32,950 nucleotides of DNA, from assembly GCA_011045915.1 (NCBI GenBank), contig DSBT01000374.1:1-32950 (forward strand). The letters run 5' to 3'. Positions 1-32,950 of the stretch are shown here, one piece after another. This DNA is from Mesotoga infera. GTDB taxonomy: Bacteria; Thermotogota; Thermotogae; Petrotogales; Kosmotogaceae. The position numbers and the translations under genes are program-made. The notes under the pieces were generated by a model. The model made no database searches. It had not been told where the DNA came from and saw only the letters and a program-made list of their open reading frames with translations. How positions within the stretch are numbered: the stretch's first letter is position 1; every line of letters begins with the position of its first letter.

Positions 1-68
1 ATTGCGGGGATTAGGCTAGCGAGAATCAGGACGATGACAACTGCAGGAATTCTTTTCTTCCAGTTCAA
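1..68 (-). CDS. Exported protein, N-terminal fragment (partial)
   Basis: This is the first 22 codons of a minus-strand gene that runs off the left edge of the window. It starts at a TTG codon (66-68). A strong Shine-Dalgarno sequence, GGAGGTGGAG, lies just upstream at 72-81. The peptide begins MNWKKRIPAVVIVLILASL, with two lysines and an arginine followed by a hydrophobic core, which is a typical signal peptide or N-terminal anchor. The function cannot be told from so little sequence. The good ribosome-binding site is the main reason to believe the gene is real. Confidence 0.6.
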   Translation of the reverse strand, partial: MNWKKRIPAVVIVLILASLIPA

Positions 69-360
69 TAGCTCCACCTCCAATTAGGTTGGCCAGCACT
101 GTTGTCTGCCGGATGAGTGATTGCCCCCTGACCGTGAGAATGCTTTACCGAAGATAATAGAGGATTCCAAAGAATGTTTCGAAACAGTACTATCTTACTA
201 TAATCAAAAGGAATCATTGAGAAAGAAAAAGCACATCTCAGTAAACAGAAGTAGGCTGTCTAATTAAGAGGGAAACGGGGGAACCGGGTCTGAAGTCGTG
301 AGGTCTAGGGTCTGGCAAGAGCAGAAGTGATGCTGCATTTGGCAGGAGGCGATTAGAAAG

Positions 361-438
361 CCAGTCAGGCTCCGCCTGGCCAGTCTCTGCCTCCGGCAGA
401 GGCCAGTCACCTTCGGTGGCCAGTTCCGCTTCGCGGGG
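361..438. repeat. Array of four short hairpins with a common linker
   Basis: Four small perfect hairpins follow each other, each preceded by the linker CCAGT(C/T). Hairpin 1 is CAGGC-TCC-GCCTG (366-378). Hairpin 2 is TCTGCC-TCC-GGCAGA (386-400). Hairpin 3 is CACC-TTC-GGTG (408-418). Hairpin 4 is CCGC-TTC-GCGG (426-436). Every loop is three bases, TCC or TTC. The stems differ completely in sequence but all remain perfectly paired. The linker is constant, so this is a structured repeat and not random GC-rich sequence. No coding potential is seen. Confidence 0.75.
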
Positions 439-531
439 AGAAAACCACCTTTAGGAACGGGTTATGTAAATCGGGTTAGGAGGAGCAGGTTATTGAAGCG
501 GGTCATCAGAACCGAGTTTTGAAGAGCGAGG

Positions 532-559
532 TCCTGTGAAGAACCATTCACAGGATGAC
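532..559. repeat. Hairpin ending in GGATGAC
   Basis: TCCTGTGAA (532-540) pairs perfectly with TTCACAGGA (547-555) across a six-base loop, and the right arm is followed by TGAC. A hairpin with a different stem but the same GGATGAC end, read on the minus strand, lies at 32572-32599. The two look like members of a dispersed family of intergenic hairpins. Confidence 0.5.
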
Positions 560-616
560 GGTCTCTTCTGCTGACGAAGAAAAACCGCTGCGTGCTAAGA
601 ATCAAGGACCCCCTGA

Positions 617-632
617 TCTCTGTTAACAGAGA
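617..632. repeat. Perfect 16-base palindrome
   Basis: TCTCTGTTAACAGAGA reads the same on both strands, centred on GTTAAC. With no loop it is more like a protein-binding palindrome or a fragment of a hairpin repeat than a terminator. There is no gene within 180 bases to regulate. Confidence 0.4.
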
Positions 633-750
633 CATCATCTCTATTCTCCTCTTTGGTCATACCGATATGAAACTGATCGGGATCTCGCATCTAGAAACCT
701 CTTTAAGCTGTGGAGATCAGTTGCAAATTGTCAGTTATGAAAGCCAAGAA

Positions 751-872
751 CCAGAAGAGAGTTTCCGATGAGTGCTGTTTTTTCATGACTGGTTGGAGTC
801 CAAACGCTCTTGAATCATCACCTTGCCCAAGAACGAAGAACAGATCTTCGCTCTGGAACGAATAACAGGTTT
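751..872 (+). repeat. Left copy of a long inverted repeat
   Basis: This stretch, from CCAGAAGA to ATAACAGGTTT, matches the reverse complement of 32697-32818 at all but about one position. Similarity continues more weakly to about 955 here and to about 32620 in the other copy. There is no open frame shared by the two copies and no transposase, so it is a non-coding dispersed repeat. Confidence 0.85.
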
Positions 873-1052
873 GTTATTCGGAGAACGGAGAACCTCTCAA
901 CGGTCAACCAGTCCTTTGCTCTTTCCAACCACCAAGCTGCTACTCCCAACGCCGGTCTTACAACTCACAACTCGGAACTTGGAACTGATTCTTTGTTCTT
1001 CCGACCCCCTACCCCCAACCTGGTACGTTTCTATGGGCATCCCTTTCGGGAG

Positions 1053-2567
1053 CTATCCCCAAAGATCAGTGTGATAGTTTTCTTTCATAAGTCTGAATTT
1101 GATCTGAAAGTCTACAACTTCCTGCCACATCAGGGCACTTGTTGTCGATACGAAGCTCACCATCTCATTTGCTATTCCGAATACCGGTTCAATGCTTTTC
1201 TCTATACTGGAATTCTTTATGAGGTTGTAATCCAGCCTGTAGTCTCCGATAATTGCGTGATCTTCATACATAGTCGCGAAAACTTTTGTTCCGTTGAATA
1301 TTACCTCATCCTTTATGGGAAAGGACAGCCCCATACTTCCCGGTATGATCTTGTCGTGTATTTGAATGACTTCATTAACAGTTGGCTTTGTCCAACTTTT
1401 CCCGCAGGAAGAGCAGGAAAAGCCGCTTCTGAACCCTTTGATTGATGATATGGCTCCGCAGCTAGGACAGCGCCATATCAGCTTTTCGATGTGCTTGTAG
1501 TTCCGGTAAGGGAGTCTGAATGTGGGATCCTCTTTACCCAGAAAATCCATAACCTTTTCTTCTAGATGAGGATCATCAGCTTCAATGGGATTTCCAAATT
1601 CAACGGTGGAAGTGCCGATAGAGAATATCTTGGACCATCTTGGCCAAAGCCGCTGAACGCCGAGAAACTTTACCGGAATTATAGGGATTTTCAACATTCT
1701 GAAGAGCTTCCATATCTCTCTTTTTGTATGAAGAGGTCTGCCATCCCATGATCTTGCTGCCTCTGGAGCGATTCCAAGAGGAACTCCTTGCTTAATTGTC
1801 GCGAGCATCTGCCTGATTGCCGAAGTATCTACGGCATATCTTCTAACAGGGATTACGCTCAACCAACCCAGTAATCCTAATCTGTCAACGTAAATGGCTG
1901 TACCCACAAATCTTATATATCTCCATGTTGAATAGAAGATCAGAGGACCATCAAAATGCGTTTGATGGGCCAGGGCTATTACGAAAGGCCGCCTCTGCCT
2001 GAGCACCTTCGAGTTCTTTACTTTTGAAGGCAGAACAAAGAGTATAACGAGTTTCACAACGAATGAAGCTACGATAAACTGCCATGGGACTGATCTGGAC
2101 TTGTCAAATGGAATTCGCCTTCGCGGATCAGGAATCATGAATGGAATCTCCTCTTTATACTCTTCATAGCTATCGATGCTTTTTGCTGCGCGTCTTTCCT
2201 GGAAAAGAGAATACAGTGCAACTACTGCGCCGACAGCCGCAACATAAAGCAGTCTCCAGTAATCACCGCAGAGAATGCCAAGGCCAAAGATAAAGGCTAT
2301 GAATCCTGCATTGAATGGGTGACGGACAAATCTGTACGGCCCGCTCTGAACTGTGGTTTCAGGACCAAAGAAAGAGGTCGGAAGTCTTCCCGACCAGTAA
2401 TACAGGACCAAAGCGGAGTAGATCGACAGAAAAAGAGATCCGGCAATTATTACGGTACCGAAAATTCTCATACCCAGTGCTGCCGAAAACGGAGCGCCTG
2501 CGTAGAGAAGAATTGGAACTAAAATCCAGGTTATCGCCAGCTCGGCGATCGAAAAGACTAGTTTCAT
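1053..2567 (-). CDS. Fusion: ICMT/PEMT-like membrane methyltransferase, PlsC-type acyltransferase and zinc ribbon
   Basis: This 504-residue protein has three parts. Residues 1-150 are hydrophobic and carry GPYRFVRHP at 76-84, the signature of isoprenylcysteine/phospholipid methyltransferase-like membrane proteins, with a downstream E-R...Y-Y motif near 124-138. Residues 180-350 form a 1-acylglycerol-3-phosphate acyltransferase-like domain. It has HQTHFD (H201, D206; the HX4D catalytic pair), a PEA-R-S version of the glycerol-phosphate binding motif near 268-273, and an IPIIPVKF block near 294. Residues 367-388 hold CPSC...CSSC, a zinc ribbon. It is the last gene of the long operon and overlaps the kinase gene by four bases. 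It probably acts on membrane lipid, but the substrate is unknown. The domain calls are firm and the function is inferred. Confidence 0.8.
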   Translation of the reverse strand: MKLVFSIAELAITWILVPILLYAGAPFSAALGMRIFGTVIIAGSLFLSIYSALVLYYWSGRLPTSFFGPETTVQSGPYRFVRHPFNAGFIAFIFGLGILCGDYWRLLYVAAVGAVVALYSLFQERRAAKSIDSYEEYKEEIPFMIPDPRRRIPFDKSRSVPWQFIVASFVVKLVILFVLPSKVKNSKVLRQRRPFVIALAHQTHFDGPLIFYSTWRYIRFVGTAIYVDRLGLLGWLSVIPVRRYAVDTSAIRQMLATIKQGVPLGIAPEAARSWDGRPLHTKREIWKLFRMLKIPIIPVKFLGVQRLWPRWSKIFSIGTSTVEFGNPIEADDPHLEEKVMDFLGKEDPTFRLPYRNYKHIEKLIWRCPSCGAISSIKGFRSGFSCSSCGKSWTKPTVNEVIQIHDKIIPGSMGLSFPIKDEVIFNGTKVFATMYEDHAIIGDYRLDYNLIKNSSIEKSIEPVFGIANEMVSFVSTTSALMWQEVVDFQIKFRLMKENYHTDLWG

Positions 2568-3841
2568 CTCAATACCCCCACTTTGAACACTGCTCCTCCA
2601 TCTGTGCAGTTATCGGCAGCGATTGAAAGCCCTAAAACCTTGCAGATCTTGCTTGCAATGGAAAGGCCTAATCCATGTCCTTCACCGCCTCTGGAGGAAT
2701 CACTTCTGTAGAATCGGTCAAATATCTTGTCTATTTCATCCTTCTCGATACCCTTTCCATGGTCCCTAACACTTAGCACGCCATTTGACCAAAAGATCTC
2801 TATTGGTCCAGTTTTCCCGAATTTTAGCGCGTTTTCTACAAGAACCTTGAGAACGATCCTCAGTAGAACTCTATCTGAACTGATGTCAATATCCGGCACA
2901 TCAATTCTGAAGTCATTGGACTCTACGGAATTTGCGCTGCCAACCAGCTCGTCCACCAATTCTCTGATGCTGAAAGTCGTAGTGTTTAGCTCAATATTTG
3001 GTTGTGAGAGGAATAGAAGGGATTCGGTGATTGTCATCATTTTGTCTGCAGTGTCTGAAATGCTTTCGGCAGCCTCTTTTACGACCTCGGGATCACTAGA
3101 GCCCCAGCGCTTAATCAATCTTGAGAAGCCAAGTATCGAAGTGAGTGGAGAACGAATTTCATGCGCAATATCTGAAGAAAACTGCTCCTGCCTGCTGTAT
3201 CCATCTTGTATCCTGTCCAGAGCCTTATTGAGAGATTCTTTCAGTTCGGCGAGCTCGCTAGTTTTCGGCTCACTCTCGACTCGCCTGGAAAGATCATCCA
3301 TAGTAATTTCTTTGAGCAACCGTGAAGTGTCTTCTATGGGTTTGGAAACTCTGTTTCCAAGAAGAAAACCACCAACCACCGATAGGGCGATTCCTACGAG
3401 AAGCGAGAGAAGAAGGGTGGTAGCCAGACTTTCGAGAAAGAAATCGAGATCGTCCATTCTTGCCCCAAGGACTACTTTCTCAGTTCCGTTCCAGAAACCA
3501 TATAGAAGATAGGAACTTCCCTCTATTCTTGTCCTGACGTATCCTTCCACATCGGGAACTGCAACAAGTTCTGATGGATTTTGAACTACCGTTTCGTCAA
3601 TTCTTACGTAGAATTCCGTAGACCCCCTCCCTATCGACATTCTGCCCATTCCATAACCGAATCCCTTTCCCATGGGGGAATCCATGAATATGCTTTTCAT
3701 CTCTGCCGAGTAATTTCTGATGAAGACGTTCTCAGAAACGGCATATACGAAGAGGGCCGATGCGCAGAGGATGAATACGACAAGCACCACCGAATAGATG
3801 GCCACCTGAGTTGCCGTTGAGAGTTTCCGTCTATCGGACAA
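2564..3841 (-). CDS. Two-component sensor histidine kinase, HAMP type
   Basis: This is a membrane-bound sensor kinase. A first membrane segment is followed by an extracellular domain of about 100 residues and a second membrane segment, then HAMP and HisKA with the phospho-acceptor His in SSDIAHEIRSPLT. An HATPase domain follows, with an N-box (LVENALKFGK), G1 (DHGKGIEKDE) and G2 (GEGHGLGLS). The start is uncertain. The frame opens at a TTG at 3889 and has a GTG at 3877. I prefer the TTG at 3841, which gives an 11-base overlap with the response regulator gene and puts the first membrane segment close to the N-terminus. It is surely the partner of the upstream regulator. The signal sensed is unknown; the extracellular part looks like no domain I recognise. 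Confidence 0.85.
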   Translation of the reverse strand: MSDRRKLSTATQVAIYSVVLVVFILCASALFVYAVSENVFIRNYSAEMKSIFMDSPMGKGFGYGMGRMSIGRGSTEFYVRIDETVVQNPSELVAVPDVEGYVRTRIEGSSYLLYGFWNGTEKVVLGARMDDLDFFLESLATTLLLSLLVGIALSVVGGFLLGNRVSKPIEDTSRLLKEITMDDLSRRVESEPKTSELAELKESLNKALDRIQDGYSRQEQFSSDIAHEIRSPLTSILGFSRLIKRWGSSDPEVVKEAAESISDTADKMMTITESLLFLSQPNIELNTTTFSIRELVDELVGSANSVESNDFRIDVPDIDISSDRVLLRIVLKVLVENALKFGKTGPIEIFWSNGVLSVRDHGKGIEKDEIDKIFDRFYRSDSSRGGEGHGLGLSIASKICKVLGLSIAADNCTDGGAVFKVGVLR

Positions 3842-4493
3842 CGTAGCCCGATCCCCTGACTGTCTTGATTCTTTCACCGGTCTTTCCAAGTTTCTTACGA
3901 AGGTAGTTTATGTAGACTTCAACGACGTTGGGATTGCCCCAGTCCTCACTTCCCCAAACCTTTTCCAATAATCTCTCTTTTGACATTACAATGCCTGCAT
4001 TTGACAGCAAAGCGGCCAGAAGGTCGAATTCGGTTCGACTCAGCTGAAGAGGCTCTCCACTGACTGAAGCCTCACGAGACTGAAAATCGAGCATGAGTTC
4101 GTGGTAGCTGATTCTCTCAACTTTTCCCTTTCTTCTTAGTACAGCTTCTATTCTTGCCAGAAGCTCTTCAATGACGAAGGGTTTTGGCAGATAATCGTCC
4201 GCGCCGCTCTTCAGTCCTCGTACCCGGTCCTTCACTTCTCCTCTTGCTGTTAGCATTATTACAGGCAGGTCCGTCGAAATATATTCTCTGATTTCCTGAA
4301 GTACAGAGAAACCGTCGATTCCCGGCAACATGACATCAAGAATCAAGAGATCAGGAAGTTCCTTTTCCAAATGCTTCAAAGCTTCATTTCCGTTGCTCAA
4401 GACTTCTATTTCATATCCCTCGTGACCCAGCTCCATGCGAAGAAGTTTCGCTATGTGTATATCGTCCTCTACAGCCAAGATCTTTCCAATCAA
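3831..4493 (-). CDS. Response regulator, OmpR/PhoB family
   Basis: This is a 220-residue transcription regulator. The receiver domain has the acidic pair D10-D11, phospho-acceptor D53 (LLILDVMLPG), a conserved Thr (MLTAR) and Lys (YLPKPF). The C-terminal winged helix ends in the usual hairpin wing (IKTVRGSGYVVR). It starts at a TTG that overlaps the stop of the transporter gene by four bases (TTGA), with GGGGTG upstream. Translation is therefore probably coupled to the gene before it and to the kinase after it. Its targets cannot be read from the window, although its own operon and the envelope gene at 1053-2567 are natural candidates. Confidence 0.92.
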   Translation of the reverse strand: MIGKILAVEDDIHIAKLLRMELGHEGYEIEVLSNGNEALKHLEKELPDLLILDVMLPGIDGFSVLQEIREYISTDLPVIMLTARGEVKDRVRGLKSGADDYLPKPFVIEELLARIEAVLRRKGKVERISYHELMLDFQSREASVSGEPLQLSRTEFDLLAALLSNAGIVMSKERLLEKVWGSEDWGNPNVVEVYINYLRKKLGKTGERIKTVRGSGYVVR

Positions 4494-5368
4494 TTCTTCA
4501 CACCCCTATCTCTCATGATGAAGGAAGAGGTTCCTCCAAATATCATTCCTGCCGTCATCATCAAAAGGCCGATCACTTCCATTCTACCTGGAATCTCTTT
4601 GAGTAATACCATTGCGAAGAACAGTGCAAAGGCTGGCTCTCCTACATAGATCAATGAGGCGCCAACGGATCCGAGAAATCTCTGGTACTTCAACTGAACG
4701 GTAACGGCGAAAATCGTGGCAAAGATTGCCGAGAACAATGCAACGAATATTATTGATCCATTCACGAAAACTTCGCCTTTGACAAATGGGATCAGCATTG
4801 AATTGACAAGAACGACAACGACAAACTGAGGCACGAGAAGCTCCATTTCCTCAACTTCTTCTCTTTCAGTAAAATATGAAATAAGAACAACATGCAGCGC
4901 AAAGGATATTGCACAGAAGGTTGTTAGCAGGTCACCGAAATTGAATCCGGCCTCAGGTGTTGTCAAGAAATAAAGACCAATCAGGGAGACGCCAAGCGCA
5001 AGAATCTGATATCTGCTGGGAACGCGCCTCTCGACAACAGGGCCGATAATTGCAACGAGTCCCACGTACAATGCGGTAATGAAAGCGCTCTTCGATGCCG
5101 TGGTGTAAACCAGTCCCCACGTCTGAAATACATAACCTCCGGAAAGGAAAAGCCCAAGAATCAGTCCCTGGAAGAGGCTCTTCTTTGTGAGTTTAAGGCC
5201 GAGCTTTTTCCTCAGAGGAACCAGGATAATTAGTGCAATCGAAAACCGAAGAACATTGTAAAATACTGGAGAAAGACCTTCCAGTATGTTTTTCTGTACC
5301 GGAAAGGTCAATCCCCAGAAAATTACTACCAGCAGCAGATTGACATATGCCTTCGACTTTTGCTTCAT
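4490..5368 (-). CDS. EamA/DMT-family membrane transporter
   Basis: The protein has 292 residues with about ten hydrophobic segments in two similar halves. It opens with KAYVNLLLVVIFWGLTFPV, the typical start of the drug/metabolite transporter (EamA, RhaT-like) superfamily. Such proteins export or import small metabolites, but the substrate cannot be predicted from sequence. It lies 31 bases after the PEGA-domain gene and overlaps the response regulator gene by four bases, so it belongs to the same transcript. Confidence 0.85.
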   Translation of the reverse strand: MKQKSKAYVNLLLVVIFWGLTFPVQKNILEGLSPVFYNVLRFSIALIILVPLRKKLGLKLTKKSLFQGLILGLFLSGGYVFQTWGLVYTTASKSAFITALYVGLVAIIGPVVERRVPSRYQILALGVSLIGLYFLTTPEAGFNFGDLLTTFCAISFALHVVLISYFTEREEVEEMELLVPQFVVVVLVNSMLIPFVKGEVFVNGSIIFVALFSAIFATIFAVTVQLKYQRFLGSVGASLIYVGEPAFALFFAMVLLKEIPGRMEVIGLLMMTAGMIFGGTSSFIMRDRGVKN

Positions 5369-5399
5369 CTAAGAGAAAAGCGCCCCTCTCGGGACACTC

Positions 5400-6473
5400 T
5401 TAGTTGGAAACGCCTAGAACTATTGCAATGACAATTCCCGCGACCAGAACACCGATAATCGAGAAGAGAATTATGTTGTCCGTTTGCTTCTCCTCTTGGG
5501 TCTTTTCGGTGAGCCTTAGATCGACTGAAGTCGCCATGTCTCTGTTGATATAGACGTTTTGCTTTGCATCGTGGTAACCCCATTTTGAGACAGTCACAGT
5601 ATGGCTTCCGACCTTTTCAAAGTCTCTGTACGGTGTATCGCCAGCATATTGTCCATCGACATAAACCTGGCCGTCTGGAATCGATGTTACTTCTAGATAA
5701 CCGTAAATGTAGTTTGGCAAAAGGGAGAACTGGAAATCGCTTGAACCAGGTTGTACGTTAATGGTAGAAGGACCGTACACAAGATTTCTGTCTGTGTATA
5801 AGTAGACTGTATGAGTCCCGGTTTCCAGAGTAGTTGTGACCGGCGACTTTCCCATGAAAATTCCATCGACATAGACGTTAGCGTCGTTTCTGTCTGCTCT
5901 GATTGTTGTCCTCACAGTGAAAGGCACATAGCTATTATAGAAGTATGTGTAACCCATTCCCCAGCTCGTGTTGAACACGGGATCAATTACAACCGAAAGG
6001 TTGCTTATATTCTGGCTTAAGTAAGGGAAAGGGTATCTGTCAAACAAGGAGAACACGTTTCCAAGAAAGTTCAGAGGAGAAGAAGAAGCTACAACCACGA
6101 TTGTTTCTCTTCCTCTCTGAGACTCAATCTGCAGATTGTACTTTGTAGTTGCCTTATCGGTCGGCAAAGTGTAGGTCCTTCCTCCCTGGACGTAATTGTC
6201 CTGGTCGTAGACATTGGGAAAGAGAACCTGAATCTGCCCTGAAGGATCGATATCCAAGACGGCCACATACGCGCTTCTATCGACGGAGAACGAAAGTCCT
6301 AGAGATTCACCGCCATAGTAAGTCGATCCTATCCCCTTGTTCAAATTCACGTTAACGTTGATACTTGCTCCCGGTCTGCTCATGAACATAAGTCCCTGAG
6401 GATCGTACGAAACCGAGGTGGCAAATACGGAGACACTTAGAATTACAATTGCAAGAAGCAAAACTCTTTTCAC
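5400..6473 (-). CDS. Exported DUF4384/PEGA-domain protein with a C-terminal membrane anchor
   Basis: This 357-residue protein starts at a GTG preceded by GAGGAGGGA. An N-terminal signal peptide is followed by a DUF4384-like domain (SVDRSAYVAVLDIDPSGQI, then VLFPN). Two PEGA repeats follow, recognisable as NVYVDGIFMGKSPVTT and GQVYVDGQYAGDTPYRD. The C-terminus has one hydrophobic helix (residues about 335-354). PEGA domains are short beta modules common in surface proteins and are thought to mediate binding to other envelope components. The protein is probably held in the membrane facing outward. It lies 12 bases after ldh in the long operon, next to a transporter and a two-component pair, which fits an envelope role. 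Confidence 0.8.
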   Translation of the reverse strand: MKRVLLLAIVILSVSVFATSVSYDPQGLMFMSRPGASINVNVNLNKGIGSTYYGGESLGLSFSVDRSAYVAVLDIDPSGQIQVLFPNVYDQDNYVQGGRTYTLPTDKATTKYNLQIESQRGRETIVVVASSSPLNFLGNVFSLFDRYPFPYLSQNISNLSVVIDPVFNTSWGMGYTYFYNSYVPFTVRTTIRADRNDANVYVDGIFMGKSPVTTTLETGTHTVYLYTDRNLVYGPSTINVQPGSSDFQFSLLPNYIYGYLEVTSIPDGQVYVDGQYAGDTPYRDFEKVGSHTVTVSKWGYHDAKQNVYINRDMATSVDLRLTEKTQEEKQTDNIILFSIIGVLVAGIVIAIVLGVSN

Positions 6474-6485
6474 GCTAATCCCTCC

Positions 6486-7418
6486 TCACTTCATAAGGCT
6501 TTCTACGGCACTGGCTATAATGCCTGCTGACCTCGAGAGTCCTTCAGTCTCATTCTCTGAAAGACTGATTCTCAAAACTCTTTCTACTCCATTTCGACCA
6601 AGAATTGTGGGAACGCTGAAAGGTACGTCTCTCAATCCTTCAAATTCCTCGTGAACCGATGACACGGTGAGAACAGAGCGCTGATTGTTCAGAATAGTTG
6701 AAAGTACTTTAGACACGGCAAGTCCGATTCCGTAGTAAGTCGAACCCTTCTTCTCGATTATTCTATAGGCAGCATTCTTGGTCTGTTCGAACAACTTCTC
6801 GAAGAGACTGTCGCCACAGTTCCTATTGCAGCTGCTGCAGAAATCACTAAGCGGAATGCCTGCAACATCTGCGTTCGACCAGTTAACGATCTCGCTATCG
6901 CCGTGTTCACCGATCACATAGGCATGAACGTTTCTGGGGTCAAGCTCGCAGTGATCGGCTATACTCTGTCTGAGCCTCGCGGTATCCAGAGTTGTCCCTG
7001 AACCTATTACCCTGTTTCTCGGGAAACCCGACTTCTTCCATGCAACCCATGTAAGCACGTCCACGGGATTTGACACCACCAGGAAGATGGGCTCCCTGCT
7101 GAATGAAAGAGATTCATCAACGGCACTTTCGACAATCTCAGCGTTGTCTTTCAGAAGCTGGAGACGACTCTCCCCCTCTTTTTGAGGCCTTCCGGCGGTA
7201 ATAACCACAACATCGGAATCTGCCGACACGCTATAACTTCCACCGGATATCTTCACCGGCCTCACATACGCGTTTCCATGACTCAGGTCCATAGCCTGAC
7301 CTACTGCAAGTTCTGTATTAACATCAACAAGAGCTATCTCTCTTGCAATGCCTTTTATCATTGTTGCATATGCAATTGACGAACCTACCATTCCGGCTCC
7401 GATTATTGTGACTTTCAT
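6486..7418 (-). CDS. ldh: L-lactate dehydrogenase
   Basis: This 310-residue enzyme interconverts pyruvate and L-lactate with NADH. The Rossmann motif GAGMVGSS is at 7-14, and D32 should bind the NAD ribose. The specificity loop is [10 protein letters not shown], with Q79 where malate dehydrogenases carry Arg, and R85. The catalytic His is in GEHGDSE (H172), paired with D145. The Gln supports lactate over malate dehydrogenase. The gene overlaps ispG by four bases (ATGA) and has an excellent site, GGGAGGTGATAG, inside ispG. Its place behind rnf fits re-oxidation of fermentation NADH. Unusually, residues 212-220 contain a CSSCNRNC cluster with no obvious role. Confidence 0.93.
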
Positions 7419-8458
7419 CTATCACCTCCCGACAAGAGTTCATCAAACCAATGTCGGAATCTAACTTCAAGGCTCTCATTTGCCACTCTCTCCACGATCT
7501 CGCCTCTGACAAATATCACTCCGCCCGAGGCCGTCCCGGCGATCCCAATGTCAGCCTCACTGCCCTCTCCAATTCCGTTAACTACACAGCCCATTACCGC
7601 AACCGAAAGGTTGGCATCTGCATTTCCCACCCAGTTCTTGACTTTTCTGGCAAGAGCCTCAACATCTATTTCGGTTCTCGCACAGGTCGGACAGGAGATA
7701 ACATTTACACCTCTTCTCAGTCCCAGCGACTTGAGAATGCTCAATCCAACCTCTATTTCTTGAACGGGGTCACCCGACATCGATACTCTTATGGTGTCTC
7801 CAATGCCTTTGAGCAAGAGTGTGCCGATACCGATAGAAGATTTCACGGTTGAATCAAGCCCAAAACCTGCCTCTGTAACACCAAGGTGAAGCGGATAATC
7901 GGTCTTCTCGAACAGGTATTCATTTGCGATCACAGTCTCTGATACCGATGAAGATTTGAGAGAGATCACAATATCCTCGAATCCTGCGCTTTCGAGTATT
8001 CTTACCTGAGCAAGAGCGCTTTCTGCAAGAGCTACTGGTCTATCACACGCACTGAAATTTCTATCAAGGGAACCGGAATTTGCACCGACTCTGATCGGGA
8101 CGCCGTATTCCAGAGCGACTTTGACCGTCTCGATGACTTTCCATTCCTGTCCAATGTTTCCGGGGTTTATCCGCACTTTCGCAGCCCCGTTTCTTATCGA
8201 TTCAATGGCAAGCCTGTGATCGAAGTGGATGTCTGCAATCACAGGAATTCTGCTCAGAGAACAGATCTCCTTGAGAGCCGCGGCAGATTCCCGATCGGGA
8301 ACTGAGACCCTGACAAGGTCGCAGCCGGCATCCGCAAGATTCTGAATCTGGTCTATAGTGGCAGAGACGTTTGAAGTCTTGGTGTTTGTCATTGATTGAA
8401 CTGTGATTGGATTTCCTCCGCCAATCATTACGAAACCAACTTGAACTGCCTTGCTCAT
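7415..8458 (-). CDS. ispG: 4-hydroxy-3-methylbut-2-enyl diphosphate synthase (flavodoxin/ferredoxin-dependent)
   Basis: IspG carries out the penultimate step of the MEP isoprenoid pathway, reducing methylerythritol cyclodiphosphate to HMBPP with electrons from ferredoxin or flavodoxin. The family start is seen (VQSMTNTKT), along with VRVSVPD, the INPGNIG loop, and the cluster ligands in [10 protein letters not shown] and [11 protein letters not shown]. It is about 347 residues, normal for the compact bacterial form. I chose the ATG at 8458 because it overlaps the rseP stop as ATGA and has AGGTGG just upstream. A GTG at 8464 is an alternative. It forms the conserved trio dxr-rseP-ispG. Confidence 0.95.
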
Positions 8459-9966
8459 AGCCACCTGCCTATGTCAATGAACGTTATGTAAATCATAAAA
8501 CCCATCAGTATCATAAACCCGATCACATTTATCAAGCCTTCGATCTTTGGATCCAGTCTCCTTCTTGTTATCATTTCAAGTAGCGCCAGAAGCATCCTGC
8601 CCCCATCAAGTGCTGGGAAAGGGATCAGATTAATTACTCCAAGGTTCAATGAAATGAATCCTGCGAAGAAAAGCACAATTCTCAGACCTAGACTCACAGC
8701 TTGATCGACTATTGTCACCAGTCCTATTGGGCCTGTAAACTCGTTGATATTTGCTCCGCCAGTGAAGAGGCTACCCACAACCTTGACCATAGTGAACAGC
8801 AGGTTGTTTGCCCACTGAATGCCCAGACCTACCGCCTCGAAAGCGCTGTCGGGATACCAGTAATCGCTACCCTGAGCGAAAGACCCGGCTTCACTGATGA
8901 GAGCGATCATCTCGTTCTTGCTAACCGTTAATTCAATTGTTCGACCTTCGCGTTCTATCGAAACAACGAATTCCTCTGGAAAACCATACTCTGCAAACGT
9001 AGTTTCCTTGCCGGTCAACTGAATTAGCAGCTCATCCGATTTGAGGGAAAGCAGCTGACTCATGGTCGTCAGATCATAACTTGTATCGGTTTTCATCCCA
9101 TTTACTTCAAGCAGGAGGTCGCCCTCCCTGAATTGACCGAAATCATTTGCCAATAAGGGTTTGAAATTCGCATAGTATATTCCCATGGCATAGCGTTCCT
9201 CTGTTGGCGAATAAGTTAGAAGGGTGCCCGAGAGAGTCGTTCCATCAGAAAAACCAAGTCTTACCGTACTTTCTGGCGAAAGCACACCGGCGTATCCAAC
9301 GTAATCCCCATTAAATGCTGCGCCGTTGATTGTGTAAAGGGACGCGCCGGGTTCACCAGCAGTGCTGCCGATGACAATGAAGGCCTCCTGGGGAAGCAAT
9401 TCGGGCAGAAGAGTGACTTCAACTTCCTTACCATTCCTAAGCACGACAAGATCTATCCTATCGCCTGCTGCAACTGCTTCACTGAGCCGGGTGTTGTCTA
9501 TCAGAGTCTTTCCATTTACAGAAACTATTCTGTCGCCAGGCACCATGCCGGATATCGCAGCGGGTGAGCCGGGCTCGATTTTGTCGATCCTTACTTCCTG
9601 AAAACCCCAAACTACGGCAACGAGGGAGAGTATCAGGAAACCCAGAAGCAAGGAGAAAGCCGGACCTGAAAAATAGATAATGAATCTCTGCCAGGCCGGT
9701 TTATTCTGTATCTGCTCATTAGCGGGAACGGAAGAATCGATGGTGTCGAGATCCTCTCCGGCGGGTCTAACGTAGCCACCAATAGGGAATGCATTTATCC
9801 TAAAAGTAGTATTCTTTCCCTTTTTCGACCACAATTTGGGACCCATCCCAATGGCAAATTCAATCACTCTCACTCCGAAAAGCCTTGAGAATAGGTAGTG
9901 TCCAAGTTCATGCACCACAACTATCCCGGTCAGAATGAGAAGAAAATATATTATTGACAATACCAT
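8455..9966 (-). CDS. rseP: Site-2 intramembrane metalloprotease, RseP family
   Basis: This membrane-embedded zinc protease cleaves within transmembrane segments, for example those of anti-sigma factors or signal-peptide remnants. HELGH at residues 19-23 supplies zinc ligands and the catalytic Glu. The second metal motif is near the C-terminus ([13 protein letters not shown]). Between them lie a clear PDZ domain ([19 protein letters not shown]) and a second, more divergent PDZ-like region ([15 protein letters not shown]). At 503 residues it is longer than most family members, mainly in this periplasmic part. It overlaps dxr by 16 bases. Its location between two MEP genes is a common, conserved arrangement in bacteria. 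Confidence 0.93.
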
Positions 9967-11087
9967 CTATCCACCTCTTCTTTAGCCAGTCTTCTTGCAA
10001 AGCCGTCAATCTCGATTATTTGACTGTAATCGGTCGGGTTTTGATCATCGGTACCTGCGACCGTCCTTTCAATTATATTGTAAATGCTTCCAAAAGGGAT
10101 CCTACCCTTCATAAAAGCATCGACTGCTATTTCATCTGCTGCATTGTAAGCGATCTGCTTGCTGACAGTGCCACAAATCTCCCTCGCAAGGCTCAAAGCG
10201 GGAAATTTATCATGCTGCATCTCTTCCAGTACAATTGGTGTGGCGGCTAATCTCTCTTCTCCGAAAAGATGCTGCCGTTCAGGATAGGTCAAAGAATATG
10301 CAATTGGAATTCGCATATCCGGACGACCTACATGGAGTTTCACAACACCGTCATTGTACACAACACCGGCATGAACAAAGCTGTTTCTGCATATGTAAGT
10401 ATCAATTTCACTTGATTCGAATCCGAAGAGATATTTCGCTTCGATTACTTCGAGTCCTTTGTTAACCATTGAAGCGCTATCAACGGTTATCCTGTTTCCC
10501 ATAGACCAAACAGGGTGTTTCATGACATCTTCAGGGCTTGCCCGGTGAATACTTTCTTTCGGCCAATCCCTCAGGGCACCGCCAGATGCCGTTATTAGGA
10601 TTCTTTGTGGGCGAACTGTACCTTCAAGAAGCTGAAAGAGACCGCTGTGCTCTGAGTCGACCGGAATCAATTCGACATCTTCTCTGGCACATTTTTTTAG
10701 CAAGAGATTTCCTCCGCAAACGATAGACTCCTTGTTCGCAAGACATAGTCTGCTGCAAACTTCAGCCGCCTTAAGGCTGAATTTAAGTCCGGCCGCTCCG
10801 CTAACCGCAAGCAGCACATAATCCGGTCGGGACTTCTCGAGCATTGTTTCTATTCCCTCTTCGCCTTGGAAAAAGGTTGTTTCCGGAAAGGAATCGGCCA
10901 AATTCCCATTCCTTTCGAGAGCGGCGGCGAATTTAGGATGGAATTTTGAAAGCTGTTCAGAAAAAGAGTCGAAATTGTGGCCGCAGGAAATGGCCACAAT
11001 TTCGATTTCTTCAATCTTATCTACTATTTCGAGTGTCTGTGATCCAATAGATCCAGTAGAACCTAGAACAGCCAACCTTTTTTTCAT
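9951..11087 (-). CDS. dxr: 1-deoxy-D-xylulose 5-phosphate reductoisomerase
   Basis: This is the first committed step of the MEP pathway: DXP to 2-C-methylerythritol 4-phosphate with NADPH. The NADPH motif GSTGSIGSQTLEIV opens the protein. Metal and substrate residues are in VDSEHSGLFQLLEG, and ITASGGALRDWP and NRITVDSASMVNKGLEVIEA are the family's catalytic blocks. VGRPDMRIPIAYSLTYPER follows. Its 378 residues are the usual length. It overlaps rnfB by four bases (ATGA), which ties isoprenoid synthesis to the rnf transcript. Confidence 0.96.
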   Translation of the reverse strand: MKKRLAVLGSTGSIGSQTLEIVDKIEEIEIVAISCGHNFDSFSEQLSKFHPKFAAALERNGNLADSFPETTFFQGEEGIETMLEKSRPDYVLLAVSGAAGLKFSLKAAEVCSRLCLANKESIVCGGNLLLKKCAREDVELIPVDSEHSGLFQLLEGTVRPQRILITASGGALRDWPKESIHRASPEDVMKHPVWSMGNRITVDSASMVNKGLEVIEAKYLFGFESSEIDTYICRNSFVHAGVVYNDGVVKLHVGRPDMRIPIAYSLTYPERQHLFGEERLAATPIVLEEMQHDKFPALSLAREICGTVSKQIAYNAADEIAVDAFMKGRIPFGSIYNIIERTVAGTDDQNPTDYSQIIEIDGFARRLAKEEVDRWYCQ

Positions 11088-11776
11088 GACTCAAACTTCT
11101 TCTTTATCTCAGCCGGTTCTCCGGAGGTATCTTCAATTATCTTTTGAATCTCAGATTGTGAAAGCCCCATAATCTTTGCTACCTTCTCAGGCACGTTCTG
11201 TCTTTTGCCCGGGACGCATTTGTCTGCGTTCTCTTCCTTGCCGGCAACCTTCAGGGCAAAGGCCGCACATCCTGGGGAACCACATACACCACAGTTTATG
11301 TTGGGAAGTACGGCAAAGATCACCGTTGCACTGGGATTCTCCTTGAGCTTATCCTTGTAGCTTTCGATTTCTTCTTGGGTTGGCCTTTTGGGCTTAGGTG
11401 GCGCCGCTTTTACTTCTTTCCCGGATGCGGCGATCAGTTTTTCCAGTGTTTTTTCCGCATCTTCCTCTGCCTCTTCGAAGAGAGCGGTGAGCTTGTCGAC
11501 GTCCGTCTCCATGATTAGCTTCAGTTTTTCTGGAACGCCGGACCGCTTGCCAGGAATACAACCGTCCAGCGGAGCTTTGCCATCGGAAATAGCCTTTGCA
11601 AAAGCCGAGCAACCGGGGAAACCACAGGCGCCACAGTTAACGCCTGGCAAAGAGGCTTCGATAAGTGTGATTCTTGGATCTTTCTTGACCGCAAATTTCG
11701 CGGAGGCGAACGCTAGGAAGACACCTGCTCCAATGCCCAGTATGGCCATAAACAGAACTGAATAGACTACTGTCAT
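11084..11776 (-). CDS. rnfB: Rnf complex subunit B, with duplicated iron-sulphur domain
   Basis: RnfB passes electrons from ferredoxin into the Rnf complex. An N-terminal membrane helix (residues about 3-26) is followed by a C-x2-C-x4-C-x16-C iron-sulphur domain (C48, C51, C56, C73). A charged linker follows, rich in Glu, Lys and Ala, and then a second copy of the same domain (C162, C165, C170, C187). Canonical RnfB has one such domain followed by a two-cluster ferredoxin domain. No CxxCxxCxxxC ferredoxin motif is present here. I chose the ATG at 11776 because GAGGCG lies eight bases before it; an ATG at 11782 touches that site. The gene is last in rnfCDGEAB. Confidence 0.9.
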   Translation of the reverse strand: MTVVYSVLFMAILGIGAGVFLAFASAKFAVKKDPRITLIEASLPGVNCGACGFPGCSAFAKAISDGKAPLDGCIPGKRSGVPEKLKLIMETDVDKLTALFEEAEEDAEKTLEKLIAASGKEVKAAPPKPKRPTQEEIESYKDKLKENPSATVIFAVLPNINCGVCGSPGCAAFALKVAGKEENADKCVPGKRQNVPEKVAKIMGLSQSEIQKIIEDTSGEPAEIKKKFES

Positions 11777-11786
11777 ACACATCGCC

Positions 11787-12368
11787 TCACAGTTTTACCA
11801 GGCCTTGAAAACCCATAAAGGCCATCGAGAGTAAACCGGCAGTGATCAATGCAATGGCAGTACCTCTGAAAGGTTCGGGAATTTCGGAAAGCTCCATCCT
11901 CTCTCTAATGGTTGAAAAAAGAATGAGGGCCAAAGCAAAGCCAAGTCCAGCACCTGCAGAATTCACGATCGTTTCGAGCAGTGTGTAGTTCTGCTGGACA
12001 TTGAGTAGTGCCAGGCCGAGAATCGCACAGTTCGTCGTAATGAGGGGAAGAAATATTCCCAATGCATCGTAAAGCGCCGGACTCGTCTTCTTCAGGAAAA
12101 TCTCGACAAACTGTACCAGTGTTGCAATAATAAGAATGAACACAATGGTTCTCAAAAAGGGAATGCTCAACATATCGAGCAGAATATTCAGAAGCCATGT
12201 GATAATTGAGGCCATGATCATAACGAATGTAACGGCTATGCTCATTCCTACCGCGGTATCAATCTTTTTTGAGACGCCTAAGAAAGGACAGATTCCCAGA
12301 AATCTCGAAAGCACGAAATTGTTTATAAGAATCGCTGAAAGAAATATGAAAACCAGTCTCGTAGCCAT
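11787..12368 (-). CDS. rnfA: Rnf complex subunit A
   Basis: This 193-residue integral membrane subunit has about six membrane helices. It opens with the family signature for RnfA/NqrE (LSAILINNFVLSRFLGICPFLGVS). The Cys in FLGICPFLG is conserved in the family, where RnfA and RnfE together hold an iron-sulphur centre in the membrane. The gene starts on the last base of the rnfE stop and ends four bases before rnfB. Confidence 0.96.
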   Translation of the reverse strand: MATRLVFIFLSAILINNFVLSRFLGICPFLGVSKKIDTAVGMSIAVTFVMIMASIITWLLNILLDMLSIPFLRTIVFILIIATLVQFVEIFLKKTSPALYDALGIFLPLITTNCAILGLALLNVQQNYTLLETIVNSAGAGLGFALALILFSTIRERMELSEIPEPFRGTAIALITAGLLSMAFMGFQGLVKL

Positions 12369-12979
12369 CAGTCACCCCTCCTCATTTTGCTGCGCCTTAT
12401 TCCCACATAGTTGAAGAAAGCGGCGAGCATGCCCAGAGCGATGAATGCGCCTGGAGGGAGTATCATAGCGAACATCTTCACATCGGATAGATGGTAATTG
12501 AAAATCGATCCATTTCCGAGAAACTCTCTTACAGAACCGAGCAACACGAGGGAGGCAGTAAAACCCAGCCCCATGCCAAGACCATCCAGGAAAGAACTCA
12601 AGACATTGTTCTTGGAGGCAAATGCTTCTGCTCTTCCGAGGATTATGCAGTTCACAACTATAAGTGGAATGAATAGGCCTAGAGTCTTCCATAGATCGTA
12701 GATGAAACCGTGCATCAACATGTCAATCATTGTGACAAAGGAAGCGATTATGACAATATATGCGGGAATTCTTATCTTGTCGGGAATGAGTTTCCTGACA
12801 AGGGAGATCGTGATATTCGACATTGCAAGAACCGCAGTTGTTGCGAGTCCCATTCCCAATCCATTCTCGGCGCTTGTCGTTGTAGCAAGAGTAGGACACA
12901 TGCCAAGAACCTGAATGAAGATCGGGTTCTGCTTGAAGATTCCATTTGTGAGAACCGAGAACTTCGATTCAGCCATCAT
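12368..12979 (-). CDS. rnfE: Rnf complex subunit E
   Basis: This is a 203-residue integral membrane subunit, the homologue and partner of RnfA. It shows the family motif NPIFIQVLGMCPTLATTTSAENGLGMG, with the conserved Cys in GMCPTLA, and several helices. The start overlaps the rnfG stop by four bases. A second ATG follows at once at 12976. AGGTGT precedes the first ATG. Confidence 0.95.
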   Translation of the reverse strand: MMAESKFSVLTNGIFKQNPIFIQVLGMCPTLATTTSAENGLGMGLATTAVLAMSNITISLVRKLIPDKIRIPAYIVIIASFVTMIDMLMHGFIYDLWKTLGLFIPLIVVNCIILGRAEAFASKNNVLSSFLDGLGMGLGFTASLVLLGSVREFLGNGSIFNYHLSDVKMFAMILPPGAFIALGMLAAFFNYVGIRRSKMRRGD

Positions 12980-13698
12980 CTAACACCTGCCTTTTCCAGG
13001 AACTCTGAGATAGCGTTGAGTGAGAATGCAACGGCTCTCGGAGTAATCGTTGCTCCAGTCATCACATCGCTTACGGTGACTATCCCTTCTTCCCTTTTTC
13101 TAACGTCTATTTGATCTCCAATAGGGGTTGCTCCTGCATCTTTGTCGACTTTGATGCTCTTCTCGAGTCCTTGACTGTCGATCGGATAAAATCTCATCTG
13201 TACACTCTCGTTTGCGATATTGGCTCCGAGGCCGGGGGTCTCCTGTGAGTATTCGAGAACCTTGATTCTATTCAGATGCACCCCATCGGAGTCTTTAACG
13301 AAGGCTGCCATTGACTTGACGTCGCCGCCGTAACCGACTGCTATGCCTATGGCTACAAAAACCTCGCTGCCATCATCTTTCAAGAACTTGTATGCAGGAC
13401 TTTCTACGCTTCCCTGCGAGTCGACAGCCTGATAAATTATTCCTTCTGAAGCGGTGAATCCCTTTGGGAACCATTCAAACTCCGCGAGTTCGCTCGCGGT
13501 TTCGGGGATGCTCTCTTCAGCGATCAGAAGTTCTCCCGAATCCGCATCGGTAAGAACATCTCGAATAGCGGCGAGTTTTGCGCCAAGTTCTGCGTTTGCG
13601 ATCGGCTCTTCAACAATGGTGTAGACCACAGAAAGGACTAAAGCTGCGATTATGGTAATAACCATCAGAGTAATGCCGGTCTTCAAGTAATCACGCAT
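12976..13698 (-). CDS. rnfG: Rnf complex subunit G (covalent FMN)
   Basis: This 240-residue protein has a single N-terminal helix (residues 10-30) and an extracytoplasmic FMN-binding domain. The flavinylation motif near the C-terminus is MTGATITPRAVAF, where the Thr following GA is the expected covalent FMN attachment site. Upstream, YSQETPGLGANI matches the conserved family block ETPGLG. The gene overlaps rnfD by eight bases and has AGGTGAAGAG as its ribosome-binding site. Confidence 0.95.
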   Translation of the reverse strand: MRDYLKTGITLMVITIIAALVLSVVYTIVEEPIANAELGAKLAAIRDVLTDADSGELLIAEESIPETASELAEFEWFPKGFTASEGIIYQAVDSQGSVESPAYKFLKDDGSEVFVAIGIAVGYGGDVKSMAAFVKDSDGVHLNRIKVLEYSQETPGLGANIANESVQMRFYPIDSQGLEKSIKVDKDAGATPIGDQIDVRKREEGIVTVSDVMTGATITPRAVAFSLNAISEFLEKAGVR

Positions 13699-14641
13699 TG
13701 CTCTTCACCTTCTTTGGTTTCCCGAATATCTTGGGCTTGGTTCCCATATCTATTAGCGGTACGAATGCGTTCATGATCAGAATCGCAAATGATACGCCTT
13801 CCGGATAGCCACCAAACAATCTGATTATCATGGTAAAGACTCCACAGCCAACTCCAAAGATCAAATGCCCCTTGATCGACATTGGACTTGTTACCATGTC
13901 GGTGGCCATGAATAGAGCTCCCAGCATCAGACCGCCTCCAAAGATGTGGTACAGCGGCGAGCCAAAACCAGGATTGGCAGCGTAAAAGATTGTCGCCATT
14001 ATTGCTACAGTTCCTACGTATGTAATAGGTATGAAGGGCGAAACTCTCCTTCTCAGCAACAGCCACCCAAAACCGAGAAGAAGCAGCAGCGCGCTTACCT
14101 CCCCTATAGAGCCGGGGATAGTGCCAAGGAACATCTCCTGCAATGAGAAAACTCTTGGTGCTCCCTGCTTAAGAATAGCCATTGGAGTGGCGGTGGTCTG
14201 CATATCAAAAGGACTGAACCATGTTGTCATCTGAACGGGGAACGAGATCAGAAGAAAGACCCTTCCGACCAGTGCGGGATTGAAGAAGTTCTTTCCGAGA
14301 CCCCCAAAGACCGACTTTGCAATCACTATTGCAACGAAGATACTTATCAGAGCCTGCCACCATTCAACAGCAACTGAAAGATTCAGTGCAAGCAACAACC
14401 CTGTGACCGAACCGCTAAGGTCTGGCTTGAAGGTCTTCTTGTGCCTCATGAATCTCATTACAAAGAAGTCGAGCGCCTCCGCGCCGACCGTACAGACAAG
14501 TATCAAAACAAGTGCTTTCATGCCGAATGAGACTACTGCCCAAACTGCTGCAGGAGAAAGTGCGATCAGAACATCCAGCATTATCCTTCTAACATTATCT
14601 TCAGATCTCAAGTGAGGTGCTGCCATCATTGAAAGCTTCAC
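13691..14641 (-). CDS. rnfD: Rnf complex subunit D (covalent FMN)
   Basis: This is a membrane subunit of 316 residues with many helices, homologous to NqrB. The early block APHLRSEDNVRRIM matches the RnfD family. The FMN attachment region is DMQTTATPMAILKQG, with a Thr in the expected place. The start is a GTG that overlaps the rnfC stop as GTGA, and GGGAGGTGC lies upstream inside rnfC. Confidence 0.95.
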   Translation of the reverse strand: MKLSMMAAPHLRSEDNVRRIMLDVLIALSPAAVWAVVSFGMKALVLILVCTVGAEALDFFVMRFMRHKKTFKPDLSGSVTGLLLALNLSVAVEWWQALISIFVAIVIAKSVFGGLGKNFFNPALVGRVFLLISFPVQMTTWFSPFDMQTTATPMAILKQGAPRVFSLQEMFLGTIPGSIGEVSALLLLLGFGWLLLRRRVSPFIPITYVGTVAIMATIFYAANPGFGSPLYHIFGGGLMLGALFMATDMVTSPMSIKGHLIFGVGCGVFTMIIRLFGGYPEGVSFAILIMNAFVPLIDMGTKPKIFGKPKKVKSNA

Positions 14642-15957
14642 TTCTTCGCACCTCCCTTCAGACTTCGATAGACCCTCTTATGAAGTTTGAAATTCTTTAC
14701 CAGATCTATATTGGCCGGACAGGCGAAGGAACAACTCCCGCATTCTATACAGTCCATCAGACCATTTTCTACTTGTGCATCGTACAATCTGTTTGTTCCG
14801 TAGAGGTTCAGCAGAAACGGTTGGAGATTCATGGGACAGACGAATGTGCATTTGCCGCACCTGATGCATGGGAACTCTTCAAGAGGTTCGCTCTTGAGCA
14901 ACAGAGTAATCCCAGAAGTGCCTTTTACGGTGGGAACGTCTGTCTTGGGAACCGTGATACCCATCATGGGTCCACCGAATAAGGCTCTCTCAACTGTTTC
15001 TTGGGCTCCCCCCGCATGATCAATTAACTCTTCTGCCATAACTCCGATTCTCGAGACGACGTTCAAAGGCGTTCTAATGCCCTCCCCGGTAATCGTAACT
15101 CCTCTTTCGACGAGAGGGCGGCCAAGCTCAACGGCTTCATAGATTGCATAAGCGGTGCCTATGTTATCGACCACAACTCCCACATCCAGAGGAAGTCCGC
15201 CAGAAGGAACCTTTCTCTTCGTCAAGGCATAGATGAGTTGCTTCTCAGCGCCCTGCGGATACTTGGTTTTCAGTTTCTTCACCTTAATTGGAGTAGACCT
15301 AACCGCCTCCTCCATTCTCTCTATGGCCTTTGGCTTATTGTCTTCTATGCCAATAATCGCATCTTTCACTTTCAGCGCTCTCATAATCGCGAGAATTCCA
15401 CTGACCAATCCCTCGGACCGCTCAAGCATGTACCTGTAATCTATCGTCAGATAAGGTTCACACTCCGCTCCATTAATAACGAGAAGATCGATCTTTTTCC
15501 CCTCTGGGGGGGAAAGTTTGACACTTGTTGGAAACATTGCGCCACCAAGCCCGACGATGCCTGCGGACTTTATCCTTTGGACAATCTCTTCCGGCTCGAA
15601 CTGGTCATAAGGCTTTGCAGGATCAAGCAGTTCCCACTCTTCTTCGCCTGATTTTTCTATAACAATCGCATCGTCGGGTTTCGAAAGAGTCGGATGATAG
15701 TACTTTGCAATCTCCTTGACTTCGCCTGTAAGAGGAGAATGAAGATTCGCAGATATGAAGCCTCCGGACTCAGCTATTAGTTGACCGGTCTTGACCCTGT
15801 CACCGACACTAACAACAGGCTTGGCAGGAATACCGGCGTGGTTCGCAAGAAATACATAGACCCTTTCGGGAAGTGGAAGAACTCTCAGATTAGAATCCTG
15901 AGACAGTTCTTTTCTCTCCGGCGGGTGCACCCCTCCTCTGAAGGTAGGCAACCTCAT
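14638..15957 (-). CDS. rnfC: Rnf complex subunit C (NADH-binding)
   Basis: RnfC is the peripheral subunit that exchanges electrons with NAD. It has 439 residues. The N-terminal RnfC barrel-sandwich domain (FRGGVHPPERKELS) is followed by the FMN/NADH-binding Rossmann-like domain (GLGGAMFPTSVKLSPP, then VINGAECEPYLTIDYR). Two 4Fe-4S motifs close the protein: CIRCGKCTFVCP and CIECGSCSFACP. It is the first gene of the 15-gene run. A ribosome-binding site, GAGGTGA, lies eight bases before the ATG. The spacer to the terminator at 16064-16092 must hold the promoter, but I see only weak matches there. Confidence 0.96.
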   Translation of the reverse strand: MRLPTFRGGVHPPERKELSQDSNLRVLPLPERVYVFLANHAGIPAKPVVSVGDRVKTGQLIAESGGFISANLHSPLTGEVKEIAKYYHPTLSKPDDAIVIEKSGEEEWELLDPAKPYDQFEPEEIVQRIKSAGIVGLGGAMFPTSVKLSPPEGKKIDLLVINGAECEPYLTIDYRYMLERSEGLVSGILAIMRALKVKDAIIGIEDNKPKAIERMEEAVRSTPIKVKKLKTKYPQGAEKQLIYALTKRKVPSGGLPLDVGVVVDNIGTAYAIYEAVELGRPLVERGVTITGEGIRTPLNVVSRIGVMAEELIDHAGGAQETVERALFGGPMMGITVPKTDVPTVKGTSGITLLLKSEPLEEFPCIRCGKCTFVCPMNLQPFLLNLYGTNRLYDAQVENGLMDCIECGSCSFACPANIDLVKNFKLHKRVYRSLKGGAKK

Positions 15958-16063
15958 TTAGTTATCACCTCTCAACCTTAATCAATAGATGTTTGCCTTT
16001 CTGGGATCCCGAATATCATGAAAGTGACTGCGACTCAAAATGGAAAAAGCGATTGATATTATC

Positions 16064-16092
16064 AAATAAAAGGAGCGGATCGCTCCGCTCCT
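16064..16092 (-). terminator. Intrinsic terminator of the ndk-to-nucleotidase unit
   Basis: AGGAGCGGA (16071-16079) pairs perfectly with TCCGCTCCT (16084-16092) around a four-base loop. On the minus strand the stem is followed by TTTTATTT. It lies about 40 bases after the stop of the 5'-nucleotidase gene, so it ends that transcript and insulates rnfC downstream. On the plus strand no T tract follows. Confidence 0.9.
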
Positions 16093-16130
16093 ATTATAGT
16101 ACAATGTTTGCGTCTTAACTTAATCTAAAA

Positions 16131-17588
16131 CTACTTTCTGGTTATCCTTCCGCTATCGGCGTAAGCGGTTATCGGGCTTATCTCTCCAACGAACTCAACC
16201 ACTACATCTGCCAGCACGAATCCGGTGTCGTAACCGGAGAGTCCAGCAAGGACCGTATAGCCGTCACCGCCAGAGGCAAGGTAGTTATTTGTGGCTACTT
16301 TGTAGACCTTATTGTCATCAATGGGTTCTCCGTTTACAAGGATATCCTTTGCTTCTTTGTTCTCTATTACATAGGTTACTCCACTTACCTGAGGCATCGC
16401 TCCCTGCCCTGCTTCTCTGGTTGCCGTGTACTCCAGGAGGTCTCTGAGGGCTGTCCCCGGTACATCAACAACGTAAAGTGTATTTCCGAACGGTAGTACC
16501 GTAAGGATGTCACGGTACGTTACTGGACCAGCTTCTATAGAGGCTCGAATTCCTCCCGAGTTGCTTATCGCCAGATCTGCTCCGGACTTCCAAACCATAG
16601 CATCACAGATCAAGTAACCAAGGTTTGTATCCTGAGCTCTGACCACACCTCTGTCGCCCTCAAGTCTTATCGACGTCTCACCGACAACGATATTGAGAGC
16701 TTCTCCGCCAGCCTTCTTGAAGTAATCAAGAACAGTGGCAACGGCGAAATCAGGTTCGATTTCTTCGGCGATTACCGGGAGATTCCTGAAAGAGACAAAG
16801 ATAACGGTATCATCAACGATTTCGAGTTCAAGCCTGCCGAGATTCTTTGCCCATTCTCCGGCCGATACGATTATTGTCTCGTTTATTATCTCAGGCCTTT
16901 CGTAGAAAGTATGGCTATGGCCATCGATTATAATGTCGATACCGTCAACTGCTTTCGCAAGCTCCCAGGAATTCGGGCCGACAAGTACGGGGTTGCTTCC
17001 CATATGGGTGAGCGCAATGACTATGTCCGCCTGAGCTTCCAGCTCGGGAATGATCTCTTTAGCTACTTCTATTACGTCCTTCCACTCGTAGTCCTTAGCG
17101 TAGAGGTACTCGAGAATCTCTGTTTCCTGAGCAGTAAAGCCGACGATGGCGACCTTTATTCCGGCGACTTCCTTTATCATGTATTCCTGGAAAGCAGGTT
17201 TTCCATCCTTGTAGATGTTTGCGCTGAGGAACGGGAAGTCCGCAATCTCCATCTGTTTTGCGAGTACGGAAGCATCGTTGTCAAATTCATGGTTACCGAT
17301 TGCCATTGCGTCAACCTTCATGAGATTGAGAGCAACTATATCAGGAGCGGCATCCTGCAGATCCGATTCGGGAACACCCGTATTAATGTCCCCGGCGTGC
17401 AGGAACAGCGTGTTGGGGTTCTCTGCTCGCACCTGATTTATCAGTGTTGCTACAGCCGCGAGCCCACCGTAATCACCTTCGGGCCAGATGTGCCCGTGTG
17501 TGTCGTTGATATGAACAATCGTTAGTCTCTGAGCCACGACAAAGATTGCCATAACCAAGAGAAGGGTGATCAAAAGAACTTTTTTCAT
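16131..17588 (-). CDS. Secreted 5'-nucleotidase / 2',3'-cyclic phosphodiesterase family
   Basis: This protein of about 485 residues has a signal peptide (MKKVLLITLLLVMAIFVVA, probable cleavage before QRL). The metallophosphoesterase domain shows metal-binding motifs in order: VHINDTHGH, HAGDINTG, GNHEFDND, THMGSN and DGHSHTF. The C-terminal 5'-nucleotidase domain has ISNSGGIRASI and SGGDGY. Such enzymes release nucleosides and phosphate from nucleotides outside the cytoplasm. I prefer the ATG at 17588 because GGAGGT is then six bases away; the ATG at 17594 abuts it. It is the last gene before the terminator. Confidence 0.93.
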   Translation of the reverse strand: MKKVLLITLLLVMAIFVVAQRLTIVHINDTHGHIWPEGDYGGLAAVATLINQVRAENPNTLFLHAGDINTGVPESDLQDAAPDIVALNLMKVDAMAIGNHEFDNDASVLAKQMEIADFPFLSANIYKDGKPAFQEYMIKEVAGIKVAIVGFTAQETEILEYLYAKDYEWKDVIEVAKEIIPELEAQADIVIALTHMGSNPVLVGPNSWELAKAVDGIDIIIDGHSHTFYERPEIINETIIVSAGEWAKNLGRLELEIVDDTVIFVSFRNLPVIAEEIEPDFAVATVLDYFKKAGGEALNIVVGETSIRLEGDRGVVRAQDTNLGYLICDAMVWKSGADLAISNSGGIRASIEAGPVTYRDILTVLPFGNTLYVVDVPGTALRDLLEYTATREAGQGAMPQVSGVTYVIENKEAKDILVNGEPIDDNKVYKVATNNYLASGGDGYTVLAGLSGYDTGFVLADVVVEFVGEISPITAYADSGRITRK

Positions 17589-17600
17589 ACTCATACCTCC

Positions 17601-17951
17601 TTATGGAATATCGGTGATTTCTCCAATTAGCTCGAAATCGAAGTGCCTATCTCCTTCACTTATATGGTAATTGATTATTTCTATTTCTGCGCAGTTTGAA
17701 AAGACAGTTCTTGAACTTCTCTCAATTTGCAGCCCGTTTGCTTTCGTTTCTTCTGGTTCGGCTAAGTAAAGCGATTTCACAGTAAGTGCAAGTCTGAAAT
17801 ACCATGAACTCAGCCGCCTTGCCGCCATAATTGTTTCCAGTGGAGCCAGGGATGTAACTATCGTAGTGCAGATTATCAATATTGCAATTAAAAGCGTGAA
17901 AGAAGCTACTCCTTTACCCTTTGGGCGAGATGGTCTTACCTCCGGCCACAT
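17601..17951 (-). CDS. Small membrane-anchored protein, possibly pilin-like
   Basis: I do not recognise a family with confidence. The frame extends upstream to 18101, but that part is the shadow of glgC. The most likely start is the ATG at 17951, giving 116 residues and a 38-base overlap with glgC. The N-terminus is a short basic leader (PSRPKGKG) followed by [21 protein letters not shown], a hydrophobic stretch resembling a type IV pilin or pseudopilin start, but without the usual Glu at position five. The rest is polar. The gene ends 12 bases before the nucleotidase start, so it is in the same transcript. The start codon and function are uncertain. Confidence 0.5.
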
Positions 17952-19182
17952 CTCCCGTGAAATCCTCCTCTCTAACATGATTGAGAATCGCACAGTTTTT
18001 TCCAATCTTAGTGTTTTGGGGAATAACGACATCAGATCCGACAACAACAATCCCCGAATCGTAAATGTGAGGTTGCGATTCGTGCGGTACCTCATCGCCA
18101 TATCCGATTACTACTTCGTCTCTCACGATCGTTCCCTCTCCGACTATGACCTTTTCTATCACTACATTGTTGCCGATTTTGGAGTTAGTCATAATTACAG
18201 AATCCTTAACTGTTGACCCTTCACCGATTTGCACTCCCTGGAAAATGACGGAGTTTTCCACTCTTCCGTATATCTCCGCCCCTTCGTTTATCAAAGAGTT
18301 TCTGACGTGGGAACTTGTACCGACATATGCGGGCAGATACTCCTCAGTCTGAGTGTAGAATCTCCAGGAGGGGTCGTGAAGATTCAGTGGCGGTATCGGT
18401 CGAGTCAGCTCGATGTTCGCTTCCCAGAGCGATTCGATGGTTCCCACATCTCTCCAATATCCCTCGAAAACGAAAGCAAACAGTCTTCCTGCATTGTCTT
18501 CGACTATTTTCGGCAAAATATCCTTTCCGAAGTCGTTATTGCTTTCTTGGTCTCGTTCATCCTCCATAAGTCTTTCCCTGAGAAATTTCCAATCGAAGAT
18601 GTAGATTCCTAGAGAAGCAAGATCGGACTTGGGCTGTTTCGGTTTCTCCTGGAAGTCGACTATCTTGTTTTCAAAATCCGTTATCATCATCCCGAACCTG
18701 TGAGCCTCGGACAGTGGAACACGCATACAAGCAACCGTTCCCGTCGCTCCCTTGGAGAGGTGATAGTCTATCATCTCGTTGTAATCCATGGAGTAGGTGT
18801 GATCACCGGAGAGTATGACCACAAGTTCCGGGTCGAAATCATCTACGAAATCTATGTTCTGAAAGACAGCATTCGCAGTCCCTTTGTACCAGTTTGAATC
18901 TCCCTGAGCAATAAAGGGAGGTAAGATTACAACCCCACCGTCCTTTCTGTCAAGATCCCACGGACGACCTATTCCAATGTGTCTGGCGAGAATGTGGGGC
19001 CTGTATTGAGTTAGCACGCCGACTGCGTAGATTCCCGAATTGACGCAGTTACTCAATGCAAAGTCAATAATCCTGTATTTGCCACCGAAGGGGACTGCGG
19101 GTTTCGCCACCTCATCTGTGAGCAATCCAAGTCTGGTGCCTTGCCCCCCAGCTAGTATCAATGCAACAACTTTCTTGGCCAT
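17914..19182 (-). CDS. glgC: Glucose-1-phosphate adenylyltransferase
   Basis: GlgC makes ADP-glucose for glycogen from glucose 1-phosphate and ATP. The nucleotide-binding signature [20 protein letters not shown] is followed by [24 protein letters not shown] holds the catalytic Asp, and FQEKPKQP the substrate-binding Lys. The C-terminal half is a left-handed beta helix with hexapeptide repeats ([19 protein letters not shown]). Its 422 residues are typical. It is preceded by GGGGTGATTG and follows glgD by 14 bases. Confidence 0.96.
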
Positions 19183-19196
19183 ACAATCACCCCGTC

Positions 19197-20324
19197 TTAA
19201 ATTACGCCGTGTTTTTCGATTACTGTGGGCTCTTCATTTTCACCGACGAAACTTCTTCCCAACCTAACGGTACAATACTTGTCCATTATCACATTCTCTA
19301 TGTGAGCTCCCTCTTCAACAAGGCAGCCCTCAAGAAGAACAGAGTTTCTAACAGTTGCTCCGGCCATAACCCTGGTATCCCTGAACAAGACCGAATCTTC
19401 TATCTTTCCTCCTATTACGCACCCGTCGGCAATAACCGAGTTATTCATGGAGGCAGTTCCGGTGATTTTGGGAGGTGGAAGGTCCTTCAACTTGGTGAAT
19501 ACCCTTCCGTTCTCGTAGAAAAGCTCTCTCCTTATCTTTGGATCAAGAATATCGAGGTTCGTTCTGAAATAACATTTCTTGCTCTGCTTTATGTCCCGCC
19601 AGTAACCGTTGTATCTGTACTCTCTTACATTCAGAGAAGATAGGTTAGGAGAAATCACACCCTTCACGAGCTCGTTCTCTCCATTTGGGACAGCGGAGTA
19701 GAGAAGCTCTCTCAGCAGAAACTTGTTGATGAAGTATATACCCAGGGCAACGCAGTCTCCTTCTTCCGGGTTTTCCGGAACCTTCTCCTTCTCTATCCAC
19801 TTGATTATTCTCCCATTCTTGCACACCACTCTATCCATCCCTTCCATGCCGCATTCTCCATACTTATTGCCAGTTAGGACAGTTATGTCTGCGGCCGTGT
19901 CCAGGTGATATCTGAATATCTTAGTCAGGTCGGTTTTGAAAATGTGATCTCCCGAGCCTATCAAAACAGAGTCTTCGTTGCCTCTCCTGAGTATGTTTAT
20001 GTTCTGGAAGAGAGCGTCGGCTGTTCCTTTGTACCCCATGGAAGGGTTATAAGGAGAGTAATAAGGCTGCAGTATGAAGAGCCCTCCCTGTTTTCTGTCT
20101 AGATCCCATTCCTTGCCTGAGCCAATGTGATCCATAAGACTTCTGGGGCTGTACTGTGTAATTATCCCAACCTTCGATACTCCCGCATTGACCATATTGC
20201 TGAGTGTGAAATCGATTGACCTGTACTTTCCGTAGACAGGCAGCGCAGCGCTCGTACGAACCTGAGTCAGGGAGCTCAGGTACTCTCCTCGCCCTCCTGC
20301 AAGAATTATTCCGAGAACTTTCAT
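19197..20324 (-). CDS. glgD: GlgD-type subunit of ADP-glucose pyrophosphorylase
   Basis: This 375-residue paralogue of GlgC is usually a regulatory or helper subunit in Firmicutes-type GlgCD complexes. The N-terminal loop is altered to [20 protein letters not shown], lacking the TRL...K pattern of active GlgC, while [10 protein letters not shown] retains the Asp region. Hexapeptide repeats are at the C-terminus. The frame opens at a TTG at 20342, but the ATG at 20324 fits the family start ([11 protein letters not shown]) and has GGTGA upstream. A hairpin lies over that region (20332-20354). Confidence 0.93.
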
Positions 20325-20331
20325 ATGGTCA

Positions 20332-20354
20332 CCGCATTCCAAATATGGATGCGG
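20332..20354 (-). promoter_or_regulatory. Hairpin over the glgD ribosome-binding region
   Basis: CCGCAT-T-CCA (20332-20341) pairs with TGGATGCGG (20346-20354), nine pairs with one bulged base and a four-base loop. On the glgD mRNA the 3' arm ends in GCGG, which overlaps the GGTGA ribosome-binding site by two bases, just before the ATG. No T tract follows, so it is not a terminator. It could slow translation initiation or be a processing site. Confidence 0.4.
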
Positions 20355-20383
20355 TCTCCCTCCCTTCTGTGCAAATTTGTCAT

Positions 20384-21199
20384 TCAGTACTCCATTAGGG
20401 GTAAATTTGTCATAAGAGATACCCCCGGTAGTGAAAAATCTGTTTGACCGTCGAGATAGTTCTGCAAAAACAAGACAGCACTGTCAAAGGCTTCGCGATA
20501 AAGCTCATCGAAAGTCTTTTTGCTTTCCCAGCCGGCTATGCTGTGAAACCAGGGTTTCATCTCCAGATTTAGTGGATCAACGTGAGTGTCCTCAAAGAAA
20601 GCCTCTTCAGGCGAACCCTCTTTAATGCTAAAACGTTTTAGTATTAAGGCCAACCTTGAGCGACCATAGATTCCCGCAAAGTACTGATTCATGGAGTCTA
20701 TGGCCTTCTGGATGGAACAGCCCTTGATTCCGTAGAATTCCATTGAGATCTCACGGTAGAGATCTTCAAGTGCCGTTGGCAAAGACCGAGAGAACTCGGC
20801 AGTCGGATCGAGATCGAGTATTTCAGCCTCAACTTTGCTCTTGAGGATTACTTTGTCTATCATTGTTTCTAGTTGGCGATACTTATATCCATTTCCTGCG
20901 CGAGCAACTATATAGTGGTTGACGGTTGCGTCGAGGAAGTAATGGCAGATAACCCCCAGCGAGTAGAAGCGAGAAATCTCCTCTGATTTCCTGCAGAGGA
21001 GTTTGGCGAAATCATCACACCTTAGCGTGTGAGAGAACCTCCATAGAGAGAACTCTGGATCCTCTCTTGAGCAGTACTTCCCGGGATCCGTGAAGAGGCA
21101 TCCAAGATTGAACTCCTCTCTTTTGTCGGCTTCAAGATCGAGTCCAATCTCTTCCAAAACATCCTTTCCGTACATAATATGAGTCCAGAAGCCGGGCAA
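20384..21199 (-). CDS. Zinc-dependent phospholipase C-like protein
   Basis: This 271-residue protein resembles the zinc-dependent phospholipase C family (PF00882). It opens MPGFWTHIMYG, and keeps spaced His and Asp residues: H7, D38 (LFTDPG), H57 (FSHTL), H86 and D90 (CHYFLDATVNHY) and H95. In the family these bind zinc ions. There is no signal peptide, so unlike clostridial toxins it appears cytoplasmic, and its substrate is unknown. The start is a TTG with GGAGTGAG upstream, six bases after the methyltransferase gene. Confidence 0.75.
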   Translation of the reverse strand: MPGFWTHIMYGKDVLEEIGLDLEADKREEFNLGCLFTDPGKYCSREDPEFSLWRFSHTLRCDDFAKLLCRKSEEISRFYSLGVICHYFLDATVNHYIVARAGNGYKYRQLETMIDKVILKSKVEAEILDLDPTAEFSRSLPTALEDLYREISMEFYGIKGCSIQKAIDSMNQYFAGIYGRSRLALILKRFSIKEGSPEEAFFEDTHVDPLNLEMKPWFHSIAGWESKKTFDELYREAFDSAVLFLQNYLDGQTDFSLPGVSLMTNLPLMEY

Positions 21200-21205
21200 A
21201 AAAAC

Positions 21206-22384
21206 TCACTCCTTTGCTACCAAACCCCACAGACACTTCAAATAAAGGCTCTCCGGAACCTCAACAAGCCATGGATGATCAGGCGATTGTAGTGTAATAG
21301 CCAGATGCGAAAATGTTGTACCGGTACTTTCCGTCGACCTTCTGATAGACTCAACCAGATGCTCGACAGCAATATTATAGGCACAAGTACAAATACCCAA
21401 TACTCCTCCATCCTTCACAAGCGGAAGTGTACTCTCTACTAGCCTTCGGAAAAGTGAAATTCCATGCGGAAGCTCTCTCTTATGCTTAACAAAGGATGGC
21501 GGGTCTAATATTACTATATCAAAATAGTTCTTCATTTCAAATCCAGCAAGGAAGTCAAGAACATCGCTCTGAACCAACTGCAGTCTTTTATCCAGCCTGT
21601 TCACTACTGCGTTCACTCTTCCCCGATCTAGGTCGTCGGCGGACTTGTCCACGCAGATCGCCTCGGCGCCTGAATATGCCATATTAAGTCCGAATCCTCC
21701 CGTAAAAGAGAAAAGATCCAGGCCTTTCTCCAGAGAGAGTTCTGCGGTGATTTTCCTGCAGAAAGCTCTGGAGTCTAGCTGGTCAAAAAAGAACCCTGTT
21801 TTCTGACTGTTCTTAACATCCACGAGGTACTTTATGCCATCTTCCTCGATTTCGACTGAATCAGGTACTTCTCCGAACAGCAAACCCGTATGTCTTTCTA
21901 TTTTGTCTTCCACTCCCATCTCGAAATCGCTCCGTTCGTAGATTCCCTTGGGATTCAGTAGATTCCTGAGAAGATCGACTATCATTTCTCTTCTTTTCTG
22001 CATAATCGAGTTTCTGAACTGCACGGCTAGAATCTCTCCGTATCTGTCGACTACCAATCCGGGAAGTCTGTCTCCTTCACCGTGGACGAGTCTGTAGTAA
22101 GGTCTCTTGAAAAGTCTCTCCCTCTTCAGGAGAGCTTTTTGAAGCAGCCTTCCGAAGAAGATCTCCCCCAGCTCCTGGTCTTGATTTGTTAGGACCATTA
22201 TCGCTCGGGTGGAGCTCGGACTGAAGAAGCCCTTTCCGAGAAACTCATAGTTCGCCGAGAAAATGTTCACTTCACATACAGCATCGGCAGAGCCTTCTAG
22301 AGATAAGATCTCGTCTCTGAAGATCCACGGATAAGAATTACGGATCTTTCCTTCCTTCCCCTTTCTGATTCGAGCAATTAACAT
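21206..22384 (-). CDS. RlmI-like class I SAM-dependent rRNA (cytosine-C5) methyltransferase
   Basis: The protein has 392 residues. An N-terminal PUA domain (YPWIFRDEI, residues about 2-75) is followed by an RlmI-like middle region (VHGEGDRLPGLVVDRYG). The SAM-binding domain has LDLFSFTGGFGLNMA, the acidic pair ICVDKSADDL and motif IV DIVILDPPSF. GICTCAYN holds the candidate catalytic Cys. This architecture matches RlmI, which methylates C1962 of 23S rRNA in E. coli. The exact target base here is inferred. The start shares one base with the ndk stop. Confidence 0.85.
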   Translation of the reverse strand: MLIARIRKGKEGKIRNSYPWIFRDEILSLEGSADAVCEVNIFSANYEFLGKGFFSPSSTRAIMVLTNQDQELGEIFFGRLLQKALLKRERLFKRPYYRLVHGEGDRLPGLVVDRYGEILAVQFRNSIMQKRREMIVDLLRNLLNPKGIYERSDFEMGVEDKIERHTGLLFGEVPDSVEIEEDGIKYLVDVKNSQKTGFFFDQLDSRAFCRKITAELSLEKGLDLFSFTGGFGLNMAYSGAEAICVDKSADDLDRGRVNAVVNRLDKRLQLVQSDVLDFLAGFEMKNYFDIVILDPPSFVKHKRELPHGISLFRRLVESTLPLVKDGGVLGICTCAYNIAVEHLVESIRRSTESTGTTFSHLAITLQSPDHPWLVEVPESLYLKCLWGLVAKE

Positions 22385-22827
22385 CAGAACTGGCCTTCAT
22401 TCAGAAGTGAATAATTATTTATCTCGCTTTCTTCGAAGAATATTTTGATTTCGCGGTTTGAGCTCTCAGTACTGTCGGATGCGTGTATCAAGTTCTTCCT
22501 TATCGACACGCCGAACCGACCTCGTATGCTTCCCGGGGCGGCTTCCAGCGGATCGGTCTTGCCGACCAGGATTCTCAACCTTCGAACAGCGTTCTCGCCT
22601 TCAAGCACCATGGCCACAACTGGTCCCGATTGTATGAAAGCCAGCAAAGGTTCGTAGAAGTCCTTTCCCGCATGTTCTCTGTAAAGCTCTCTCGCCATGG
22701 ATTCGGAGATCTTCAGCATCTTGAGGGCGACGATTTTCAGACCTTTCTCCTCGATTCCTCTGAGTATTTCTCCAACAAGGCCTCTCTGTATCGTGTTTGG
22801 TTTTAGATAAGCAAATGTTTTCTCCAA
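22384..22827 (-). CDS. ndk: Nucleoside diphosphate kinase
   Basis: Ndk balances nucleoside triphosphates by phosphate transfer from ATP through a phospho-His. KTFAYLKPNTIQRGLVGEI is the family start, and the active-site His is in KNLIHASDS. GSIRGRFGVS is the nucleotide-binding Arg region. Its 147 residues are standard. It starts at a TTG with GGAGGG about eight bases upstream. It is the first gene of the seven-gene minus-strand unit and diverges from holB. Confidence 0.95.
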   Translation of the reverse strand: MEKTFAYLKPNTIQRGLVGEILRGIEEKGLKIVALKMLKISESMARELYREHAGKDFYEPLLAFIQSGPVVAMVLEGENAVRRLRILVGKTDPLEAAPGSIRGRFGVSIRKNLIHASDSTESSNREIKIFFEESEINNYSLLNEGQF

Positions 22828-22859
22828 AATACTTCCCTCCGGTCAAATTCTGTATTCAT

Positions 22860-22868
22860 TGATATAAT
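22860..22868 (+). promoter_or_regulatory. Extended -10 promoter of holB
   Basis: TGATATAAT is a perfect extended -10 element (TGnTATAAT). No -35 box is seen at the right distance, which is usual for extended -10 promoters. Only six bases separate TATAAT from the holB ATG, so transcription should begin at or next to the start codon. No Shine-Dalgarno sequence is present, in keeping with a leaderless message. Confidence 0.65.
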
Positions 22869-22888
22869 TAAAACATGGAGTGGTTCAA
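22861..22888 (-). promoter_or_regulatory. Probable ndk promoter
   Basis: On the minus strand TTGAAC (22888-22883) and TATATC (22866-22861) are separated by 16 bases, a fair sigma-70 type promoter 30-odd bases before the ndk start. The -35 box lies inside the first codons of holB, and the -10 box overlaps that of the holB promoter on the other strand. Confidence 0.5.
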
Positions 22889-23888
22889 TGGAGTAGCTAA
22901 TGAAAGACTTTCCCGGTTCTTGGCGCGCGGCCCGGGAAAAAGTGTGACTCTTGTGGGTAGAGATAGTGAGTACTTGAAGGCTTCGGCTATCTCAATAATA
23001 GAGGCTGATCCGAAATGGAACAGAAAGAGATATATTGAAGACTTCTTACTGATAGAGCCTGAAAGCGGAAACATTGGCATCGACAAGATTAGGGACATAG
23101 AAGAAATGATGCTTCATAAACCGGCGATAGGCAAGAGGAAGTTCGTGTTGATCCATCAGTGCGAGAAGATGACTGATGAGAGCGCAAACGCATTTCTCAA
23201 GGTTCTTGAAGAGCCTCCGGATTTCGCGACTCTCATAATGACCACATCTTCATGGCAATCACTTTTGCCTACAGTGAGAAGTAGAACTATTTCGATTGTA
23301 ATGGATATTCCAGAAGAGCTTATGCATAGACTCAAGCTAAATTACGGAGAGCGAGTTTCATACATATATGCAGCTTCACGGCAGAACTTCACGGTTCTTC
23401 GGTTCTTTCTGGAGCAGGATCCTGAATCTTTACATTACGAGGCTTTTGAAGTGCCTTCCGATCTTGAAGGATTGACACAGTTAATTAGAGAGAGTGTCAA
23501 CGAAGATCCTATAGATATCGTGAGGCGAAGAAGAGCGTTTGCGGCTTTTTGCAAGGATTTTGTGGATTCCAGAAGTTTCTTTTCAGCTTTCAGGAAGGTC
23601 TCCTCCATTTTTACAGGACAGGGTTCATTTGAAAGGGCGCGCGAACTTGTCGAAGTCTCTAGAAGCCTCCTGAAAGACGTAGTGATTCTTTCGGCCGATA
23701 CTCACAATGACTCGCTTATGAACATTGATCTGTTAGAATGGCTAGTGAACTTCAAGCCGGGAAAGGAAATCCTGGAAGATTTTACTTGGTGTGACAGGTT
23801 TCTTAGAGAGCGAACTTCATCACTTAGCGCAACTCTTGTTTCATTTAGGGCTTTGCATTCGCTTTCGAGAAGCCTGGCAAGGAGATAA
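22875..23888 (+). CDS. holB: DNA polymerase III delta' subunit-like protein
   Basis: This is a clamp-loader subunit of 337 residues. The conserved block VLIHQCEKMTDESANAFLKVLEEPP matches DnaX/HolB proteins (sensor and lid region), followed by LLPTVRSRT in place of the SRC motif. The N-terminal P-loop is degenerate (VGRDSEYLKAS) and the zinc-binding cysteines of DnaX are absent, as expected for delta', which does not hydrolyse ATP. The next gene is a RicT-like PSP1 protein, a neighbour of holB in many Firmicutes. It has no ribosome-binding site and a promoter directly before the ATG. Confidence 0.88.
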   Translation: MEWFNGVANERLSRFLARGPGKSVTLVGRDSEYLKASAISIIEADPKWNRKRYIEDFLLIEPESGNIGIDKIRDIEEMMLHKPAIGKRKFVLIHQCEKMTDESANAFLKVLEEPPDFATLIMTTSSWQSLLPTVRSRTISIVMDIPEELMHRLKLNYGERVSYIYAASRQNFTVLRFFLEQDPESLHYEAFEVPSDLEGLTQLIRESVNEDPIDIVRRRRAFAAFCKDFVDSRSFFSAFRKVSSIFTGQGSFERARELVEVSRSLLKDVVILSADTHNDSLMNIDLLEWLVNFKPGKEILEDFTWCDRFLRERTSSLSATLVSFRALHSLSRSLARR

Positions 23889-23904
23889 AACGGAGGTTAT
23901 TTAG

Positions 23905-24789
23905 ATGCCTGAGATATATGGAACGGTCTATGGAATCGAATTCCACTCAGTAGGGAAGCTGTATCAATACACTTCCAGCGAGCAGTTGCTGAAGCAGGGT
24001 GATTATGTGCTTGCAATGAGTGAGTTCGGATTGGATGTTGGAAAGGTTATGTATGGACCAGTTGAAACTCGCATAGATGACACTAAGGAAGAGCTCAAAC
24101 CGATTGTCAGAGTAATGACCGACGAAGACTGGGAAACGGATGCCAAGAATAAAGAAGAATCGGAGGCGGCAATGAAGACCTGCCAGGAACTGATAAAGAA
24201 GCACTCTCTTCCAATGAGGCTTCTGGAGGCGAGATATATGTTTGATCGATCGAGAATCGTCTTCTACTTCGGTGCCGACAGCAGGGTTGACTTTAGAGAG
24301 CTGGTCAAGGATCTGGCTAGAGCTTTCAGGACGAGAATTGAGCTCAGACAGGTCGGAATACGAGATGAGGTTAAGATGACCGGCAGCCTTGGACTGTGCG
24401 GAATGACGGCCTGTTGCGTTCGCTTTCTAAGACAGTTTGAAAGCATAACGTTGAAGCATGCCAAGAAGCAGCAGTTGTTGATCAACCCGGCAAAGATATC
24501 GGGAAGGTGCGGAAGGCTTCTCTGCTGTCTTTCCTATGAACAGGAGCTTTATGAAAATGAGCTTCTGGATATTCCTGATGAAGGTTCTCTTGTTGATTAC
24601 GAAGGCAAGACCTGTAAGGTTTTGACTGTCAACATTTTTATGAAGGTTATTACTCTGGTTGCAGATGACGGGCAGATGCTGAAGGTTCAGTTTGACGATT
24701 TCAGAAAGAGCCAGCGATCGATTATACAGGACACAAATCCAGATGAATTGATAAAGAATAGAGATGAAGATATTTCGATTGACGACTGA
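23905..24789 (+). CDS. ricT: PSP1-domain protein, RicT/YaaT family
   Basis: This protein of 294 residues has the PSP1 C-terminal domain, with VDFRELVKDLARAFRTRIEL, GLCGMTACCVRFL and SGRCGRLLCCLSYE. The cysteine-rich blocks are those that, in Bacillus RicT, bind 4Fe-4S clusters in the RicAFT complex that supports RNase Y processing. No RicA or RicF is seen nearby. CGGAGGTT precedes the ATG, 16 bases after holB. The symbol follows the Bacillus family; the function in this organism is inferred. Confidence 0.88.
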   Translation: MPEIYGTVYGIEFHSVGKLYQYTSSEQLLKQGDYVLAMSEFGLDVGKVMYGPVETRIDDTKEELKPIVRVMTDEDWETDAKNKEESEAAMKTCQELIKKHSLPMRLLEARYMFDRSRIVFYFGADSRVDFRELVKDLARAFRTRIELRQVGIRDEVKMTGSLGLCGMTACCVRFLRQFESITLKHAKKQQLLINPAKISGRCGRLLCCLSYEQELYENELLDIPDEGSLVDYEGKTCKVLTVNIFMKVITLVADDGQMLKVQFDDFRKSQRSIIQDTNPDELIKNRDEDISIDD

Positions 24790-24809
24790 AGGAAGAATGG
24801 AGGTTGGAT

Positions 24810-26708
24810 ATGGCGGGTTTACTCACGAAAGCTGAATTGAAAAGGCTTGAAGATCTTGGAAGAATATGCAGGGGTGACATAATAAAGATGACTACTGTTG
24901 CCAATTCTGGTCATCCAGGAGGTTCAATGTCATCCATAGACATTTTTCTTTCCGTGTACGATTTCGCGAACAACGATCCAAGAAGACCCTTTTACCCCGA
25001 GCGCGACAGGATTATTGTAAGCCACGGGCACACATCGCCAGGTGTCTACGCGACGCTAGGAAGGCTTGGTTTCGTTGATATCGACGAAGTTGTTTCCGGT
25101 TTTAGACATCCGGGTTCCTTATTCGAAGGTCACATTACAAGAGGGATTCCGGGTGTTGAATGGACGACTGGAAATCTGGGACAGGGCCTTTCAGTGGGAG
25201 TTGGTATGGCTCTTGCTTCGAAAATCAGCGGGAAAAATTACAGAGTCTTTGTCGCAATGAGCGATGCGGAACAAGCCAAGGGCCAGGTTGCGGAAGCAAG
25301 AAGGACTGCAAAGAAGTACGGGCTTGACAACCTCGTTGTCGTTATTGACTACAATGACGCTCAGATCTCCGGAAATGCCCGCGACATAATGTTCGTGGAT
25401 ATTAAGGCTAATTATCTGGCGGATGGCTGGAAGGTTATTGAAGTCGACGGCCATGACTACTCTGAGCTGAACAAGGCACTAGTTGAAGCATCCGAGTCGA
25501 AAACTCCCGTCGCGATAATCGGCAAGACCATTATGGGAAAGGGAGTTTCGTTTATGGAGGGAGATGTTTCCTATCATGGAAAACCTCTGGATATGGGAAA
25601 GGCTGCCTCTGCTCTTTCCGAACTCAAGCTTGAAAACGATATTGACAGATTTGTTGAGATGCGAAAGAGACTCCCCTCGTATCATGAACCGATACACCCT
25701 CAGGACGAAGAGATAAGACCGATAATTGGAGTCCCCTTCGTATATCCGGTTGAGAAGAAGAGCGATAACAGATCGGCCTTCGGGAAGGCTCTTGCAGATA
25801 TCGGAAAGCTCAACAAAGGTAAGCTCCCGGTGATGGTAGTAGATTGTGATCTGAAACCTTCAACGAAAGTAAATGAGTTCGAGAAGATCTGGCCTGAGAA
25901 CTTCATACAAATTGGCGTTCAGGAACACAATGCCGCGACTGCTGCCGGGGCTGCATCGGTGTGTGGAGTGCTGACTTTCTTTGCTGACTTCGGAGTTTTC
26001 GGCATCGATGAAACTTACAACCAGCAGCGACTAAACGATATAAACAAGGCAAACGTAAAGGTGGGAGTAACCCACGTTGGAATCGACGTCGGCGAAGATG
26101 GAAAGACTCACCACTGTTTAGATTACATTGGAGCAGTGAGAAACTTCTTCGGCTTCAAACTGATAGTACCTGCCGATCCAAACCAGACAGATAGAGCAGT
26201 CAGGTTCATGAGCAAGGCCGACGGGAATTTCGTCATTGCGATGGGAAGATCTACCATGAATCCAATTGCAGACGAGGAAGGGAAGCCTTTCTTTGGGGAC
26301 GGCTATGAGTTTGAATATGGAAAAGTAGATGTTGTGAGGAAGGGAAAGGAAGTGACGCTTGTTTCGACGGGTCAGGTCACTCATCAAGCAGTGAAGGCAG
26401 CAGACGAACTGAGAACTCAAGGTATAGAAGTGACCGTTCTTAACGTTAGCTGTCCTATTGGGGCAGACTTCGATAGCGTTAAAGAATACCTCTCTTCTTC
26501 AGTCATCTCTCTCGAAGATCACAATGTCAATAGCGGTCTAGGGTCCATCCTCTCCGATTATTTGCTCCGGTCTCGAATAACGCCGAAGAGTTTCGAAAAG
26601 ATAGGCGTCGACAGGTATATGTTCTCCGGAGACAACGAACTGCTCTATGACCTTTCGGGTCTTTCGAGCAAGAGCATAGTAGAAAGGTTAAGGGGTATTA
26701 TCCAGTAA
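24810..26708 (+). CDS. tkt: Transketolase, full length
   Basis: This is a thiamine-diphosphate enzyme of 632 residues combining both transketolase halves. N-terminal SGHPGGSMSSIDI, the TPP region (here SDAEQAKGQ, where most have GDGE-like), and VVIDYND are seen. The middle domain has IGVQEHNAATAAGAA with the catalytic Glu, and THVGIDVGEDGKTHH. The C-terminal domain has VTLVSTGQVTHQAV. I chose the ATG at 24810, six bases after GGAGG; a TTG at 24804 abuts that site. Several key motifs differ from textbook transketolase, so the substrate range may differ. It shares its last base with the rnc start. Confidence 0.88.
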   Translation: MAGLLTKAELKRLEDLGRICRGDIIKMTTVANSGHPGGSMSSIDIFLSVYDFANNDPRRPFYPERDRIIVSHGHTSPGVYATLGRLGFVDIDEVVSGFRHPGSLFEGHITRGIPGVEWTTGNLGQGLSVGVGMALASKISGKNYRVFVAMSDAEQAKGQVAEARRTAKKYGLDNLVVVIDYNDAQISGNARDIMFVDIKANYLADGWKVIEVDGHDYSELNKALVEASESKTPVAIIGKTIMGKGVSFMEGDVSYHGKPLDMGKAASALSELKLENDIDRFVEMRKRLPSYHEPIHPQDEEIRPIIGVPFVYPVEKKSDNRSAFGKALADIGKLNKGKLPVMVVDCDLKPSTKVNEFEKIWPENFIQIGVQEHNAATAAGAASVCGVLTFFADFGVFGIDETYNQQRLNDINKANVKVGVTHVGIDVGEDGKTHHCLDYIGAVRNFFGFKLIVPADPNQTDRAVRFMSKADGNFVIAMGRSTMNPIADEEGKPFFGDGYEFEYGKVDVVRKGKEVTLVSTGQVTHQAVKAADELRTQGIEVTVLNVSCPIGADFDSVKEYLSSSVISLEDHNVNSGLGSILSDYLLRSRITPKSFEKIGVDRYMFSGDNELLYDLSGLSSKSIVERLRGIIQ

Positions 26709-27445
26709 TGCTCAGTCTAGAAGAAGAAAAGCTGGTCGATGAGTTTTGCAAAATGAACGGAATAGAAGCGGACAGAGAGCTCGTTTTTAGAGCTCTCTGT
26801 CATTCCTCTTTTACCAATGAGCTTGCCCAGAACGGAGAAAGGCTTCTCGAGTCAAACGAAAGAATGGAATTTCTGGGAGACGCAGTTCTCGAATTGTCTC
26901 TTGCCAGAACCCTATTCAGCAATTACCTCTTGAGTGAAGGCGATATGTCGAAAGTCAGAGCTATGGTGGGAAGTGAAAAGGTCCTTTCTTACGTTGCCAG
27001 ATCTATGAGAATCGGAGATTATATCCTTCTTGGCAAAGGAGAGAGGCAGAGCGGAGGGTCGGAAAGAGATTCGATTCTTGCGGATGCTTTCGAAGCTGTT
27101 CTGGCAGCAATCTTTTTGACTGGAGGGCTTGAGATCTCAATCGAGTTTGTTCAGTCAAAGCTGTCAGAGTATATTGAGAAAGCGGTTGGGGGCGACCTGA
27201 TTCTAGATTACAAGACTTCCCTTCAGGAGCTCACGCAGGCTCGCTTCAGTTCAAGACCTGTATATGAGACAATTCTCGATGAGGGTCCACCACAGGATAA
27301 GTGGTTCAAGGTTGGAGTATTCCTGGAAGGGAAAATTGTCGGTGAAGGAGAAGGGCGAACAAAGAAGGCGGCGGAGCAGCTGGCCGCAAGACGCGCTCTT
27401 GAAACCCTAAGAGAAAGTTTTAATAGTGCAGGGGCCGAACAGTGA
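26708..27445 (+). CDS. rnc: Ribonuclease III
   Basis: RNase III cuts double-stranded RNA in rRNA precursors and structured mRNAs. The nuclease signature NERMEFLGDAVLEL is near residue 50, and the second acidic cluster is in DSILADAFEAVLAAIF. A double-stranded RNA-binding domain fills the C-terminus (YKTSLQELTQARF, then GEGRTKKAAEQLAARRAL). Its 245 residues are normal. The ATG overlaps the tkt stop by one base (TAATG). Confidence 0.96.
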   Translation: MLSLEEEKLVDEFCKMNGIEADRELVFRALCHSSFTNELAQNGERLLESNERMEFLGDAVLELSLARTLFSNYLLSEGDMSKVRAMVGSEKVLSYVARSMRIGDYILLGKGERQSGGSERDSILADAFEAVLAAIFLTGGLEISIEFVQSKLSEYIEKAVGGDLILDYKTSLQELTQARFSSRPVYETILDEGPPQDKWFKVGVFLEGKIVGEGEGRTKKAAEQLAARRALETLRESFNSAGAEQ

Positions 27446-28257
27446 AGTACAAACACTTTGTAGCGTTTCTCTCAGAAGAGGAATGTGATCTAATCGAAGG
27501 AATCAGCTGGAACGAAGGTTTTTCAGATCTCTATTTCGAAAAGCTTGTTGATTCGGGAAACGCATTGCACGTCTTTCTGGGGGAAGGGGAAGAACTCCCG
27601 GTTTTTCTGAAAGGGATCGAGTTTGCGGATCTGGGTTATAGTGAACAGAAGGATTGGTTTGAGAAGTGGAAGGAGTCTCTGGTCCCATTTGAGCTCTGTG
27701 ATGGGATTGAGGTCATTCCTCTGGAGGAAGAAGAGAAGATAATAGATTCAAACAAGATCGGTATTATTCCCGGAATGGCCTTCGGAACGGGCCTTCACGA
27801 ATCCACGAAACTTGCTGCTTCTCTTCTTTCAGAGTTCATTCGAAGCGGCTCTAAAGTCCTTGATGTGGGCTGCGGAACTGGGATTTTATCGGTTATCGCC
27901 GCAAAGAGAGGAGCGTCTTCGGTTCTCGCTCTGGACATTGACCAGCATTCCATCGAGAAAACAGTTGAAATTGCCCGGATAAATCAAGTCTCTATAGAAA
28001 CGCGTCTGTCGGATTTTCTTTCGGCGCTGGAGCCAGAGGAGCGTTTTGACCTCATCGTCTCGAATATGATAGTTGAGCTGCTGAAGGAGTTCGTTCTCGA
28101 TCTTAGTGGGTTTCTCCTGAAGGATGGCAGAGTGATTCTTTCGGGAATATTCAGAGACAAGTATGAGGAAATAGGAAGTCTCGTAGAGAAGGGCTTTCTC
28201 ATCGAGCATATTGAGGAAGATGGAGATTGGAAAGCAGTAGTGCTGAGAAGAAAATAG
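27442..28257 (+). CDS. prmA: Ribosomal protein L11 methyltransferase
   Basis: This is a SAM-dependent enzyme of 271 residues that methylates lysines and the N-terminus of ribosomal protein L11. The family block IIPGMAFGTGLHESTKL is followed by motif I VLDVGCGTGILSVIAAKRG, the acidic end ALDID and the catalytic region IVSNMIVELL. The start is a GTG overlapping the rnc stop by four bases. Confidence 0.93.
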   Translation: MKYKHFVAFLSEEECDLIEGISWNEGFSDLYFEKLVDSGNALHVFLGEGEELPVFLKGIEFADLGYSEQKDWFEKWKESLVPFELCDGIEVIPLEEEEKIIDSNKIGIIPGMAFGTGLHESTKLAASLLSEFIRSGSKVLDVGCGTGILSVIAAKRGASSVLALDIDQHSIEKTVEIARINQVSIETRLSDFLSALEPEERFDLIVSNMIVELLKEFVLDLSGFLLKDGRVILSGIFRDKYEEIGSLVEKGFLIEHIEEDGDWKAVVLRRK

Positions 28258-28760
28258 TTTCGCTACAGCTTGGAAGGGTTCTGAAAAACGATTTCAGAAT
28301 CGTTAAAGTCTGTGAATGGGGATTCCCGCAAGTCATAGAATCTTCATTGATTGCTGATGGGAAACCATTTCCAACACTGTTCTGGCTTAGCTGTCCATTT
28401 CTGAAGGAGGAAGTTTCGAGGCTCGAGAGCGCAGGAATGATCGCCGGCTTTGAGAAAAGGGTCGAAGAGGACGAGGCCTTTGCCGCTGAATATCTAGGGG
28501 CGCACTCCCGTACGGCACTTCTAAAAGAGAAGCTTCTCGAAAAGTCCTCTGTGTCTGATGAGCAGAAGAGAGTGATCATGGAAAGAGGTATTGGAGGAAT
28601 CAGAAATCCGAATAAAGTGAAGTGTCTCCACCTTCAGCTTGCGAATTTTCTCGGAGGGGTGCCGAACCCTGTGGGAAGAGAGGTCTGGAATCTGCTGAAG
28701 AATACTCAGTGTTCTTACAAGAGAGTCATCTGCGAAGAGTTGTTGAGCAAGCATGAATGA
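28227..28760 (+). CDS. DUF501 family protein
   Basis: This protein of 177 residues belongs to the DUF501 family. Family features are GRVLKNDFRIVKVCEWGFPQVIES, then PFPTLFWLSCPFL, and GIGGIRNPNKVKCLHLQLANFL with conserved Cys and His residues (CP, KCLH). The function is unknown. The His/Cys pattern could bind a metal, which is only a guess. The only usable start is a TTG inside the end of prmA (31-base overlap), supported by GAGGAAGA seven bases upstream. It overlaps uvrC by eight bases. Confidence 0.8.
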   Translation: MESSSAEKKIVSLQLGRVLKNDFRIVKVCEWGFPQVIESSLIADGKPFPTLFWLSCPFLKEEVSRLESAGMIAGFEKRVEEDEAFAAEYLGAHSRTALLKEKLLEKSSVSDEQKRVIMERGIGGIRNPNKVKCLHLQLANFLGGVPNPVGREVWNLLKNTQCSYKRVICEELLSKHE

Positions 28761-30480
28761 GAAAATATTGAACAAAGCCTCTCAGCTTCCCGAGGAGCCG
28801 GGAGTTTACATTTTCAAAGATCAAAAAGGCGTTGCGGTTTACGTAGGCAAAGCAAAGAAACTGAAGAGAAGAGTCCTGTCTTACTTCAGAGAATCAACGT
28901 GGGCAAAGAATGAAAAGGCCAAACGAATTGCAGAAGAGGCAGAAGATCTAGACTTCATAATGGTCACGTCGGAGCGTGAGGCTCTGCTTCTTGAGGCAAA
29001 TCTGATCTTCAACGGAAAGCCGAAGTACAATGTCTTCCTGAAAGACTCCCGAACCTACCCGTATATCTACATTTCTTCAGATCCATACCCGTATCTTGGA
29101 ATTACGAGGACAAAAGAACTGGAAGGTTCATATTTTGGACCTTATACAAGTGCGGGACTTGTGAGAAAACTGCTTGAATTTCTGCAGAAAGTCTTCAGAA
29201 TCCGAACTTGCTCGTACGATCTAAGCAGGGTCAAGAAGCCCTGTTTCCTCTATCACCTCAAGATGTGTTCCGCGCCCTGCGTTGAAAAAGTGACGCCTGA
29301 AGAGTATCGAGAACAACTCTTGGCTCTCACCGATTTTCTCGAAGGAGACACATTGAAAGTTAGAGAGGCTCTTCTTAAGAGGATGGCAGTGCTCTCCGAT
29401 GCAATGCAGTTTGAGAGGGCCGCGGAGATAAGAGATATACTTTCCTCCATGGACGATCTCTACGCGTTTCAGGGAGTTGAAGCTTCTCTAGATCTGAAAG
29501 CGGACATTCTCGCCGTTTCTACGGGCCTGGCCGCGTTGCTTCAGGTTAGGGGCGGAATGCTTCTGGGAAAACTGGTCTTTGATTTTCCCGATGGAACTCC
29601 GATCGATTTCATTACACAGTTTTACTATGCGAAAGGAAATCGAATACCGAAAGCGCTCATCGTAACTGGTCTGAAAAAGAAGGATATCAAGCAGTTCAAG
29701 AGAGACTTCCATTATATTGGGGATCCTCGTGATGAACAGGAAGAGAGGCTTCTGAGTATAGCCTTCAAGAACATTGATGAAGAGCAGAGGATAAGGATGA
29801 ATGCCGCCCATTCACTGAGACAGGCCCATCAGATTCTGGGGTTGAAGCGATTTCCTTCGAGAATTGAGGGTATTGATATCTCTCACACTCAGGGACTGTA
29901 CACGGTCGCCTCGGTGGTTGTTTTCGACAATGGAAAGCCGAACAAATCCGAATATAGAAGATACCGCATCAGCGAGCTCGATGAACCAAATGATTTTGAG
30001 GCGATGGCAACTGTAGTTAAGAGGAGATACACAAAACACCCTCTTCCAGATCTCCTTCTAATCGATGGTGGAGAACCACAGTTAAGAGCTGTCGAGAAGG
30101 CCTTTTCCGAGATAGGCATAGACGAATACGAAGTAGTGGGATTGGCAAAGGAATTCAATGAGCTAGTCTTTCTTGACAATCGAGACAGGGTGAAACTGAA
30201 GGAAGAGCACCCCGTCTTGCGAATGATAATCTCTATTGACAATGAGGCCCATCGCTTTGCTGTCAATTATCACCGTGTCCTCAGAGAAAGAAGATTCCAA
30301 ACTTCAAAGATAGATGACATTCCGGGCATCGGGCCAAAGAGGAAGAAGTCTCTGCTTAAGGCTTTTGGCAGCGTTAAAGGGATCGCTGAAGCCTCCGAAG
30401 CCGACCTGTACGGTGTCCTCAAGAACAGCAGAGCAGTTGAAATGGTTGTCAAGTGGGCAAATGAAAAAAGTGGAGACTGA
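28753..30480 (+). CDS. uvrC: UvrABC system protein C
   Basis: UvrC makes both incisions in nucleotide excision repair. The GIY-YIG domain (PGVYIFKDQKGVAVYVGKAKKL) is followed by a cysteine-bearing block (CSAPC region), a UVR helix pair (MQFERAAEIRDIL) and the RNase H-like nuclease domain (GIDISHTQG, then LLLIDGGEPQL). A C-terminal helix-hairpin-helix (IPGIGPKRKKSLLKAFG) completes it. Its 575 residues are typical. The last codons overlap the terminator of the converging hup gene. Confidence 0.96.
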   Translation: MNEKILNKASQLPEEPGVYIFKDQKGVAVYVGKAKKLKRRVLSYFRESTWAKNEKAKRIAEEAEDLDFIMVTSEREALLLEANLIFNGKPKYNVFLKDSRTYPYIYISSDPYPYLGITRTKELEGSYFGPYTSAGLVRKLLEFLQKVFRIRTCSYDLSRVKKPCFLYHLKMCSAPCVEKVTPEEYREQLLALTDFLEGDTLKVREALLKRMAVLSDAMQFERAAEIRDILSSMDDLYAFQGVEASLDLKADILAVSTGLAALLQVRGGMLLGKLVFDFPDGTPIDFITQFYYAKGNRIPKALIVTGLKKKDIKQFKRDFHYIGDPRDEQEERLLSIAFKNIDEEQRIRMNAAHSLRQAHQILGLKRFPSRIEGIDISHTQGLYTVASVVVFDNGKPNKSEYRRYRISELDEPNDFEAMATVVKRRYTKHPLPDLLLIDGGEPQLRAVEKAFSEIGIDEYEVVGLAKEFNELVFLDNRDRVKLKEEHPVLRMIISIDNEAHRFAVNYHRVLRERRFQTSKIDDIPGIGPKRKKSLLKAFGSVKGIAEASEADLYGVLKNSRAVEMVVKWANEKSGD

Positions 30481-30487
30481 GCTCCAC
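30464..30487 (-). terminator. Intrinsic terminator of hup, overlapping the end of uvrC
   Basis: GTGGAG (30470-30475) pairs with CTCCAC (30482-30487). On the minus strand the stem is followed by six T residues and CATTT. The T tract and the first arm lie in the last codons of uvrC. On the plus strand the following sequence is CTTCTCATATTTT, a weaker T tract, so it may also stop uvrC transcription. Confidence 0.75.
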
Positions 30488-30512
30488 CTTCTCATATTTT
30501 CCGGAACAATCG

Positions 30513-30785
30513 TTACTGAACTTTCTCTTTTAGCTCTTTACCGGGTCTGAATTTCGGAACCTTCCCGCCGGGAATCTCGATTGCTTCCTTCGTTCTCGGG
30601 TTGACACCTTTTCTTGCCTTTCTCTTTGTAACCTCGAAAGTCCCGAATCCGACGAGTTTTACTTCTTCATTCTTTGATAGCTCTTCCCCAACTACACCGA
30701 TGAAACTATCAACGACGTCTCCGACAAGCTTCTTGGTTGCTCCGGTTCTCTCTGCAAGTTCAGCGATAAGTTCTTTCTTGTTCAC
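30513..30785 (-). CDS. hup: HU family DNA-binding protein
   Basis: HU is a nucleoid protein of 90 residues that bends DNA as a dimer. The full family pattern is visible: MNKKELIAELAERTG, VGFGTFEVTKRKARKGVNPR and the arm end PKFRPGKELKEKV. The start is a GTG five bases after GGGGGTG. It follows trpB2 on the same strand by about 110 bases and is closed by the terminator at 30464-30487. Confidence 0.97.
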   Translation of the reverse strand: MNKKELIAELAERTGATKKLVGDVVDSFIGVVGEELSKNEEVKLVGFGTFEVTKRKARKGVNPRTKEAIEIPGGKVPKFRPGKELKEKVQ

Positions 30786-30822
30786 AGGTACACCCCCTAG
30801 CTAGAATTCAGATCACAAAACA

Positions 30823-30852
30823 ATTCTAACATCTTCTAATCAGGTAATGCAA
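30823..30852 (-). promoter_or_regulatory. Possible hup promoter
   Basis: On the minus strand TTGCAT (30852-30847) and TAGAAT (30828-30823) are 18 bases apart. The -10 box is good and the -35 box poor. The position, about 40 bases before the GTG, is right. I see no terminator after trpB2, so read-through into hup is also possible. Confidence 0.4.
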
Positions 30853-30896
30853 CACCGAATCAACTGAAACCGTTTGACAAAAGGCATTTCAAAGAG

Positions 30897-32240
30897 TTAA
30901 CGTTCTGCAACGCTCGATTCACGCAGATCATCGAAGTTAAGAACATCTTTGTGAGCCTCGATAGTGCTGGTGTATGAAGAGAGGTCCAGAGCGCCGTTTC
31001 CGCTTAAAGTGAAGACAATTACCTTCTCTTCTCCATTTTCTCTTGCCTCAATTGCCCTTCGTATAGCACCCGCAATTGCGTGTGTCGATTCCGGTGCCGG
31101 TACTATTCCCTCGGTTGTGGCGAAGAGAAGTCCTGCTTTGAAAGTCTCATCTTGAGGCAAGGCTTCGGGAGTGACAATTCCCTCCTTAACCAATCTTGAA
31201 ACGAGAGGAGCGGCCCCGTGATACCTGAGTCCTCCGGCATGAATTGCGGGTGGAACGAAGTCTCTGCCGAGTGTGTACATCTTCAATAACGGTGTGAAGC
31301 CTGCGGTGTCTCCGCTATCGTAGCGATACTCGCCTTTAGATAGAGTGGGGCAGGACTCCGGCTCGCATGCGACGAACTCGATGTCTTCACCATCGAGCCT
31401 CCTCTTGACAAAGGGTAGAATCGTTCCGCCAAAGTTTGATCCTCCACCATGGCAACCTATGATGGACGATGGCTTCTCGCCGAGTATTTCAAGCTGTTTT
31501 TCGACTTCCAATCCGATTACAGTTTGATGGAGAAGCACGTGATCGAGAACACTTCCCAGAGAATACTTCTTCGTGGTGGAATTCAAGACTATTTCAATGG
31601 CCTCGCTGATTGCCATTCCCAGAGAACCTGAGAAATTCTTCCTGTCCTCAAGAAACTTTCTGCCGCTTTCAGTGTTCTCTCCCGGACTGGGTTCTACTGA
31701 GCCGTTGAACATCTTCATCATGTGTTGTCTCATAGGCTTTGACTGATAGCTGTTTCTGACCATGAAAACTCTCACGGTAAGGCCGAATTTCCTTCCGGCA
31801 TAGGAAAGGGCGCTTCCCCACTGACCTGCACCTGTCTCGGTAGTAAGCTCTGTAACTCCATCGGCCTTGTTGTAGTAGGCCTGGGCGATGGCCGTGTTTG
31901 TTTTATGACTTCCTGTAGGCGAGTTGCCTTCATACTTGTAGTAAATTCTGGCAGGAGTGTTCAGAAACTCCTCAAGAAAAGTTGCTCTTATGAGTGGACT
32001 CGGACGAAAAACCACGTATTCGTCTAGAACAGGTTCGGGGATAGGAATAAACCTCTCTTCGCTCATTTCTTGCTCTACTATTGACTTTGGAAAGATAGCC
32101 ATCATATCTTTGGGGTCGATGACTTCGTTTGTTGCTGGATTCAAAGGCGGATCCATCTTGAATGGCAAGTCAGCCTTTATGTTATACCAGCTTCTTGGCA
32201 ACTCCTCTAATTTCAAATTCACAACAATTCTCTTCTTCAT
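30897..32240 (-). CDS. trpB2: Tryptophan synthase beta chain, TrpB2 type
   Basis: This is a PLP enzyme of 447 residues condensing indole and serine to tryptophan. The PLP lysine is K113 in PTGSHKTNTA, and the phosphate-binding loop is CHGGGSNFGG. ETGAGQWGSALSY carries the catalytic Glu region. The long N-terminus (about 60 extra residues), PRSWYNIKADLPF and NSYQSKPMRQHMM mark the TrpB2 group rather than the TrpB1 that partners TrpA. No trpA or other trp gene lies in the window, so it stands alone, perhaps as an indole-salvage enzyme. It is preceded by GAGGAGGT and by a complete Trp attenuator (32255-32451). Confidence 0.94.
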   Translation of the reverse strand: MKKRIVVNLKLEELPRSWYNIKADLPFKMDPPLNPATNEVIDPKDMMAIFPKSIVEQEMSEERFIPIPEPVLDEYVVFRPSPLIRATFLEEFLNTPARIYYKYEGNSPTGSHKTNTAIAQAYYNKADGVTELTTETGAGQWGSALSYAGRKFGLTVRVFMVRNSYQSKPMRQHMMKMFNGSVEPSPGENTESGRKFLEDRKNFSGSLGMAISEAIEIVLNSTTKKYSLGSVLDHVLLHQTVIGLEVEKQLEILGEKPSSIIGCHGGGSNFGGTILPFVKRRLDGEDIEFVACEPESCPTLSKGEYRYDSGDTAGFTPLLKMYTLGRDFVPPAIHAGGLRYHGAAPLVSRLVKEGIVTPEALPQDETFKAGLLFATTEGIVPAPESTHAIAGAIRRAIEARENGEEKVIVFTLSGNGALDLSSYTSTIEAHKDVLNFDDLRESSVAER

Positions 32241-32254
32241 GCCAGTACCTCCTC

Positions 32255-32291
32255 AAAAAAATAAAGGGGCTCTCCATTGTGAGAGCCCCTT
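32255..32291 (-). terminator. Attenuator terminator before trpB2
   Basis: GGGGCTCTC (32266-32274) and GAGAGCCCC (32281-32289) pair perfectly around a six-base loop, with two more A-T pairs at the base. On the minus strand the stem runs directly into TTTATTTTTTT. It lies in the trpB2 leader, ending about 15 bases before the start codon, so it can only act by stopping transcription before the gene. An alternative pairing of 32284-32291 with 32315-32322 would prevent it from forming. Confidence 0.92.
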
Positions 32292-32306
32292 CAATATGGG
32301 TTTACC

Positions 32307-32354
32307 CTGGTAGCAAAAGGCTAACCCCCACCGAAGGGGCAGCTCCACCACCAG
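32307..32354 (-). promoter_or_regulatory. Trp attenuator: regions 1 and 2
   Basis: CTGGTGG at 32354-32348, which includes the first two Trp codons, can pair with CTACCAG at 32313-32307 (seven pairs, one G-U). Region 2 begins with AGCCTTTT (32322-32315), which can instead pair with AAGGGGCT (32291-32284), eight pairs including two G-U. That second pairing uses the 5' arm of the terminator. A ribosome stalled at the Trp codons hides region 1 and frees region 2 to block the terminator, whereas one that reaches the stop codon covers region 2 and lets the terminator form. Confidence 0.75.
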
Positions 32355-32392
32355 AACATATTTAGTTTATTAAGACATGGACTATCAACCAT
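32321..32392 (-). CDS. trpL: Tryptophan-rich leader peptide of trpB2
   Basis: This 23-codon frame (ATG at 32390-32392, stop TAG at 32321-32323) has three consecutive Trp codons, TGGTGGTGG at 32345-32353. The C-terminal half reads MFWWWSCPFGGG. It has its own ribosome-binding site, GAGGG at 32399-32403, six bases before the ATG, and a promoter just upstream. Trp is normally about one residue in a hundred, so three in a row in so short a frame is strong evidence of a regulatory leader. The stop codon overlaps the RNA segment that would form the antiterminator. The symbol is used by analogy with other trp leaders. Confidence 0.9.
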   Translation of the reverse strand: MVDSPCLNKLNMFWWWSCPFGGG

Positions 32393-32421
32393 ACAAATCC
32401 CTCGCTGATTTAGCTTAAACA

Positions 32422-32451
32422 ACTATACAACTTTCGTATGTTACAAGTCAA
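32422..32451 (-). promoter_or_regulatory. Promoter of the trpL-trpB2 unit
   Basis: On the minus strand TTGACT (32451-32446) and TATAGT (32427-32422) are separated by 18 bases, a strong sigma-70 type promoter with five of six matches in each box. The predicted start near 32415 leaves about 22 bases before the leader ATG, which suits a trp-type leader. Confidence 0.8.
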
Positions 32452-32696
32452 GCAGGATGTGAAAAGACGTGAAATCAGACTCACACTCATGCCAGAGGTT
32501 GTACATTGAGATTCTGACTTAGAGCACTGTCAGAATGACAGAGTGTGATGCTTTCTGAATAACCTAAGGGTGTCATCCCGTAGTGCTCCTATACGGGATC
32601 TGGGCTTTGAGAACGATCGGGGTTGGGGTTAGAAGGTTGGAGTTTGAAAGAGCAAATCAAGATCGGTTCACCGTTGAAACGTCCTCAGTTCGCCGA
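32452..32696. other. Gene-free stretch with hairpin repeats
   Basis: No gene is visible. It holds a short hairpin CTGTCA-GAA-TGACAG (32527-32541), the longer hairpin at 32572-32599, and from about 32620 the degraded continuation of the inverted repeat. The upstream end abuts the trpL promoter. Confidence 0.5.
32572..32599. repeat. Hairpin with GGATGAC end (minus strand)
   Basis: ATCCCGTA (32575-32582) pairs perfectly with TACGGGAT (32592-32599) across a nine-base loop. Read on the minus strand the second arm ends GGGATGAC, as in the hairpin at 532-559, although the stems differ in sequence. Confidence 0.5.
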
Positions 32697-32818
32697 AAAC
32701 CTGTTATTCGTTCCAGAGCGAAGATCTGTTCTTCGTTCTTGGGCAAGGTGATGATTCAAGAGCGTTTGGACTCCAACCAGTCATGAAAAAACAGCACTCA
32801 TCGGAAACTATCTTCTGG
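32697..32818 (-). repeat. Right copy of the long inverted repeat
   Basis: This is the reverse complement of 751-872 with about one difference over 120 bases, and weaker similarity continues down to about 32620. It lies only about 12 bases from the predicted 3' end of the group II intron. Confidence 0.85.
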
Positions 32819-32829
32819 CTCTCTAGCTG

Positions 32830-32950
32830 GTGAGTAGCCCAGGGGGATTTCACCCCCAGGCTCTCTCAGAACCGGACTTGAATCTCTCGATTCATCCGGC
32901 TCCCATTATCCAGCCATATAGAATATCCCCATTGTCCAGTGTGCAAATAG
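32830..32950 (-). mobile_element. Group II intron, 3' end (domains V and VI; partial)
   Basis: Read on the minus strand, GAGCCGGATGAATC-GAGA-GATTCAAGTCCGGTTC (about 32868-32902) folds as domain V. It has a lower stem with the AGC triad, an internal bulge, and an upper stem GAATC/GATTC closed by a GAGA tetraloop. Domain VI follows, with AGCC...GGCT and a bulged A (32835) as the likely branch point. The intron should end in AC near 32830. Its 5' part, and any reverse transcriptase, lie beyond the right edge. Confidence 0.8.

Follow-up and report, generated by a model that had tools for sequence, protein, structure and literature searches.

The trpB2 gene of Mesotoga infera is preceded by a leader region that is very probably a ribosome-mediated (trpL-type) transcription attenuator, whose architecture predicts that trpB2 expression would depend on charged tRNA-Trp. 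The leader combines a short open reading frame (ORF) carrying three Trp codons with an intrinsic terminator and two competing RNA pairings. This layout is not a product of chance, because 63 of 73 Thermotogota genomes have it upstream of trpB2, and these 63 span nine families (f1, f2, and f5 to f11).

The trpB2 leader and its host genome

The window is the whole stretch of DNA that was analyzed, 32,950 nucleotides in length, and is contig C374 of a Mesotoga-like genome. On its minus strand, positions 32451 to 32240 carry, in order, a promoter, a Shine-Dalgarno (SD) sequence, the leader ORF, a terminator with its T7 tract, and the ribosome-binding site (RBS) and start codon of trpB2. The promoter (32422 to 32451) is of the sigma-70 type, TTGACT-18-TATAGT, with 10 of 12 matches in a consensus scan, and TTGACT...TATAGT also stands at the equivalent place in other Mesotoga sequences. 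The SD sequence GAGGG (32399 to 32403; anti-SD duplex of -8.0 kcal/mol) is followed by a leader ORF of 23 codons, MVDSPCLNKLNMFWWWSCPFGGG, which runs from the ATG at 32392 to a TAG stop codon (32321 to 32392). Within this ORF, three successive Trp codons, TGGTGGTGG (32345 to 32353), form the putative sensor, and they are retained in every family that has the leader. A terminator scan identified the hairpin TGAAGGGGCTCTC-ACAATG-GAGAGCCCCTTTA (32262 to 32293), which has 13 pairs, seven of them G-C, and is followed by a T tract (U7 in the RNA) at 32255 to 32261.

The first-pass annotation of this DNA had described a promoter, a 23-codon frame with three Trp codons and its own RBS, and an 11-pair terminator with a T tract just before trpB2. 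All of these features were found in place on the minus strand, and the 11 pairs correspond to the uninterrupted Watson-Crick core of the terminator. Folding of the 164-nt leader, which the same annotation had suggested, gave -59.9 kcal/mol (z of -3.49), more stable than 199 of 200 shuffled sequences, with one shuffle as good.

The annotation had further claimed two mutually exclusive RNA pairings, and both could be located. In a protector hairpin (32308 to 32353, minus strand; fold of -24.1 kcal/mol), the Trp codons and the antiterminator 5' strand pair with GGGGGTTAGCC...GCTACCA, such that the three Trp codons are matched to GCTACCA and the CCCC beyond them to GGGG. The same antiterminator 5' strand, GCCCCTTCGGTGGGGGTTAGCC (32319 to 32340), can instead pair with a 3' strand, GGGTAAACCCATATTGAAGGGGC (32285 to 32307), to give a duplex of -34.8 kcal/mol whose first pair lies 5 nt after the last Trp codon. 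The protector hairpin and the antiterminator cannot coexist, and 9 nt of the antiterminator 3' strand belong to the terminator 5' arm.

The putatively regulated gene (30897 to 32240, minus strand) encodes a TrpB-like PLP enzyme of 447 amino acids. It scores above the curated cut-offs of the TrpB2 models (TIGR01415/PRK12391), with 647 bits for TIGR01415 (cut-off 519) and 679 bits for NF009057 (cut-off 366). The named records nearest to the host genome are Mesotoga sp. WOFB36, whose TrpB2 is 97% identical, and Kosmotogaceae metagenome-assembled genomes (MAGs). The earlier description of this trpB2 as solitary was borne out. The gene encodes the one TrpB homologue in a genome that is 99.9% complete, and models for TrpA, TrpC, TrpE, and TrpF found no match in this genome, although each matched in 14 of 14 control genomes. 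Judging from this gene content, TrpB2 appears to be the entire detectable Trp-making capacity of the host, because a single TrpB occurs with no detectable trpA, trpC, trpE, or trpF. With no detectable indole-forming route via TrpC and TrpA, indole is probably supplied from elsewhere. TrpB2 proteins are widespread and carry only the name "TrpB-like" in NCBIfam, and their physiological role is debated, with serine deaminase and indole scavenger among the proposals. For the TrpB2 of Thermotoga, which converts indole to Trp, a KM below 1 uM is cited in PMC11535334.

A pattern scan of the host genome yielded only the trpB2 leader and a second, candidate WWW...TTTTT site at C5:5854 that is absent from a stricter T6 scan. 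Two neighboring features were also observed on the minus strand of the window. A gene for an HU-family DNA-binding protein (30513 to 30785) lies 111 nt downstream of trpB2 and may share a transcript with it. A group II intron domain V (Rfam RF00029, 55.1 bits) lies at 32829 to 32904, 46 nt from the contig end, and the contig may have broken within a repeated intron.

Conservation and compensated pairing across Thermotogota

We collected the regions upstream of trpB2 from Thermotogota genomes and required at least 200 nt of upstream sequence (n = 73). Among the first 73 loci, 72 were usable (G005 has 55 nt upstream) and 62 carried the leader; the addition of G013 gave the final count of 63 of 73. 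The Trp run reads WWW, WWWW, or, once, WYWW (G004). All 62 leaders examined have an intrinsic terminator, equivalently placed between the Trp codons and trpB2, that ends 16 to 84 nt before the gene.

This universal retention of the terminator and its T tract bears on the possibility that the leader ORF acts on trpB2 translation through coupling or reinitiation, with the hairpin serving only as a stability element. Reinitiation from short leader ORFs has been proposed as a common way of boosting translation in bacteria (PMC4833913). However, the leader stop codon in Mesotoga lies 80 nt before the trpB2 start, compared with a usual reinitiation distance of about 10 nt, and a strong hairpin and U7 intervene. 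Furthermore, the trpB2 RBS lies outside the alternative pairings. We regard translational control of this kind as highly unlikely and favor transcription attenuation.

The N-terminal parts of the leader peptides are not conserved between families, whereas the Trp run, the reading frame, and the SD sequence are. Over the 62 genomes, in-frame starts have a mean anti-SD duplex energy of -9.6 kcal/mol, versus -4.5 kcal/mol for other-frame starts in the same stretch; the in-frame starts are better in 48 genomes and worse in three. The Trp codons are paired in the upstream protector hairpin in 61 of 62 genomes. An antiterminator overlapping the terminator 5' arm was likewise found in 61 of 62 by a uniform duplex test, and the remaining leader (G004) has a shifted version in which CTTTCCGAGGC pairs with GCCTCGGAAAG in the terminator arm and loop, as assigned by eye and in agreement with masked folding. 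These leaders therefore contain what characterizes a trpL-type attenuator: a leader ORF with a Trp run, a terminator, an antiterminator that excludes it, and a protector hairpin that includes the Trp codons. The comparison of related upstream regions that the first-pass annotation had called for thus came out in its favor despite wholesale sequence replacement between families, which share the pairings and almost no sequence.

The antiterminator illustrates this replacement. The sequence just after the Trp codons is GCCCCTTC in Mesotoga, CCGGTGGGTGTCTAC in f2, CCGGTATTCTGG in f7, GCCCCGATTCGGTG in f8, CCGGTGGTTGTCC in f9, and CCCCCGATCTG in f10, and in each family its complement is found in the stretch just before and in the terminator 5' arm. 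The mean duplex energy is -28.1 kcal/mol for strands paired with their own partners versus -15.4 kcal/mol for strands paired between families, and none of 20,000 between-family permutations (one genome per family) was as good as the cognate arrangement. The antiterminator helix contains each of the six standard pair types, in a tally that, being fitted to the structure, serves only as an illustration.

An unused leader can survive in a lineage for some time, and the Mesotoga leader might be an inherited relic that persists by descent and no longer regulates. The compensated pairings make this very improbable, as the rest of the leader, apart from the Trp codons and the pairings, has changed in sequence from family to family without loss of complementarity. 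Moreover, Mesotoga retains an intact promoter, SD sequence, frame, and terminator, together with both pairings.

The position of the antiterminator is also constrained, and nearly all genomes place its first pair 5 to 7 nt beyond the last Trp codon. The front edge of a ribosome extends about 13 nt ahead of its A-site codon. When the first Trp codon is modeled in the A site, this edge is predicted to end just before the antiterminator 5' strand. Such locking of the antiterminator to the Trp codons, together with the conserved ORF, SD sequence, and frame, would serve no need of a T-box, TRAP site, or riboswitch that senses tRNA or Trp directly and leaves the ORF incidental. Devices of these types do control trp genes elsewhere, but an Rfam search of the leader returned no match to the T-box covariance model and no other cis-element above threshold, and we consider direct sensing exceedingly improbable here. 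The Rfam Trp_leader model (RF00513) also gave no match in the leader, either at the gathering threshold or at E values up to 10. The putative ribosome-mediated attenuator upstream of trpB2 would represent the same mechanism as RF00513 in a different sequence family.

Ribosome position and the proposed mechanism

The 62 leaders were subjected to masked folding, in which equilibrium structures at 37 C are computed with a ribosome footprint placed on the leader. When the footprint is placed at the first Trp codon, antiterminator formation precedes emergence of the terminator 3' arm in 62 of 62 leaders; when it is placed at the stop codon, this is so in 20 of 62. The expected stop-codon effect is not seen in f2, f9, and parts of f1 and f6, where the stop codon lies further on. 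In f2 and f9, it stands 33 to 63 nt beyond the Trp codons. A ribosome there could scarcely shield the antiterminator strand, and termination in these families must work otherwise. Overall, the computed structures support the attenuation logic for most families.

Two further results qualify this model. The terminator is usually the most stable end state at equilibrium even with a stalled ribosome (mean of 0.80; 0.39 for the window leader), so the model would need co-transcriptional kinetics. In addition, the antiterminator often wins before terminator completion when no footprint is applied (46 of 62 leaders, that of the window among them), which leaves the limb of the model in which the lack of a ribosome leads to termination weak.

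We propose the following sequence of events. RNA polymerase would start at the promoter, and a ribosome would begin to translate the leader ORF. Under a shortage of Trp-tRNA, the ribosome would stall on the three UGG codons and leave the antiterminator 5' strand free to pair with the emerging terminator 5' arm, such that polymerase would continue into trpB2. With ample Trp-tRNA, the ribosome would reach the stop codon and cover the antiterminator strand, and the terminator would form. If no ribosome is present, the protector hairpin could hold the antiterminator strand. TrpB2 would thereby be made when Trp is short, and it would convert indole, probably of external origin, and serine or O-phosphoserine to Trp. 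The first-pass annotation had proposed that attenuation as known in other phyla operates here on a lone TrpB2. Comparative evidence from the Trp run, the terminator, and the compensated pairings now backs this proposal, while its Trp-dependent read-through is a step that we infer.

Distribution, other predicted targets, and known attenuators

Relatives that retain trpB2 and lack the Trp run had been named in advance as evidence against attenuation. Such relatives exist, namely seven genomes of the Thermotoga-like group g35 together with G089, G066, and G068. However, the absence of the leader reads as secondary loss because eight of these 10 genomes (the seven of g35 and G089) have a complete trp operon, as judged by the presence of trpA and trpC; G066 and G068, which lack trpA, do not. 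Of the 62 genomes with a leader, nine carry both trpA and trpC, in contrast to the other 53, a comparison to which we attach no P value because the genomes are related.

Additional targets were sought with a pattern scan of the phylum. A reversed-pattern control revealed many chance matches to this pattern, and therefore sites were counted only if they had a leader ORF, a terminator, and a fitting downstream gene. Trp-run leaders with terminators occur before trpE operons in f2, f7, and f8 (L161, L163, L165, L170, L172, L176, and L177) and before a trpD-like ORF (L162 and L173), where gene names were assigned from position and sequence and not from a family search. They also occur before trpB1 (L179, L180, and L189). 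A WWW leader with a terminator precedes trpS in G037 (L186, G037:C3; TIGR00233, 296 bits), and another precedes genes for two ABC substrate-binding proteins in G018 (L185, G018:C87), at least one of which is TrpX-like (NF041285, 251 bits, below the cut-off of 390). Control by Trp codons is thus not peculiar to the lone TrpB2, as judged from sequence, because trp operons, trpB1, trpS, and a TrpX-like transporter of Thermotogota carry the same predicted device. Separately, a WWW leader ORF and terminator (L187, positions 405 to 513, G002:C43) precede a ferredoxin/aldehyde:ferredoxin oxidoreductase cluster with AFOR domains, which would be an unexpected target for Trp attenuation.

We lean toward a phylum-wide reading in which trp attenuation is old in Thermotogota and has the solitary TrpB2 as its main target, with the sensor kept alongside trpB2 in many operon-less lineages and lost in the operon-keeping Thermotoga.

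Outside Thermotogota, WWW leaders precede a few trpB2 genes, and most of 75 loci have none. The exceptions observed are leader ORFs in Varibaculum (L048 and L059), a record labeled Tissierella (L042), and Bacteroidales (L017 and L054). The Varibaculum and "Tissierella" leaders are nearly alike (IQWWWLA) and are followed by a hairpin and T tract. Two MAGs labeled Nomurabacteria (L063 and L071) have a Trp-containing leader ending in LLRVLE and a terminator-like element, GGTCGCCACTAGGCGATTTTTT, before trpB2.

Like E. coli trpL, the Mesotoga leader has a short ORF with tandem Trp codons, alternative hairpins, and an intrinsic terminator before the structural gene. It differs from trpL, whose geometry we take from general knowledge, in having three Trp codons instead of two and an antiterminator strand that begins 5 to 7 nt after these codons, inside or overlapping the ORF. 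Moreover, it would control one salvage gene, whereas trpL controls a biosynthetic operon (trpEDCBA). Attenuators of trp genes have been described in Proteobacteria. They have also been described in Actinobacteria, where those of Corynebacterium and Streptomyces resemble the Mesotoga leader in their double or triple UGG runs, GC-rich terminators, and conserved complementarity, but sit before trp operons or trpS, including trpS2 (PMC1262725). In that work, "trpB2A" of C. diphtheriae denotes a copy of trpB that shares an operon with trpA, not a demonstrated member of the TrpB2 (COG1350) family. A further likeness is to the trpRBA operon and the YtgCR WWW motif of Chlamydia trachomatis, a Trp non-maker in which indole-to-Trp salvage is turned on when ribosomes fail at WWW (PMC7755916). 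Chlamydia acts in trans via a repressor, whereas the leader described here would act in cis, through a terminator and an antiterminator that belong to the salvage gene.

A 2010 attenuation survey by Lopatovskaya, Seliverstov, and Lyubetsky reportedly may contain predictions for Thermotogae. One cis-regulatory RNA motif survey, whose genome set included 11 Thermotogales, lists known Rfam leaders only (PMC3766115). Our search of the open-access literature found no report of a trp attenuator in Thermotogota or on TrpB2; given the possible predictions in the 2010 survey, priority is uncertain. The mechanism is already known, and what appears to be new from these sequences is its phylum-wide setting and its lone salvage-enzyme target.

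A phylum-wide Trp-codon attenuator would provide independent evidence that TrpB2 supplies Trp in times of shortage, most likely from the indole of neighbors. It would also place classical attenuation in a largely thermophilic phylum that is commonly depicted as early-branching, and in some hosts where the rest of the pathway is missing. Finally, the diverged leaders of Thermotogota offer a ready set for the study of this mechanism.
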